64,000 bases of DNA from NCBI RefSeq assembly GCF_000317145.1, contig NC_019697.1, positions 3,630,385 to 3,694,384 on the forward strand. The letters are read 5' to 3'. Shown one piece after another: positions 1-64,000 of this stretch (position 1 is the stretch's first letter; every line of letters starts with the position of its first letter). Position numbers and translations under genes: made by a program. Source of the stretch: Chamaesiphon minutus PCC 6605. GTDB taxonomy: Bacteria > Cyanobacteriota > Cyanobacteriia > Cyanobacteriales > Chamaesiphonaceae. A model generated the notes under the pieces. That model was not told the origin of the DNA. It did no database searches and was given only the letters and a program-made list of their open reading frames with translations.

Positions 1-140
1 CAATCCCCGCACAGACGCTGCTAGGGCGCGCAGATGCGACCTGGATTGTGAGTGGTGGCTGTTTGGCAGTAGTGTTGCTGATTGCCTCTAGTTATTTTTG
101 GCGGTTTGCGTTGAGATTTTATACTAGTGCTTCGAGTTAG
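1..140 (+). CDS. C-terminal end of an ABC-2 type transporter permease (5' truncated)
   Basis: An open frame enters from the left edge (codons from base 3) and stops at TAG 138-140. The 45 visible residues form one hydrophobic helix (VSGGCLAVVLLIASSYF), then WRFAL and a tail RFYTSASS. A last membrane helix followed by a short basic tail ending in Y-S/T-SAS is, from memory, typical of the cyanobacterial ABC-2 permease family that pairs with a separate ATPase. The substrate cannot be inferred. With only the last helix visible, another membrane protein is possible. Confidence 0.5.
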   Translation, partial: IPAQTLLGRADATWIVSGGCLAVVLLIASSYFWRFALRFYTSASS

Positions 141-196
141 GTTTTAGGCTTTAGGTTTTAGGTTTTAGGTTTTAGGCTTTAGGTTCTGGGTTTTAG
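134..196. repeat. Heptanucleotide tandem array GTTTTAG / GCTTTAG
   Basis: Eight consecutive 7-bp units follow the stop codon from base 141: GTTTTAG, GCTTTAG, GTTTTAG three times, GCTTTAG, GTTCTGG, GTTTTAG. The last seven bases of the permease gene (GAGTTAG, including its TAG stop) fit the same phase. Such short tandemly repeated repetitive sequences are known from cyanobacteria. Related arrays lie after the stops at 2787 and 53805. Confidence 0.9.
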
Positions 197-276
197 TGAA
201 GAGGGTATGGGGAAAAGAAAATACTAACAGTCTTCCAGTCCCCCCTGTTTCCCTGTCTCCCCATCGCACCTATTCT

Positions 277-624
277 CTACTTAAATTGCTTAAATATTTC
301 TTCCGTCTTGGCGGCCATAATTAAGTCATTCATGTGCAAGCCACCGACTGTGTGCGTCCACCAGGTGACTGTAACTTTGCCCCATTCGGTTAAGAGTGCG
401 GGATGGTGGGATTCGGCTTCGGCTAATTCGCCGATAGCATTGGTAAATGCTAGTGCGGTTTTAAAATCTTTAAATTGGTACAGTCTTTCGATGCGTTGTT
501 CGCCTTTGACTTCGTACTGGCACCAATCGGGAATCTGCGGTTGAAAGGCATCAATTTCGGCTTGCGAGATGGCAGTTTCGCCGCCGTGACAAGGAATACA
601 CTGTTGCTGGGTTAAAGTTGTCAT
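277..624 (-). CDS. Pterin-4a-carbinolamine dehydratase
   Basis: A 115-residue protein of the PCD/DCoH family (4a-hydroxytetrahydrobiopterin dehydratase), which dehydrates 4a-hydroxy-tetrahydropterin and so recycles pterin cofactor in the cytosol. Family hallmarks are the ESHHPALL block (residues 71-78) and WTHTVGGL (89-96), which carry the conserved histidines. The N-terminal CIPCHGG with a CxxC pair is usual in bacterial members. The start is taken at the ATG at 624, where GAGGA lies 8-9 bases upstream. An in-frame ATG at 639 overlaps that ribosome site and would add five residues. The gene stands alone; the next gene on this strand is 91 bp upstream. Confidence 0.9.
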   Translation of the reverse strand: MTTLTQQQCIPCHGGETAISQAEIDAFQPQIPDWCQYEVKGEQRIERLYQFKDFKTALAFTNAIGELAEAESHHPALLTEWGKVTVTWWTHTVGGLHMNDLIMAAKTEEIFKQFK

Positions 625-715
625 CGCGCTTATCCTCATAAAAACAATAAATAGTCCTACTAATTTAGTAATTAGCAGGACTATTTATAACTATCGACGA
701 TCGGCTGGCGAAGAT

Positions 716-1615
716 CTAGTTAATAGCTGAGGAAGGTAAAGCTTTGGCTGTTGGCGTCTCTGGTGTTGCGGATGCCATTTCTAGCAGTTCGGTCATTGTT
801 ACAAATTTATAACCTCGAGCGCGTAGCTGGGCAATAATTTCGGGCACGGCTTTAGCGGTATTGTCATGGCTGCCACCACCGTCGTGCATCAAAACAATTC
901 CACCAGGAGTAGCTTCTGCCAAAATAGTTTTGACCATCGCTTCTGGAGATGGACGTTTGGGGCGACTGTCGCCAGAATCCACCGACCACATGTTCACCGA
1001 TTGATTTTGTTTGTGGGCGTATGCTACCAAGCCATTTGTCAGCACGCCTCCTGGCGGTCGGAAGTAGGCTGTCTCTACACCCAGGACTTCTTTAATGATT
1101 TTGGCGGTATCTTCAATTTCGCGTTGTGCGACCAACGGACTCATTTTTTTGTACCAGTGGTGGAGCGTGTGGTTGGCAATCATATGCCCGTCTGCGAGCA
1201 CTTTTTTACCAATTTCTGGGAAAGATTTTAGCGGTTGGCCGACCATGTAGAAGGTGGCCTTGACATTTTCTTTTTTGAGGGTGTCTAAAATTTGCTCGGT
1301 AGTTTGGGGCCAAGGGCCATCATCAAAAGTAAGGGCGATGACTTTTTCTGCACCTGGTACGGTGGCATCTTTAATGGTTTTAGCTTGAAAGCTTTTGGGA
1401 ACGTCAAAGTTCATCGGGATGCTGCTGGCAACCGCACTAGTTACTTTAGTAGTATCTGCAAGACCCGTTTCGGCAATTAATGTCTTTGGCGATATACCGC
1501 TAAAAATAGTGTGAAGCAAAACGATTAGGGCAAAAGATACCGCAGCGATTACCAGCCACAGCATCTTACCTGGTAAGAGTCGTTTTGTAAGATTTTGATA
1601 GTCACCTCTAGCCAA
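716..1615 (-). CDS. Polysaccharide deacetylase (NodB-type), membrane-anchored
   Basis: A 299-residue carbohydrate esterase family 4 protein. A single transmembrane helix (about residues 18-37) anchors it, so the catalytic domain should face the periplasm. Motif 1 TFDDG (96-100) gives the catalytic base and a metal Asp. Motif 2 is NHTLHH (148-153), with H149 and H153 as metal ligands. RPPGG (186-190) and LMHDGGG (242-248) are the later motifs. Such enzymes remove N-acetyl groups from peptidoglycan or exopolysaccharide; which substrate applies here is unknown. The alanine/proline-rich tail is not conserved. The AT-rich leader upstream holds no other gene. Confidence 0.9.
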   Translation of the reverse strand: MARGDYQNLTKRLLPGKMLWLVIAAVSFALIVLLHTIFSGISPKTLIAETGLADTTKVTSAVASSIPMNFDVPKSFQAKTIKDATVPGAEKVIALTFDDGPWPQTTEQILDTLKKENVKATFYMVGQPLKSFPEIGKKVLADGHMIANHTLHHWYKKMSPLVAQREIEDTAKIIKEVLGVETAYFRPPGGVLTNGLVAYAHKQNQSVNMWSVDSGDSRPKRPSPEAMVKTILAEATPGGIVLMHDGGGSHDNTAKAVPEIIAQLRARGYKFVTMTELLEMASATPETPTAKALPSSAIN

Positions 1616-2022
1616 TTTACTAACTCCCGATCTGTAAAAGTGTTCTCATCTGGATTGGTTATGCCGATCGCAATAACTACTCCAATGTTTGAATTATTAA
1701 TTCCGGATCTAATTCTCTCGCATCTGTACTCAAAATTTTGGAATGCGACTAAAAAAATTCCAATTTATTAGCGACAGCTCACTACAAGCGCATTTTACTT
1801 AATTCATTAGAGCTACGATTGAGTTAATTTTGGCTCTGTTCTTTATCGATGGCGGCGATCGATCTGTTGGCTATTCAAAGTCTATATCTGTCGATCGATA
1901 GAGACGTGCATTCTAGTTTTTATACTAGGCTCGTAAGTACACTGAGGCCATACTATGACATATAGATAAACTTAAATGTAAGTATGCCCAACTGAGGCAA
2001 GTAAATAGCTAAACTAATCTAC
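1616..2022. other. Divergent intergenic region, no gene seen
   Basis: 407 bp between the divergent deacetylase and dienelactone hydrolase genes. It is AT-rich with several CGATCG words and must hold both promoters, but I see no ORF, no strong hairpin and no recognisable operator. Confidence 0.5.
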
Positions 2023-2787
2023 ATGGTCAAACTCCCAGTGTTAACAAAGCAGGTGGCATTGACGAAGCCTCCATCGGGTTCGATCGAGTCTCAAACGTCC
2101 GATATCTACGGTTATCTAGCCATGCCTTCAGGCGCAGGCCATTTTCCTGGCATTATCGTACTCCAAGAGATATTCGGGGTCAATACACATATCCAGGCTG
2201 TGACGGAGCGAATTGCGAGTCTAGGTTATGTGGCAATTGCACCAGCTTTATTCGATCGATTTGCACCAGGTTTAGAACTCGGTTACACGAGTGCTGATAT
2301 TGAATTGGGGCGGAGCTATGCGGAGAAAACTAGTGCCCCACAGCTACTGGCAGATATTCAATCTGCGATCGATTATCTCAAAACTTTACCGCAAGTCCGG
2401 CCCCATTTTGGCTGTATTGGGTTTTGTTTTGGCGGACATGTTGCTTATTTAGCCGCGACGCTCCCAGATATTAGCGTGACGGCTTCTTTCTACGGACGTG
2501 GAATTACGACCTTTACTCCTGGCGGTGGCGAGCCATCAGTGAGCCAAACAACCGCGATCGCGGGTACGATATATATGTTCTTCGGTATGGAGGATGCTAG
2601 CATTCCCCCCGAACACACTGCCGAAATCGAATTTGCGCTTACTCAACATGACATTCCCCATCAAATTTGGCAATATCCAGGTGCCGAGCATGGCTTCTGC
2701 TGCGATTTACGAGCCAGCTACAACTCCACCGCTGCTGAGTCAGCATGGCAACATGTAGAAGAACTATTCGATCGACTCAAGATCTAG
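2023..2787 (+). CDS. Dienelactone hydrolase family protein
   Basis: A 254-residue alpha/beta hydrolase of the DLH family (carboxymethylenebutenolidase fold). The triad is visible: nucleophile C135 in GFCFGG (133-138), D191 in GMEDASIPP, and H223 in YPGAEHGF. E49 in LQEIFGVN is the family glutamate that activates the cysteine. The family hydrolyses lactones such as dienelactone; cyanobacterial members usually have no assigned substrate. The gene is monocistronic as far as visible and is followed directly by a heptamer array and then an S1-domain gene 98 bp downstream. Confidence 0.92.
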   Translation: MVKLPVLTKQVALTKPPSGSIESQTSDIYGYLAMPSGAGHFPGIIVLQEIFGVNTHIQAVTERIASLGYVAIAPALFDRFAPGLELGYTSADIELGRSYAEKTSAPQLLADIQSAIDYLKTLPQVRPHFGCIGFCFGGHVAYLAATLPDISVTASFYGRGITTFTPGGGEPSVSQTTAIAGTIYMFFGMEDASIPPEHTAEIEFALTQHDIPHQIWQYPGAEHGFCCDLRASYNSTAAESAWQHVEELFDRLKI

Positions 2788-2808
2788 GCTTTAGGCTTTA
2801 GGCTTTAG
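2781..2808. repeat. Heptamer array GCTTTAG starting at a stop codon
   Basis: Three perfect GCTTTAG units (2788-2808) follow immediately and in phase with GATCTAG (2781-2787), whose TAG is the stop of the dienelactone hydrolase gene. Degenerate continuation (GATCTAAATTTTAGGGG) runs to about 2830. Confidence 0.9.
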
Positions 2809-2855
2809 GATCTAAATTTTAGGGGTTTAGGATTTGAAATATCCATTGACCCACA

Positions 2856-2883
2856 CTCTCAATTTCCAACTCCCAACTTTTCC
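2856..2883. repeat. C-rich heptamer run before a start codon
   Basis: CTCTCAA, TTTCCAA, CTCCCAA, CTTTTCC in succession end two bases before the ATG at 2886. The CTCCCAA unit is the one that forms three perfect copies before cysS (16162-16182). It displaces any obvious Shine-Dalgarno sequence. Confidence 0.6.
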
Positions 2884-2885
2884 AA

Positions 2886-3779
2886 ATGAATAAGACTCAA
2901 AGTACCTCAGCCGAAATCTTCTCCATGGATGACTTTGCTAAAGCATTAGATGCTGAAGCAGTCAGCTTTGAAAAAGACCAATTAGTGCGAGGTAAAATTC
3001 ATAGTTACGATAGCGATGGTGTCTATGTAGACATTAATGGTAAATCGCTAGCCTTCGTACCCGCCGAAGAAGTTGCTGCCGATGAATCTGCCGATTTGTC
3101 TGCGTTATTACCAATCGGTGACGAACAAGAATTTCTGATTATTCGCGAACAAAATGCCGATGGTCAAGTTACGTTATCTAAACGTCAATTGCAGGTCAGA
3201 TATGCCTGGAATCAAGTTGGTGATATTCAAAGTAATAAAGAATCGATCCAGCTCCGGGTAACTGGCGTTAATAAAGGTGGCGTCACGGTCAACTTCCAAG
3301 GCATTCGCGGCTTTATTCCCCGATCGCAATTAGTCGAACGCGATCTCGAATCTTTAGTTGGCACTAGTATTCCTGGCGTAATTATCGAAGCTGACAAAGA
3401 TAAAAATAAGTTGGTTTTTTCTCAACGACAAGCAACGCGGACGGCTAATTTCAGTCAGTTAGAATTAGGTCAATTAGTTACTGGTACGATCGTTGGAATT
3501 AAACCGTTTGGTGCATTCGTTGAATTTAATGGCAACACTGGTTTAATTTATATCAAACAAATCAGTCAAAATCGGATTGAAGCCTGTGAAAAACTATTTA
3601 CAATCGGCCAAGAAATCAAAGCGATGATTATCGATCTCGATGAAGGTAATGGTAAAATCTCGCTTTCTACCAGAGTACTCGAAAATCACCCCGGCGAAAT
3701 GTTAGAAAATATGGCCGAAGTGATGGAATCAGCCGAAGCCAGAAGCGAACGCGCCGCCAAAAAGTTATTTGGTAACTAA
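2886..3779 (+). CDS. S1-domain RNA-binding protein (ribosomal protein S1-like, short cyanobacterial type)
   Basis: A 297-residue protein with three S1 OB-fold domains at roughly 30-101, 118-183 and 193-264. The third is the best match (GTIVGIKPFGAFVEF, then GKISLSTR). This three-repeat form, shorter than the six-repeat E. coli S1, is typical of cyanobacterial and plastid S1 proteins. It should bind mRNA, either on the 30S subunit or free. Cyanobacteria carry more than one S1 paralogue, so I give no symbol. The C-terminal tail (265-297) is acidic then basic and probably helical. The start follows a C-rich heptamer run rather than a clear ribosome site. Confidence 0.88.
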   Translation: MNKTQSTSAEIFSMDDFAKALDAEAVSFEKDQLVRGKIHSYDSDGVYVDINGKSLAFVPAEEVAADESADLSALLPIGDEQEFLIIREQNADGQVTLSKRQLQVRYAWNQVGDIQSNKESIQLRVTGVNKGGVTVNFQGIRGFIPRSQLVERDLESLVGTSIPGVIIEADKDKNKLVFSQRQATRTANFSQLELGQLVTGTIVGIKPFGAFVEFNGNTGLIYIKQISQNRIEACEKLFTIGQEIKAMIIDLDEGNGKISLSTRVLENHPGEMLENMAEVMESAEARSERAAKKLFGN

Positions 3780-3809
3780 TCCGAACTCGCGTTACCTATT
3801 ATTATCCCA

Positions 3810-3990
3810 GCGGTTAGAAACCGCTGCTAATGTTGCAAAGTCCGCCTACGCGGACTAACAATTCAGTCCGCGTAGCGGCGCACTCTGGTCGGGTTTCCCG
3901 ACCATGGAAGTGCGACAAGACAGGCGGACTTTGCAACACCAGCCGAGACTTTATTCTCCAGGGGACTCCTTTGGCGTTGGCGTAGCCTAC
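3810..3990. repeat. Cluster of nested inverted repeats
   Basis: Four hairpins are packed together. AGCGGTT-AGA-AACCGCT sits near 3810. GTTGCAAAGTCCGCCT (3832-3847) is matched perfectly by its complement at 3922-3937. An inner imperfect pair, CCGCctACGCGGACT / AGTCCGCGTAGCGG, lies between. GGTCGGGTTTCCCGACC lies at 3888-3904. A GGCGTTGGCGTAGCCTAC word of the small GCTTCGCCAACG repeat family follows (3973-3990). The right part recurs in reverse orientation at 27594-27645. Short open frames here are repeat artefacts. Confidence 0.8.
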
Positions 3991-4625
3991 GAATCTCTCC
4001 TCCAAGTTGACAATCTCGATACCGACGATAAAAAACCAACAGATCGTTGGCATAGCCTCTCCTACTGTGTGCAATGCACGCTGCGGAGATTCGATCGGCT
4101 GGTAAGATAGCTGTGTTGGGAGGAGAAAACTCGTTCCTTACGATCTGACAAAAACTCTGGCCATGTCACTCGCGATCGAGCTGGCTGTTCGTGCTGGATT
4201 CTAAAGCTTTTCGTTGTCTCTTATTAAGAATTGTAACAAATATATTGTCAAAATGCAAGCAATTAGCCCTAAAATCAGATTCTAGGACTAATTATGTGTC
4301 GATCGAATTAGGAATTAAGTCCCTCAAAGTCTCTGTCAGCAAAGCTTAGAGGGTTTAAAAGTCAAAGCTAGTTAGCTCAAAAAAAAGGTACGGAAGTCGA
4401 GTGTAAAACTATCGTGCCGCTCGACTCCCTCACTCTAAATTAAACCACCCTGTATGCTGTTCGGAAACTACATGAATTAGAGTCCTCTCAAATACAGATA
4501 AAACTAGCTTAACCTGTAGACCATAGAGTCCAAAGTTTAAAAGGTAACTAAAAAGTCAGCTTTCAATATATATAACTGACTTGTATTCGGATTGCAAAGG
4601 TTAACATTTCAATCCCTCAGATCGC
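3991..4625. other. Intergenic region, no gene seen
   Basis: About 635 bp between the repeat cluster and the 3' end of hflX. Near 4395-4432 a weak stem GTCGAG...CTCGAC is followed by an unpaired ACTCCCTCACTC, but there is no terminator-like U tract and no conserved family I can name. The remainder is AT-rich with no coding signal. Confidence 0.45.
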
Positions 4626-6311
4626 TCAAGCTGGCACCGTATAAGCGATAAGCTGCCCGACTCGCTGCCGCAGCGTCTCCAAACTCAGACGTTCGGATGC
4701 TGAAATAAATACAGCATTGGGAAATTCTTCCTCAGCTTGCGCCAATCGTTCGCCATCCACTCGATCGATCTTATTAAACACGATCAGCGATGGCCCTGGC
4801 GCGATCGGCATCTCGCTCAAGATTCCCATAACCGAGCGGATATGGCTGTGCCAAGCTGGATGCGACAGATCGATTAGATGAATCAGTGCATCGGCTTCAG
4901 TTACTTCCTCTAGCGTGGCACGGAAGGCATCCATCAGCGGCGGTGGTAACTCATGAATGAAACCCACCGTATCCGTGAGTAAGATTTGCCGCTGTTCGCC
5001 AGTATTACTCGTCGGCACATTAAAGCGACGAGTCGTTGGATCCAGAGTCGCAAACAATTGGTCGGCAATGTAAACTTCGGAATTAGTCAGCGTATTCAGC
5101 AAAGTAGATTTGCCTGCATTAGTATAACCCACTAATGCGACAGATGGTACATCGTGATGTTGCCGCTGTTGACGCAGCCGCGAACGGTGGGCTTGAAGCT
5201 GATTTACGTCCTGCTGGAGCCGCGAGATTCGCTTTTGAATCGTCCGGCGTTCGGTCTCTAATTTGGTCTCTCCAGGCCCTCTAGTGCCGATCCCACCACC
5301 TTGGCGGGACATGGCAAGACCCCGCCCAGTTAGGCGCGGTAGCATGTATTCTAGCTGGGCTAGCTCGACTTGCAATTTACCCGCGCCCGATTGAGCGCGC
5401 TGGGCGAAAATATCTAAGATCACCTCAGTTCTGTCTACTACCCGAATCCCAATTTGAGTTTCGAGATTTCGCCCTTGGCTGGGGGATAGATTGCAGTCAA
5501 AGACGATCAGATTCGCACCAATTTTTTGAGCGGCGAGGGCGATTTCTTGGATCTTCCCTTCGCCAACGACAGTTTGCGGGTGGGGTTTCGATCGTTTTTG
5601 TTGGACGGTTTGCAGGACTTCGCCGCCAGCAGTTTCGACTAATCTGACAAGTTCTTCCAAACCATCATTAAACCGTTGAGTAGTTACATAGTCGGTTTTG
5701 ACACCAACTAATAATACTCGATCGATTTCGTCGGCGACATTTTGATTCGCGATATCCCGTGCGTATTCGCTTTCGATCCCATCGACCAGATCTAGAAAAT
5801 CTTGGTCGCTAACCGCATCCAAACTTAATGGCGGCGAAATCGTCCAGTTAATCTCTGGATGCGGTACCAAGTGGGCAAGATAGGTATCTTGAATGTATCC
5901 AGTCGCGCCCCCTCCCCGCTTTTGAAAACCGCTACCAGTAATATTCAAAATTACCAGCGCATCCAGACGCTGCAACGCCATCGATGTCAGCGCGCTCTCG
6001 CTAGGAATCTCCGGTTTGAGCTGAGTCGAAATACACCGGATCCCGCTCAACCGTTCCGCACCATAACGGGGTAGCTCCAACGGGGGAATTTGTGTCTGAC
6101 GGGGAGTCCCGACACCCAAACGGATAATTTGTCCGCGCCGATTGATATACACGCTCACCGGATCGCCGATTTCTGCACTAATCGCCGCTAGTTTTTGGGC
6201 AAATTCTGGCGTAGTCAGTCGATCGCCTGGTAGTCTGTCGTTATATAACTTCCGTAGCTGTTTGATCTGATTGGATTTTAATCCTTGTAAGTTGCCGTAT
6301 ATCGTCTCGAT
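4626..6311 (-). CDS. hflX: GTPase HflX, probable non-canonical start codon
   Basis: HflX is a ribosome-associated GTPase that splits stalled or stress-inactivated 70S ribosomes. The sequence has the HflX-specific N-terminal domain (TVVGEGKIQEI, then the GGIGTRGPGETKLE linker), a coiled stretch, and the G domain: GYTNAGKST (G1), DTVGFIHELPP (G3), NKID (G4). The first standard start is GTG at 6158 (510 codons), but the frame stays open upstream to a stop at 6330-6332. Those codons encode what I recall as the conserved cyanobacterial HflX N-terminus (IYGNLQGLKSNQ ... LTTPEFAQKLAAIS). No ATG, GTG or TTG lies at its beginning. An ATC at 6311-6309, eight bases after GGAG, sits where relatives start with ATG. 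I therefore place the start at 6311 (561 codons). Confidence 0.85.
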   Translation of the reverse strand: METIYGNLQGLKSNQIKQLRKLYNDRLPGDRLTTPEFAQKLAAISAEIGDPVSVYINRRGQIIRLGVGTPRQTQIPPLELPRYGAERLSGIRCISTQLKPEIPSESALTSMALQRLDALVILNITGSGFQKRGGGATGYIQDTYLAHLVPHPEINWTISPPLSLDAVSDQDFLDLVDGIESEYARDIANQNVADEIDRVLLVGVKTDYVTTQRFNDGLEELVRLVETAGGEVLQTVQQKRSKPHPQTVVGEGKIQEIALAAQKIGANLIVFDCNLSPSQGRNLETQIGIRVVDRTEVILDIFAQRAQSGAGKLQVELAQLEYMLPRLTGRGLAMSRQGGGIGTRGPGETKLETERRTIQKRISRLQQDVNQLQAHRSRLRQQRQHHDVPSVALVGYTNAGKSTLLNTLTNSEVYIADQLFATLDPTTRRFNVPTSNTGEQRQILLTDTVGFIHELPPPLMDAFRATLEEVTEADALIHLIDLSHPAWHSHIRSVMGILSEMPIAPGPSLIVFNKIDRVDGERLAQAEEEFPNAVFISASERLSLETLRQRVGQLIAYTVPA

Positions 6312-6536
6312 ATGCTCTTCTCCAACGCATTACTTCTAGTGTAGTAGCTGGCGGCGGCGTTTGGGATCGCTGCTTGTAAAACTTTGTTACTACCGCGATC
6401 GACGATAATTTGAAATCGCAAATAATTAAGATAAAATCATTGGCCAGCACAGATCTAACAGTCTATAGATGAATAGAAAAAATGTGAAGATCGGTTAGAG
6501 TAAAATTACATCCGATCGGTACTCCCTGAGCACATC

Positions 6537-6962
6537 ATGACTTTTACACTATTCGGTCGCTGGCAGATTCGCGTGTTGCTATTGGCGACAGTTGGGCTAT
6601 TATTAACCATCCTAATGGTATTCAAGTCGAGTCCATCGATCGCTGGACAGACATTGCTAACGTTAATCTATCTCGGTATATTCGGAATAATCTGGGATCT
6701 TATCTATCATCAGCTCCAACGGTTTCGGTGGGATGGCGACTGGAATGGGTTATTACAGTTCGGTGCTGCGGTGTGGGAAGGGCTATTTTTGATAACGATT
6801 GTTAAGGTTATCGGCTTACCGGGGATCGATCGAGCAAACTTTAATATTCCTGGATTTATCGGGTTTTATACTAGCTTTAGCCTGCTAAGTTCGATTGTCA
6901 CTCATTCGTTACTCCGCATTCTATCGCCATATTCGCGCTTCAATGGGGGACAATGGTTTTAG
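6537..6962 (+). CDS. Conserved hypothetical membrane protein
   Basis: A 141-residue protein with about four hydrophobic helices (roughly 11-30, 40-60, 75-95 and 108-130) and a cytosolic-looking basic/aromatic loop YHQLQRFRWDGDWNG between the second and third. The lengths and loop fit an integral inner-membrane protein. I recognise it only as the type of small membrane protein found conserved in cyanobacteria, with no function. It lies divergent from hflX across 225 bp and is followed by a pyrimidine-rich repeat and an exported protein gene. Confidence 0.75.
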   Translation: MTFTLFGRWQIRVLLLATVGLLLTILMVFKSSPSIAGQTLLTLIYLGIFGIIWDLIYHQLQRFRWDGDWNGLLQFGAAVWEGLFLITIVKVIGLPGIDRANFNIPGFIGFYTSFSLLSSIVTHSLLRILSPYSRFNGGQWF

Positions 6963-7007
6963 AGAGTAGTGGATAGTGGATAGAGTTTTGACACGAGCGT
7001 TTTTAAT

Positions 7008-7084
7008 TGTCCCCTCATCTCCATGTCCCTTCGTCTCCCTGTCCCCTCATCTCCAAGTCTCCCCCTGTCCCCTCGCTTCCTCCT
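7008..7084. repeat. Pyrimidine-rich heptamer-like repeat before a start codon
   Basis: An almost pure C/T tract made of variants of CCTGTCC, CTCATCT and CGTCTCC runs up to the ATG at 7085. A shorter tract of the same kind lies at 238-262. Open frames through it are low-complexity artefacts, so the downstream gene is started at 7085. Confidence 0.65.
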
Positions 7085-7519
7085 ATGCTAATTCGTACCT
7101 TCATCACATTTGCCATTGCCCTCCTTGTATCGATGTCTACAGGGCTATTTGCCCCCGCAGCGTTGGCAGTCACTCCCATTACCTTGTCAAAAGTCGATTA
7201 CAAGGATTGTCCGCCAGAAGTTGCACAGGGTGCGGTGACTAGTGGCGGTGTGACTCAAGGTGCTGCCTGTTTCTTGATTGTCGGGAAGGCTGAAAACAAG
7301 TCGGGGAAAACTGTCTACGACGCAGATGTCTATGGACGGATCTATGATGCGGATAATAATAACGTCTTACCAAATCGGGGACGCGTGGGTTTAATCGAGC
7401 AGGTGCCGCCAGGAATTAATGATTTTGAGATGCGAATTACGGTTCCAGAAAGTGCGCGGCAACCACTGCAATTGAAAAAGTTTAAAGCTTCTGGTTTCGC
7501 AACCAAAATTAGACAGTAA
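7085..7519 (+). CDS. Exported hypothetical protein
   Basis: A 144-residue protein with a Sec signal peptide: LIR, a hydrophobic core to about residue 22, and probable cleavage after APAALA (residue 28). The mature part has two cysteines (DCPPEV and AACFLIV) that could form a disulfide. It then has a beta-rich section with a YDADVYGRIYDADNNN motif and a PPGINDFEMRITVP strand, which suggests a small immunoglobulin-like sandwich of the kind found in FxLYD proteins. The fold is inferred and the function is unknown. The ATG at 7085 is chosen because the longer frame runs through a low-complexity tract. Confidence 0.75.
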   Translation: MLIRTFITFAIALLVSMSTGLFAPAALAVTPITLSKVDYKDCPPEVAQGAVTSGGVTQGAACFLIVGKAENKSGKTVYDADVYGRIYDADNNNVLPNRGRVGLIEQVPPGINDFEMRITVPESARQPLQLKKFKASGFATKIRQ

Positions 7520-7669
7520 TCTCAATTATCGCGATCGGACATAGAAAGCAAGATTTAAACGATCGATAGTCGTGGAGCCAAGATTATGACCATGACCTCA
7601 TCAAATTTCATGACAAGAAGGCTACTTATCGTCTATATCAAACTGGATCGATCTTAATCCTTAACTGCT

Positions 7670-8074
7670 ATGACAGAAGCAAATGAATCTATCGATCGAC
7701 TGACACGGCTAGAACGGTTGATGGAACAGCAAATAATTAACACCGCTGAGCTATCTCAACAGATTAAAGAAGTTAGCATCCAAATTAAAGCCCAAGCAAC
7801 ATTTCATGACCGTTTTGAGCAATCTTTATCGGCAACGAGACAACTAATTGACTCGAATGCAAAAGCGATCGCGGCTAATAGTACGAGTATTGAAAGTGAA
7901 CGTAAAGCAATTAAAGAATTGCGCCGCACTATTCGCGAGTCAAGGCTGGAAAATATCGACCGTTATCGAGAATCTCAAGAACGGAGTAATTCACTCTATG
8001 ATGCTCTTGAAGATTTGCAAGAAGATATTAAAGAAATTGGACGCAAGATCGATCGACAAAATCCTCCAGAATAG
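7670..8074 (+). CDS. Small coiled-coil protein, hypothetical
   Basis: A 134-residue charged, helical protein. After a short head (TEANESIDRLTRLERLMEQQ) nearly the whole length shows heptad patterning with many Q, E and R and no cysteine, so it is probably a soluble coiled coil. It resembles in size and composition the gene at 9559-9981 on the other side of the IS element. Such small coiled-coil proteins are common and unassigned in cyanobacteria. It follows 150 bp of non-coding sequence. Confidence 0.7.
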   Translation: MTEANESIDRLTRLERLMEQQIINTAELSQQIKEVSIQIKAQATFHDRFEQSLSATRQLIDSNAKAIAANSTSIESERKAIKELRRTIRESRLENIDRYRESQERSNSLYDALEDLQEDIKEIGRKIDRQNPPE

Positions 8075-8121
8075 AGATTGTATCTAGCCTTGTGAGATCG
8101 CTATCTAAGCCACTGACCCTC

Positions 8122-9493
8122 CACGGCTAGCGCACCTCAAACCCTATTGACAAAGGGATTGCTGCTGAGGGCTTCTATTTGAGAAAGATCTGAGCTAGGG
8201 TAGGTACGAGCGTCCATCTAGCGATTACAGTGAAAGTAATGCCGACACAAGTAGAAAAGAAGAAGCAAAAAACTGAAACAGTCGGAGCGACGAATTTAGA
8301 CAGCCAAGAAATTACAAAGAAGTTTGGGCAATACTTTCAAGATATTAAAGATCCCAGAACCCAGAGGACGAGAGTACATCTACTCAAAGACATTATCACC
8401 ATTGCCATCTTGGCAGTAATCGCAGGAGCAAAAGGATGGGAGGATATGGAAGAGTATGGTGTGAATAAGCAAGAGTGGTTAAGTACATTTCTAGAGCTAC
8501 CAGGCGGAATCCCCAGCGCCGACACATTTAGAAGAGTATTTGAAAAAATCAATCCCAAAGAATTAGAGCAATGCTTTCGGCTGTGGGTGCAATCACTAAT
8601 TGAGCAACTAGGAGTGGAAGTAGTCGCCATTGATGGTAAAACCAACAGAGGTTCATACGACAGGGCATCTGGGGTCAAAGCGTTGCACATGGTGAGTGCA
8701 TGGGCGAGTGAGCATCGATTGGTCTTGGGACAAACAAAAGTCAGTGCTAAATCTAATGAAATCACAGCGATTCCCGCATTATTAGAATTGCTAGACATTC
8801 AAGGCTGTATCATCACTATCGATGCAATGGGCACGCAGAAATCGATGGCGACGAAGATTACTGGAGCAAATGCCGATTATGTGTTAAGCCTTAAGGATAA
8901 TCATCCAACACTACACCAACAAGTCAAAAGCTGGTTTGAGACAGCACAATCACAGGGGTTTAAAGGCGTAGATGTCAGTATTAGTCAGCGGGTGGAGAAA
9001 GGACATCATCGGATTGAAAACCGGAAAGTTTACACTGTCCCTGTTTCACAACTACCATTGCTGTATCAACAAGACCAGTGGAGTGGACTGCAAACAGTTG
9101 TGATGGTTGTACGCAAGTCTCAGTATTGGAACAAGACCACTCATGAAGTCCAATTTTACCTAACCAGTCTTCTCAGCGATGCCAACCGGATTGGTAGTGC
9201 GATTCGCCAGCACTGGGGGATTGAGAATTCTGTCCATTGGACATTAGATGTCACCTTTGATGAGGACAAATCTCGCATTCGTTCTCTCCACGGTCCGCAG
9301 AATTTTGCCGTGTTACGTCGCCTTGCACTTAATGCCTTAGAACGTGAGACATCTTTTCGGCGTAGTATTCGTCAAAAGTCCCGGCGAACCGCGATGAATG
9401 ACCGCTATATGCTTGCTGTCTTATCTGCGGCTGTTCCCACTTCCCATCCAAGCACATCCGCTTGTCAATAGGTTTTGAGATGCGCTAACCGTG
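8122..9493 (+). mobile_element. ISAs1-family insertion sequence, copy 1 (1372 bp)
   Basis: Ends are defined by imperfect terminal inverted repeats: left CACGGCTAGCGCACCTCAAA from 8122, right (complement) CACGGTTAGCGCATCTCAAA ending at 9493. A perfect 10-bp target duplication ACTGACCCTC lies at 8112-8121 and 9494-9503. One transposase gene fills the element. The second copy (32920-34291) has the same length and encodes an identical protein, so both are recent insertions and probably still mobile. Confidence 0.95.
8230..9471 (+). CDS. ISAs1-family transposase
   Basis: A 413-residue DDE transposase. The N-terminal associated domain (about 30-125, with IAILAVIAGAKGWEDMEEYG) precedes the catalytic core: D135 in VVAIDGKT, D198 in ITIDAMG, and E332 in HWGIENSVHWTLDVTF. 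The length is slightly above the roughly 370-380 usual for the family, owing to a charged N-terminal leader. Translation seems to start at the GTG at 8230; an ATG three codons later is an alternative. The protein is identical to the copy at 32942-34183. Confidence 0.95.
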   Translation: MKVMPTQVEKKKQKTETVGATNLDSQEITKKFGQYFQDIKDPRTQRTRVHLLKDIITIAILAVIAGAKGWEDMEEYGVNKQEWLSTFLELPGGIPSADTFRRVFEKINPKELEQCFRLWVQSLIEQLGVEVVAIDGKTNRGSYDRASGVKALHMVSAWASEHRLVLGQTKVSAKSNEITAIPALLELLDIQGCIITIDAMGTQKSMATKITGANADYVLSLKDNHPTLHQQVKSWFETAQSQGFKGVDVSISQRVEKGHHRIENRKVYTVPVSQLPLLYQQDQWSGLQTVVMVVRKSQYWNKTTHEVQFYLTSLLSDANRIGSAIRQHWGIENSVHWTLDVTFDEDKSRIRSLHGPQNFAVLRRLALNALERETSFRRSIRQKSRRTAMNDRYMLAVLSAAVPTSHPSTSACQ

Positions 9494-9558
9494 ACTGACC
9501 CTCGATCTGTTTGTTATAATTATCTATAGAATAAAGTAGCTGCTAGAAATTAGATCGA

Positions 9559-9981
9559 ATGACTCAATCGAACGACACACCCTTAGAAAGATTACCTCAA
9601 AGAATCGAGGATATTGCTGAATTATTGGCTCGATCGATTTCTGCATTCGACAGGAGGATGGAGCAGATGGAAATTCAAGCAACAACTGAGCGCGAACAAA
9701 GAGCCAGTGAATATGCGAAAATTCAGCAGTTAATCGCTGCTACCGCTCAAGCAAATGCGGAAAATACTCAGCAAATCTCCAAACTCATTGAAGTCGAACG
9801 TGCCAACGAACGCAGAACTAATTCCATCGCTAAATCGGTAATGGCAGTTACTTCTGATGTAAAAGATACTGTGGTTAGTGTCAAAGCGATCGCTCGTGCT
9901 TTAGAGAGACAAAATAGAGAACTTTCCGATGCTTTACGGCAACAAAGTCGTGATTTTTTTGATGCGCTGGAGCGTCATTAA
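9559..9981 (+). CDS. Small coiled-coil protein, hypothetical
   Basis: A 140-residue charged protein with long helical heptad stretches: an N-terminal segment around EDIAELLARSISAFDRRMEQ, a central E/Q/A-rich helix, and a C-terminal helix with repeated RQ/RE residues. There is no transmembrane segment and no cysteine. Organisation matches the coiled-coil protein at 7670-8074, suggesting divergent paralogues now separated by the ISAs1 element. The function is unknown. Confidence 0.7.
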   Translation: MTQSNDTPLERLPQRIEDIAELLARSISAFDRRMEQMEIQATTEREQRASEYAKIQQLIAATAQANAENTQQISKLIEVERANERRTNSIAKSVMAVTSDVKDTVVSVKAIARALERQNRELSDALRQQSRDFFDALERH

Positions 9982-10048
9982 GACCAGATCGATACATTAA
10001 TTAATCGATCGGATTGGGAAACACAGGAAGATGATTAGAAATCTAGAT

Positions 10049-10065
10049 GGTGGGCAGTGCCCACC
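10049..10065. repeat. GGTGGGCA-TGCCCACC hairpin
   Basis: A perfect short palindrome GGTGGGCAGTGCCCACC lies in the 303-bp gap between a coiled-coil gene and a YcxB-like gene. The same hairpin recurs at 14596-14614, and degenerate forms lie near 34471, 48853 and 55294. No U tract follows, so it is more likely a dispersed repeat than a terminator. Nothing else is recognisable in the gap. Confidence 0.7.
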
Positions 10066-10284
10066 CTACATCTCGTCAAGAAGTCGAACATCAATTGCTA
10101 ACTCTATCGCTTTTTACAGAAGTTTCTACAAGGTAATTTAATTCGGGTAGTTCGTCCGGCAAATTAATTATGATTCTTTTTGGAGCGAGCGTAAACACGA
10201 TCTAAAACTTTCGCTTCGTCTATGTTTGGCTTGCGATCAGTACCCATCCTACATCTCTAACAATTAATCATTTTATCTTCCTTT

Positions 10285-10833
10285 ATGAGATTTGAGTACC
10301 TCCTTAAATTGAATGATTTACAAGAAGCATCTGACGTTTCTTCCATATACTCCCCAGTAAAAGTAGTCAAATCCGTAAAAAATATATTGATTGCATATGG
10401 TATTTTATTTTTAATCTTTATATTAATATTATTATCAAAAGGAAATGGTGTTCCTCCAAAAGCTTGGACTGTTCTTGTTTTCAATTTCTTGATTCTATCC
10501 GTAGCCTCTTGTGCAGTAGCTTGTATTCTTGTCTTACAAAATCGTTTTTTAGTGAAGAGAGCGTGGAATAATTCAACAGATGACTTCAAACATGAAATTT
10601 GTGTTGAGACAAATGAGATAGGAATTAAAATCATAACTGCTCGATCCGAATCAATAATGCAGTATTCTGTTTATACCTATTGGCAAGAAACTTCAAGCTT
10701 ATTTATTATTTATTATCAAGATGGCAGCTTGTATAACATAATACCTAAGACAGCTTTTAGTGATGAAGATAGAGTTAGTGAATTTCGTCAATTATTAATA
10801 GCAAATATACCTAGCAAGCGGAAAAAAGGGTGA
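10285..10833 (+). CDS. YcxB-like membrane protein
   Basis: A 182-residue protein with two adjacent transmembrane helices (about 32-53 and 60-85). A C-terminal soluble domain contains SVYTYWQETSSLFIIYYQDG, then IIPKTAF and EFRQLL. This order (membrane hairpin, then a small beta domain ending in a PK-AF motif) matches the YcxB-like family, whose role is unknown. Codon use is more AT-rich than in its neighbours (long A/T runs), so horizontal acquisition is possible. The start is the ATG at 10285. Confidence 0.75.
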   Translation: MRFEYLLKLNDLQEASDVSSIYSPVKVVKSVKNILIAYGILFLIFILILLSKGNGVPPKAWTVLVFNFLILSVASCAVACILVLQNRFLVKRAWNNSTDDFKHEICVETNEIGIKIITARSESIMQYSVYTYWQETSSLFIIYYQDGSLYNIIPKTAFSDEDRVSEFRQLLIANIPSKRKKG

Positions 10834-10939
10834 ATTTTTGTATAGATATGGCGTAGGTGAGGCAATGTGCATCATCTATACTCTTGGCGATTTTCGTCGA
10901 AAAATATTTGAATATAGCTACTGATATTCGTAGCTAATC

Positions 10940-11030
10940 ACATGCAATCCGTTATCACTGGGGAGGGCGGGTTTGATTCAGATTATTAGAATTATCCGTA
11001 GCTTATCTCATAAACCCGCCCCTACAGATT
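10940..11030. repeat. GGGCGGGTTT...AAACCCGCCC inverted-repeat element, copy A
   Basis: Outer arms GGGGAGGGCGGGTTTGA and TAAACCCGCCCCTACAG enclose about 35 bp of unrelated sequence. It is preceded by ACATGCAATCCGTTAT, which is shared with copy C (14401). It lies immediately upstream of polA. No ORF is present, so it is a MITE- or REP-like repeat. Confidence 0.8.
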
Positions 11031-11065
11031 GTGTATAATTTAATTAGGTTAATCAACTCGATCGT

Positions 11066-13993
11066 ATGTCTCAAACTCCCCTACTAATCCTCGTTGATGG
11101 ACATTCCTTGGCTTACCGTTCCTACTTTGCCTATGCCAAAAGTAAGAGCGGTGGCTTGATGACTTCGGCGGGAGTACCGACGAGTATTTGTTTTGGATTT
11201 GTCAAGGCTTTGGTTGAGATTATTAATAGTCAAAAGCCGGATTCGATGGCGATCGCGTTTGACTTACGCGCGCCAACATTCAGACATGAAGCTGATGACA
11301 ATTATAAAGCAGATCGAGTGGAAACTCCTGAAGATTTCACGATCGACATTCAAAACCTATATCAACTATTGACGGCGTTAAATTTACCGACGATTACGGC
11401 GGTGGGATTTGAGGCGGATGATGTATTGGGGACACTGGCGGGGAGAGCTAGCCGCGAGGGTTATCAGGTGAAGATCTTATCTGGCGATAAGGATATGTTT
11501 CAACTGGTGAGCGATCGCGATCGAGTGAGCGTGTTGTATCTATCCTCAGCTTACTCGCAAAGTGGGGCATCTGTAACTGAGATGAACGAGCAGGCTGTAT
11601 TTGATAAGATGGGCGTGACTGCGGCGCAGATTATCGACTATAAGGCGTTGTGTGGGGATAAGTCGGATAGCATTCCTGGCGTGCGGGGAATTGGCGATAA
11701 AACGGCAGTGAAATTGTTGAATGAATATGGAGATCTGGCGACTATTTACGAGCGCGTAGAGGAGATTCTAGGCGCGAATGGGAAGAAGTTGATCGCGGGT
11801 AAGGATGATGCTACTCATTCTCAGTATTTGGCGAAAATTATTACTGATGTGCCGCTAGAAATTGAGTTGCCAGAGACGAAATTAACTGGGTTTGATTTTC
11901 AGCAGGTGCAGCCAATATTACAAACATTGGAACTGCATCGGTTTAGTAAAGATATCGAGAAACTGCAAGAAGCTTTTGGTGGTGCTGCGGCTCCAACTCC
12001 TGAGAGTATTAATAGTCCCCACGAGCCAGTGCGTGAGATTGTTACACCGCAGGGATCGATTGTCACTGATGATGGTGGTGACGATATGTGGTTTTTTAGT
12101 GCTGAGGATACCGACAAGTTTCAACTTAGCAAGCTATCGCCGATTCAACCACAAATTATCGATACTGAAGCCAAATTACAAGCTTTAATAACCAATCTTC
12201 AGCAACATACAGATCCAGATCGTCCCGTTGCATGGGATACGGAAACTACTGATTTAGAACCGCGCAATGCGGAATTAGTCGGGATTGGTTGTTGTTGGGG
12301 TGCGGAACCTGACACGATGGCATATATTCCGATCGGGCACGAATCGGGAGATAATTTAGCTCTAGAATTAGTCCTCACAAATCTCAAGCCGATCCTCGAA
12401 GCTGCGATATATCCGAAGGTATTGCAGAATGCAAAATTCGATCGATTGGTATTTAAAAACCAAGGCATCAACCTCGCAGGTGTTGTTTTCGATACGATGT
12501 TGGCGAGCTACGTCATCAATCCCGACAATAGCCACAACCTCACCGATTTATCCAGCCGCTATCTGAGCATCGTCCCCCAGAGCTACGAAGATCTGGTACC
12601 GAAAGGAAAAACTATTGCCAATATTAGCATCCCTGCCGTGGCGGAATATTGCGGGATGGATGTCTGGGGTACCTACCGCCTCTACGACATCCTCAAAGCC
12701 GAATTAGCCGCCGCACCGAAGTTACTCGCACTGTTGCAAGAGATCGAATTACCCCTCGAACCGATTCTTGCCAATATGGAAGATCGGGGGATTAATATCG
12801 ATGCTGAATATCTAAAAACACTCTCGAACGTTTTAGCTGAAGACTTAGCCAAAATCGAAGAGCAAACCTACGTCCTCGCAGGCGAAAAATTCAACATCGG
12901 TTCGCCCAAACAATTGGGACATATCTTATTTGAAAAACTCGAATTAGACACCAAAGGTATCCGTAAAACTCAATCTGGCTACTCCACCGATGTCAATACC
13001 TTGGAGAAATTGCAAGGCAAACATGAAGTCGTCGATCTGATTTTACAACACCGCACATTTTCCAAACTCAAATCTACCTACGTCGATGCCCTTCCCGCAT
13101 TAATCCACCCCAAAACAGGTAGAGTTCACACCGATTTCAATCAAGCCGTTACCAGCACGGGAAGACTTTCATCCTCCAATCCCAACCTCCAAAATATCCC
13201 GATTCGTACCGAATTTAGCCGCCAAATTCGCCGCGCCTTTGTCCCCGCACCTGGCTGGCTGCTCGCAGCAGTTGATTACTCCCAAATCGAACTCCGCATC
13301 CTCGCCCATCTGAGTCAAGAACCCGTTTTAATTACTGCTTACAACCAAAACGAAGATATCCACACCGTCACCGCCAAACTCTTATTTGAAAGCGATACCG
13401 TCACCAGCGAACAACGCCGGATGGGTAAGATCATTAACTTCGGCGTAGTTTATGGCATGGGTGCGGCAAGATTCGGGCGAGAAACTGGCATAAAAGCCAG
13501 CGAAGCTAAAATCTTCATCGATAAGTTTTACGATCGATATCCAGGCATTTTTGACTATTTAGAGCGCGTGAAACGAGAAGCGATCGCGTTAGGATATGTG
13601 GAAACTGTCTGCGGACGGCGGCGGTATTTTAAGTTTGAAAGTGGTAAATTGCGTGGTTTAAAAGGTAGCGATCCAAATAGTATCGATCTGGATAATCTCG
13701 GCAATCTCGGACAAGTAGATGCGGGACATTTACGCGCGGCGGCGAATGCCCCGATTCAGGGTTCGAGTGCGGATATTATTAAGTTAGCGATGATTGAAAT
13801 CGATAAGTTATTGGAGCCATATCAAGCGAAAATGTTGTTGCAAGTACATGATGAATTGGTGTTGGAAGTTCCGCAGGATGAGTGGGAGGAGTTGCAACCG
13901 AAAATTAAGGCGACGATGGAGAGTGCGATCGATTTGAGTGTGCCGATGGTGGCGGAGATTGGTAGTGGGGCTAATTGGATGGATGCGAAATAG
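11066..13993 (+). CDS. polA: DNA polymerase I
   Basis: A 975-residue three-domain polymerase for Okazaki fragment processing and repair. The 5'-3' exonuclease domain covers about residues 1-295 (ILVDGHSLAYRS, FEADDVLG, GIGDKTA). The central 3'-5' exonuclease domain keeps its motifs (AWDTETTDLEP, LQNAKFDRLVF, CGMDVWGTYRL), so proofreading is expected, unlike Taq-type enzymes. Polymerase motif A is DYSQIELRILAHLS, motif B RRMGKIINFGVVYG and motif C QVHDELVLEVP. An acidic linker of about 60 residues lies between the first two domains. The gene is flanked on both sides by GGGCGGGTTT repeats and stands alone. Confidence 0.97.
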   Translation: MSQTPLLILVDGHSLAYRSYFAYAKSKSGGLMTSAGVPTSICFGFVKALVEIINSQKPDSMAIAFDLRAPTFRHEADDNYKADRVETPEDFTIDIQNLYQLLTALNLPTITAVGFEADDVLGTLAGRASREGYQVKILSGDKDMFQLVSDRDRVSVLYLSSAYSQSGASVTEMNEQAVFDKMGVTAAQIIDYKALCGDKSDSIPGVRGIGDKTAVKLLNEYGDLATIYERVEEILGANGKKLIAGKDDATHSQYLAKIITDVPLEIELPETKLTGFDFQQVQPILQTLELHRFSKDIEKLQEAFGGAAAPTPESINSPHEPVREIVTPQGSIVTDDGGDDMWFFSAEDTDKFQLSKLSPIQPQIIDTEAKLQALITNLQQHTDPDRPVAWDTETTDLEPRNAELVGIGCCWGAEPDTMAYIPIGHESGDNLALELVLTNLKPILEAAIYPKVLQNAKFDRLVFKNQGINLAGVVFDTMLASYVINPDNSHNLTDLSSRYLSIVPQSYEDLVPKGKTIANISIPAVAEYCGMDVWGTYRLYDILKAELAAAPKLLALLQEIELPLEPILANMEDRGINIDAEYLKTLSNVLAEDLAKIEEQTYVLAGEKFNIGSPKQLGHILFEKLELDTKGIRKTQSGYSTDVNTLEKLQGKHEVVDLILQHRTFSKLKSTYVDALPALIHPKTGRVHTDFNQAVTSTGRLSSSNPNLQNIPIRTEFSRQIRRAFVPAPGWLLAAVDYSQIELRILAHLSQEPVLITAYNQNEDIHTVTAKLLFESDTVTSEQRRMGKIINFGVVYGMGAARFGRETGIKASEAKIFIDKFYDRYPGIFDYLERVKREAIALGYVETVCGRRRYFKFESGKLRGLKGSDPNSIDLDNLGNLGQVDAGHLRAAANAPIQGSSADIIKLAMIEIDKLLEPYQAKMLLQVHDELVLEVPQDEWEELQPKIKATMESAIDLSVPMVAEIGSGANWMDAK

Positions 13994-14275
13994 TAATACA
14001 AATAAAAACTGGATATGTCTAAAACAGCTTTTGCTTTTATTTCTATAATCCAGCCAATTTAAGTCTTCGTCAAAGTGTCTTGGCAAGGATTAGCTGGTTG
14101 TTAGCTAGAATCGAATTACCGATCTGGATTAATAGTCTAATTGCCATTACTAAACTCTGCAACGCTCTAGTTAGTTGTAATAATTATATTATTGGTAAAT
14201 CAGTAGGTTATTATATGCCCTGACATTATAGAAATGTCGATTAGATTGAATATATCAAAATTCAACCACACAAAT

Positions 14276-14346
14276 TCGTAGGGGCGGGTTTATGTAAATA
14301 ATCATCGATCGATTCCAGAAATCTCAACCAAACCCGCCCATCCACA
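14276..14346. repeat. GGGCGGGTTT inverted-repeat element, copy B
   Basis: TCGTAGGGGCGGGTTTATG at the left and AAACCCGCCCATCC at the right enclose about 38 bp. Its arms have the orientation opposite to copies A and C (GTAGGGG outermost on the left). It lies in the polA-GTPase convergent gap. Confidence 0.75.
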
Positions 14347-14400
14347 CCAGCAATTTACAAGTCGATTTTGAAGGTTTGTAATCGGGATTCGTGAGGGATG

Positions 14401-14495
14401 ACATGCGATTCGTTATTTGTGGGGAGGGCGGGTTTGAATGAAATATTTAGTACGATCGATATGGATAGCATAAACCCGCCCCCTACAGATCTTGG
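14401..14495. repeat. GGGCGGGTTT inverted-repeat element, copy C
   Basis: It begins ACATGCGATTCGTTATTTGT, then GGGGAGGGCGGGTTTGA, and ends TAAACCCGCCCCCTACAG. It is closely related to copy A over the leader and both arms; only the centre differs. Confidence 0.8.
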
Positions 14496-14592
14496 ATGAT
14501 TTTTATCGATTTAATCTAATTTAGATAATGATAATTTAATGTACAATCAATATCCCAGCTGAAAAGGATAATTTACTTTGAGTCGCAATAAA

Positions 14593-14617
14593 AAATGGTG
14601 GGCATTGCCCACCATTT
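14593..14617. terminator. Probable bidirectional terminator between polA and a COG0523 gene
   Basis: The perfect palindrome AAATGGTGGGC-ATT-GCCCACCATTT is flanked by an A run on the left and TTTTAA on the right, in the gap between two convergent genes. The stem is shared with the GGTGGGCA repeat hairpins. Confidence 0.65.
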
Positions 14618-14697
14618 TAAACACATTTACAATGAGGATAATAAATAATTAACCCGTTCTTACATTGTAAGAAATTATTTGTTTTTAATCCCAATCT

Positions 14698-15843
14698 CTA
14701 TCTGCCAAAACCTTTGCCAACGGTTATTTTAGGAGTAGTCAAACATTTTTCTAACTGCTCGATAATCTTATCTCGATCTAGATCTTGGCCGATGAGGACA
14801 AACTTAGTTTGAGGTTGACCTTTCCACTGTTCGTCATCGATCGAGAACCGTTTACCACAGAGGTGAAATACATGACATTTATCGCTTTCATCGAACCATA
14901 AAAATCCTTTGGCGCGGAAGATATTTACAGTCAATTGATTGTCTAAGAAATGCTGAAACTTCCGCAATAGAAATGGTCGATCGCTGACGAATGATAATGA
15001 AGTAAAACCATCATTCTCTAAATGATGTGAATGGTCGTGATGATGGTCGTGTCCGTGGTGGTCGTGTTCGCATTTACCATGGTCGTGGTCGCAATTGGTA
15101 TGGTCTTCCGCATGTGCATGGTCGTGACTGTGGTCGTGTGCGTGGTCGTGATGATGATGTTCGTCATGACTATCTGGTGTATCCAGATATTTATCTGACT
15201 CGAATAAACCGACACTGAGAATCATCGGTAATGACACTTGCGATTTTTTAGTCCGAATAATTCTCGCGCCTTCTTTCATATCACGAAGGCGGACTTCTAA
15301 TAAATCTACATCTGCTTCATCGACTAGATCGGTCTTATTGAGAAGAATGATATCGCCATAGGTAATTTGACTTTGGGCAGCTTCGCTATTGAATAGATCG
15401 AGACTGAAATTAGCTGCATCGACTAAAGTAATAATCGAATCGAGTCTGGTAATATCGCGCAACTCCGTACCCAAAAACGTTAGTGCAACTGGTAAAGGAT
15501 CGGCCAAACCTGTAGTTTCAACTACCAAATAATCGATCTGTTCCGATCGAGCCAAGACTTTATGGACGGCTTTGACTAAATCTTCATTAATCGTGCAGCA
15601 AATACAACCATTATTTAGCTCTACCATATCCTCGCCTGTGGCGACAATCAGCTCGTTATCGATACCGATTTCGCCAAACTCATTAACGAGCACCGCCGTT
15701 TTGATGCCTTGTTGATTTTGGAGGATATGATTGAGTAGAGTAGTCTTGCCACTACCGAGAAATCCCGTGATAATCGTTACAGGTACTAACTTCTGGTCTA
15801 CATTAATGATTTCGAGAGTTGGAGCGATCGTAGTTGATGTCAT
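14698..15843 (-). CDS. COG0523 / CobW-family GTPase with histidine-rich metal-binding region
   Basis: A 381-residue G3E-family GTPase, probably a cytosolic metal chaperone. Walker A is GFLGSGKTTLL (27-37). CICC (C80, C82, C83) is the family metal-binding motif. The NKTD guanine motif follows near residue 170. A dense His/Asp region covers about 220-275. The C-terminal CobW domain is about 280-378. The CxCC motif with a histidine-rich loop is typical of zinc-linked members rather than of cobalamin CobW. No cobalamin gene is nearby, and I found no convincing Zur operator upstream. The specific metal is inference. Confidence 0.9.
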   Translation of the reverse strand: MTSTTIAPTLEIINVDQKLVPVTIITGFLGSGKTTLLNHILQNQQGIKTAVLVNEFGEIGIDNELIVATGEDMVELNNGCICCTINEDLVKAVHKVLARSEQIDYLVVETTGLADPLPVALTFLGTELRDITRLDSIITLVDAANFSLDLFNSEAAQSQITYGDIILLNKTDLVDEADVDLLEVRLRDMKEGARIIRTKKSQVSLPMILSVGLFESDKYLDTPDSHDEHHHHDHAHDHSHDHAHAEDHTNCDHDHGKCEHDHHGHDHHHDHSHHLENDGFTSLSFVSDRPFLLRKFQHFLDNQLTVNIFRAKGFLWFDESDKCHVFHLCGKRFSIDDEQWKGQPQTKFVLIGQDLDRDKIIEQLEKCLTTPKITVGKGFGR

Positions 15844-15960
15844 AAAAATTCACGGTGAGATGATATAGAAATTCGCAGTCAATAGATGGCAAAATTAGAT
15901 ATAGAGCGATAGCATTTCGCTGTTTGTATAGCTGTTGCCTTAGAAAACCAATAAAGAATA

Positions 15961-16033
15961 GTCTCTCGTTGGCGTAGCTTCTGTCTTGTCTTGATTCGCT
16001 AAACCCTCGGCAAAGCCGAGGAGCGCGAATCGC
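15961..16033. repeat. Hairpin repeat with CGTTGGCGTAGC and TGTCTTGTC words
   Basis: CGTTGGCGTAGCTTCTGTC is followed by a nested hairpin: GATTCGC...GCGAATC enclosing CCTCGG-CAAAG-CCGAGG. The TGTCTTGTC lead-in also precedes the hairpin at 27594. It sits between the divergent GTPase and cysS genes. An open frame from 16046 into cysS is not believed. Confidence 0.7.
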
Positions 16034-16161
16034 TGACTGAAACACATGCGGAGGATAGCTCTACGTGATTTCAGTCGCTCCCCTGAAGAATCGCCAGCCA
16101 ATAGCCATTTTAACCTTTATTTAGGCTTTGATTCCCCCAACTCCTGCCTCTCTATTCCCAC

Positions 16162-16189
16162 CTCCCAACTCCCAACTCCCAACTTCTCT
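16162..16189. repeat. CTCCCAA heptamer array abutting the cysS start
   Basis: CTCCCAA occurs three times (16162-16182), then CTTCTCT, and the ATG of cysS follows at once in the same seven-base phase. There is no purine-rich ribosome site in the last 20 bases. Confidence 0.85.
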
Positions 16190-17674
16190 ATGAGCCTAAC
16201 CATATACAACACCCTCTCCAGAACCAAAGAGCCGTTCCAAACCTTGACACCGAACCAGGTGAAAATGTACTGCTGCGGGGTGACTGTATACGACTACTGC
16301 CATCTCGGTCACGCTCGATCGTATATTGTCTGGGATACCGTCCGTCGCTATCTGCAATGGCGCGGCTATGAAGTGCAATACGTCCAAAATTTTACCGATA
16401 TCGACGACAAAATCCTCAAACGCGCCGATGTCGAACAAAGTTCGATGACAGCAGTTGCCGAAAAATATACCGATGCCTATTTTGAAGATCTCCATCGCCT
16501 GAACGTCCGTGACGCCGATAGCTATCCCCTCGCCACCAAACACATCCAAGAAATTCAAGATTTGATTGGCGATCTCGAACGCAAAGGCTTTGCCTACGCC
16601 GTAGACGGCGATGTCTACTTCCGCGTCCGCAAAGATGATGACTATGGCAAACTCTCCAAACGCAACCTCGACGATCTTCGTGCAGGCGCAGGCGAACGCA
16701 TCGAAGCCGCAGATCCCGACCAAATTAAGAAAGAAGATCCCTTCGACTTTGCCCTCTGGAAGACCGCAAAACCGGGCGAACCCTCCTGGGAATCTCCCTG
16801 GGGAAATGGTCGCCCAGGCTGGCATATAGAATGCTCTGCGATGATCCAAAAACAGTTGGGCGAAACGATCGATATCCATTGCGGCGGCGGCGATCTCGTC
16901 TTTCCCCATCATGAAAATGAAATCGCCCAATCAGAATGCGCTCACGATCGACCGTTATCCACCTACTGGATGCACAATGGGATGGTCAAACTCAGCGGTG
17001 AAAAAATGTCCAAATCCTTGGGCAACTTTATCACGATCCGCAAATTACTCGATGATTATCGCGATGCAAACGACAACCAAATCGATCCGATGACGGTACG
17101 ACTATTCGTCCTCACCGCGCAATATCGCAAACCGATGGATTTTAGCGATGCCTCGATTACCGCCGCCGGACAAAGCTGGCAGACAATCAAAGATGGCTTG
17201 TTATTTGGTTATGAATATGGCCAAAAATTAGGCTGGGATAATTTAGATCTTGTGCGATCGACCCAATCTACTACCATCGCAGAAGTAGACAGATTTCGGA
17301 CAGCAGTGGACGATGATTTTAACTTTGCTGAAGGTTTAGTTATCTTATTTGAACTAGCCAAAGAATTACGAAAAGTCGGTAATATTATCGCCCATGACAG
17401 CGAACAAACAGTAGATCCCAATCTGCTCAAAGACAAGTGGCAAACATTAATTGAATTAGCAGGAGTATTAGGTTTGGAAGTCAATCCCGACGAATTAAAA
17501 GCACCAACTAGTGGCTTGAGCGACGAACAGATCGAATCACTACTAGCCGAACGCCAAATCGCCAGAGCGAATAAGGATTTTGCCACCAGCGATCGCATCC
17601 GCGCTCAATTGACAGAAGAGAAGATTGTCGTAATTGATAAAGCTGGAGTTCCCAGCACTTGGTATCGAGGGTAA
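16190..17674 (+). CDS. cysS: Cysteine--tRNA ligase
   Basis: A 494-residue class I synthetase that charges tRNA-Cys in the cytosol. The zinc-site cysteine is in MYCCGVTVYD, the HIGH-type motif is HLGHARSY, the zinc ligands WHIECS and HHENEIAQSE are present, and KMSKS occurs in GEKMSKSLGNF. A C-terminal DALR helical domain holds LAERQIARANKDFATSD. The ATG at 16190 is chosen because the protein there begins MSLTIYNTLSRTKEPF, the normal family N-terminus. The open frame 48 codons upstream runs through repeats. The gene converges on gcvP across a perfect palindrome. Confidence 0.96.
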   Translation: MSLTIYNTLSRTKEPFQTLTPNQVKMYCCGVTVYDYCHLGHARSYIVWDTVRRYLQWRGYEVQYVQNFTDIDDKILKRADVEQSSMTAVAEKYTDAYFEDLHRLNVRDADSYPLATKHIQEIQDLIGDLERKGFAYAVDGDVYFRVRKDDDYGKLSKRNLDDLRAGAGERIEAADPDQIKKEDPFDFALWKTAKPGEPSWESPWGNGRPGWHIECSAMIQKQLGETIDIHCGGGDLVFPHHENEIAQSECAHDRPLSTYWMHNGMVKLSGEKMSKSLGNFITIRKLLDDYRDANDNQIDPMTVRLFVLTAQYRKPMDFSDASITAAGQSWQTIKDGLLFGYEYGQKLGWDNLDLVRSTQSTTIAEVDRFRTAVDDDFNFAEGLVILFELAKELRKVGNIIAHDSEQTVDPNLLKDKWQTLIELAGVLGLEVNPDELKAPTSGLSDEQIESLLAERQIARANKDFATSDRIRAQLTEEKIVVIDKAGVPSTWYRG

Positions 17675-17797
17675 TCGATCGGATTGCTGACTTAATCAAA
17701 TCGATCGGTCGGTTCAAAATTACTGTAATAATACTATTCGGCAGGAAGATTTACCTGAATTAATTTAACCTCATCGAATTTTTTGTGGTTTTAAAAA

Positions 17798-17839
17798 GTC
17801 AAGAGCAGGGGTAATTCATGAATTACCCCTGCTCTTGAC
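17798..17839. terminator. Perfect 42-bp palindrome between cysS and gcvP
   Basis: GTCAAGAGCAGGGGTAATTC and its exact complement meet at the centre ATG/CAT. The right arm ends at the base before the gcvP stop codon. Position between convergent genes supports a bidirectional terminator. The core GGGGTAATTCATGAATTACCCC resembles that at 31212-31273. Confidence 0.8.
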
Positions 17840-20764
17840 CTACTCCTGACTGTAGGCATCCATCGGCAGACAAGAACAAACGAGATTCCTGTCCCCGTAA
17901 GCCTGATCGATCCGTCCTACTGCTGGCCAGAACTTATAATCCTGCAACCCAGCTACTGGATATACAGCTTGCTCCCGACTGTAAGGACGATCCCAATTAG
18001 CATCCACTAGATCGACGATCGTGTGTGGGGCATTTTTCAGCGCGTTATTTTGCTTATCCACATTACCGATTTCGATTTCGCGGATTTCTTCACGGATGGC
18101 GATCATTGCATCGCAGAACCTGTCGAGTTCCGCGAGGGATTCGCTTTCAGTTGGCTCAACCATCACCGTTCCGGCGACTGGCCAGGAGACGGTGGGAGGA
18201 TGGAAACCATAATCGATTAGGCGTTTGGCGATGTCATCGACCTCGATATCGGCGGTCTTTTTAAACTCCCGCAGGTCGAGGATGCACTCGTGGGCAACAA
18301 AACCGTTGGTGCCTTTATAGAGGACGGAATAGTGATTTTCTAACCGTTTGGCGATGTAGTTGGCACTAAGGATGGCAACTTCGGTGGCTAATTTCAGACC
18401 CGCTCCACCCATGAGGGCGATGTAGACCCAGGAAATCGGTAAAATGCTTGCGCTGCTCCAAGGGGCGGCGGAGACTGCGCCGATGCCCTGAGTACCACCC
18501 ATGGGGATGACTTTGTGGGTGGGGAGATAGGGGGTAAGATGTGCCATCACACCGATCGGTCCCATGCCAGGGCCGCCGCCGCCGTGGGGGATGCAGAAGG
18601 TTTTGTGAAGGTTGAGGTGACAGACATCGGCACCGAAGTCGCCTGGGCGACACAAACCGACTTGGGCGTTGAGGTTGGCTCCATCCATGTAGACTTGTCC
18701 ACCATGCTCGTGAACGATCGAGCAAATCTCGACGATTCCTTCTTCAAATACGCCGTGGGTGGATGGGTAGGTCACCATTAAGGCGGCTAATTTGTCCGCA
18801 TATTTGGTGGCTTTGGCGCGGAGATCTTCGATGTCGATGTTGCCATCATTGTCGCAGGCGATCGGGACTACTTGCATTCCGGCCATGACTGCGCTGGCGG
18901 GGTTGGTGCCGTGGGCAGATTGAGGAATCAGGCAGACATTGCGATCGATATCGCCACGCTGTTGGTGGTATTCGCGGATGACCAGTAATCCAGCGTATTC
19001 ACCCTGGGAACCTGCATTGGGTTGGAGAGAGATCGCATCAAAGCCCGTAATTTCGGCCAACCAGCGTTCGAGGTCGTCAAATAATACTTGATACCCTTTT
19101 GCTTGTTCTACAGGTGCGAAGGGGTGAATTTGCCCGAATTCTGCCCAAGTTACAGGTACCATCTCGGAGGTGGAGTTGAGTTTCATGGTGCAGGAACCGA
19201 GGGGAATCATCGCTTGGGCGAGAGATAGATCCTTTGATTGCAGGCGGGTAATATACCGTAGCAATTCAGTTTCGGAGTGATAGATATTGAAGACGGGGTG
19301 AGTAAGGTACTCGGAGTTGCGGGCTAATGTTGAGGCTTGGATAGTCGAGGGGACGTTATTACTATCGATTTCGGAGAAGGTAAAATCGAGTACTTTATCT
19401 CCTGCAAAAATCCGCCATAAATCCATCACATCGGCTGGTGTAGTGGTTTCGTCTAAGGAGATACCGACATGATGCAGATCGATCGATCTCAAGTTAATTT
19501 GTTGAGATTTGGCTCGTTCTAAGATGGCATTAGCCCGATCGGGTGTTTCGACTTGAAGAGTATCGAAATAAGGGGCATCACCGATCGAGTAGCCTAGTTT
19601 AGTCAAGCCTGTGGCGAGGGTTGTAGTCAGGTCGTGAATCCGCATCGCGATCGATTTCAAGCCTTCGGGTCCATGATAAACCGCGTACATTCCCGCCATA
19701 ATTGCTAACAGAACTTGGGCGGTACAAATATTACTGGTGGCTTTATCGCGACGGATGTGTTGTTCGCGAGTTTGCAGGGCTAGACGGAGTGCCGTTTTAC
19801 CGCGCTTGTCTTTAGATACGCCGACTAACCGACCGGGGATTTGCCGCTTGTAGGCATCTTTGGTCGCAAAATAGGCAGCGTGGGGGCCACCATAACCTAA
19901 TGGTACCCCGAACCGTTGGGTATTGCCGACGACGATATCTGCGCCGAATTCACCTGGTGGTTTGAGTAAGGTAAGGCTGAGTAAATCGGCAGCAACGGTG
20001 ACGATCGCGCCTGCTTGATGAGCCTGTTCGATTACTTCTTGATAATCGTAAACAGCTCCATCGGTCGCGGGATACTGTAATAACATCCCAAATATCTGTT
20101 GGCTAAAATCGATATTTTTGTGGTCGCCAACTACGATTTCAATTCCTAATGGAATGGCGCGAGTTTTAATTACATCGATCGTTTGTGGATGAGCAGCTTC
20201 GGATATCCAGAAAGTATTAAACTTTGTCTTCTGAAGGCCATAACTCATCGACATCGCTTCAGCCGCTGCCGTACCCTCATCGAGTAACGACGCATTCGCG
20301 ATCGCCATTCCCGTCAGATCCATAATCACGGTCTGAAAATTGAGTAAAGCTTCTAATCTTCCTTGCGAAATTTCTGGTTGATACGGCGTATATTGAGTGT
20401 ACCAACCTGGATTTTCTAAAATATTGCGTTGGATGACTGTGGGAGTAATGCAATTTGCATAACCCATGCCAATATAAGAACGAAAAATCAAATTTTTTGC
20501 AGCAATTTGTTTGAGCTGATTTAATACGGTATGTTCGCTTTTTACTGTCTCAATTGCCAACGGCTGCTGCATTTTAATCGTAGCTGGTACCGTGCGATCG
20601 ATTAACTCCGCCAAGCTAGCTACACCCAATACCTCCAGCATCTTGTCGAGATCTAGCGATCGCGGCCCAATATGCCGTTGAATAAACTCAGCATCTGCCC
20701 AAGGATTGGCTTCCGTCGTACTAGAGATATTCGCCGCAGTCAACCGATCTAGAGATTGGGTCAT
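17840..20764 (-). CDS. gcvP: Glycine dehydrogenase (decarboxylating), P-protein
   Basis: A 974-residue homodimer-type P-protein of the glycine cleavage system. It decarboxylates glycine with PLP and passes the aminomethyl group to the lipoyl arm of GcvH; in cyanobacteria this also serves photorespiratory glycine. Head signature: FIQRHIGP. The PLP lysine is in [20 protein letters not shown] of the C-terminal half, and GSCTMKLNS is present. The length equals the usual single-chain form. It lies 143 bp downstream of gcvH on the same strand, so the two probably form one transcription unit. gcvT is not in the window. Confidence 0.97.
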
Positions 20765-20907
20765 AGAAATCTAAATTAGTGAGAATACTGTACTTAAATG
20801 TAATGGATTTAGTTGGCTTTTGGTACTATGAATAGAGATTTTTGTCAACTTTTCGGCAGGATCTCTTAATACGATCTTCGATAGATGATGACTCAACTCT
20901 TACTTCC

Positions 20908-21297
20908 CTAAGCTCCTTCGACTTTAGCGCGATATTCAGCCGCTGAAAATGTGCCATCGAGTTGGTTAGGATCTGCAACTTGGACTTCCAGCAACCAGCC
21001 AGTGGTATAAGGATCGGTGCTAATGATTTCTGGTGCATCGATCGCGGCATCGTTGCGTTTGGTGACTGTACCGCTAATCGGTGCTTTAAGATCTTCGACA
21101 GCTTTGACAGATTCGATCGTGCCAAATGCACTACCTTTGACGATCGTGTCGCCAACTTCTGGTAAATCGACAAATACAATATCGCCTAACTGATCTACGG
21201 CAAAGGCACTCACGCCGACTGTGGCGGTGTCTGCGGTCAATTCTACGTATTCGTGTGAATCTGTGTAGCGTAAATTATCGGGATATTCTAAGCTCAT
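20908..21297 (-). CDS. gcvH: Glycine cleavage system H protein
   Basis: A 129-residue lipoyl carrier of the glycine cleavage complex. The lipoylated lysine is K65 in [13 protein letters not shown], and the family end [23 protein letters not shown] is intact. The start [19 protein letters not shown] is the standard N-terminus. It is first in a gcvH-gcvP unit. I looked for a glycine riboswitch in the 350 bp upstream and found none I could support. Confidence 0.97.
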
Positions 21298-21651
21298 ATT
21301 GCATTCTCACATCATCTTCTGCTCTAGCATAGCGATTAATGGGTCGTTGGCGTAGCCATATTTTCATTCTGGTAAGATGTTCTACCAAGTATCGGGTCGA
21401 ACGATCGGTAGAAAATGTTTCACATTTGTTGTGGCAATAACAACGTTGCCCGTGCATCGAACGATCGCTCGAGCCAATTATTAATATCGGTCGTCGTAAA
21501 ATATCGACCGATTTGAGACAAATGGTCGAGGGATATCTTGAGCCAGCACAGATATTATAATATTGCTGCGATAATCGCTGGGTGCTCGATCGCCAGAGAT
21601 GGCAATCATCATAGTGCTTGCGCGATAATAGTTTAGGCTCGGATATTTGGT
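21298..21651. other. Divergent gcvH / protease intergenic region
   Basis: 354 bp with both promoters. It includes a CGTTGGCGTAGCCA word (about 21345-21358) and several CGATCG-centred palindromes such as CGAACGATCG. No gene or riboswitch is recognisable. Confidence 0.5.
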
Positions 21652-21657
21652 GTGAAG

Positions 21658-23277
21658 ATGAAAAATTACCTGTTGCCAGCGGCACTTTTTGGCTCGATAA
21701 CTCTAGTTAGCTATATCTCTCCGGCGGTAGCTCGATCGTCAGTTGAGTTGCAGCAGATTGCCAAACAATCCACAGTGCAGATTGCTAAGTGCGATCTGGC
21801 TTCTGGCGCGATCGTCCAAAAGAATGCAAATACTTACACAGTATTGACCGTAGCCCACGCGGTCAAGAAAACGGGTTGTGAGATCGTCGCTCCAGATGAT
21901 ACTAAATATCGCGTCACGCAGGTAAAAACTTTTCCAAATAATATCGACCTCGCACTCGTTAGTTTTACTAGTGACAAGAATTATGCAGTTGCCAAACTAA
22001 CTGCCAATTCCGATCGAGTGGAAGCTGGTGAGGTTATCTATGTATCTGGGTTCCCAGTGTCTAGTGCGATCGGCTCATCGGTGTTTACGTTTGTCAAAGG
22101 GAATGTGGTTGCCAATCCACCCGGTAAGCCACAGGGCAATGGTTACTCGCTAATTTACAGTAATAATGCGCGATCGGGACATAGTGGCGGCCCCGTCTGG
22201 AACGATCGCGGCGAAGTGGTAGCGATTCACGGACGAAGAGATATCGATACCAAGCTGCAATTGACGACGAATAGTAATGTGCGCGTCAAGACTGGCTACA
22301 ATTTGGGGATTACAGTTAATACCTTTACCAAACTCGCCACCACCGCCGGAATTAGGGGCTACTCACCTGCAACATTAGCAACTCGATCGAAACCAGTAGA
22401 CGATTTAGTTGCCAGTGCCTTACAAAAAGAAAGCAAAGGCGACTATCGGGGCATGTTAGCCGATCTGAATCAGGCAATCTTCCTCGATTCCCAAAACGCA
22501 CAACTTTACTATAACCGGGGTGTTGCCAAAACGCTGCTAAAGAATAGGGACGCGATCGAAGATTTCAATCGCGCGATCGCCCTCAATTTGAATGACTCTG
22601 ATGTTTATAATAATCGGGGCTATATTAAGTCCGATTTAGGCGATAAAAAAGGGGCGATCCAAGACTTTAATCGGGCGATCTCGATCGATGCTACAAATGC
22701 CAGAGCCTATCACAATCGGGGCAATGCCAAAGCCGCTCTCAACAATCCTAAAAGCGCGCTAGAGGACTTCAATCGGGCAATTTCGCTAGATGATACCCTA
22801 GCTCCCGCTTATCTGAATCGAAGCACTGTCAAGGCGATTTTGGGCGATACTAAAGGCAAATTGGCAGACTTAGAAAGGGCGATCGCGATCGCTCCCAATT
22901 ATATCGAAGCCCATGAAAATCTCGGAATGGCCAAATCCGAACTCGGCGACTCCAAAGGTGCGATCGAAAGTTTCAACCGCGCGATTGCTCTCAATCCCAA
23001 AAATGCTAACAACTATAGCAGTCGCGGAATTGCCCGATCGAAAGTGGCAGACGATAAAGGTGCGATCGAGGATTTCGATCGGGCGATCGCTCTCGATGCT
23101 AATCAGGCTAAAGCTTATACCAATCGCGGTTTACTTAAAGCTAAATTAGGCGATAAAAAAGCCGCGCTCCTAGACTTAAAAAAAGCTGCCAACCGATTTA
23201 AACGTCAAGGCCAAACCGCAAGCTACAACCGAGTCTTGAGCGAGATCCGCCGGATTAGTTCGCGAGGCAATAAGTAA
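21658..23277 (+). CDS. Exported trypsin-like serine protease with C-terminal TPR repeats (tandem copy 1)
   Basis: A signal peptide (about residues 1-26 ending SPAVA) is followed by a chymotrypsin-fold protease. Counting two residues more from the GTG at 21652, the triad is H69 (LTVAHAV), D99 (NNIDLALV) and S178 (SGHSGGPVW). From about 260 to 515 come six or seven TPR units of 34 residues with the A-x-x-D-F-N-R-A-I pattern. The product should be periplasmic or surface-exposed. Substrates are unknown; the TPR part may select partners. An in-frame GTG two codons upstream is possible, but the ATG matches the start of copy 2. It is followed 100 bp later by a paralogue of the same architecture. Confidence 0.88.
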   Translation: MKNYLLPAALFGSITLVSYISPAVARSSVELQQIAKQSTVQIAKCDLASGAIVQKNANTYTVLTVAHAVKKTGCEIVAPDDTKYRVTQVKTFPNNIDLALVSFTSDKNYAVAKLTANSDRVEAGEVIYVSGFPVSSAIGSSVFTFVKGNVVANPPGKPQGNGYSLIYSNNARSGHSGGPVWNDRGEVVAIHGRRDIDTKLQLTTNSNVRVKTGYNLGITVNTFTKLATTAGIRGYSPATLATRSKPVDDLVASALQKESKGDYRGMLADLNQAIFLDSQNAQLYYNRGVAKTLLKNRDAIEDFNRAIALNLNDSDVYNNRGYIKSDLGDKKGAIQDFNRAISIDATNARAYHNRGNAKAALNNPKSALEDFNRAISLDDTLAPAYLNRSTVKAILGDTKGKLADLERAIAIAPNYIEAHENLGMAKSELGDSKGAIESFNRAIALNPKNANNYSSRGIARSKVADDKGAIEDFDRAIALDANQAKAYTNRGLLKAKLGDKKAALLDLKKAANRFKRQGQTASYNRVLSEIRRISSRGNK

Positions 23278-23381
23278 TGGGTAATAGCTGGATGAGTGGA
23301 CTGTACTATCGTAGGATGATTTGATAGTACCGAAAACTTAATCTTGTCAACCCTTAAATCCTAATGGATATTTTGCCGAAG

Positions 23382-25124
23382 ATGAAAAACTACTTGTTGC
23401 CGACTACACTGCTAGGATCGATCGCCTCTGGCGGACTATTTACCATCGCTTTAGTTAGCTCTGTCTCACCTGCGATGGCATTATCGCCAGTCGAGATCCA
23501 ACGGATTGCCAAACAAACCACCGTACAAATTACGGGATGCGACTTTGGTTCGGGAGTGATTATTCGCAAAAATGGCAGTACTTATACCGTGCTGACGGTA
23601 GCGCATAATTTTAGAAAGAGTGGCTGTCAACTGACAACTCCAGACGATACTAAATATCAAATCGGCAAGGTCAAGACTTTTCCCAATAACGTCGATTTGG
23701 CAGCAGTGACTTTTACGAGCAACAAAAGCTATCCAATTGCCAAGCTAATTGACAACTCCGATCGGGTGGAAGCAACTGAAACCGTTTATGTGTCTGGGTT
23801 TCCATTATCTTCAGCAATTAATACGTCTGTGTTTACGATCGTCAAGGGGGATGTGGTTGCCAACCCGCCCAGCAAACAACAGGGTAAAGGATATTCGCTG
23901 ATTTATAGTAATAATACGTTGCCGGGACAAAGCGGCGGCCCAGTTTGGAACGAACGCGGCGAGTTAATCGCCATTCACGGTCAAGGCGACATCGATACCA
24001 AGCTCCAAACGACGGTCAATGACAATGTGCGCGTCAAGACTGGATACAATCTTGGCATCACTGTCAATACTTTTGCCAAGCTCGCCACCACAGCCGGAAT
24101 TGATGGTTATACACGGACGACAGTCGCTGCCAAACCCAAACCCGTCGAGGATTACTTAGCTAATGCGATCCTCGAAGAGAACAAAGGTAACTATCGCGGC
24201 ATGTTAACCGAAGCAGATCGGGCGATCGCGATCGACCCCAACAATGCGCGACTGTATTATATACGCGGTGTTGCCAAGTTTCAGCTCGACGACAAAAAAG
24301 GTGCGGCTGATGACTACACCAAGAGTATTGCCCTCAATCCTAGATATCCCCAAGCATACTCCAATCGAGCCTATGCCAGAGCTGAGTTAGGCAATCCTAA
24401 TGGCGCACTCGAAGATACCAATCGCGCGATTGCCCTCGATCCTAAATTTGCGCTGGCTTATGTCAATCGCAGTCTGGCTAAATTTAAGTTCGGCGATTTT
24501 AAAGGTGTCATCGAAGATACCACTCGCGCGATCGCCATCGATCCGGCGATTGCGATCGCTTATTCCAATCGCAGTCTGGCTAAGTCAGAATTAGGCGATC
24601 AACGCGGCGCAATCGAAGATGCTAATCGCGCACTGGCGATCGATGCTAAATTAGGCGAAGCCTATATCAATCGCGGTTTGGCCAATCTCAGACTGGGAGA
24701 CAATCGAGCGGCGATCCCAGATTTTGAACGTGGTGCCGCGCTCAAACCCACTCTCGCCCAAGCCCACAGTAATATTGGTGTTGCCAAGCTCCAACTCGGC
24801 GATACCCAAGGTGCGATCGCCAGCTCCAATCGGGCAATTTCACTCAATCCTAACCTTCCTGAAGGTTACTTCGTGCGCGGGTTTGCCAAATATCAACTCG
24901 GCGACCATAAAGGCGCGATCGAAGATGCCAACCGCACGATCTCGCTCAGACCGACCTTCGCTCAAGCCTACGCCAATCGTGCCATCGCTAGGCTGCAATT
25001 AGGCGATAACAAACAGGGTTTAGCAGATTTGCGCAAGTCGGCAGAACTATTTAAGCAGCAAGGGCAAATGGCCGACTATAATCGAATTATGAAAGCGATC
25101 GAGCAACTCAATCGCGCGAATTAA
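23382..25124 (+). CDS. Exported trypsin-like serine protease with C-terminal TPR repeats (tandem copy 2)
   Basis: A paralogue of the preceding gene with the same order: signal peptide (cleavage near SPAMA), protease, then TPRs. Numbered from the ATG at 23364, the triad is H81 (LTVAHNF), D111 (NNVDLAAV) and S190 (PGQSGGPVW), so both copies look catalytic. It has about eight TPR units, one or two more than copy 1. The ATG at 23382 (MKNYLLPTT) aligns with copy 1's start; ATG 23364 would add six residues. The stop overlaps the convergent pcrA stop by four bases. The 5' leaders of the two genes share GAAGATGAAAAA. Confidence 0.88.
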   Translation: MKNYLLPTTLLGSIASGGLFTIALVSSVSPAMALSPVEIQRIAKQTTVQITGCDFGSGVIIRKNGSTYTVLTVAHNFRKSGCQLTTPDDTKYQIGKVKTFPNNVDLAAVTFTSNKSYPIAKLIDNSDRVEATETVYVSGFPLSSAINTSVFTIVKGDVVANPPSKQQGKGYSLIYSNNTLPGQSGGPVWNERGELIAIHGQGDIDTKLQTTVNDNVRVKTGYNLGITVNTFAKLATTAGIDGYTRTTVAAKPKPVEDYLANAILEENKGNYRGMLTEADRAIAIDPNNARLYYIRGVAKFQLDDKKGAADDYTKSIALNPRYPQAYSNRAYARAELGNPNGALEDTNRAIALDPKFALAYVNRSLAKFKFGDFKGVIEDTTRAIAIDPAIAIAYSNRSLAKSELGDQRGAIEDANRALAIDAKLGEAYINRGLANLRLGDNRAAIPDFERGAALKPTLAQAHSNIGVAKLQLGDTQGAIASSNRAISLNPNLPEGYFVRGFAKYQLGDHKGAIEDANRTISLRPTFAQAYANRAIARLQLGDNKQGLADLRKSAELFKQQGQMADYNRIMKAIEQLNRAN

Positions 25125-27466
25125 TCGATTTTCTGAAGTCCAGCAATCTTAGGATCGACAATTTTTTGACCGAGATTGGGAAATTTAATAGCGATCGATT
25201 GTTTATTCCCAGTCCCAAATACATGTGAAATTTGACCCACCCCAAAACTGCGATGAATTACGCGATCGCCAACGCGCCAGCCTGTGGTTTGGGCGTTAGT
25301 TTTACCGACAGTTTTGGGGTCTTTTGGTGAGGTGCGATCGGGCGTTTGTGCTTTAATTTTTGTACGCAGATTGCTATTAAGTAATTCTGGTGGCAACTCG
25401 CCGATAAATTGCGATCGAATGGCAGGTTCTCTAGAGCCATATAAGCGACGTTCGCGGGCGTGAGATAGATATAACATCTCTTGCGCGCGAGTGATGCCTA
25501 CGTAGCATAATCGGCGTTCTTCTTCCACAGCCATCGGATCGTTAAGCGATCGAAAACTAGGGAATAAGCCTGCTTCTAAGCCCACCAAAAATACAATCGG
25601 AAATTCTAATCCCTTAGACGCATGTAATGTCATCAGCGAGACGGCTTCTTTACCTTCTTGAAGATTATCTAAATCCGAGCTAAGGGCGGCACTGGCTAGA
25701 TAAGCTTCGAGACTTGGCTCATCACTTTCTTCTTGAAATTGGATCGTCGCGTTGACTAATTCTTGGACGTTTTGAATGCGTTCGAGAGCTTCATCTGTCC
25801 CTTGGGTTTGCAATTCGTGGACGTAACCAGTATCTTCAACAATTCCCGTTACGATATCGACAACCGGACGAGTTTCGGATTCGCTGCGCCACTTATTAAT
25901 AATCTCGGCAAAATTAAGTACGCCCTTAGACGATCTTCCGGCGACAGTTTTAACTGAAGTTTCATCATTTAAGATTTCCCATAACGGGACACCTAATTGC
26001 TGTGCGGCATTTTGGAGATTATCGATCGTGGTTTGTCCGACACCACGTCTGGGGGTATTAATCACCCGCAGCAAACTAACCGTATCGTTAGGATTGGCGA
26101 TCGCGCGTAGATAGGCAACGATATCTTTAATTTCTCGCCGATCGTAGAACTTTAATCCACCCACGATTGTATACGGAATTTGCGATCGCACGAAGGCATC
26201 TTCGATCGGTCGCGATTGAGCATTGGTGCGGTATAGTGCCGCAAAGTTTCCATAGTTCAGTTCGGGATTTTCGCGTAATAGTTTGCGAATTTGACTGACG
26301 ACAAATTCAGCTTCATCGATCTCATTATCTGCCTTATACAAGAAGATCGGTTCGCCTTCGCCGCGCGTCGCTTTAAGAATTTTATCGATCCGTTGAGTGT
26401 TATGTTGGATCAGATGATTGGCAGCAGCTAAAATATTCTCGCGCGATCGATAGTTTTCTTCCAACTTCACCATCGTCTCAGTCCGATCGTCTGGCATACT
26501 ATCGCCAAAATCATCCTGAAAATTCATCAAAATTGTAAAATCTGCCGCACGGAATGAATAGATAGATTGATCGGCATCGCCCACCACAAAGATCGATCTA
26601 TGCTCCCAATTGTTAAAGGTTTTACTATCGACGCCATTAGTTACTAATAGTTGAATTAAATCGTATTGGGTGCGGTTAGTGTCTTGGTATTCATCAACTA
26701 AAATATGTCGGAATTTTCGATGCCAATAATCCAGCACTTGGGCATTCTGACGAAATAGTTGAACTGGAACTAATAATAGATCGTCAAAGTCTAGAGCATT
26801 ATTCGCACACAGTGCATCTTGATAGTGTTTATAAACATCCGAGATTACTCTGCCCCGATAGTCATTCTGCTGCTTACTATATTCATCTGGGGATAAGCCT
26901 TGGTTTTTGGCAGTACTAATTGCATACCGCACCGCACGCGGCTCGAATTTTTTGTCATCTAGATCTAACTGCTTGACGACAATTTGCTTGACTAGCCCTT
27001 GGCAGTCGCTATCATCAAAAATCGAGAAATTCTTATTCCAAGTACGTCCCTTTTCATCTTGATATTTTTCGATATCAAATCGTAATACCTTACTAAACAA
27101 ACCGTGAAATGTGCCGATCCATAAGTCTTTAATTATCGTCTTATAGACATGCGATCGCAATTGGGTTTGCTGATAGTCATCTAACGCGCCCCAAGGTTTG
27201 CCAAATTTTAATTCTGCTTGCTGCTGGGCAAAGAGTAATTCGATTCTCGATCGCATTTCTTTAGCCGCTTTATTAGTAAAGGTAACTGCCAAAATGTGCG
27301 CCGGATCGACATGATGGGTGCGAATTAGGTTAGCAATCCGATACGTGAGTGCGCGAGTTTTGCCGCTACCAGCTCCAGCTACTACTAATAAGGCTCCACA
27401 ATAATGCTCGACGGAACGCCGTTGGGAAGAATTGAGATGCGCGAGGAAGTTGGTATTAGCAGTCAT
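25121..27466 (-). CDS. pcrA: ATP-dependent DNA helicase PcrA/UvrD
   Basis: A 781-residue SF1A 3'-5' helicase for repair and replication-fork maintenance. Walker A is GAGSGKT (31-37), motif Ia TFTNKAAKEM, and motif II LVDEYQDTN (258-264). GDADQSIYSFRAAD, the EENYRS block and VSLMTLHASKGLEF follow, and WRVGDRVIHRSFGVGQI marks the C-terminal Tudor-like RNA-polymerase-binding domain. The order and length are standard for PcrA. The 3' end overlaps the convergent TPR protease gene by 4 bp, so no terminator fits between them. Confidence 0.95.
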   Translation of the reverse strand: MTANTNFLAHLNSSQRRSVEHYCGALLVVAGAGSGKTRALTYRIANLIRTHHVDPAHILAVTFTNKAAKEMRSRIELLFAQQQAELKFGKPWGALDDYQQTQLRSHVYKTIIKDLWIGTFHGLFSKVLRFDIEKYQDEKGRTWNKNFSIFDDSDCQGLVKQIVVKQLDLDDKKFEPRAVRYAISTAKNQGLSPDEYSKQQNDYRGRVISDVYKHYQDALCANNALDFDDLLLVPVQLFRQNAQVLDYWHRKFRHILVDEYQDTNRTQYDLIQLLVTNGVDSKTFNNWEHRSIFVVGDADQSIYSFRAADFTILMNFQDDFGDSMPDDRTETMVKLEENYRSRENILAAANHLIQHNTQRIDKILKATRGEGEPIFLYKADNEIDEAEFVVSQIRKLLRENPELNYGNFAALYRTNAQSRPIEDAFVRSQIPYTIVGGLKFYDRREIKDIVAYLRAIANPNDTVSLLRVINTPRRGVGQTTIDNLQNAAQQLGVPLWEILNDETSVKTVAGRSSKGVLNFAEIINKWRSESETRPVVDIVTGIVEDTGYVHELQTQGTDEALERIQNVQELVNATIQFQEESDEPSLEAYLASAALSSDLDNLQEGKEAVSLMTLHASKGLEFPIVFLVGLEAGLFPSFRSLNDPMAVEEERRLCYVGITRAQEMLYLSHARERRLYGSREPAIRSQFIGELPPELLNSNLRTKIKAQTPDRTSPKDPKTVGKTNAQTTGWRVGDRVIHRSFGVGQISHVFGTGNKQSIAIKFPNLGQKIVDPKIAGLQKID

Positions 27467-27593
27467 TAGGAGAGATGTTGAGGAATTGATTGAGGTGCTG
27501 CGGAGATCTACCCACCCCGCCCTTTGGGCACCCCTCCAAGGAGGGGATTTTTACGCTAGCTTTCTTACGAGAATTGCTTTCCGGCTCCCTCCC

Positions 27594-27645
27594 CTGTCTT
27601 GTCTCGCTTCCATGGTCGGGAAACCCGACCGGAGCGAGCCGCTTT
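27594..27645. repeat. TGTCTTGTC + GGTCGGGAAACCCGACC hairpin repeat
   Basis: CTGTCTTGTCTCGCTTCCAT precedes the palindrome GGTCGGGAAACCCGACC and GGAGCGAGCCGC. The reverse complement of nearly the same sequence is at 3881-3923, and a diverged relative lies near 47380-47475. GAGAGGCTTCGCCAACG (27712-27728) follows in the same gap, which otherwise holds no gene. Confidence 0.8.
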
Positions 27646-27730
27646 ATAAGGGGAGGGTTGGGGTGGGGTAAAGATCTTCGCCGAAGTCTGATAAAGTGCG
27701 ACTCTCATTCTGAGAGGCTTCGCCAACGAA

Positions 27731-28381
27731 TTATCCAACCAGTTTAAAGACAACTGAAAGATTATTGGCTGGCATGGGATAGACTTTTTGAAGTGCTAAG
27801 TGATGACTTTGAGCGACAGTGGTTATTTCTTCTAAATCTCTAACGCCCCAGTCAGGATTTTGACTCTGAAGGCTGGCATCAAAAGCCTCATTACTTGGAG
27901 AGGTATGGACTCCACCCTGCTTAAAGGGGCCATATAAGTACAAGATACCATCGATCGGGAGGATGCGCTTTGCGCCTGCAAATAGCCCCAAATAAGCAGA
28001 TTTAGGCGCGATATGAATCATATTAATATTCACGATCGCTGTAATCGGATGCTGCTGAAAATCGCAATCTGGTAATTCTCCAGATTCTACCAACCACTGA
28101 GAACTGCTGGCATCGAGATCGATAGGTAAGCATATATTATCGCACGGTATGGACTGTTGCCATGCCATAATGCTAGCTCTAGCATCGGGATTGGGATCGG
28201 ATGGCAACCAATAGCGCGGCGCAAGTTGGGGAGCCATAAAAATACCATGTTCGCCAGTACCACTGGAAATTTCGAGAATGGTACCTGTCGGCGGTAATAC
28301 TTGCCGCAAAACTGCCAGAATCGGTTCGCGATTGCGTTCGGTGGCGGGTGCGTACCGCCTAAGATCTAAAGACTCATCCAT
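27731..28381 (-). CDS. DUF938 family SAM-dependent methyltransferase-like protein
   Basis: A 216-residue class I methyltransferase fold protein. It begins RRYAPATERNREPIL, then ILEISSGTGEHGIFMAP (the SAM-binding glycine motif, about 36-52). A second block, NMIHIAPKSAYLGLFAGA, is followed by LYLYGPFKQGGVHTSPSNEAFD, all hallmarks of DUF938. The family occurs in bacteria and eukaryotes with no firm substrate. It lies 350 bp upstream of pcrA on the same strand but is separated by repeats, so it is probably a separate unit. Confidence 0.9.
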   Translation of the reverse strand: MDESLDLRRYAPATERNREPILAVLRQVLPPTGTILEISSGTGEHGIFMAPQLAPRYWLPSDPNPDARASIMAWQQSIPCDNICLPIDLDASSSQWLVESGELPDCDFQQHPITAIVNINMIHIAPKSAYLGLFAGAKRILPIDGILYLYGPFKQGGVHTSPSNEAFDASLQSQNPDWGVRDLEEITTVAQSHHLALQKVYPMPANNLSVVFKLVG

Positions 28382-28482
28382 TGGTACCGATCGATTGCGA
28401 CTTTTCTAGCTTAGTACAAGCCGCCTCGATCGTGTTGATGGATCGAGATTTGGGGATAGTCGATGTGAATGCTTCGTTCTCA

Positions 28483-28603
28483 CACCGCCCTGAACTATAA
28501 GTTCGGGCTAATAACAAAAGTCCACTAAAGTGGACTGATAGATTTCCGCCAGTCCACTTCAGTGGACTTTTGCCATTAGCCCCAAATTCATTTGAGGGCG
28601 GTG
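28483..28603. repeat. 121-bp nested inverted-repeat element
   Basis: Outer arms CACCGCCCTGAA (28483) and TTGAGGGCGGTG (ending 28603), then GGGCTAAT / ATTAGCCC, then AAAAGTCCACTAAAGTGGACT and AGTCCACTTCAGTGGACTTTT. Each inner arm is itself a palindrome (AGTCCACT..AGTGGACT). Non-coding; it fits a MITE-like element that would fold into a long cruciform. Confidence 0.75.
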
Positions 28604-28712
28604 CGGAAGCGGAGCTAGCAATCCTTGCATCAAAGATCCTTAAGCCGAACTGACATTAATTATTTACTGGAATACTGGCAGAATAAAACTAAGCAACCTT
28701 GTCTACCAATAG

Positions 28713-29247
28713 TTAAATATCATCAATATCTGCATCAGATAGATAAGTGTTGTTGAAGATGCACTCAGCAAAATAGGAACTATCGCCGATTTCAAAACTA
28801 TCGTCAACAGCAATATTACCATCGGGCAAGATCGTGTCGCTGAATGTGCATTTAAAAAAATAAGGTCCGTCAAAATCAGGACTATGGCTGATTTCGGCTC
28901 CAGTCAAGTTGCATCTAGTGAAATTAACATTCCTCATATCAGTACTACTAATATAAGCTCCGATAAGTCAAGTCAGCATTGTCCAAACTTTCAAAAGTAA
29001 TGTTAGCTCCACTTAAGTCAGCTCTTTGGAGATTAGCTCCATTCAGATCGGTTTGCCCAAAATTAGTATTTTTCAAATTGGCACCACCAAAATTGACTCG
29101 CTCCAAAATCATTTCAGCCAAGATAGATCTACTCAAATTAATACCAGCCAAATTAGCACCCACCAACTCGTCAGAGGCTTGAATTTCGACTCCACTGGAA
29201 TCTCTCTCCCCAGCCGCATAACGCTTCAACAACTCTTCAGCAGTCAT
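28713..29247 (-). pseudogene. Pentapeptide-repeat protein gene split by a frameshift
   Basis: The first part starts MTAEELLKRYAAGERD at 29247, the usual head of small cyanobacterial pentapeptide proteins, and runs through A(N/D)LxX repeats to ADLT before going out of frame and stopping at 28948. Dropping one T near 28961-28972 (in GACTTGACTTATCGG on the coding strand) continues the repeats without a break: IGAYISSTDMRNVNFTRCNLTGAEI, to the stop at 28713. So this was one gene of about 178 codons. Downstream the repeats weaken and become rich in aspartate and phenylalanine. Either a recent inactivating indel or a sequencing error explains it. Confidence 0.8.
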
Positions 29248-29444
29248 ATTCTCACTCTTTGGATAGTAATACAGCGATCGCAGGTAGATAATCCCCACAT
29301 GAGGATCGGGAACCTCTGCATTTATTTTAGAATTCCTACTGAAACGGCGGATCGTAGGAGCGTTAAAATAAATAGACTATGGATCTAAGTGACTTAGGAT
29401 TACTATAGACTAGATCTTCGCCTGCCAGTATCCCTAAACTCAGT

Positions 29445-31190
29445 ATGGTTACCACTTCCACACCCAAAAAACTCGCCAAAGTAGAACATTTAAAGACAGA
29501 TAGTAACTATCTGCGGGAACCTGTTGCCAGCGAGCTACTCCTCGATACAAATTATTTCACCGAAGACGCAATTCAGATCCTCAAGTTTCACGGCTCTTAT
29601 CAGCAAGATAATCGCGATAATCGCGTTAAAGGTGAAGAAAAAGATTATCAAATGATGTTGCGGACGCGCAATCCTGGCGGCTTTATCCCACCCCAATTAT
29701 ATTTGGCACTCGATCGATTGGCGAGCGACTATGGGAACGAAACCATCCGCGCGACTACCCGCCAGGGTTTTCAGATGCACGGCATTCTTAAGAAAAACCT
29801 CAAGCCAGCCATCACTGCGATCGTCCAAAATATGGGTTCTACCCTCGGTGCCTGTGGCGACTTAAACCGCAACGTCATGGCACCCCCAGCACCCTTCAAA
29901 AATAAGCCAGAATATAGATATGCTTTGACGTATGCCGATCGCATTGCCGATCTGCTGACGCCCCAATCAGGTGCATATTATGAGGTTTGGCTGGATGGAG
30001 AAAAAGTCATTAGCGGCGAACCAGCACCGGAAGTCAAAGCAGCATTAACGAAGGATCTCGATCCTACAATTTTCCCTGGAGATGCAGAACCGCTGTATGG
30101 GATGCAATACATGCCTCGCAAATTTAAAATTGCGATTACCGTACCAGGCGATAACTCGATCGATATTTTCTCTCAAGACCTAGGATTGGTAGTAATTACT
30201 AATCCTAAAGGACAATTATTGGGCTTTAATGTTTATGCTGGTGGCGGATTGGGACGTACCCATAATAAAGAAGAAACCTTCGCGCGGATTGCCGATCCGA
30301 TCGGCTATGTAACTAAAGCAAATATCTACGATTTAGTTAAAGCGATCGTGTCTACCCAACGCGATTATGGCGATCGCACCAATCGTCGTCACGCGCGGAT
30401 GAAGTACCTCATTCACGATTGGGGTGTGGCTAAATTTAAAGCCAAGGTTGAAGAATATTATGGCAAAAAAATTCAACCGCTCAAGCAACTTCCTGCATTT
30501 AAATATCTAGACTTTTTGGGTTGGCACGAACAAGGCGACGGCAAGCTATTTCTAGGTATCTCAGTCGTCAATGGGCGGATTAAAGATGATGGCGATTTTA
30601 AACTTCGCACCGCATTAAGAGAAATCGTCCAAACGTATCAAATCCCGATGCGCGTGACCCCTCATCAAAACGTGCTGATTTATGATATTAAACCAGCCGA
30701 TCGAGATAAAATCGACAAAATCCTCATCGCCAATGGTGTCGAACCAGATCCCACCAAAATCGATACCCTCGTTCGCTACTCAATGGCGTGCCCAGCCCTA
30801 CCTACCTGCGGCCTCGCGGTCACCGAATCCGAACGCGTGGCTCCAAGCGTCAACGAGCGTTTCCGCGCCCTCTTGGACAAATTAGGCTTACCTGACGAGC
30901 AATTCGTCATCCGCATGACTGGTTGCCCCAATGGTTGCGCGCGTCCCTATATGGCAGAAGTCGGTTTCGTCGGTAGTTTCCCCGAAAGTTATCAAGTGTG
31001 GCTGGCTGGTTGTCCCGCTCAGACGCGTTTGGCGCAGGTTTACACCGATCGGATGCACATCAACGATCTGGAGACTTTCTTCACGCCGATGTTGGAGTAT
31101 TTTAAGATCGATCGTAAGCCTGACGAAGGCTTTGGCGATTTTTGTAACCGCGTTGGGTTAGCATCCATTCGCGAGGTTTGCAAGCATTAA
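29445..31190 (+). CDS. sir: Sulfite reductase, ferredoxin-dependent
   Basis: A 581-residue siroheme/4Fe-4S enzyme that reduces sulfite to sulfide with electrons from ferredoxin in the assimilatory pathway. Cluster/siroheme ligands are C449 and C455 (CPALPTC) and C494 and C498 (TGCPNGC). TRQGFQMHG and [17 protein letters not shown] are typical of SiR. Arginine- and lysine-rich siroheme-site segments ([17 protein letters not shown]) are present. Ferredoxin nitrite reductase is the close alternative, but NiR sequences are shorter and differ around these blocks. It has its own promoter region, and a palindromic terminator follows. Confidence 0.93.
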
Positions 31191-31211
31191 CGAATGCGAA
31201 TTTACCTTCAT

Positions 31212-31273
31212 CTCAAATGAATCATCGGGTAGAGGCAATTTATGAATTGCCCCTACCCGATGATTCATTTGAG
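31212..31273. terminator. Long perfect palindrome after sir
   Basis: CTCAAATGAATCATCGGGTA is mirrored exactly by TACCCGATGATTCATTTGAG, with AGAGGCAATTTATGAATTGCCCC between. At 62 bp it is likely to end sir transcription. Its core resembles the 17798-17839 palindrome, indicating a dispersed repeat used as a terminator. A small open frame across it is an artefact. Confidence 0.75.
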
Positions 31274-31280
31274 TACATTC

Positions 31281-31570
31281 TCAATCAGTCAATCGAGATC
31301 GCCATCTCACTAATTCTTGTTCGGCAAACTTCCGCACCTGTTCGTCAGGATCGTTTTTGGGTCGATCGACTAATAAATCTATTGCTTCAGGTCGATCTCG
31401 ATAGTTTCTAATGATAGCTTTTAATCTAGTTAAACGAGGATTATATTCGTTAGGATTCTGCCGTTGAAATGGATCGTCAAGTACAAGTCAGTACGAGAAA
31501 TCGAAGATATTCGTTCGATTTGTGTAGCTGCCCATAGCATTAGCAAGTCAATCATTGTCGCGAAGCTCTA
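31281..31570 (-). pseudogene. Remnant of a HEAT-like repeat protein C-terminus
   Basis: On the minus strand 31484-31281 reads DDPFQRQNPNEYNPRL, then RNYRDRPEAIDLLVDRPK and DPDEQVRKFAEQEL, ending at a stop. This is the kind of C-terminal tail I recall from cyanobacterial HEAT-repeat and NACHT/STAND-type proteins. It has no start codon. A frame offset by one base just upstream (31570-31485: MIDLLMLWAATQIERISS..) may be the continuation before an indel. Stops close both frames upstream, so only a fragment remains. Confidence 0.5.
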
Positions 31571-31665
31571 TGGTTATGAGTTCCTAAGAGTAGCTGGGTG
31601 GTGGATCTCCAGAATCGAACTACGTTAGAATCCATTCGCAAGTCTTGTAGATATTAATAGCAATT

Positions 31666-32583
31666 TTGTCAGTTCCGATCGTTTATCATCCCGATTATGT
31701 AGTACCTTTACCCGATAGTCATCGCTTTCCGATGTCTAAATTTCGGATATTGTACGAACTATTATTAGCAGATGGATTAGTCACCACAGAACAAACATTC
31801 GCCCCCACATTACCACCGACGGAATGGCTAGAATTAGTTCACGATCCGGCTTATATTCAGGCTTATTATACAGGCACATTAGATCCCAAAGCCCAACGGC
31901 GCATCGGGTTACCCTGGAGTCCAGAACTCGTCAATCGGACTTGTATCGCCCTCGGTGGCTCGATTCTAACGGCGAAACTCGCGATCGAACATGGCATCGC
32001 CTGTAATACAGCAGGTGGCACCCATCATGCTTTTGCTAATATGGGTTCGGGCTTTTGCATCTTTAACGATCTGGCGATCGCATCTCGCGTCATCCAAAAA
32101 TTAGGATTAGCCAAAAAGATTCTCATCGTCGATCTCGATGTCCATCAAGGTGATGGTACGGCGGCGATTTTTCAACGAGATCCGAGTGTCTTTACCTTCT
32201 CGATGCACTGCGACGTGAATTTTCCCAGCAAGAAACAAACCAGCGATCTCGATGTCCCCCTGCGGGAAGGAATGGAAGATGCGGAGTATTTAAAAACACT
32301 TTCGCAATATTTACCCGATTTATTATCACAGGTGAAACCGGATTTAGTCTTATACGATGCGGGTGTAGATCCGCATATTAGTGACAGGTTGGGCAAACTA
32401 GCATTAACTAATACTGGCATATTCGATCGAGATTTCTATGTGTTAGATACTTGCGTATCTCAAGGTTATCCAGTCGCCTGTGTGATTGGTGGTGGCTATG
32501 CTGAAAATATTCCGAGTTTAGTTTATCGACATTCGTTACTGCATCGATCGGCTAGTAAGGTTTATCACAAATATAAATTGTAA
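31666..32583 (+). CDS. HDAC-like deacetylase (AcuC/HdaH family)
   Basis: A 305-residue member of the arginase-deacetylase superfamily. Hallmarks: TAGGTHHAFANMGSGFCIFNDLAIA (active-site His pair and oxyanion region), IVDLDVHQGDGTA (zinc Asp-x-His) and LYDAGVDPHISDRLG (second zinc Asp). Bacterial members remove acetyl groups from acetoin-linked acetyl-CoA synthetase, polyamines or lysines; the substrate here is unknown. A TTG at 31666 is used because relatives begin with PIVYHPDYV two or three residues in, and no ATG lies near. Confidence 0.9.
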   Translation: MSVPIVYHPDYVVPLPDSHRFPMSKFRILYELLLADGLVTTEQTFAPTLPPTEWLELVHDPAYIQAYYTGTLDPKAQRRIGLPWSPELVNRTCIALGGSILTAKLAIEHGIACNTAGGTHHAFANMGSGFCIFNDLAIASRVIQKLGLAKKILIVDLDVHQGDGTAAIFQRDPSVFTFSMHCDVNFPSKKQTSDLDVPLREGMEDAEYLKTLSQYLPDLLSQVKPDLVLYDAGVDPHISDRLGKLALTNTGIFDRDFYVLDTCVSQGYPVACVIGGGYAENIPSLVYRHSLLHRSASKVYHKYKL

Positions 32584-32919
32584 CTAAATACATAACTCCT
32601 AAAACCTGTACAGTAGATATTGTCTACATCAAAGATATTGGGATTTTTACATTTAAGCAATTAATAAATCAATGAAGTGGTTCTATAAATAACCAGAGAT
32701 AGTGATAAAATTCGCATCAGGATCTTGACATGATCTCTAAAGACTTAATATTATTTGTGCGATAATAATATCAATTTACAATGAAAACAAAAATATTAGC
32801 ATTCTTGACTTTTGTTTTATCTGCATGTTCTACAGTATCAACGCTTACAGAAAAACCTGTAATCACGTTAGAAGAGTTCAACCAACTTCAGAATGGGATG
32901 ACAATAGAGCAATCTGAGA

Positions 32920-34291
32920 CACGGTTAGCGCATCTCAAAACCTATTGACAAGCGGATGTGCTTGGATGGGAAGTGGGAACAGCCGCAGATAAGACAGCAA
33001 GCATATAGCGGTCATTCATCGCGGTTCGCCGGGACTTTTGACGAATACTACGCCGAAAAGATGTCTCACGTTCTAAGGCATTAAGTGCAAGGCGACGTAA
33101 CACGGCAAAATTCTGCGGACCGTGGAGAGAACGAATGCGAGATTTGTCCTCATCAAAGGTGACATCTAATGTCCAATGGACAGAATTCTCAATCCCCCAG
33201 TGCTGGCGAATCGCACTACCAATCCGGTTGGCATCGCTGAGAAGACTGGTTAGGTAAAATTGGACTTCATGAGTGGTCTTGTTCCAATACTGAGACTTGC
33301 GTACAACCATCACAACTGTTTGCAGTCCACTCCACTGGTCTTGTTGATACAGCAATGGTAGTTGTGAAACAGGGACAGTGTAAACTTTCCGGTTTTCAAT
33401 CCGATGATGTCCTTTCTCCACCCGCTGACTAATACTGACATCTACGCCTTTAAACCCCTGTGATTGTGCTGTCTCAAACCAGCTTTTGACTTGTTGGTGT
33501 AGTGTTGGATGATTATCCTTAAGGCTTAACACATAATCGGCATTTGCTCCAGTAATCTTCGTCGCCATCGATTTCTGCGTGCCCATTGCATCGATAGTGA
33601 TGATACAGCCTTGAATGTCTAGCAATTCTAATAATGCGGGAATCGCTGTGATTTCATTAGATTTAGCACTGACTTTTGTTTGTCCCAAGACCAATCGATG
33701 CTCACTCGCCCATGCACTCACCATGTGCAACGCTTTGACCCCAGATGCCCTGTCGTATGAACCTCTGTTGGTTTTACCATCAATGGCGACTACTTCCACT
33801 CCTAGTTGCTCAATTAGTGATTGCACCCACAGCCGAAAGCATTGCTCTAATTCTTTGGGATTGATTTTTTCAAATACTCTTCTAAATGTGTCGGCGCTGG
33901 GGATTCCGCCTGGTAGCTCTAGAAATGTACTTAACCACTCTTGCTTATTCACACCATACTCTTCCATATCCTCCCATCCTTTTGCTCCTGCGATTACTGC
34001 CAAGATGGCAATGGTGATAATGTCTTTGAGTAGATGTACTCTCGTCCTCTGGGTTCTGGGATCTTTAATATCTTGAAAGTATTGCCCAAACTTCTTTGTA
34101 ATTTCTTGGCTGTCTAAATTCGTCGCTCCGACTGTTTCAGTTTTTTGCTTCTTCTTTTCTACTTGTGTCGGCATTACTTTCACTGTAATCGCTAGATGGA
34201 CGCTCGTACCTACCCTAGCTCAGATCTTTCTCAAATAGAAGCCCTCAGCAGCAATCCCTTTGTCAATAGGGTTTGAGGTGCGCTAGCCGTG
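32920..34291 (-). mobile_element. ISAs1-family insertion sequence, copy 2 (1372 bp)
   Basis: The same element as 8122-9493 in the opposite orientation, bounded by CACGGTTAGCGCATCTCAAA on the left and the complement of CACGGCTAGCGCACCTCAAA on the right. A perfect 10-bp duplication CAATCTGAGA lies at 32910-32919 and 34292-34301. It is inserted in a lipoprotein gene. Confidence 0.96.
32942..34183 (-). CDS. ISAs1-family transposase (copy 2)
   Basis: 413 residues, identical in sequence to the transposase at 8230-9471, with the same D135, D198 and E332 catalytic residues and GTG start. Identity of both copies implies recent transposition within this chromosome. Confidence 0.95.
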   Translation of the reverse strand: MKVMPTQVEKKKQKTETVGATNLDSQEITKKFGQYFQDIKDPRTQRTRVHLLKDIITIAILAVIAGAKGWEDMEEYGVNKQEWLSTFLELPGGIPSADTFRRVFEKINPKELEQCFRLWVQSLIEQLGVEVVAIDGKTNRGSYDRASGVKALHMVSAWASEHRLVLGQTKVSAKSNEITAIPALLELLDIQGCIITIDAMGTQKSMATKITGANADYVLSLKDNHPTLHQQVKSWFETAQSQGFKGVDVSISQRVEKGHHRIENRKVYTVPVSQLPLLYQQDQWSGLQTVVMVVRKSQYWNKTTHEVQFYLTSLLSDANRIGSAIRQHWGIENSVHWTLDVTFDEDKSRIRSLHGPQNFAVLRRLALNALERETSFRRSIRQKSRRTAMNDRYMLAVLSAAVPTSHPSTSACQ

Positions 34292-34534
34292 CAATCTGAG
34301 AAAATAGTTGGCGCAAAGTCTGTTGTTTTCAGCGAATCTAAAGTGGGCAATGTAGAAATGAAAATTTTACAGTGGGCAAATAATGGCGGCATATCTAACG
34401 CCAATGCAACCTTCCAAAATAGTAAATTGATGGGGAAGGCGCAAGTCGGGCTAAAGTAGCAAAATAGTAGAGTGGGCAGTAACCACCATCTAGATTTGAG
34501 GCATCATCTAACCGCTCGATTTGAAACCGAATAC

Positions 34535-34744
34535 CTAGATTTTGCCCTCAATGCTATTTAGTTTTTGCTTTAAAATTACTTCCATTTCTCGCAAATCTTC
34601 ATCTGTCTGTGGAAACTTGTATATTGGACTATTAGGATTTCCCTTATTAATCAAAGCCTCGATCGCGTCATCATCTTCTCGATGCTGCAAAATATACTCT
34701 CTTAGCTCTTGGCGAGTCATACTATCGAAGTTAGGCTTCGTCAT
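34535..34744 (-). CDS. DUF6887-like small protein (second gene of a two-gene module)
   Basis: A 69-residue acidic protein beginning TKPNFDSMTRQELREYILQH and continuing REDDDAIEALINKG. The head M-T-R-x-E-L-R-x-Y-x-L, then R-E-D-D-D-A, is what I remember for the family called DUF6887 (name from memory, not searched). The ATG at 34744 is preceded by GGAGGTTTAATA, a strong ribosome site. It lies inside the end of the upstream DUF6888-like gene (14-bp overlap), so translation is coupled. No catalytic motif is visible. A related N-terminal domain occurs at 42165-42605. Confidence 0.75.
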   Translation of the reverse strand: MTKPNFDSMTRQELREYILQHREDDDAIEALINKGNPNSPIYKFPQTDEDLREMEVILKQKLNSIEGKI

Positions 34745-34922
34745 TATTAAACCTCCATTGACCATTGGGGAAAATTAAAATTTCGAGGCTTTCGGTTGCA
34801 CCTGTGAGGATAAACACTGTTTTGGTATTCGGATTGTACCGAAATACATGGATCGGTTGGTATCCATTTGAGAGCATTTGACACACTCTGACGCAGGCAA
34901 AAGCCTGTTCTACAGTAGGCAT
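34731..34922 (-). CDS. DUF6888-like small protein (first gene of a two-gene module)
   Basis: A 63-residue protein: PTVEQAFACVRVCQMLSNGY, then QPIHVFRYNPNTKTVFIL, ending EILIFPNGQWRF. The order (helix with conserved C/A, Y-x-P-I-x-V/M-x-R, then F-I-L-x-G and F/Y-P-N-G-x-W-R) is shared with the 59-residue product at 41986-42165 and fits, from memory, DUF6888. The ATG at 34922 is taken; 14 codons upstream in frame look non-coding. The last 14 bases overlap the DUF6887-like gene. Confidence 0.75.
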   Translation of the reverse strand: MPTVEQAFACVRVCQMLSNGYQPIHVFRYNPNTKTVFILTGATESLEILIFPNGQWRFNNDEA

Positions 34923-35281
34923 ACGCTGAATATTTACATAATAGCAAATACAACCATACCGCAAAGGAGTACGGTAGATTCAGTATGCTATTCAGTAGAT
35001 ACCATCTGGGCTTCAGCCAATTTTAACCCGATCGATGTCCAGGCTGTCTTGCTTTACGATCGAGAATATTCAAATAAACGATCGATAATTATTACAAATA
35101 ATTTGATGATTTATGCAAACTTCTAGCGGTAATATGCTAATGCTGGATTGACTTGTAGCGATTTTGCTATTGTTGCTAGATATTAAGTTAAATTTTTACA
35201 GAGGTCGCGTCCGAACCCCGATTTGTTTGCGACAATCTAAACAGAATCGAACGGTAGACTGGGACTAAAGGATAAAGATAT
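34923..35281. other. Intergenic region before chlB
   Basis: 359 bp between the divergent small-gene pair and chlB. AT-rich, no hairpin of note and no gene. AAAGGATAAAGATAT just before 35282 provides the chlB ribosome site (AAGGAT). Confidence 0.5.
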
Positions 35282-36808
35282 ATGAAATTAGCTTATTGGA
35301 TGTACGCTGCTCCCGCTCATATTGGGACTTTGCGGGTGGCGACTTCGTTTAAAAACGTTCATGCGATCATGCACGCGCCGATCGGCGATGATTACTTTAA
35401 CGTGATGCGATCGATGCTGTCGCGGGAACGGGATTTTACACCAGTGACGACTAGTGTAGTCGATCGACATGTGCTCTCGCGCGGCTCGCAGGAGAAGGTG
35501 GTCGATAATATCACCCGCAAGGATGCTGAGGAGCATCCAGATCTGATCGTCCTTACGCCGACTTGTACGTCGAGCATCCTTCAAGAAGATCTCGCCAACT
35601 TTGTCCAACGCGCGTCGCTGGAAGCTAAAGCCGATGTGTTGCTGGCGGATGTCAATCATTATCGCTTCAACGAGATGCAGGCTGCCGATCGCACTCTACA
35701 GCAGATCGTCCAGTTTTATATCGAGAAGGCACGTAAGAAGGGCAATTTAGTCACCGAGAAGACGGCGCAGCCTTCGGTAAATATCATCGGGATTTCCACC
35801 CTCGCTTTCCACAATAATCATGACTGCACCGAACTCAAGAAGTTGATGGGTGAATTGGGGATTACCGTCAATGCGATTATCCCTGAAGGTGCCAACGTTG
35901 ACGAACTTCGCAGTCTGCCCCAAGCCTGGTTTAACCTGGCTCCCTACCGCGAATTAGGGCCGATGACCACAGATTACCTCGCTGCTGAATTTGGGATGCC
36001 CTGCGTCGATATTACCCCCATGGGTGTCGTCGAAACCGCACGCTGCATTCGCAAGATTCAAACGATCTTAACTGCGGGTGGTGCGGATGTAAATTACGAA
36101 GACTTTATCAACGAGCAAACTATTCACGTTTCCCAAGCCGCTTGGTTCTCTCGATCGATCGATTGTCAGAATTTAACTGGTAAAAAAGCCGTTGTCTATG
36201 GCGATGCTACCCACGCAGCAGCTATTACCAAGATTCTCACCCGCGAAATGGGGATTCATGTCGTCTGGGCGGGGACTTTTTGCAAGCCAGATGAAGAATG
36301 GTTCCGTAAGGAAGTTGAAGGATATTGTGATGAAGTAATTATCTCCGACGATCATGGCTTAATTGGCGATCGCATTGCAAATAGTGAGCCTTCGGCAATT
36401 TTTGGGACGCAAATGGAACGACACGTCGGTAAACGTTTAAATATTCCTACTGGCGTAATTTCGGCACCGATTCACGTTCAGAATTTTCCAATCGGATATA
36501 AGCCATTTTTGGGTTATGAAGGCACCAATCAAGTTGTAGATTTAATCTACAATTCGTTCACATTGGGTATGGAAGATCACCTGTTAGAAATCTTCGGCGG
36601 ACACGATACTAAAGAAGTAATTACTAAAGGGATCTCGGCTGATTCTGACTTAGGTTGGAATAAAGAAGCTCAAGCAGAACTGAATAAAGTTCCTGGGTTT
36701 GTGCGCGGTAAAGTCAAACGCAATACCGAGAAGTTTGCACGCGATCGGGGTCAAACTACGATCACTTTAGAAGTAATGTACGCAGCAAAAGAAGCAGTTG
36801 GAGCTTAG
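35282..36808 (+). CDS. chlB: Light-independent protochlorophyllide reductase subunit B
   Basis: A 508-residue nitrogenase-like subunit. With ChlN it forms the catalytic NB component that reduces protochlorophyllide in the dark, with electrons from ChlL. The start [19 protein letters not shown] is the family N-terminus. D36 in APIGDDYF is the unusual aspartate ligand of the NB iron-sulfur cluster, and C95 in TPTCTSS is present. The C-terminal domain (about 460-505, [28 protein letters not shown]) is the usual one. chlL and chlN are not in the window. Full length. Confidence 0.98.
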
Positions 36809-36815
36809 TAAATTT

Positions 36816-36850
36816 CTTGCTCCCTCTCTTTCTAAAGGGGAGGGAGTAAG
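36816..36850 (+). terminator. Hairpin after chlB
   Basis: CTTGCTCCCTC...GAGGGAGTAAG with TCTTTCTAAAGGGG between, followed by ATTT. It lies 8 bp after the chlB stop. It is T-poor downstream, so strength is uncertain. Confidence 0.6.
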
Positions 36851-36871
36851 ATTTAAATTAACTTAGTTATT

Positions 36872-37417
36872 ATGCAAGTAAAATCTGTGCTGTTACTGGC
36901 ACTCACTCTTGGATTTAGTATTAAAATTATGCCCGCATCTCTTGCCGATAGCACTATCGACAAGAGCGAACGCAATACTTCTCTAGTAAGTAACATAAAA
37001 AAAACAATCGATGTATCAAAAATATCGATCGGTGGTTTGAAGCTAGGTATGACTACTAGAGAGGTGACAAAGATATTAGGCAAACCTCGGCAGATTAAGC
37101 AGCAATATGATGATACATGCTTCCAACGATATACGACCGATCTGACCTACAATAAGCTAAAAGTATTCATGCTGGGCAGTACTAAAAATAATGCTCGAAT
37201 TCACTCTATTTATACTTCAAATCCAGCTTATAGAACTAGCGAAGGAATTCGAGTCGGCAATCGTAAGAGTCAAGCTAAACAAGCATATGCTAACTTTAAA
37301 GCAGATGGAAATGACAAATATCCATTGGTTTATATCAATAGCAGTTTTGGTGGATTGGGATTTAAAACCCGTAATGATTTAATTACGTCGATCGACTTAA
37401 TATCATCATCTTGTTAA
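36872..37417 (+). CDS. Exported hypothetical protein, SmpA/OmlA-like pattern
   Basis: A 181-residue protein with a signal peptide (QVKSVLLLALTLGFSIKIMPASLA, cleavage after about residue 25). In the mature part SIGGLKLGMTTREVTKILGKP matches the L-G-M-T...I-L-G-K-P motif of the SmpA/OmlA and BLIP-like fold. A second, related half follows (SEGIRVGNRKSQAKQAYANFK). Four cysteine/aromatic pairs do not form an obvious motif. Its stop lies 14 bp before menD, so the two may be cotranscribed, but a role in menaquinone or phylloquinone synthesis is not implied. Confidence 0.75.
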   Translation: MQVKSVLLLALTLGFSIKIMPASLADSTIDKSERNTSLVSNIKKTIDVSKISIGGLKLGMTTREVTKILGKPRQIKQQYDDTCFQRYTTDLTYNKLKVFMLGSTKNNARIHSIYTSNPAYRTSEGIRVGNRKSQAKQAYANFKADGNDKYPLVYINSSFGGLGFKTRNDLITSIDLISSSC

Positions 37418-37431
37418 TCGCTCTTGCCAAA

Positions 37432-39198
37432 ATGAATCAACTGTGGGGATATTTAATTATTGAAGAGTTGGTGAGAAATGGTATCGATTATTTTGTCATT
37501 TCTCCCGGCTCTCGATCGACACCATTAACTGTAGCTGTAGCTCAAAATTCACAAGCGAATAAAATTATCTGTTTAGACGAAAGAGCAGCAGGTTTTCATG
37601 CGATCGGATACGCTCGCGCGACAGGCAATCCAGCAGTATTAATTTGTACGTCTGGTACGGCGGCGGCGAATTATTTACCCGCAGTGATTGAAGCATCGAT
37701 CGATGATATTCCCCTAATTATTTTATCTAGCGATCGACCGCCAGAATTACGTCAGACGGGGGCAAATCAGACGATTAACCAGGTGAATTTGTATGGAAAT
37801 TATCCAACCTGGCAATTCGATTTACCTTGCCCTACAGCCGAAATTAGCCCCAATGTAGTGTTGACAACGATCGATCTGGCTATATCTAGAGCCAGACAAG
37901 CTCCAGGCGGAGTCGTACATCTCAATTGCATGTTTCGGGAACCATTAGCACCTACAGATGCACATGTAGAAATACCTGCGAGTTTGGTAAAGTGGCATGA
38001 AGATCGAGCGCCATATACGCGTTATGCAGCTAAATTAACTATTCCGGCTATTGCCGAAATTCAGTCTCTCATTGAAACGATCGCATCCACCGAGAGGGGG
38101 ATACTTTTTGTCGGACAGTTAAAATCTACAGCAGAAATTAAAGCTGTAATAAAGTTAGCAGCACGATTAAATTGGGCAATATTTGCCGATATTCAGTCGG
38201 GGTTGAGATTGTGCCAAGATTTCCCAAATTTAATCCACTACTTCGATCGGTTATTGCTGACAGATATTGCTGTAGAGTTAGAACAGATCGATACGATCGT
38301 CCAAATTGGGACGAAAATTGTCTCAGCGCAGTGGTTTAAATGGATCGAAAAACATCCACCGACAAATTATATCGCGATCGCGAATAATCCCGATCGTTAC
38401 GATCCTAACCATCTAGTGTCCTTCAGAATCGAGTCTGACATTACCTATCTGTGCGATCGATTATCTCAGCATTTACCACAGCTCTCCCCCTCAACATGGG
38501 TGCAAAAATTGCGATCGGCATCAGACAGAATCGGCGTTACAGCCGCTAAATTTTTAAAAACCTCAAAATTAACCGAACCCCTCATCGCTCGAACTATTTC
38601 CGAACTCATCCCCAGTCAACATGGCTTGTGGGTATCGAATAGTATGCCAATTCGCGATTTGGATATGTTTGGTGTCGGTGCAAGTGCTGAAGATTTCCCG
38701 TCAATAAGTCTGCGAGTCGGGGCAAATCGGGGTACGAGTGGTATTGAAGGCGCAATTGCATCGGCGACTGGATTTGCAGTGGGTTTACAGGCTCCTATCA
38801 CTGCGATCGTGGGAGACTTATCGAGCTTATATGACTTAAATTCATTAGCCTTATTACAGCACAATTTGCAACCAGTAATTGTGGTAATTATCAACAATGA
38901 TGGTGGGGGAATTTTCTCTTTTTTACCGATCGCTAAATCCACCGATCTGTTCGAGCCTTATTTTGGTACGCCTCATGGTTTGAAATTCGATCGAGTAGCA
39001 GCAATGTTTGAGTTAGATTATTATCATCCGCTAAACCGAGATGAATTTATTCATAACTATCAGCAAGCACTAGCAAAAAATCGTAGTGCAATCGTTGAAG
39101 TTACAACCGATCGATCTGAAAACCTCAGTTTACATCAGGATCTCATGCGGCTGTGTAGTAGTGGCAATTGGCAAGCAATTCAGCAATCGATCGATTAA
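37432..39198 (+). CDS. menD: 2-succinyl-5-enolpyruvyl-6-hydroxy-3-cyclohexene-1-carboxylate synthase
   Basis: A 588-residue thiamine-diphosphate enzyme that condenses isochorismate with 2-oxoglutarate, the first committed step of phylloquinone/menaquinone synthesis. ISPGSRSTPLTVAV (N-terminal Pyr domain), DERAAGFHAIGYARATG (catalytic Glu region), GTSGIEGAIASATG, and VGDLSSLYDLNSL...NNDGGGIFSFLP (thiamine and Mg binding) are all present. The ATG at 37432 (MNQLWGYLII) is preferred over TTG 37411. The gene follows an exported hypothetical gene by 14 bp. Confidence 0.96.
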   Translation: MNQLWGYLIIEELVRNGIDYFVISPGSRSTPLTVAVAQNSQANKIICLDERAAGFHAIGYARATGNPAVLICTSGTAAANYLPAVIEASIDDIPLIILSSDRPPELRQTGANQTINQVNLYGNYPTWQFDLPCPTAEISPNVVLTTIDLAISRARQAPGGVVHLNCMFREPLAPTDAHVEIPASLVKWHEDRAPYTRYAAKLTIPAIAEIQSLIETIASTERGILFVGQLKSTAEIKAVIKLAARLNWAIFADIQSGLRLCQDFPNLIHYFDRLLLTDIAVELEQIDTIVQIGTKIVSAQWFKWIEKHPPTNYIAIANNPDRYDPNHLVSFRIESDITYLCDRLSQHLPQLSPSTWVQKLRSASDRIGVTAAKFLKTSKLTEPLIARTISELIPSQHGLWVSNSMPIRDLDMFGVGASAEDFPSISLRVGANRGTSGIEGAIASATGFAVGLQAPITAIVGDLSSLYDLNSLALLQHNLQPVIVVIINNDGGGIFSFLPIAKSTDLFEPYFGTPHGLKFDRVAAMFELDYYHPLNRDEFIHNYQQALAKNRSAIVEVTTDRSENLSLHQDLMRLCSSGNWQAIQQSID

Positions 39199-39213
39199 AT
39201 ACATCTAAATTTT

Positions 39214-39469
39214 ATTCAAGATTGAATGGTAAACTTGTCGGGATGGATACCATTCAGATTTCCAGTTACTCAACTCAGTACAATAGCGACATTTTCTGGT
39301 AATTCGATTAGCTGATTACGACACAAGCATTGTGAAACTAACCGATCTTTTTATCCAATTCGATCTAGTCAAGTCCCCTGATTTTGCCGAAACCCTGTAT
39401 GAAAATTGAATGATCGGGGTCTCATTTTAATTCAAGTTTGGATAGTAAATTTGTCAGGATGAATGCCAT
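39214..39469. repeat. Pair of 40-bp direct repeats in the menD downstream region
   Basis: ATTCAAG.TTG.AT.GTAAA at 39214-39253 is repeated at 39430-39469 with seven substitutions, six of them transitions, ending G.CCAT / A.CCAT. The 520-bp gap (39199-39718) has no other feature I can support. Short peptides on the minus strand can be read but do not match each other well. Confidence 0.65.
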
Positions 39470-39718
39470 GATTTACCCAAGTAATTGCTGCGTCTGCGCT
39501 CGTCATCTCCGGTGGGACTCTGCGGATACGAATATGCCCCATTGATGGACAAGTTACCTTAAGTAATATCATTGGTTTGCCAGTAAGTGTTCCGTTATCC
39601 TCGTACTTTGGTATTTAAATGATACTAAATGTAGATAGGCCACTCTGAAAATGCGCCACTGACCCAGAATAGCTGGTAGCATCGATCGCATATCTTCTAT
39701 TTTAAGGCGACTATATTT

Positions 39719-41914
39719 ATGACTACTGCGGTTCAGACTCCAGCCTTTGCCGAGGGAATTCAGTATTTTGGGGAATTGCTCCCAGGATTCGATACTTATG
39801 GTAAAACGCCAGTTATCGCTGCTGGGCAAACGTGCATCGCTGATTCTAGCAATCCCGCTGCTGCTTTTCAAACTTTGCTCTACGCCGATGCGCTCCGCTA
39901 TCTCACTCTTCAAGTCTGCGCCAGCAAAGCATCGGGACATCCTGGCGGATTTGCCAGCCAAGCAGAAGTCTACGCTTCATTGGTGATGCTCGGACACAAG
40001 AATATCCTGACTGAAGTCGGACATCATGCGCCAGGATTCTATAGTGCCATGTTTCTCGACAGGTCTTTGGAAGCGATGGGTATCGATACCGTGCAACAAT
40101 TGCGCGATAAGTTCCGCGAAAAAGATGGATTGATCGGGCACTTGTCCGGTTTTATCCCTGGTATTCTCGCGCCTGCGGGGCCACTCGGTCAAGGGCAACA
40201 TTTCGCCATGGCTGCGGCGAAACTGCATCGGGATAAATTATTTCCCTTCACCGTCGGCGATGGTGGCTTGGGCGAGCCATATATTATCAGTGCGATGCAG
40301 CATTTCCACACTGCATTCCCGACAGTGACTAATTTCTTACCCGTCCTGGTTTGGAATGGTTATAGTCAGGAGCATCATAGTATGGTGTCTACCAAGACTA
40401 ACCAGGAGATGCTCAGTTATTGGCAAGGTAACGGTTTTGAGGAAGTCATTATGGTAAATGCCAAGGATTTTGACGACAAGAATCAATCGGGTGAATATGT
40501 CGATAGCACGTTGTTCTCCTTAGAAAAACGGTTAGCTTTTACTCAAGCGATCTTAGCGGGTGTCGATAAAGCGGCTAAATCCGCCATGAGTGGCAAATTA
40601 ACCGTCTTCATCATCAAACAGCTCAAAGGTGCAGGCGTTCACGCGACAGGTTCAAAATCTCACAACCTCTACGCTCACCATACCCTCGATAACGCCGACA
40701 TTGTCACTGGCTTGAAAAATCGCGCCCTCCATCTCCAAGCGTGGGAACTAGTGCGGACTAACTGCGAACGCGCTGGTGGCGGTTCCTCTTCTAAAGTAGC
40801 CACTACCGAATCAGTTTTCCCAGTACCTAGCATCGGTACCCTCCCCCTCGAAGAATACGCAATAGGAGAAGCCAAAGTCTCAACCACTGCAATGGGGCGA
40901 CTAGTCGGCTACGTCGGACAACAGGATAAAAACTTCCTCGTCACCAACGCTGACGGGAACGAAGCTTCAGGGATTGCCAATATCAACCAAGCCCTGAAAA
41001 TCATCCACCCCACCACCGACGATCTCTACTTCCAAGCACCCACTGGGCAAGTATACGAACCCCTAAGCGAAGACGCTTGCGCGGGACTCGCCGCTGGATT
41101 AGCTCTGATGGGTGCGCGTACTCTGTGGTGTTCCTACGAATCCTTCGCGATTAATGGTTTACCCATCTGGCAAACTGTTACGCAAGCAATGGCAGAATTG
41201 CGCCGCCCGACCCCTTCCACCATCACCCTTTACACCGCAGGCGCACTCGAACAGGGGCGCAACGGTTGGACGCACCAACGCCCCGAAATCGAAGCTTACT
41301 TCGCCTCGATGATGCGCAATGGTAACGTCTTCCCCGTCTTCCCACCCGATGCGAATAGCATCCAAGTCTGCTATGACTGGGCATTAACTACCCAAAATAA
41401 AGGCGTAGTCATCACCGCTAGTAAATCACCCTTACCCATCCGCACCACCTTCGCCCAAACTCGCCAAGGTTTAGAAGATGGCGCGGTAGTGTTACAAGAA
41501 ACTCCAGGCGATAAGCAAGTAGTCTTCGCAGTCATCGGCGACATGACGCTAGCACCAGTATTTGAAGCCGCTGCGTTTTTAAAAACCGAGGGCATCGGCT
41601 CGAAAATCGTTTCGATTATCAACCCGCGTCGTCTCTATCGCCCTAGCGATGTCGCTTGGGACACCTGTAGCGAACCAGACGGTGCTTTTCTCTCCGACGC
41701 TAAGTTTGCCGAAATCTTCGGTGGTAGTGCCCTCATCGGCGTCACAGGTGGCGCACCTGCAATGTTAGAACCTGTGATGTTGCGCTCGAATTCGCCTCGC
41801 GATACTTTTGCCTGGAAACGTGGCGAAACTACCGCGACTGCGGGTCAATTGATGGCCTTTAATGGCATCACTGCTGAGGCTATTTGTAAGCGGGGATTAG
41901 AGTTGATTAAGTAA
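39719..41914 (+). CDS. Thiamine-diphosphate-dependent transketolase/phosphoketolase-like enzyme
   Basis: A 731-residue protein. The N-terminal half has ASKASGHPGGFASQAEVYASL, then GPLGQGQHFAMAAAKLH and GDGGLGEPYI (GDG thiamine-Mg motif). A pyrimidine-binding domain follows (ANINQALKIIHPTTDD, LAAGLALMGARTLWCSYESFAI), then a C-terminal domain with GDMTLAP. Sugar-phosphate chemistry of the transketolase/phosphoketolase superfamily is implied. It lacks the classical phosphoketolase block near the start and is shorter than its roughly 790 residues, so exact activity is open. It is reminiscent of a second phosphoketolase-like gene known in some cyanobacteria. A terminator follows. Confidence 0.8.
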   Translation: MTTAVQTPAFAEGIQYFGELLPGFDTYGKTPVIAAGQTCIADSSNPAAAFQTLLYADALRYLTLQVCASKASGHPGGFASQAEVYASLVMLGHKNILTEVGHHAPGFYSAMFLDRSLEAMGIDTVQQLRDKFREKDGLIGHLSGFIPGILAPAGPLGQGQHFAMAAAKLHRDKLFPFTVGDGGLGEPYIISAMQHFHTAFPTVTNFLPVLVWNGYSQEHHSMVSTKTNQEMLSYWQGNGFEEVIMVNAKDFDDKNQSGEYVDSTLFSLEKRLAFTQAILAGVDKAAKSAMSGKLTVFIIKQLKGAGVHATGSKSHNLYAHHTLDNADIVTGLKNRALHLQAWELVRTNCERAGGGSSSKVATTESVFPVPSIGTLPLEEYAIGEAKVSTTAMGRLVGYVGQQDKNFLVTNADGNEASGIANINQALKIIHPTTDDLYFQAPTGQVYEPLSEDACAGLAAGLALMGARTLWCSYESFAINGLPIWQTVTQAMAELRRPTPSTITLYTAGALEQGRNGWTHQRPEIEAYFASMMRNGNVFPVFPPDANSIQVCYDWALTTQNKGVVITASKSPLPIRTTFAQTRQGLEDGAVVLQETPGDKQVVFAVIGDMTLAPVFEAAAFLKTEGIGSKIVSIINPRRLYRPSDVAWDTCSEPDGAFLSDAKFAEIFGGSALIGVTGGAPAMLEPVMLRSNSPRDTFAWKRGETTATAGQLMAFNGITAEAICKRGLELIK

Positions 41915-41927
41915 GTGATTTAGGTTT

Positions 41928-41960
41928 ATCCCTGTCTCTAAGTGGAGATGGGGATTTTTT
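41928..41960 (+). terminator. Rho-independent terminator
   Basis: ATCCCTGTCTC-TAAGTG-GAGATGGGGAT followed by TTTTT, 13 bp after the thiamine enzyme stop. Confidence 0.85.
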
Positions 41961-41985
41961 AATGCAAATGTTATAATTTCTACAC

Positions 41986-42165
41986 ATGCCAAACCCTACA
42001 GAAACACAAATGGCACAGTGCTACGCACTATGTTGCCGATTTACTAACTTTTACTTGCCAATTAATATGGTTCGCCTCGATCGAAGAACTGGAAATATCT
42101 TCTTTTTGGCAGGTGAAGAGAATATTATCGAAATATATCCTAACGGTAGGTGGAGATACTTGTAA
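41986..42165 (+). CDS. DUF6888-like small protein (first gene of the second module copy)
   Basis: A 59-residue protein (MPNPTETQMAQCYALCCRF.., LPINMVRLDRRTGNIFFLAG, EIYPNGRWRYL). It shares the L/Q-P-I-x-V/M-x-R, N/T-x-F-x-L-x-G and Y/F-P-N-G-x-W-R pattern with the product at 34731-34922. Its stop TAA overlaps the next ATG (TAATG), so translation is coupled. Cysteines C12, C16 and C17 are extra. It begins 25 bp after a terminator, so the module has its own promoter in a very short space, or read-through. The function is unknown. Confidence 0.75.
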   Translation: MPNPTETQMAQCYALCCRFTNFYLPINMVRLDRRTGNIFFLAGEENIIEIYPNGRWRYL

Positions 42166-42605
42166 TGGACTATCGACAAATGAGTCGCAAAGAATTACAC
42201 AACTATGTTCTCGCTAATCGGGATGACGATGCAGCTTTTTATGCTTATGTCGATTTGCTACATGAAGTAGGAAACTGGACAGAAATGCCAGCGTTAAAAT
42301 CACCACAGGATTTAGACAATTATCCTGAATTTATCGCTCATATCACGAAGAAGTCTAAGCCATTAGCTCGGGTAGCGCAAGAAATTCGGCGACTGCTTAA
42401 ACAGCTAGAGAGAACAAATCCAACTACCAATGAAGCAGAAAAAATTGCTTACATCAATATTGCTACTAAGCCAGAACTGAAACAAAGAGTTATTGCAGCA
42501 TTGCGATCGAGTGGAGAGACGGCAATTGACGAACTTGCTTTAGAAGATAAATATCTCAATGTTGGGAAGGCAGTACTGAAAGGTTGGATTTCTCAAAAAT
42601 CATAG
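42165..42605 (+). CDS. DUF6887-like domain fused to a helical C-terminal domain
   Basis: A 146-residue protein. Residues 1-65 (DYRQMSRKELHNYVLANRDD, DAAFYAYVDLLHE) match the head of the 69-residue protein at 34535-34744: M-x-R-x-E-L, Y-x-L, then R-x-D-D. From about 70 a different domain begins: KPLARVAQEIRRLLKQLERTN, then KPELKQRVIAALRSSGETAI, ending KAVLKGWISQ. This resembles the helical tail I recall at the C-terminus of several cyanobacterial pentapeptide-repeat proteins. It starts at the ATG in TAATG at 42165. No enzymatic motif is seen. Confidence 0.75.
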   Translation: MDYRQMSRKELHNYVLANRDDDAAFYAYVDLLHEVGNWTEMPALKSPQDLDNYPEFIAHITKKSKPLARVAQEIRRLLKQLERTNPTTNEAEKIAYINIATKPELKQRVIAALRSSGETAIDELALEDKYLNVGKAVLKGWISQKS

Positions 42606-42606
42606 T

Positions 42607-42975
42607 TTAAGCTATACAGTAGGTGAGTTGATTAAGTAAAATTCCATCGGCTCTATCTCTATTATTCTGATTTTTGAGCCAATTGAGATCTACTTCTGAT
42701 GGAGATAATAGTAGCCCTGATTCAAAAATTTTGTAAATCTCGGTATAGCTAGGATTGAGATTGTCTTTGTACTGTTGCATTGCTATTAGTAAAGAGCTAG
42801 GATAATTTACTAATTGTTTTACAGTCTTATCATTATGTTTGATTGCCAAGTCTAGTATATGACTACGTAATTCTAGAGATGTCATATCATTCATACATAA
42901 ATTCTGAATGCATGTGAGTGAAAAAATATTTGATGGGTCAATCCTATCAAAAGAATGGAATACATCAAGGTTCAA
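42607..42975 (-). CDS. Hypothetical protein
   Basis: Up to 122 residues, converging on the DUF6887-like fusion gene with a one-base gap. An inner ATG at 42894 (MNDMTSLELRSHILDLAIKH) is a plausible start giving 95 residues. That head loosely recalls the M-T-x-x-E-L-R-x-x-I-L of the DUF6887-like genes. The rest is charged and helical (LLIAMQQYKDNLNPSYTEIY). No family is recognised. Confidence 0.5.
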   Translation of the reverse strand: MNLDVFHSFDRIDPSNIFSLTCIQNLCMNDMTSLELRSHILDLAIKHNDKTVKQLVNYPSSLLIAMQQYKDNLNPSYTEIYKIFESGLLLSPSEVDLNWLKNQNNRDRADGILLNQLTYCIA

Positions 42976-43001
42976 AGAATTGAGTATCGATCGCCAGAGA
43001 G

Positions 43002-43232
43002 CTACATCATACCCCAGTATTCTGGCCTAACCGAATCTTCCATGGCTACCATCCAGGCAGCGAGATCGAAGCCTGCGGCTACTCGCCAAATTTGCACCTG
43101 TGCGAACTGTCGCTCGGTATCGCGACTGATGAGCCAGCGGTAGCTCCAGTAGCTCAGTGCTACCCAGCGTAGGTACCGCCGCTTCAGCCAGCGCAGCGGA
43201 TTTCGTCGAAAAGACTTCAATTCTCCGAGCAT
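43002..43232 (-). CDS. Possible small protein, hypothetical
   Basis: 76 codons, tryptophan- and arginine-rich (RWLKRRYLRWVALSYWSYRW), lying 27 bp upstream of the preceding minus-strand gene. Base composition is more GC-rich than around it and includes repeat-like words, so it may be chance. No ribosome site is obvious. Confidence 0.3.
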   Translation of the reverse strand: MLGELKSFRRNPLRWLKRRYLRWVALSYWSYRWLISRDTERQFAQVQIWRVAAGFDLAAWMVAMEDSVRPEYWGMM

Positions 43233-43743
43233 TGGTAACTTATTTCAAAAAATTAATATATCTCAATAATTATGACAAAAAATCGATCGAACCGCTGCTA
43301 TTTACTACGAATTTAAACAGCGACTCGCGATCGCCAGATGTAGTTTAGAATGGGTATCGGGGAATCGAGCGTAGGTATAGACAAAGCGGCATTGCAACTT
43401 GGTTCTCGTTGGCTTTAGGAGATCTCCCAGAAAGAAAGTACCCACGTTGACAAGTTTTCTCTTGACGGAGAGGCTACGCCAACAACTTCACTCAACTCTA
43501 GACTAATTGATTGGTTGAGCGAATTCGAAACCAACGTTACGGGTATTTTTACTCTCAGAGATCGCCTTAGTCTGCCATTATGCATGACACTTGCTGCCGC
43601 AGAAGCCTGCTCCTATCCATATCGATTTGTTGTAGGTACAGAGGAGCGGAAACCATCTTCAATCGGTCTGTGCCTACAATGCAAAGGATGTTCGCCCCGT
43701 TCCAGGCGTAGACATCCGCTGAGGAGAAAATCGCCTAGTCCTG
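43233..43743. other. Intergenic region with a GCTACGCCAACA repeat word
   Basis: 511 bp before the TonB-like gene. It contains GGAGAGGCTACGCCAAC (43467-43483), a member of the repeat also found at 27712 and 63503. An open frame of 78 codons at 43515 has no coding character (cysteine/arginine-rich). Confidence 0.45.
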
Positions 43744-44916
43744 ATGTCTGAGCAGTTAGCGTTTACGGTTAATATGTATCAATCTTCCACCCGCAAAAAC
43801 TTTTTAGACGTTCTAGCCGATCCGACAGCGATCGCGATCCTCGGATCGATCGCACTTCATGCCATCATTGGCACTACCCTACCCTTCTTCACCCAGCCAG
43901 AAAAAGAAGGCAAAAAATCTGGCCCCACTACGGTTAAAGTGGTACAACTAACTCCCAACGAACTGCAACGCATCCCCCAAGCACCACCAACTCCCGTCCC
44001 ACAACCTCCTGTCACCCTACCAACTCCTACCACTCGCCCATCTGTAGCACCAACGACGCCACAGTTTTCTACCGCTCCACAAACCATCCCCTTTTCACCA
44101 GTCCGCACGCCGAATACTAGTAAACCACCATCGGGGAAGAAAGAGCAAACAGCAGCACAGCAAAAGCCATCCACTTCTGCCATCTTCGACCCCGATGCTG
44201 TTTTCAAACCAACGCCTACACCTACCAAACCACCTACCAAAAAAGGCAATACTCCCAAGAAAACAGTAGCGCAGCAATCGCCACCGCCCAAAACTCAGCC
44301 ACAACCTAAAAAAACTACCGCACCAACCCCACAACCCAAGCCAGCAACGGATGACGACGGTACCGATACTTCCACCACTACGCCAACAACTAACCCAAAT
44401 ACTCAGACTCAGCAACCCCCAAGCTCGCAACAACCAAACACTTCGCCCGATTCAACTACCACAACCCTGCCTACAAAGTCGCCACAAGCTGGAGGAGCGG
44501 GGAATAACAGTGGTAGTGGATACGCACAAGCAGCTCTGGCCAAAGAAATAGAATATCGGAATAAATATCCTGGTCTTGTAGTTTATACACCTAAAGATTT
44601 ACAGCAACCATATCCGCCGGGGATATCTTGTCCAAAAATCAGACAACCGCCTCTGATCGTGTATATGGTTGCTTTTGATAAAGTGCCTGACAACCAGAAT
44701 AGTAATGTCTTGGGGAATATTACGCCAGATTCGCTCGATGCTGCTGCTTTTGCGAATGAAGATACACCAGAAAATCGCAAGCTGGCGGTTAAAGCTAAAG
44801 ATGCGGCAATAGTTGCCGCAAACACAGCAGATCGAGATCGACCTGTAGCAGATCGAGATAAAAAAGTTCTTTATCAGTATCGAGTAAGATTCGATCCGGC
44901 AACTTGTCAACAGTAA
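43744..44916 (+). CDS. TonB-like proline-rich membrane-anchored protein
   Basis: A 390-residue protein: a short cytosolic head, one transmembrane helix (about 29-48, TAIAILGSIALHAIIGTTLP), then about 200 residues of P/T/Q/K-rich low complexity, then a conserved-looking domain (about 255-388: ALAKEIEYRNKYPGLVVYTP.., YQYRVRFDPATC). A TM helix, a proline-rich spacer and a C-terminal domain is TonB architecture, where the spacer crosses the periplasm. No exbB/exbD or TonB receptor is visible nearby. The C-terminal domain is not a typical TonB one, so a structural or envelope role is also possible. Confidence 0.65.
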   Translation: MSEQLAFTVNMYQSSTRKNFLDVLADPTAIAILGSIALHAIIGTTLPFFTQPEKEGKKSGPTTVKVVQLTPNELQRIPQAPPTPVPQPPVTLPTPTTRPSVAPTTPQFSTAPQTIPFSPVRTPNTSKPPSGKKEQTAAQQKPSTSAIFDPDAVFKPTPTPTKPPTKKGNTPKKTVAQQSPPPKTQPQPKKTTAPTPQPKPATDDDGTDTSTTTPTTNPNTQTQQPPSSQQPNTSPDSTTTTLPTKSPQAGGAGNNSGSGYAQAALAKEIEYRNKYPGLVVYTPKDLQQPYPPGISCPKIRQPPLIVYMVAFDKVPDNQNSNVLGNITPDSLDAAAFANEDTPENRKLAVKAKDAAIVAANTADRDRPVADRDKKVLYQYRVRFDPATCQQ

Positions 44917-45128
44917 ATTCTGATGCTTAGCTGCCTGGATATTTCGATCGCAAATGAGATTTGCCGCAATTTACTCGCTTCTACCTGAAACATGTGCCGC
45001 ATTCAGCCGCTAAATTCCGCAATAAATAATATCATTTCTCAATCTATCCAAATGCCGGGAACACAAAACTTAATTAAAAGTCGTAAGCTCTAGTAAGCAT
45101 TCATACTTATTAATTAGGTCTTCTTCCC

Positions 45129-45797
45129 ATGTCTAGATATACATTCCAAAAATCGATCGCCGCAGCTTTGGGCGTGGCGGTTGTTGGTGCTGGTCTTTTG
45201 GCCAGTATTTCCAGTAACGCTCAAAGTGGAACCACCACTACACCAGGAACGACGACACCTGGGACTACACCTACACCTACACCTACATCTACACCTACCC
45301 CAACAGCATCGCCAACAGCATCGCCAACACCTGCGGGTGGCTCGATGAGTGAGCCAGGGATGACAACTACCCCCGCGACTAAGCCTGCTGGTAAAACGAT
45401 TGTTAATATTGCCTCCGGTAACAAAAACTTCTCGACATTGGTTACCGCACTCAAAGCCGCAGATCTAGTCGATACTTTATCTGGTACAGGCCCTTACACA
45501 GTGTTTGCACCTACGAATGCTGCATTTGCCAAACTTCCCAAAGCTACTCTAGCTAACCTGCTCAAGCCTGCAAACAAAGCACAGCTCCAAAAAGTGCTGA
45601 CTTACCACGTCGTTTCGGGTAACGTCACTTCCAAGATGCTCAAAGCAGGCCCTGTTGCCACGGTTCAAGGTAGTAATGTAAATGTCAAGCTCCAAGGCAA
45701 AAAAGTGACAGTTAATAACGCCACCGTCATCCTCGCTGATGTCAAAGCTAGCAACGGTGTTATTCACGCCATCGATACTGTCTTGCTCCCTAAATAA
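45129..45797 (+). CDS. Exported fasciclin-domain protein
   Basis: A 222-residue protein with a signal peptide (about 1-31, GVAVVGAGLLASISSNAQ). A Thr/Pro linker (about 32-75) is made of short tandem repeats (PTPTPTSTP). One FAS1 domain follows (about 88-221): TLVTALKAADLVDTLSG, YTVFAPTNAAFAKLP (H1 motif), VLTYHVVSGNVTS (YH motif), VIHAIDTVLLP (H2). FAS1 domains mediate adhesion in the periplasm or outside the cell. Monocistronic, with an AT-rich leader. Confidence 0.93.
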   Translation: MSRYTFQKSIAAALGVAVVGAGLLASISSNAQSGTTTTPGTTTPGTTPTPTPTSTPTPTASPTASPTPAGGSMSEPGMTTTPATKPAGKTIVNIASGNKNFSTLVTALKAADLVDTLSGTGPYTVFAPTNAAFAKLPKATLANLLKPANKAQLQKVLTYHVVSGNVTSKMLKAGPVATVQGSNVNVKLQGKKVTVNNATVILADVKASNGVIHAIDTVLLPK

Positions 45798-46321
45798 GGA
45801 GCGTCAAGATTTGACCGGAAGGCGGGGCGCAAGCCCCTCCATTCATGGATGGGGTCGAGCCTGTCGCGGCTTTAGCCGCCGTGAAGCGATGCCACGGCTT
45901 TAGCCGCAGTATGCGCTTCACTAATGGTAAAATTGGATCGTGAGTAGAAACAACCATCTACGTGTTGAAACATCCTAGTACTGAGAAATCCAGGCAACGG
46001 GCATATTCGGCTTAGATCCGTCACAGCTAAAGGGCAAATAATGGCAGGATGTTGAGCGTACCTATCTGGCAGAGTGATGGACTTAGAAAGCATAAAAAAA
46101 TTGATAAGTATACGCAAGGATTGAGCGACCGCCTTGGTGGCGCGCTTCGCGTTCGATCCGAGTGGGTAGCGGTGCCTTGATGTCACCTTTGTGAATTCAG
46201 CAATGGATTGTGCAAGAATCCCCTTGCTTAATGAATCGAACCGCTTGCGGTGAGAGAATGGAGCTATGGGGTACCATCAATTATGTTGAGATCGCAAACT
46301 TGTATAGAGACAATCGTCATT
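45798..46321. other. Non-coding region with IS-like hairpins and no convincing gene
   Basis: After the fasciclin stop comes GGCGGGGCGCAAGCCCC, TCCATTCATGGA and a double CGGCTTTAGCCG with GTGAAGCG...CGCTTCAC around it. The first part resembles what lies at the ends of IS200/IS605-type (tnpB) elements in cyanobacteria, but no tnpB is present. A 104-codon minus-strand frame (45872-46186) crosses these hairpins and has no recognisable domain. Confidence 0.45.
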
Positions 46322-46363
46322 AATGGCTAATCGCCTGAAAAGCAGGTGGCTAGCCATTATTTT
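46322..46363 (+). terminator. Orphan terminator-like hairpin
   Basis: AATGGCTAATCGCCTG-AAAAG-CAGGTGGCTAGCCATT followed by ATTTT. It is strong, yet the nearest upstream plus-strand gene ends 525 bp away. Either it terminates an unannotated RNA or it is a relic. Confidence 0.6.
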
Positions 46364-46876
46364 GTATTTACAAATAATAAATACACTAGCAGAATCTTGC
46401 CTGATGCTCTCACCCGGAGGCTTTACTTAACCGCAGGTTATCGCCAACGCCAACGAATCTACCGATCTTAAAATAATTATTAAATCTTTCAGTTTTAAAA
46501 TCGATCCTCCCATCTCTTTGGCACAGCCACTCTGTCAGATAATCGAGTAATTTTTGAGCTTAATGCCGATAATCAAAGAGGATAACACCAAGACAGATTT
46601 TTGTTGAGAGTCGCGATTAGAGCTAGATTTGAGGCAATTAACCGCAGCTATCGATCTCGTATAATCTCGCTTTTAGCGCGATCGACCTTAGTAGATTTTC
46701 AGAAGTATTTAATGCCGCATAGATTAATAATGATGTAAAGTTTTTTGAACATACCTACTTTTATTTGAATAGATTATCTATATTGATATCACCAGCTTAA
46801 ATTGATCCCCGACATGGGATTGACGAAAACACATCAGTTTTAGCCAGTATCCATCCAGATAGCCGGAGCCAATAAA
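46364..46876. other. Intergenic region, no gene seen
   Basis: 513 bp, AT-rich, with one GTTATCGCCAACGCCAACG word near 46438. It includes the leader of the membrane protein gene at 46877. Confidence 0.45.
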
Positions 46877-47251
46877 ATGCAATCAACTCAAACTCGTACC
46901 ATTCACAAAAGCCGTTACGTCGCGATCTCTAAAAGCTTCTTGATTTGGTGTTTTGCGCTCACAGTGACCTTGTTAGTAGTTGGTTTTCCATTAGTTGTGT
47001 TGATGGCTACCATCGGAGCATTACTATCGATTACATTGCACCCGATTCTGCCTGTTAGTGCAGTTTTACTAGTTGCTGGCGGTACGATCGCCTTAAATAT
47101 TTTAGCGGTAGTTGTTGGGGCAGCAGTACTCACAACTAAGGGAATCCATCCTCAAGAAGTTCGCTGGTTGAGTTGGTTACATGGCGATGCAAATCCTGTT
47201 AGCACGACTACTTATGCTACCTGCCCTCTTACCTGCGATATCGATTCCTAA
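46877..47251 (+). CDS. Hypothetical two-helix membrane protein
   Basis: A 124-residue protein with a basic head (RTIHKSRYVAISKSF) and two to three closely spaced hydrophobic helices (about 20-45, 47-68, 70-88). A soluble tail KGIHPQEVRWLSWLHGDANP ends with two cysteines (TCPLTCD). No family recognised. A terminator follows 40 bp downstream. Confidence 0.7.
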   Translation: MQSTQTRTIHKSRYVAISKSFLIWCFALTVTLLVVGFPLVVLMATIGALLSITLHPILPVSAVLLVAGGTIALNILAVVVGAAVLTTKGIHPQEVRWLSWLHGDANPVSTTTYATCPLTCDIDS

Positions 47252-47292
47252 AGATCGTAAGTTGGTTTTGTTCATCTCATCTGTCAGATCTT

Positions 47293-47320
47293 AAGCTTGG
47301 CTAATTAGCCGAGCTTTTTT
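47293..47320 (+). terminator. Rho-independent terminator
   Basis: AGCTTGGCTAATTAGCCGAGCTTTTTT: a stem of about nine pairs with one G-T mismatch and a short AATT centre, followed by six T. It lies 41 bp after the membrane protein gene. Confidence 0.85.
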
Positions 47321-47379
47321 ATGGTCTCTTTTCGATCGACTTCTCTTGCTAGTGCTACTCCTTGTTACCCTGCTTGGTA

Positions 47380-47475
47380 CAATACACGCTGTAGACGAGC
47401 GGAGCGAGACGTGTCGCTGTCTCGCTGCAATGGTCCGTCGGGAGCGGCGCAATGTGCGCGGGTTTCCCGCCCATA
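47380..47475. repeat. Diverged copy of the TCGGGTTTCCCG hairpin repeat
   Basis: CGAGCGGAGCGAGACGTGTC, then GGCGCAATGTGCGCGGGTTTCCCGCCCATACCACTGCGACAAGAG, resembles 3885-3923 in order (GGTTTCCCG, C/ATACC, GCGACAAGA). Frames across it are not coding. Confidence 0.55.
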
Positions 47476-47640
47476 CCACTGCGACAAGAGAGGGGTTTGG
47501 GGTGAGAGCAAGATCGATCGAGAAAGAGTCTGGAGCGGTAGGATGATAGTGTGCAAATCTCGTTATCTTTCAATTGTCGATCGGAGATCGCAGATCCGCA
47601 CCACCTGCAAGGGTTGACTATTCACTACCTAGATGAGCTT

Positions 47641-48744
47641 ATGATTCGCGTCTGTTTTACACTCGGAACTCGTCCTGAAGCAATTAAATTAGCTCCTGTG
47701 ATTCGGACATTTCAGTCATCGGCTAAATTTGCCACACAGGTAGTTTTAACTGGGCAACATCGCGAGATGGTAGCGCAGGTAATGGAGATTTTTGGGTTGA
47801 AAGCCGATCGGGATTTGGATATCATGCAGCATCAACAGACGCTGACAGATATTACCCAACGGAGCTTGCAAGGGTTAGAAAAACTATTTCGTGAGATCGA
47901 ACCTCAAGTCGTCATCGTGCAAGGGGACACCACCACCGCTTTTGCTGCCGCCTTAGCAGCATTTTACCAACAAATCCCGATCGGGCATGTCGAAGCCGGA
48001 TTGCGGACGGATAATATCTATAATCCCTTTCCGGAAGAAGCTAACCGGAGATTAATTTCCCAAATCGCACAGTTACATTTTGCCCCCACCAGTCTCGCCG
48101 TCGAAAATCTCTCCAAATCTGGCGTCACAGGTGCAATCCATCAGACGGGAAATACCGTCATCGACGCGCTCCTCACCGTCGCCAAATCGCAACCGCCTTG
48201 CGATATCCCTGGCTTAGACTGGAGCAAATACCGCGTCATTCTCTCCACCGTCCATCGTCGCGAAAATTGGGGCGAACCGTTACAAAGTATCGGTGCGGCA
48301 ATGCTCCAGATTTTAGAAAAATTCCCCGATACCGCCTTATTATTACCCCTGCATCGCAACCCCACCGTGCGCGAACCCCTTACCCAAATTTTGGGCGAGC
48401 ATCCCCGCGTGTTTCTCACCGAACCCCTCGACTATAGTCAACTCGTCGGAGCCATCCAACGCAGCTATCTCCTCCTCTCCGATTCTGGCGGGATTCAGGA
48501 AGAAGCACCCAGCTTGGGTAAGCCTGTGCTGGTATTGAGAGACACTACCGAGCGTCCCGAAGCTGTGACGGGTGGAACGGCAAAATTAGTCGGTACCGAT
48601 GTAGATAGAATTACCGCCGTCGCAAGTGAGTTACTCGCCAATCCGCAAGCATATCAAGCGATGGCGACAGCAATTAACCCATTCGGCGACGGGACGGCTT
48701 CGATGCAGATTCTTGATGCTGTAGAGCAGTTTTTTAGCGTGTAG
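47641..48744 (+). CDS. wecB: UDP-N-acetylglucosamine 2-epimerase (non-hydrolysing)
   Basis: A 367-residue enzyme interconverting UDP-GlcNAc and UDP-ManNAc for surface polysaccharides. Signatures: FTLGTRPEAIKLAPV, LTGQHREM, VVIVQGDTTTAFAAA, HVEAGLRTDN, HRRENWGEPL, and SDSGGIQEEAPSLGKPVLVLR with TERPEA. The ATG at 47641 gives the usual MIRVCFTLGTRPE start; 30 codons upstream in frame look non-coding. No other polysaccharide gene adjoins. Confidence 0.95.
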   Translation: MIRVCFTLGTRPEAIKLAPVIRTFQSSAKFATQVVLTGQHREMVAQVMEIFGLKADRDLDIMQHQQTLTDITQRSLQGLEKLFREIEPQVVIVQGDTTTAFAAALAAFYQQIPIGHVEAGLRTDNIYNPFPEEANRRLISQIAQLHFAPTSLAVENLSKSGVTGAIHQTGNTVIDALLTVAKSQPPCDIPGLDWSKYRVILSTVHRRENWGEPLQSIGAAMLQILEKFPDTALLLPLHRNPTVREPLTQILGEHPRVFLTEPLDYSQLVGAIQRSYLLLSDSGGIQEEAPSLGKPVLVLRDTTERPEAVTGGTAKLVGTDVDRITAVASELLANPQAYQAMATAINPFGDGTASMQILDAVEQFFSV

Positions 48745-48957
48745 GGTTTAGGTTGGATATTCGATTTTGCCGACCCAGATCGATCGTAAAATCGACAATC
48801 GATTGATATTAAATACCATAAATATTTGTCTGGTTAAATCAAAAATTGTGCTGTTGGGCATTGCCCCCCATCCGCTGCTCTCGACAAAGCACCATAATTG
48901 ACAATATTTGACCATAACAATTAATACATTTTACCCGATCGATCTTTCTGGAGAGAG

Positions 48958-49392
48958 ATGGGTAGCTATTGTTTAATTAGAACTTACCGCTCGAATCTCA
49001 TAATTAATATGCGCTTAAGACGCTGGCTACCTTTTTGCTTATTTTTCCTATTTGTAGCTAGCATCATTGTTGGTAGCAATGTTGGGCGACTTAGAAGTAT
49101 TACCAGCTTAGTGAATAACTTGCCCTTTGGCGATAAATGCGGACATCTAGTTTTGATTGCAACCTTAACATTTTTGCTTAATTACGCATTAAACGGTCGA
49201 AAGGTAAAAATCGGTCGGCTCAAAATCTTGTTAGGTGGCACGATCGTGGCAGTAGCCATGACAGTAGAAGAAATTTCCCAAATTTGGATGCCGTTGCGAA
49301 CCTTTGACTTAATCGATTTATCTGCCAATTATTTAGGCATTACACTAGCGGGGTTACCTTGGTTAAACAGAAATGCAGTTGTCGATCGATAG
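48958..49392 (+). CDS. VanZ-like family membrane protein
   Basis: Up to 144 residues, with three to four transmembrane helices. The family motif is in NLPFGDKCGHLVLIATLTFLLNYAL and the strongly conserved TVEEISQIWMPLRTFDLIDLSANYLGI. VanZ-like proteins are linked to teicoplanin resistance in enterococci, but most, including cyanobacterial ones, have no assigned role. The ATG at 48958 has GGAGAG close upstream; an ATG at 49009 (MRLRRWLPF) is an alternative that fits the family start better. Confidence 0.85.
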   Translation: MGSYCLIRTYRSNLIINMRLRRWLPFCLFFLFVASIIVGSNVGRLRSITSLVNNLPFGDKCGHLVLIATLTFLLNYALNGRKVKIGRLKILLGGTIVAVAMTVEEISQIWMPLRTFDLIDLSANYLGITLAGLPWLNRNAVVDR

Positions 49393-49761
49393 CAACTAAA
49401 TAGTTGGGCACAAATATCGATCGGCTGAAAATTGCCCATAACCTATGTGGGGGTAAGTGCGGATCGCCATACTAAAGTTTAATTGAAGCACGATTGAGTT
49501 AGCACCAGCAGTATTAAACTCTGAAAAATACTTGAATTGGCTGAGAGTACTTCTGTTCGGAACCAGTATGATATTGAGCTATATATTGTTTAAGTTGTGT
49601 CGGTAATAACCCGATCGACCTTTTTATGACTGATGCCGTCAGTAAGTCTGCTAGCCCAAACAGCTTTGCGCCAACTTCATCAACTTGGATGAGATCGAGT
49701 TATGAGGAAATTTCTGGTGGGCGATGGGGGGAAAACGACAGCGAGATTTTGGCAAAGCGGT

Positions 49762-51028
49762 CTGTCGGGGCGACTTGTCGCCTATAACGCTGATAGGATA
49801 AGTCTCATAGCTCTCAAGCCTTGTTGATAATTAGGTAGTTTATGTGGGGACAAAGACATTAATTCAACAACAACCTGCCAATTACTAGATGTTGAATCGA
49901 CCCATGATTCACCCCAGAGTCCAATATAGAAAGTGCTATGTCTAGCATATTTTCGGTGATGTTCTGTTTTTCTGCCGAGATATTCTTGAACTTGCTTTGA
50001 TTTGATATCTATCCCTTGGATGATACTCTTCAAGTATGCTAGTGATAGCAAAATCAATAATTTGCTCAATCGTTCGCCCGTTAAATTAGTCTTTTCTAAG
50101 TTATATCCTCCGCCCTTAAAGTCTCGAAACATCTCCTCAATTCCAAATCTTTTAGCATAGGTATCAACTGCTGCTTGTAGATCTGCCAAGCTGGTCAGAA
50201 TATACCAAGGCTCTTTTGTGGTAATATTTCGATATTTACCTAGCCATTTACCTGCTAGGTTAAATCCTTCAACTGGTGCAGTTTTTCTAATTGTTACTTC
50301 TTGATTAAAAAAGCTATTTCCTGGCTCTAATCCTAGCCTTTTCAGTTCAGTCCACAATTCCTCTTCAGTCTTGATACAAACATTCTTTTCAGTCGTAAAC
50401 AGAAATCTATTTTCTGCTCTCTAAGCCAGTTCGCAAGAGTAACACTACAAAATTCACGATCTCCCAGTACCAACAAGCTATAATCTGATAGGGCAGCGAA
50501 TACTGGGGTTAATACTAATTGTTGGTTTTCCAATGTACTGTTCCCTTGTTTATCAAGCATTTGCCAATAAATAGGAATTGCTCTCTTTCGCCAAATCATA
50601 CTGACCATCAAAATATTGTTTGATTGCCATTTGGTTCGATCTATTGCTAAATATATAATATTATTCTGTTTGACATTGCCTTTAATCCAAGCAATCACTA
50701 GTGATAACCAAACATTATCTAAATCCCATTCATCATTTGATAAAAATCTCTGGACTTTTTTTCTTCTGCTTTCAAATTTAATTGGCATCGCTAGTTTTGT
50801 TGCGATGCTTTCTAGCGTGACTTCTTTAATAGATTGCACTACTTGAATCAATAAAATTGTCAATAAGTAGTTACCGCGTGTGAATTTTTCTGACAAATGG
50901 GCATGATACAATTCTGGTAACATTTAATTGTTTTTTGGGTAAGAAGCTCTCTTACCCTATCTTTTTTGATACTATTTGTCTAGAGTTGTCTCTCTGCCGA
51001 GTTTTCAGGCGACCTGTCGCCCCGTCAG
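49762..51028 (-). mobile_element. IS4-like insertion sequence (1267 bp)
   Basis: Terminal inverted repeats: left CTGTCGGGGCGACTTGTCGC, right (complement) CTGACGGGGCGACAGGTCGC. They are flanked by the direct repeat CAAAGCGGT (49753-49761 and 51029-51037). It contains one transposase in two reading frames and sits inside a kinase gene. Confidence 0.92.
49782..50923 (-). CDS. IS4-like transposase in two overlapping frames (frameshifted)
   Basis: Frame 1 (50923-50342) holds the N-terminal part with IYLAIDRTKW (first D) and LLVLGDREF (second D) and stops after CLRLKRM. Frame 2 (50357-49782) continues with WTELKRLGLEPGNSF, the FGIEEMFRDFKGGGYNLE block (catalytic E) and the C-terminus. Reading minus one base at CTGAAAAGAATG joins them as NVCIKTEEELWTELK. 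The element may be decayed, or may use slippage at the short A run. Confidence 0.8.
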
Positions 51029-51948
51029 CAAAGCGGTATGTAATTCAGGCGATCTTAAGTCGCAGTAGCTTTGGAATTACCTATTTGGCGCGGAATATTT
51101 ATTTACCCGGACAGCCACTATGCGTTGTCAAAAAGTTGGCACCGAAATTTAACGATCCGCAGCTCGTCACGATCGCGCGCGCGCAATTTGAATTAGAAGC
51201 ACTGACGCTGAGTCGTTTGGGTACTCACGCCCAGATTCCTACGTTACTCGACTACTTCGAGCTAGGTAGCGATCGATATTTAGTCGAAGAGTATATTCCA
51301 GGGTTCGTGCTGGCGCAGACTATTCAACAGCAGCAGCCCTTCACCGCCACACAAGTCGAAAACTTTTTGGTGCAGATGCTGCGATTGTTGGAGTACATTC
51401 ACTCCCATCATCTAATTCATCGCGATCTCAAGCCGCAGAATATTATTTTGTGTCAAACCGATCGCCGTTTTGTGTTGTTAGATTTTGGTAGTGTTAAAGA
51501 TCTCGATGCTGCGAAGTCGAGTTCGGGCGATCGAACGATAAGCGATGCCAGTAGATCGATTGGCACATCAGGATTTGCACCGCCAGAACAACTCGCCAAT
51601 CGCGCTGTCTATGCCAGCGATATTTACGCGCTGGGGATGACTTGTATTTGTCTGCTAGCAGGTAAAGAACCGAGCCAATTGCCAGTAGATCTGAAAACTT
51701 GCGAACTGATCTGGGCAGATAATGTGGATATCTGTACGGATTTGAGCCAAATTATTAGTAAAATGACCCAAATTTCGCTAGCAGATCGCTATCATTCGGC
51801 AACTCAAGTCCTCGCTGCCTTAGAAAATCGCACGATTCGCGCCAAATTACGGACGTATTTAGATCGAAAATATGCAGTCTCCACAACCGATCGAATCGAG
51901 AGTCCTGCTGTCGTCCATTGGGCACTGGGGATCGCTACGACGGATTAG

Positions 51949-53955
<2,007 letters not shown>

Positions 53956-53971
53956 AAACTAACTACTAAAA

Positions 53972-54376
53972 ATGACACTAACAGTAAGAGTAATTGCCCC
54001 AGATAAGACGGTTTGGGATGGCACGGCAGACGAAGTAATTTTACCGAGTATCACAGGTCAGTTGGGTATTTTGAGCGGTCACGCAGCTTTATTGACAGCT
54101 TTGGATACTGCGGTAATGCGCGTCAAAGCTGGTAAAGATAAATGGACGCCAATTGCTTTAATGGGTGGTTTTGCTGAAGTTGATAATAATGAAGTTACCG
54201 TACTAGTTAACGGTGCAGAATTAGGCGAAAAAATCGATCGCGAACAAGCCCAAAAAGAATTTACCGAAGCCGAACAAAAATTAGAAACCGTTTCATCAGA
54301 TAACCGTCAAGAACAAATTCAAGCGACCCAAGCTTTTAAACGCGCCAGAGCTAGACTGCAAGCTGCTGGTGGCTAG
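53972..54376 (+). CDS. atpC: ATP synthase epsilon chain
   Basis: A 134-residue rotor/inhibitory subunit of F1. [44 protein letters not shown] is the standard N-terminal beta sandwich, and the C-terminal helical hairpin ([37 protein letters not shown]) is complete. It lies downstream of atpD and is presumably cotranscribed despite the 166-bp repeat-filled spacer. A terminator follows. Confidence 0.97.
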
Positions 54377-54415
54377 AGCGAGATTGCTGAATTTAAGATT
54401 GTAACGCTCGCAATC

Positions 54416-54452
54416 AGACCTACTTAATTTTATTAATTGAGTGGGTCTTTTT
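54416..54452 (+). terminator. Rho-independent terminator of atpD-atpC
   Basis: AGACCTACT...AGTGGGTCT with a 15-base AT loop, followed by TTTT(G). It begins 40 bp after the atpC stop. Confidence 0.85.
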
Positions 54453-54653
54453 GTTATAAGATTGGAGAAGCTTAGCACCAAACTTAGTTATTGTCTCGCG
54501 ATTGTCAGACTATATCAAACAAAAAAAGTTCCAGATAAAGTCATCATAAATTTTAACATATATAATCTATCTAAATTTACGAAATACGTATTTTTTTCAC
54601 TGTTGTTAATATCAACACAATATCCTTACTGAATTATCGTTCAGTTTCATAAT

Positions 54654-55253
54654 ATGAAGTTTCAGCGTTCTCTGTCTCTAATTATCGCTACCAACTCAGT
54701 CTTAGCGATTTCATTAACTTCTAGCCTAACTACTAATGTAGGAACGGCTCAAGCGACACCTCAGAGCAATGCTGTTGAATGTTCGCCAATTAAAGGAGTT
54801 TGGTATTACCAAGGTAAGGGAATTCCGGTTTCATATGATGAACGTCAAAATGTCATCACGGTCAACATGTCCAACTTTAGGAGACCAACAGCTAAAGGCA
54901 GAATGCTGAGTGCTAACCAAATTGAGGTGAACTTTCGTGATGAGACAACCTTTAGGGGTACTTTGGATGGTGCCGGAAAAATTAGTTGGAGTAATGGTAC
55001 TCAATGGGAAGCCAATTCCTTTTATGGTAGCTGGAAGTATGAAAACAAATTTGGACCCAAAATCAGCAGAGCTAGAGCTAATAATGATGAGATGAAAATT
55101 GACATGAGTAAATATGGTCGTCCACCAGCTTTGGGGAACAAAATTGGTTCATCCCAAGCCAGCTTTAATTTTCCAGATGATGCTGTTCATACTGCCACTT
55201 TGGTTAGTCCGAACTGTATAAAATGGTCAAATAGCACGACTTGGACAAAATAG
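54654..55253 (+). CDS. Exported hypothetical protein
   Basis: A 199-residue protein with a signal peptide (about 1-34, ending GTAQA). The mature protein holds two similar halves. Each has a segment of the pattern I-T-V/K-I-D-M-S-x-F/Y-x-R-P-x-A-x-G followed by an x-F-R/P-D-x-x-x-x-x-x-T-L turn (around residues 65-110 and 143-185). So it is an internal duplication of a beta-rich unit. One cysteine lies near each end of the mature chain (ECSPIK and SPNCIKWS), probably a disulfide. No named family is recognised. Confidence 0.75.
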   Translation: MKFQRSLSLIIATNSVLAISLTSSLTTNVGTAQATPQSNAVECSPIKGVWYYQGKGIPVSYDERQNVITVNMSNFRRPTAKGRMLSANQIEVNFRDETTFRGTLDGAGKISWSNGTQWEANSFYGSWKYENKFGPKISRARANNDEMKIDMSKYGRPPALGNKIGSSQASFNFPDDAVHTATLVSPNCIKWSNSTTWTK

Positions 55254-55293
55254 ATTGACTCCACTGGCGATCGATTTATAGCAGCAAAGTATC

Positions 55294-55320
55294 AGATGGT
55301 GGTCAGTACTCACCATCTGA
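55294..55320. repeat. GATGGTGGTCAGTACTCACCATC hairpin
   Basis: AGATGGTG...CACCATCT, a degenerate relative of the GGTGGGCA-TGCCCACC hairpins, lying 40 bp after an exported protein gene and followed by TTTT. It may act as a terminator. Confidence 0.6.
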
Positions 55321-55484
55321 TTTTAAACATTTTCAAGAATTAGAAGAAGTCTTGATGTGCTTAGTGCCTTAAACATATTCACCTCTTAAAAGGTGATAAT
55401 TGTTAAGAAATATGTGAAGTTGCTCTGGGCGGGAGCTGTAAAACTTTGATATTCGGTAAAAATTGAGTAAGGTAGACACGATCG

Positions 55485-55958
55485 ATGATTCGGATACTTC
55501 GCAGATTAAAAGATATACTTACTCATGACGAGCACTTTTTAGAAGCGATCGAATCGATCGAACGGGTCGTTTCCAAGTTCCTATCGATCGGGATGATTAT
55601 TGTTATCTTCATCGCGCTCGCTCAGTTAAGTTATGCATTGATTGAAAAATTACTATTGACGATCGAGCGTCCGAGTAACGATAGCTTTAACACTACCTTA
55701 TTTGAGCTATTTGGCTTATTTCTTAACGTTTTAATCGCGCTAGAAATTCTCGAAAATATTACTGCTTATCTTCGCAAACATGTCGTTCAAGTAGAATTAG
55801 TCATCGTGACTTCGCTAATTGCCGTGGCTCGAAAAATTATTATTCTCGATCTGGAAAAGAAGAGTAGTAGCGATCTCATTGGTCTAGCTGTCGCTGTGTT
55901 TTCATTATCAGTCGGTTATGCGATCGTTCATCAAACCAATCGTGCTAATAGCAAATAG
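55485..55958 (+). CDS. PsiE-like membrane protein (phosphate-starvation-inducible PsiE family)
   Basis: A 157-residue inner-membrane protein with four helices (about 33-55, 72-95, 102-120, 128-148). LFELFGLFLNVLIALEILENITAYLRKHVVQVELVIVTSLIAVARKIIILD is the family signature. PsiE is under Pho control in E. coli; no Pho box was identified here, so regulation is open. The biochemical role is unknown. The ATG at 55485 lies 20 bp after AAGGTAGAC. Confidence 0.88.
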   Translation: MIRILRRLKDILTHDEHFLEAIESIERVVSKFLSIGMIIVIFIALAQLSYALIEKLLLTIERPSNDSFNTTLFELFGLFLNVLIALEILENITAYLRKHVVQVELVIVTSLIAVARKIIILDLEKKSSSDLIGLAVAVFSLSVGYAIVHQTNRANSK

Positions 55959-56074
55959 GGCGTTACTGGCTCCAGCAACGACCAAATTAGGGTTACTCAC
56001 ATCTTGCAACCCGATCTAAAAATTAATGGAATAACCTCAAAACTTACTGCTAAGTACTAAAACTATATACTATT

Positions 56075-57218
56075 AGACCTATCCTAAAACCTGTGTAGCA
56101 GACTCAGCATAGGTTCCGAACGATAGACACTTCACAGTGTATTCTATATGTTTCCCCAATCAGTTCTAGGAGTCCAGCTAATTACTATTAAAAACTAGCC
56201 CATTAATTGCCATTTTGTATTTTTTGTATTTACGAGCTTCTTTACTATCGTCAAACTGCTAAAATCAATGTTCCCAGTCGCAATCTAACTAATCCACATA
56301 TTGTTAGTATTACTTCTTCATATTTATTCCCCTTCATCCGGAATCTTTCTTTGGCCGCCCTAAATATCTTGATTAGGCGAATGACATGTTCTACATATAT
56401 TCTTTCACTAGATATTTCCTTGTTCACCTCTTTTTGTAGATCTGTTAATTCTTTTCCTCTTGGCTTCTTCTGAGGAATTTTGATATTAATACCACCTTGA
56501 TATCCTTTGTCTCCGGTAAATTTCTGCTCAATATTAAATTTCTTTTGCTGTTCTCTAAATATACTAATATCACTAGTCTTACCTTGTTTGCCCACCTCTA
56601 CATCGACTAAATCTTTTCCTGATGGTAATGTAATTACCTGCCCTTTAAATGTGTGTTGCTTTTTCTTTCCTGAATAATATTCTTTCTGCACCTGATTGTC
56701 TTCAGGTCTTTCTCTCGGCTGTTCCCAACTATCTACAATCAACTCATACTCGGCGAGCATTTCTTTCACCACTGCCAATTCTTCTCGGTCTTTTCTTGCT
56801 CCCTCTATTAGGCTAGATGGTAGTATTTTTCTCAGGATTTTTATCCAGTAATTAAATGTATCATTCGCTTCTGTTTTGGAAACACTAAATTGCAACCCTA
56901 GGATTTCAAATGTCGGCAAATGCCTTAGATAAAATACACACAAACATATTTCTTCCTCTAAGGTGAGTTTTTTAGGTCTCCCTCCTCCTTTTTTATTAAT
57001 CCTAATCTTTTGTTTTTCATGTGCCAATCTTAATCTTTCTTCCTCAATTTTTGCAATCTCTACTAATGCCGACCACTGCTCGTAATTAATTCCGATAATT
57101 TGCTTTGTTCGTTCTGGATAGTTTTCAATATATTCTAGTGGATTTTTCATTATGGCTAAAATACTATTTTACGATTTTAGTGCCTTTTTTGTCCATGAAT
57201 TATATTTCGGATAGGTCT
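56075..57218 (-). mobile_element. IS5-like insertion sequence (about 1144 bp)
   Basis: Short inverted ends AGACCTATCC (from 56075) and GGATAGGTCT (to 57218) bound one transposase. ATT flanks both sides (56072-56074 and 57219-57221) and may be a 3-bp target duplication, though a 2-bp TA duplication with longer ends is also possible. It is inserted between the psiE-like gene and a pentapeptide gene and breaks neither. Confidence 0.75.
56251..57150 (-). CDS. IS5-family transposase (DDE_Tnp_4 type)
   Basis: 299 residues in one frame. The N-terminal helix-turn-helix part (LTLEEEICLCVFYLRHLPTFEILGLQFSVSK) precedes the DDE core: VDSWEQPRERP (D), FTGDKGYQGG (D), and ERIYVEHVIRLIKIFRAAKERFR (E). KKQHTFKGQVITLPSGKDLVDV is a typical block. 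The gene appears intact. Confidence 0.9.
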   Translation of the reverse strand: MKNPLEYIENYPERTKQIIGINYEQWSALVEIAKIEEERLRLAHEKQKIRINKKGGGRPKKLTLEEEICLCVFYLRHLPTFEILGLQFSVSKTEANDTFNYWIKILRKILPSSLIEGARKDREELAVVKEMLAEYELIVDSWEQPRERPEDNQVQKEYYSGKKKQHTFKGQVITLPSGKDLVDVEVGKQGKTSDISIFREQQKKFNIEQKFTGDKGYQGGINIKIPQKKPRGKELTDLQKEVNKEISSERIYVEHVIRLIKIFRAAKERFRMKGNKYEEVILTICGLVRLRLGTLILAV

Positions 57219-57271
57219 ATTCACTATTTTCACTAAAACATTAAAACTTTGTTTTAATGCAAGACGTGGAA

Positions 57272-58024
57272 TTACTCCGTGCCTAGATTAGTTGGTTCGG
57301 TATTGCGCGTACCACCAGGGACTAACCGTTGGGGGCTGCCCAATCCTGGTGGAATCCGGTAAACGCGCGGACGATTGCGAATGATAGGAGCACTTTCGTC
57401 AACATTGGGGACGATTGGAGCGGGAAGTTTGCGCTGGCGAATGCGGCCAGGGGCATTTTCTTGGGTGGGAGCTGTAACATCATTATTTTGCGTTGGCGAT
57501 GCCGGATTGATGCCTTTAGCACCCACGAGATTGGCACGCTCGACCGAAGTACCGTTGAGAGTCACACCTGTAAAATCTGCTAATGCCAGATTAGCTCCAG
57601 CTAGATCGGTATGATTCAGAATCGCACTTCTAAAATTGGTATTGACCAAATTAGCGTAGGATAAATCCGTGCGTGTGAGATTGGTATTGGCAAAATTCAC
57701 ATCGATGAGGCTGGCAGCTTGTAATACCGCACCAGTCAGATTGGTTCTAGTCAGGTTCGCTCCGGTGAGATTGGCACCGCCTAGTTTGGCACTGGCAAGA
57801 TTGGCACCTGAAAGATTGGCACCGACGAGAGTGGCGGCTTGAAGATCGGCATTTACTAACTGTTGGCGACTGAGATCTGCACCGCTAAGATCGCAACCGA
57901 TGCATTTATTGGTCGCAATTAGCTTTTTGAGATCTGCTGGATTGTACGCCAGCGCGACTGGAGCGATACCGAAAAGGAGGATCGCCCCGCAAAGGGATAA
58001 ACAGCGGTTCATTTTAGCGGTCAT
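57272..58024 (-). CDS. Exported pentapeptide-repeat protein
   Basis: 250 residues from the ATG at 58024 (alternatives at 58063 and 58012). A signal peptide (RCLSLCGAILLFGIAPVALA) is followed by DLKKLIATNKCIGCDLSGADLSR, the usual cap of exported cyanobacterial pentapeptide proteins with a CIGC pair. About 25 A(N/D)LxX repeats come next (about 55-170), then a proline/arginine-rich low-complexity tail of about 70 residues. It would form a right-handed beta helix in the periplasm. The role is unknown. The promoter side contains CGTTGGCGATGCCTCTC of the GCTTCGCCAACG repeat family. Confidence 0.88.
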   Translation of the reverse strand: MTAKMNRCLSLCGAILLFGIAPVALAYNPADLKKLIATNKCIGCDLSGADLSRQQLVNADLQAATLVGANLSGANLASAKLGGANLTGANLTRTNLTGAVLQAASLIDVNFANTNLTRTDLSYANLVNTNFRSAILNHTDLAGANLALADFTGVTLNGTSVERANLVGAKGINPASPTQNNDVTAPTQENAPGRIRQRKLPAPIVPNVDESAPIIRNRPRVYRIPPGLGSPQRLVPGGTRNTEPTNLGTE

Positions 58025-58123
58025 GATGTTATCGTTGGCGATGCCTCTCTGAGCGAGAGTCAATTATTCATTACCTGAAGCTAAAAATCGGCTGAAGTTC
58101 CAAGCAAAAGTATCGACTCTAGA

Positions 58124-59800
58124 TTAACTGAAGCTATAAATCACCTGAAGTTCCAATTGCGCGCTCAAAGTCGATGGAACTGTGGATTTGGCATAAGTTT
58201 GACGATCGATGTGCATTTGCAAGCCAGTCAGCGGATCTGGCCCATTTGCTACCAGAAATTCTAACCGATTGACTTGGGGCAACATCGCAAGTTCGTCTAA
58301 AATCGAGAAAATCGCGCGCACATAGGGGTGATGGCGATCGCGATACCAACCTTCGATCGCCAGATTCGCTTGGTCGAAGCCGAGATGAAAAGTTAGTGAA
58401 GGATTGCCAAATAGAGCGGTACCGACGGGTCGAGCTTCTTCCTTGAGCAGGAGATTGTGAGTTTGAGCCAGATGACGGAGTTTATCTAGTCGATCGTAAC
58501 GTGCGGTCACATCTAAGGGTTCTTCGTTCCAGGTAATACCGACGGTGACTAGATAGGTTTGCAGCAGCATGTGACCGAGTTTCTCGGCTTTGGTGGCAAG
58601 ATAATCGTTGTTGTAATCATTAGCTTCAATTAGTAATGGTACTCGATCGACCATTTCTAAGCCGTAACCTTTAAGTCCAGCGATTTTGCGCGGGTTATTA
58701 GTAATTAACCGAATTTTGCTAATGCCCAGATCGTTTAACACCTGTGCGCCGACCCCATAATTGCGTAAATCGGCGGCAAAGCCGAGGCGATGATTGGCTT
58801 CGACGGTATCGAGTCCCAAATCTTGGAGCGAGTAAGCTTTGAGTTTGTTAATCAGTCCAATCCCACGGCCTTCCTGACGCAGATAAACCACTACACCCTC
58901 TCCAGCATTCTCGATCATCTTTAAGGCGGCTTGGAGCTGCATCCGGCAGTCGCAGCGGAGCGAACCGAGGGCGTCACCCGTCAAACATTCAGAGTGCATC
59001 CGCACCATTACGGGTTTGTCGATAAAGTTGGCCGGATCGCCCTTGACGATCGCGACGGTTTCGGTAGCATCAAGGAGGTTGCGATAGCCGTAGATCTGAA
59101 ACTGCCCAAATTGACTGGGGAGCTTGGTAACCGCCTCGCGATGGACGAATCTGTCGTGTTTGAGTCGGTAACTAATGAGATCGGCGATGCTAATAATTTT
59201 GAGATTGTGGGCGCGTGCATAGGCAATTAGATCGGGGAGACGCGCCATCGAGCCATCGGGATTTTGAATCTCACAGATGACGCCTGCTGGAGCCAAACCT
59301 GATAGTCTGGCTAAATCTACGGCGGCTTCAGTATGTCCGGCACGTTTGAGGACGCCACCATCTTGAGCGCGCAAGGGGAAAATGTGCCCCGGACGCCGTA
59401 AATCTTCGGGATGAGTAGTAGGATCGATCGCTAGTTGAATGGTGCGGGTACGATCGTCGGCAGAAATTCCGGTAGTCACGCCCAAGCGATGACTGGCATC
59501 GATACTGACTGTAAAAGCGGTTTGATTGGGGTCGGTATTATTGGTCACCATCAAAGGTAAATCCAAGCGATCTAATTGGTTGCCCATCATTGCCAGACAA
59601 ATTAAACCTCTGGCATTGACCGCCATGAAATTGATTCGATCGGCAGTAATCGTCTGTGCCGCACAGATCAGGTCGCCCTCATTTTCACGATTTTCATCAT
59701 CTACCACCACAACCATTTTGCCCGCTGCAAAGTCCGATAGGGCGGTGGCGATCGTGTCAAACTCAAAATTAGCAGGGTCAGTAGAAGAAGTTGCTATCAC
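58124..59800 (-). CDS. ribBA: Bifunctional 3,4-dihydroxy-2-butanone 4-phosphate synthase / GTP cyclohydrolase II
   Basis: A 558-residue riboflavin-pathway enzyme. The RibB domain (about 15-215) has VVVVDDENRENEGDLICAA and RPGHIFPLRAQDGGVLKRAGHTEAAVDL. The RibA domain (about 220-415) has RMHSECLTGDALGSLRCDCRMQL (zinc cysteines), LRQEGRGIGL and LDTVEANHRLGF. A C-terminal extension of about 140 residues is specific to cyanobacteria. The start is GTG 59800 (VIATSSTDPANFEFDTI); the frame continues 30 codons further to 59890 without conserved sequence. It lies divergent from argC. Confidence 0.94.
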   Translation of the reverse strand: MIATSSTDPANFEFDTIATALSDFAAGKMVVVVDDENRENEGDLICAAQTITADRINFMAVNARGLICLAMMGNQLDRLDLPLMVTNNTDPNQTAFTVSIDASHRLGVTTGISADDRTRTIQLAIDPTTHPEDLRRPGHIFPLRAQDGGVLKRAGHTEAAVDLARLSGLAPAGVICEIQNPDGSMARLPDLIAYARAHNLKIISIADLISYRLKHDRFVHREAVTKLPSQFGQFQIYGYRNLLDATETVAIVKGDPANFIDKPVMVRMHSECLTGDALGSLRCDCRMQLQAALKMIENAGEGVVVYLRQEGRGIGLINKLKAYSLQDLGLDTVEANHRLGFAADLRNYGVGAQVLNDLGISKIRLITNNPRKIAGLKGYGLEMVDRVPLLIEANDYNNDYLATKAEKLGHMLLQTYLVTVGITWNEEPLDVTARYDRLDKLRHLAQTHNLLLKEEARPVGTALFGNPSLTFHLGFDQANLAIEGWYRDRHHPYVRAIFSILDELAMLPQVNRLEFLVANGPDPLTGLQMHIDRQTYAKSTVPSTLSAQLELQVIYSFS

Positions 59801-59998
59801 AGATCGGTAAAATGTTGCTAAACTATATAGTCCATTAAAGCGAGTCGAAACCCCAAGCGACGATCGTCGATGCAGAGAAAGTCTCCACATTGCTGTACGA
59901 TCTAACTCAAAATTAGTTTTGAGTTTTGGGTCGAACTAGTTGGTATTTCTCACCAAAAATATGGCGATCGCTTTCTTATTATATAGGTCATAACATTC

Positions 59999-61060
59999 AT
60001 GGGTGAGCAGATCGAACGTCTTCAAGTTGGGATTGTCGGTGCGTCGGGTTATGGGGGCGTGCAGTTGGTACGCTTATTGCAAGATCATCCCGCGATCGAG
60101 ATTGCATATCTCGGTGGCGATAGTAGCGCGGGTAAAAATTTTGCAGATCTCTATCCGCATCTGGCTCACGTTGTTAATTTACCGATCGAACCGATCGATG
60201 TCGCCACGATCGCTAGTCGCTGTCAGGTAGTATTCCTCGCTCTCCCCAACGGTTTAGCCTGCGAGATCGCACCGCAACTTTTAGCTAAAGGATGCAGCGT
60301 TCTAGATCTGTCCGCCGATTATCGGTTTGCCGATTTAGATGTATATACGCAGTGGTACAAGATCCCGCGCACCGATCGCGAGACGGCGGCGATGGCCGTT
60401 TATGGCTTGCCCGAACTCTATCGAGCTAAACTTGCCAATGCCAAAATTGTCGGTTGTCCAGGCTGTTATCCAACTGCTAGTTTACTAGCTCTGTCCCCCT
60501 TGCTCAAACAAGGTTTGATCGATACCAATACTGCTATTATCGATGCCAAATCCGGCACCTCTGGCGGCGGCAGACAGGCTAAAACGCATCTATTGCTGGC
60601 TGAAGCCGATAATAATTTTACGGCCTATAGCGTGGCTGGACACCGCCATACGCCAGAGATCGAACAGATCTGTAGCGATCTGGCCTCTCACGAGGTCAAA
60701 GTTCAATTTACGCCGCATCTAATTCCGATGGTGCGAGGCATTCTCAGTACTGTGTATGCGACGATTCGCGACCCTGGTTTGGTAACTGAGGATTTGATCG
60801 TAATTTACAAAGCTTTTTATCGCTCCTCCCCATTTGTCAAAATTTTAGATGGCGGCGTATACCCCCAGACGAAGTGGGCAGCAGGCACCAATCTTTGCTA
60901 CATCGGCGTGGAGGTCGATCCGCGTACCGGAAGGGTAATTGTCATGTCGGCGATCGATAATTTGATCAAGGGTCAAGCCGGACAGGCGATCCAGTGTCTG
61001 AATGCGATGATGGGTTGGGACGAAACGCTCGGACTACCCCAAATGAGTTTTTATCCCTAA
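59999..61060 (+). CDS. argC: N-acetyl-gamma-glutamyl-phosphate reductase
   Basis: A 353-residue NADPH-dependent reductase of arginine synthesis. The Rossmann start is [18 protein letters not shown] (10-27), and the catalytic cysteine is C156 in [18 protein letters not shown] and the catalytic-histidine region [12 protein letters not shown] follow, and the C-terminus has [15 protein letters not shown]. Normal length. No other arg gene is near, as usual in cyanobacteria. A HIP1-containing terminator follows. Confidence 0.97.
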
Positions 61061-61172
61061 TCGTGTGGTGTGCCCACAGCATTCGACACCAGTAGCGCAA
61101 ATTAGACGTGGGCAAATGCAAGCTCGTTGGGAGTTCGAGCGTGCGGGAGAATTAGCTGCCCAAAAATTTCGT

Positions 61173-61212
61173 GCGATCGCCAATTCTCTGAATAAATTGG
61201 CGATCGCTTTTT
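61173..61212 (+). terminator. Rho-independent terminator built on two HIP1 sites
   Basis: GCGATCGCCAATT and AATTGGCGATCGC, a 13-bp perfect stem with a short loop, followed by TTTTTA. Both arms carry the octamer GCGATCGC. It lies 113 bp after argC. Confidence 0.85.
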
Positions 61213-61612
61213 ACGATCTCCTATTGCTGCAAATACTTGAAAATTATCTATTCTAAATTATTTATCTACTTTTTAATAAGCGATCGAATACGAACTAAAG
61301 CGGATAACATCAAGCAATTTAAAGGTCGATCTGAGCTAGCCCGATCGTCGGATCGCGTGTTAATAAGTAATACAATGTTTTCTCAGCTAGTGACAGTGAG
61401 CAATCTCCAGACAAGCTAAATTAATGTATTATTTGTCTATCGTTCTACTTCCTACATTAACAATTTAACTTTCACTAATCTAGTAATATTTACAAATTCT
61501 CAATAATGCAGTAATATTTACTTAAATGGGTAAATATATTACTTTGTATGTATTAATTTTGACACGATCGACAAGGGTAAGAATAGAGGTAAATTAATAC
61601 ATATGCAATTAA

Positions 61613-61749
61613 TTATTACAGCTTGATGTCCCAATTATTGTTGTCACCGCTTTAGCTACCCAAGGCAATCGCGAAAACGTCTAAATGCTGGATTGACTGA
61701 TGCGCTGACTAATCCAGTCGAACCCAAGCAATTGACGATCGCTATTTAA
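61613..61749 (+). pseudogene. Remnant of a response-regulator receiver domain
   Basis: LLQLDVPIIVVTALATQGNREN is read in one frame. A frame offset by one base continues AGLTDALTNPVEPKQLTIAI to a stop at 61749. These are the beta-3 and beta-4 parts and the K/T-P-V end of a receiver domain, with the segment after the phosphoacceptor Asp deleted, the conserved K replaced by N (TNPV), and a frameshift. No start remains. It sits 17 bp before an intact receiver-kinase gene. Confidence 0.7.
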
Positions 61750-61774
61750 TATCTTTAGGTTTAGGGTGAGTAAC

Positions 61775-62896
61775 ATGGCAGCGATGAATAATCATACAAT
61801 TTTGGTCGTCGATGACGAAAGAGCTAATTTTGAATTAATTGAGACATTACTGACGATCGACAAGTACAACCTGCATTATATTAGTAGTGGCGAAGAAGTA
61901 TTCGCAGCTATAGATAGACTCGATCCCGATGTAATTTTGCTAGACTTAATGATGCCAGGAATGGACGGTTTAGCAGTATGTCAGCGGTTAAGATTGATGC
62001 GCAAATGGCGATCGATTCCGATTATCATCGTGACAGCGGCTGCTGGTAAATCAATTTTAGCTTCTTGTTTGGATGCAGGTGCAGACGATTTTATTAATAA
62101 ACCAGTCGATGGTCTCGAACTCAGAGCTAGAGTCAAGTCGATGGTTCGCAATAAAAAGCAATTCGATCGGATCGAATCCTTATCAAAGCTTCAGCAAAAC
62201 AATATTGCCTCATTAGAAAATAATCTCGGCGAATTAGTTGGTGATTTGGCAATCGGTTTTGTGACTGAACTAAGCACGCCGTTAACGAGTATTCAAGAGC
62301 AACTTGAGGAGCTAAATACAAATTTAGATCGTTTTAGCACAACTCAAACTCGTTATTTAGTAGAACTAGCGAGTAAGTCGGCAAATAATATTCAAAAAAC
62401 AACTTATAAATTTTGGACGTATCTAGATTTTGCTGCCGAGAAGAAGCAACTATATACCGATGAGATATGCAATATTAAAGAAATTATCGAGCAGATCTCG
62501 ATCGTTCAAGCTCAATGGATAAATAGGGAAAGTGACTTAATTATCGACATCCAGATCGCGTCAGTTGCTGTGACGGCGAAGCATTGTGAGCTAATCATCA
62601 AAGAATTATTAGATAATGCTTTTAAATTTTCTGATGTCGGGACGACGATCGAGATGTGCGGTCGCATTATCGGTAAATCCTTCCACTTTTGGATTGGAGA
62701 TCGCCGCTCTGATTATCCGATCGATCGACCGATCTCTAACTCGAATCTACAGGAACAAGAATTAGGATTGGGCTTGAAAGTAGTTAAGAAAATAGTGGGC
62801 ATGTACGATGGTTGTTTCGCGATCGATATCAACGAACGTAACGAAACGATCGTATATCTCACGCTGCCTTTGGGCGCAGCAGAGCATCAAAAGTAA
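61775..62896 (+). CDS. Receiver domain - histidine-kinase-like hybrid lacking the phosphoacceptor histidine
   Basis: 373 residues from the ATG at 61775 (numbering below counts from GTG 61766, 376 residues). The receiver (10-128) is intact: D16/D17, D60 in ILLDLMMPGMDG, T90 and K112 in NKPVDG. A coiled linker leads to a dimerisation-helix region GFVTELSTPLTSI (164-176) where the usual H-E-L-x-T-P has T167 in place of histidine. The HATPase domain has ELLDNAFKFS (N box), WIGDRR and LGLGLKVVK (G box), weakened. It probably acts as a phospho-receiver with an ATP-binding or dimerising module rather than as an autokinase. Confidence 0.85.
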   Translation: MAAMNNHTILVVDDERANFELIETLLTIDKYNLHYISSGEEVFAAIDRLDPDVILLDLMMPGMDGLAVCQRLRLMRKWRSIPIIIVTAAAGKSILASCLDAGADDFINKPVDGLELRARVKSMVRNKKQFDRIESLSKLQQNNIASLENNLGELVGDLAIGFVTELSTPLTSIQEQLEELNTNLDRFSTTQTRYLVELASKSANNIQKTTYKFWTYLDFAAEKKQLYTDEICNIKEIIEQISIVQAQWINRESDLIIDIQIASVAVTAKHCELIIKELLDNAFKFSDVGTTIEMCGRIIGKSFHFWIGDRRSDYPIDRPISNSNLQEQELGLGLKVVKKIVGMYDGCFAIDINERNETIVYLTLPLGAAEHQK

Positions 62897-63053
62897 AACG
62901 GCACAACAGCGCGATTTTCACTTACCAATCTCAATTGAATTGACGCTTGTTGGTTCTCGAACGCTCTCTCCCATCTCACATGCTCCCAATCCAGCGACAG
63001 CTATCGCACTTCCACTATAATTTAGTAATCCAGATTCTAGTTTCAACAGTCCA

Positions 63054-64000
63054 ATGGTATCGATATCCGCACCGCATCCCGACAGCCGCCAGTACTTGCC
63101 CTCAACTACTCCTGACGCATCGCCCAACCAACACATTCTCCCGCTCACTGCTAAAGTAAACGGCAGCGACTGTTTGGAAATCGGTGGCTGCGATGTCACT
63201 GAGTTAGTACAGCAATTTGGTTCTCCGTTATATATTCTCGACGAGCAGTCAGTTCGCACGGCTTGTCAACAATATCGGGATGGATGGCAGAAATATTATC
63301 CTGGTGAATCCTTGGTAATATATGCGTCCAAGGCGTGGAGTTGTTTGGCGGTATGCGCGATCGCTGGTAGTGAAGATTTAGGTATCGACGTGGTATCGGG
63401 TGGCGAAATTCTCACGGCAATTAAAGCGGGCGTGAGTGCGGACAAAATCTACTTCCACGGTAATAATAAATCAGTTGCCGAACTAGAACTGGCGATTCTC
63501 CAGGGGAGAGGCTCCGCCAACGCCAAAAACTGTCGAATCATTGCCGATAACTGGCTCGAACTCGAAAATATCGCCACGATTGCCAGCTCCCTGGGCAAAA
63601 ATGTCCCCGTGATGATTCGGCTCACGCCAGGAATCGAGTGCCACACTCACGAATACATTCGCACCGGACATTTAGATAGCAAATTTGGCTTCGATCCCAA
63701 TCAGCTCGATGAAGTTTTTGGTTGGTTGAGCAAACAGTCGGCGATTACCTGTATCGGCGTTCACGCGCACATCGGCTCCCAAATTTTCGAGCAACAACCC
63801 CACAAAGATTTAGCTGGGGTGATGGTGGAGTGGTACAAACTCGCACTCAGTCACGGCTTACCCGTTAGTGAAATTAACGTCGGTGGCGGTTTGGGCATTA
63901 AATACACCGAAGCCGACGATCCGCAAAGCATCGACGAGTGGGTAAAAAACGTCGCTACAGCCCTCAAAATCGCCTGTGACGCCCATGGCATTGCCTATCC
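63054..64000 (+). CDS. lysA: Diaminopimelate decarboxylase (3' end beyond the window)
   Basis: 315 codons visible. The enzyme makes lysine by decarboxylating meso-diaminopimelate with PLP. YASKAW carries the PLP lysine K93. GIDVVSGGEI, FHGNNKS, VHAHIGSQIFE and INVGGGLGIKYTE are the alanine-racemase-like barrel motifs. The ATG at 63054 gives a 40-residue leader before the conserved LVQQFGSPLYILDE. Residues 150-157 (QGRGSANA) are encoded by a copy of the GGAGAGGCTCCGCCAACG repeat (63503-63524) that interrupts the normal sequence in frame. Confidence 0.93.
   Translation, partial: MVSISAPHPDSRQYLPSTTPDASPNQHILPLTAKVNGSDCLEIGGCDVTELVQQFGSPLYILDEQSVRTACQQYRDGWQKYYPGESLVIYASKAWSCLAVCAIAGSEDLGIDVVSGGEILTAIKAGVSADKIYFHGNNKSVAELELAILQGRGSANAKNCRIIADNWLELENIATIASSLGKNVPVMIRLTPGIECHTHEYIRTGHLDSKFGFDPNQLDEVFGWLSKQSAITCIGVHAHIGSQIFEQQPHKDLAGVMVEWYKLALSHGLPVSEINVGGGLGIKYTEADDPQSIDEWVKNVATALKIACDAHGIAY

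Follow-up and report, generated by a model that had tools for sequence, protein, structure and literature searches.

Where does translation of hflX begin in Chamaesiphon minutus PCC 6605? In the window (the whole 64,000-nucleotide stretch of DNA analysed here), the first ATG, GTG or TTG of the hflX frame is a GTG at 6158-6156 on the minus strand, and the codons upstream of it stay open and translate to IETIYGNLQGLKSNQIKQL. A sequence-only reading of this DNA had claimed that these 51 codons encode a conserved-looking N-terminus, that no canonical start lies between the upstream stop and this segment, and that hflX seems to begin at a non-standard ATC eight bases after a GGAG. Inspection from the in-frame TAA to the GTG bore out the open segment, the lack of a canonical codon and the position of the ATC (Table 1). 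The six codons leading from TAA to ATC are TGC GTT GGA GAA GAG CAT, with no ATG, GTG or TTG among them, and the ATG closest to the ATC (6330-6328) is in a different frame. The product was identified as HflX by TIGR03156 (471.3 bits against a cut-off of 216.75) and by PF13167, PF16360 and PF01926, which all score above their cut-offs and represent the N-terminal, middle and MMR_HSR1 G domains, respectively. The neighbouring gene 5' of hflX (6537-6962) lies on the opposite strand, so that hflX is not translated behind it. Further along the window, short near-repeats of the type GGGGACAGGGAGA cluster at 6990-7090, and positions 8230-9471 hold a 413-amino-acid ORF resembling a DDE transposase.

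Table 1. Features of the hflX locus, in window coordinates
Feature	Position	Strand	Basis
hflX coding sequence from ATC, 561 amino acids	4626..6311	-	TIGR03156 and Pfam domains
hflX start codon ATC, putative fMet	6309..6311	-	homologous codon is ATC or ATA in 110/110 loci of the first set and 182/207 non-redundant loci
GGAG, Shine-Dalgarno-like	6320..6323	-	spacer to ATC of 8 nt (6319-6312)
CAT codon directly 5' of ATC, T at -1	6312..6314	-	T at -1 in 131/137 strict loci and 44/60 lepA/engA controls
TAA, in frame, bounding the hflX frame 5'	6330..6332	-	sequence
51 codons, conserved HflX N-terminus, lost if the start is GTG 6158	6159..6311	-	

We initially formed a set of 110 homologous loci, including the window's own copy, that align from query residue 1 at 69-100% identity. 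The N-terminus is kept throughout this set, and codon 1 is ATC in 65 loci and ATA in 45, with nothing else observed; since every locus carries one of these two codons, the ATC of the window exceeds what chance would give. The set was then extended by 30 loci and by 100 stretches chosen by hand from a sample of the phylum; of the 291 genomes sampled, 160 gave no hit at an E value of 1e-60, and several matches stopped short of the N-terminus. This gave 233 hflX loci, of which 219 could be anchored, and removal of 12 duplicates left 207 non-redundant loci. The 14 unanchored loci are all picocyanobacterial (L207-L215 and L231-L235); nine of them were read by hand, and L231-L235 were left out. Codon 1 of the 207 loci is ATC in 109, ATA in 73, ATT in 4, ATG in 7 and another triplet in 14.

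We defined a locus as strict if no ATG, GTG or TTG occurs between the upstream stop and residue 6. After removal of L177, 137 of the 207 loci qualified, the window included, and they are spread over the phylum, with at least one strict locus in 36 of 45 tabulated families (126 loci, families f41 and f27 not included). Codon 1 of the strict loci is ATC in 75, ATA in 61 and ATT in just 1, while the other isoleucine codons of the same genes (residues 2-115) comprise 423 ATC, 138 ATA and 606 ATT (606 of 1,167). By this comparison of codon counts, codon 1 is unlike an ordinary isoleucine codon, and its conservation goes beyond usual isoleucine codon use. On a tree of 121 full-length hflX genes built without residues 1-5 (67 ATC, 53 ATA and 1 GTT), codon 1 changed at least 11 times among ATC, ATA and the single GTT, and never to ATG.

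Control genes follow the usual pattern: lepA and engA start with ATG in 30 of 30 loci each, within 12 codons of a conserved motif. A second type of long hflX also has a conventional start, with ATG at most one codon from the position of codon 1 in all eight genes (L172, L177, L186, L221, L223, L224, L226 and L228), seven of which occur beside an ATC copy and one alone. These eight branch outside the clade of the 119 other cyanobacterial rows (support 100/98) and do not form one group, in a midpoint-rooted tree of 115 columns in which many forks are unresolved. In three further loci, L159 (G195), L156 (G222) and L167 (G139), hflX carries an in-frame stop, or one is reported inside the match. 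Overall, the claim of a non-standard hflX start is upheld by ATC or ATA being kept in many families, by the strict loci, by the ATG starts of the controls and by the Shine-Dalgarno-like (SD-like) motifs described below.

Several explanations would remove the need for an AUC or AUA start. ATG is a single base change away from ATC, and the sequence-only reading had suggested a G/C error at this codon. That suggestion fails, because ATC also occurs in six other, independent Chamaesiphon hflX genes (L004-L009), which excludes a G/C error; together with the ATC or ATA of all 110 loci and the quality of the source assembly (6.76 Mb in 3 contigs, nearly complete at a figure of 100%), this leaves a sequencing or assembly error hiding an ATG exceedingly improbable. 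Initiation at a downstream canonical codon, either GTG 6158 as the earliest in the frame or another one, would mean that the 51 upstream codons are not protein. This is very unlikely given that the N-terminal stretch is kept as protein in 110 loci, that the first downstream canonical codon shifts from residue 8 to residue 108 across strict loci (median 41, and none within the stretch covered in 3 of 137), and that 5' of the ATC the near-identical Chamaesiphon genes L001 and L004 differ in frame, with 7 versus 43 open codons. Equally poor are the prospects of a programmed frameshift or of an upstream frame feeding the hflX frame. An out-of-frame, GTG-started ORF of 69 codons (6450-6241) does overlap the start site in the window, but 112 of 138 strict loci (L177 included) have no ATG-started ORF over the codon in the other two frames; when GTG and TTG are also allowed, 70 of 138 have no spanning ORF, and a looser version would be possible in the other half.

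A start two codons upstream, at the usual xxG (ACG, AAG, GCG or GAG, with some GTG or ATG) followed by CCT and an internal AUC or AUA, deserves somewhat more weight and is still unlikely. It would account for the frequency of G at -4, which is 107 of 137 among strict loci and 16 of 60 among controls, and it can draw on the 33 loci with ATG, GTG or TTG at codon -2, 26 of which still have ATC, ATA or ATT at codon 1 (7 have another triplet). Against it, codon -2 is a stop in 6 strict loci (codon -3 is a stop in 41) and has a central T in just 9 of 137, while according to PMC4611024 the middle U is the only base of a start codon that does not vary. A start at codon -2 also leaves unexplained why ATT is so rare at codon 1. 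On comparative sequence grounds, we consider it very likely that translation of hflX truly starts at AUC or AUA.

There are departures from this pattern. Among the 186 loci with an AUH triplet at codon 1, 28 have an ATG, GTG or TTG at most three codons upstream and 20 more have one only farther upstream, so initiation at these loci may not be at AUH. In family f14, codon -2 is ATG and codon 1 is ATC, ATC, ATT, ACT, ACT and ACA, L133 and L164 have GTG at codon -2, and family f39 has TTG. We considered whether an upstream ATG or GTG always frees codon 1; the 26 of 33 loci that keep ATC, ATA or ATT contradict this, and f14 itself splits three to three. In the nine hand-read picocyanobacterial loci, where the position of residue 1 was extrapolated, TTG (8) or GTG (1) precedes it by two codons. 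L153, L154 and L176 have ATT plus one extra residue, and L185 perhaps uses CTG. The other classes of the phylum contribute five loci. Two of them, L202 (ATT) and L203 (ATC), fit the strict definition and show GAGGAGG or AGGAGG 5' of the codon; in L204 the codon is ATT, with a GTG at -3, and the last two, L205 and L206, carry ATG. The AUH start of hflX may therefore be older than the photosynthetic class, a point that five loci are too few to show.

Pyrimidines occupy both -2 and -1 in 125 of 137 strict loci, and a di-pyrimidine at these positions has been proposed to matter for cyanobacterial initiation, with base -1 proposed to stabilise fMet-tRNA pairing (PMC5622118). As a mark of non-AUG starts, T at -1 is borne out only partly, being frequent in the controls as well (Table 1).

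Many leaders carry a hairpin of the form CCA...TGG that ends 9-12 nt 5' of codon 1 (93 loci, 80 of them distinct), and it is absent from the hflX leader of the window. An SD-like motif lies at most 9 nt 5' of the hairpin in 68 of the 80. At positions -17 to -4, such a motif is found in 58 of 93 hairpin-free AUH loci versus 1 of 80 hairpin loci, and at -41 to -18 in 18 of 93 versus 71 of 80; this displacement is partly geometry, because the hairpin occupies the usual SD place, and as related species are not independent, p-values for these counts, like those for the overlapping ORFs, overstate certainty. We interpret the hairpin as a bridge between the SD-like motif and the start, which would shorten their effective distance. 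Covariation of its stem is weak, the fourth pair being formed in 51 of 80 loci (48 GC, 2 AT and 1 CG). For five typed leaders, the folding energy does not fall clearly below that of shuffles (z from -0.05 to -1.94). Four hairpin-bearing loci, searched whole against Rfam, gave no match at the gathering score.

Hairpins between an SD and a start codon are known from phage T4 gene 38. The cyanobacterial hairpin resembles that case in that it would shorten the effective SD-start distance, and it differs in that bridging in hflX is suggested by comparison only, with weak covariation. The start codon itself has a precedent in Escherichia coli infC, which encodes IF3, starts with AUU and is under autocontrol by IF3. 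Cyanobacterial hflX is similar in having an AUH start that lacks a 3' G, in encoding a factor that acts on subunit joining and in being kept in many relatives. In contrast, the gene is hflX, the codon is AUC or AUA with AUU rare, many loci have a hairpin between the SD-like motif and the start, and any autocontrol, whether through HflX itself or through IF3, is hypothetical. E. coli hflX (L274), from the same GTPase family, also has an annotated start other than AUG, but this is a UUG (TTG), which has a 3' G and is canonical for IF3, and its HflX lacks the long N-terminal part.

The same question can be asked of infC in Chamaesiphon. All eight infC loci of the genus (G000:C1:696419-696919, or L249, in this genome, and L275-L281) lack ATG, GTG and TTG in the open stretch, and the counterpart of the GTG seen in other cyanobacteria is ATC in seven and ATA in one. 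Across the phylum, 28 of 30 infC loci have a canonical codon, which is a GTG near the motif in 22; the two that lack one are that of this genome and that of G075 (L265, from another class, with ATT after GAGGAGG). The canonical starts of these 28 loci indicate that hflX and infC do not share a codon class phylum-wide. An IF3-sensitive codon class thus seems common to infC and hflX in Chamaesiphon and confined mostly to hflX elsewhere. The arrangement xxG-CCT directly before the start, with its G at -4, is often common to hflX and infC loci.

Our best reading of the whole, to which we assign a probability of about 0.8, is that hflX has a conserved, weak AUC or AUA start of the class discriminated by IF3, which would hold a ribosome-splitting GTPase at a low level. 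HflX is reported to split 70S ribosomes and to prevent subunit joining (PMC6912228), and low HflX would be useful for that reason. IF3, for its part, is described as discriminating against start triplets without a 3' G (PMC4611024). In the proposed mechanism, initiator tRNA would decode AUC or AUA as fMet, and IF3 would destabilise initiation at these triplets for want of a 3' G, giving low HflX synthesis. A shortage of IF3 relative to 30S subunits would raise HflX output, so that its synthesis would be coupled to the balance of IF3 and 30S in a feedback resembling that of infC. HflX expression is probably kept weak by its start codon, and the sharing of AUC or AUA at this position by most other cyanobacteria examined suggests that this weakness is kept on purpose. 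The idea of an infC-like weak start that limits hflX expression is plausible and fits the infC genes of the same genus, which have no canonical start.

Whether the codon also confers regulation is a separate matter, and we put IF3-dependent control of hflX, beyond a constant low rate, at even odds. The competing view, that the start is real and unregulated and that AUC or AUA merely sets a constant rate without a response to IF3, is only a little less credible. It fits all the sequence evidence equally well, and because most cyanobacterial infC genes start with GTG or ATG, no shared circuit is visible outside Chamaesiphon. Two points count against it: IF3 discrimination against such codons is reported as a general bacterial property (PMC4611024), and it takes a reason beyond drift for codon 1 to have changed at least 11 times without turning into ATG. 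A more ambitious version of IF3 control is tentative and in our view rather doubtful. In it, hflX would join infC as a gene whose start codon is sensed by IF3, throughout the phylum and in most cyanobacterial families, with AUG selected against and HflX going up when free IF3 falls; HflX, which also acts against subunit joining, might even help to reject the codon from which it is itself made, in the way of IF3 with infC.

We found no description of an AUC or AUA start of hflX in the literature searched, which did not extend to most subscription papers, and the accessible part of a comment on Synechocystis proteogenomics does not mention HflX. In a reconstruction of how start codons change, 2 of 68,906 ancestral starts changed to AUU (PMC5622118; our sum). 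A motif named uORFC-6-1 is reported 5' of hflX, mostly in Bacillales (PMC8632094); as described there, it likewise concerns translational control of hflX, but works through a leader peptide and RNA structure rather than through a rare start codon, and is not cyanobacterial. A distant DNA search for hflX in plasmids gave no match. At protein level, plasmids yielded 86 records, and the two examined were a long HflX from Fusobacterium (ATG) and E. coli hflX (TTG).

AUC and AUA starts are considered near-negligible in bacteria, and hflX keeps one across dozens of families. This suggests that gene finders restricted to ATG, GTG and TTG would shorten HflX by about 50 residues in species resembling C. 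minutus. A start codon that alternates between AUC and AUA and never becomes AUG also allows IF3 control to be tested cleanly on a gene other than infC.
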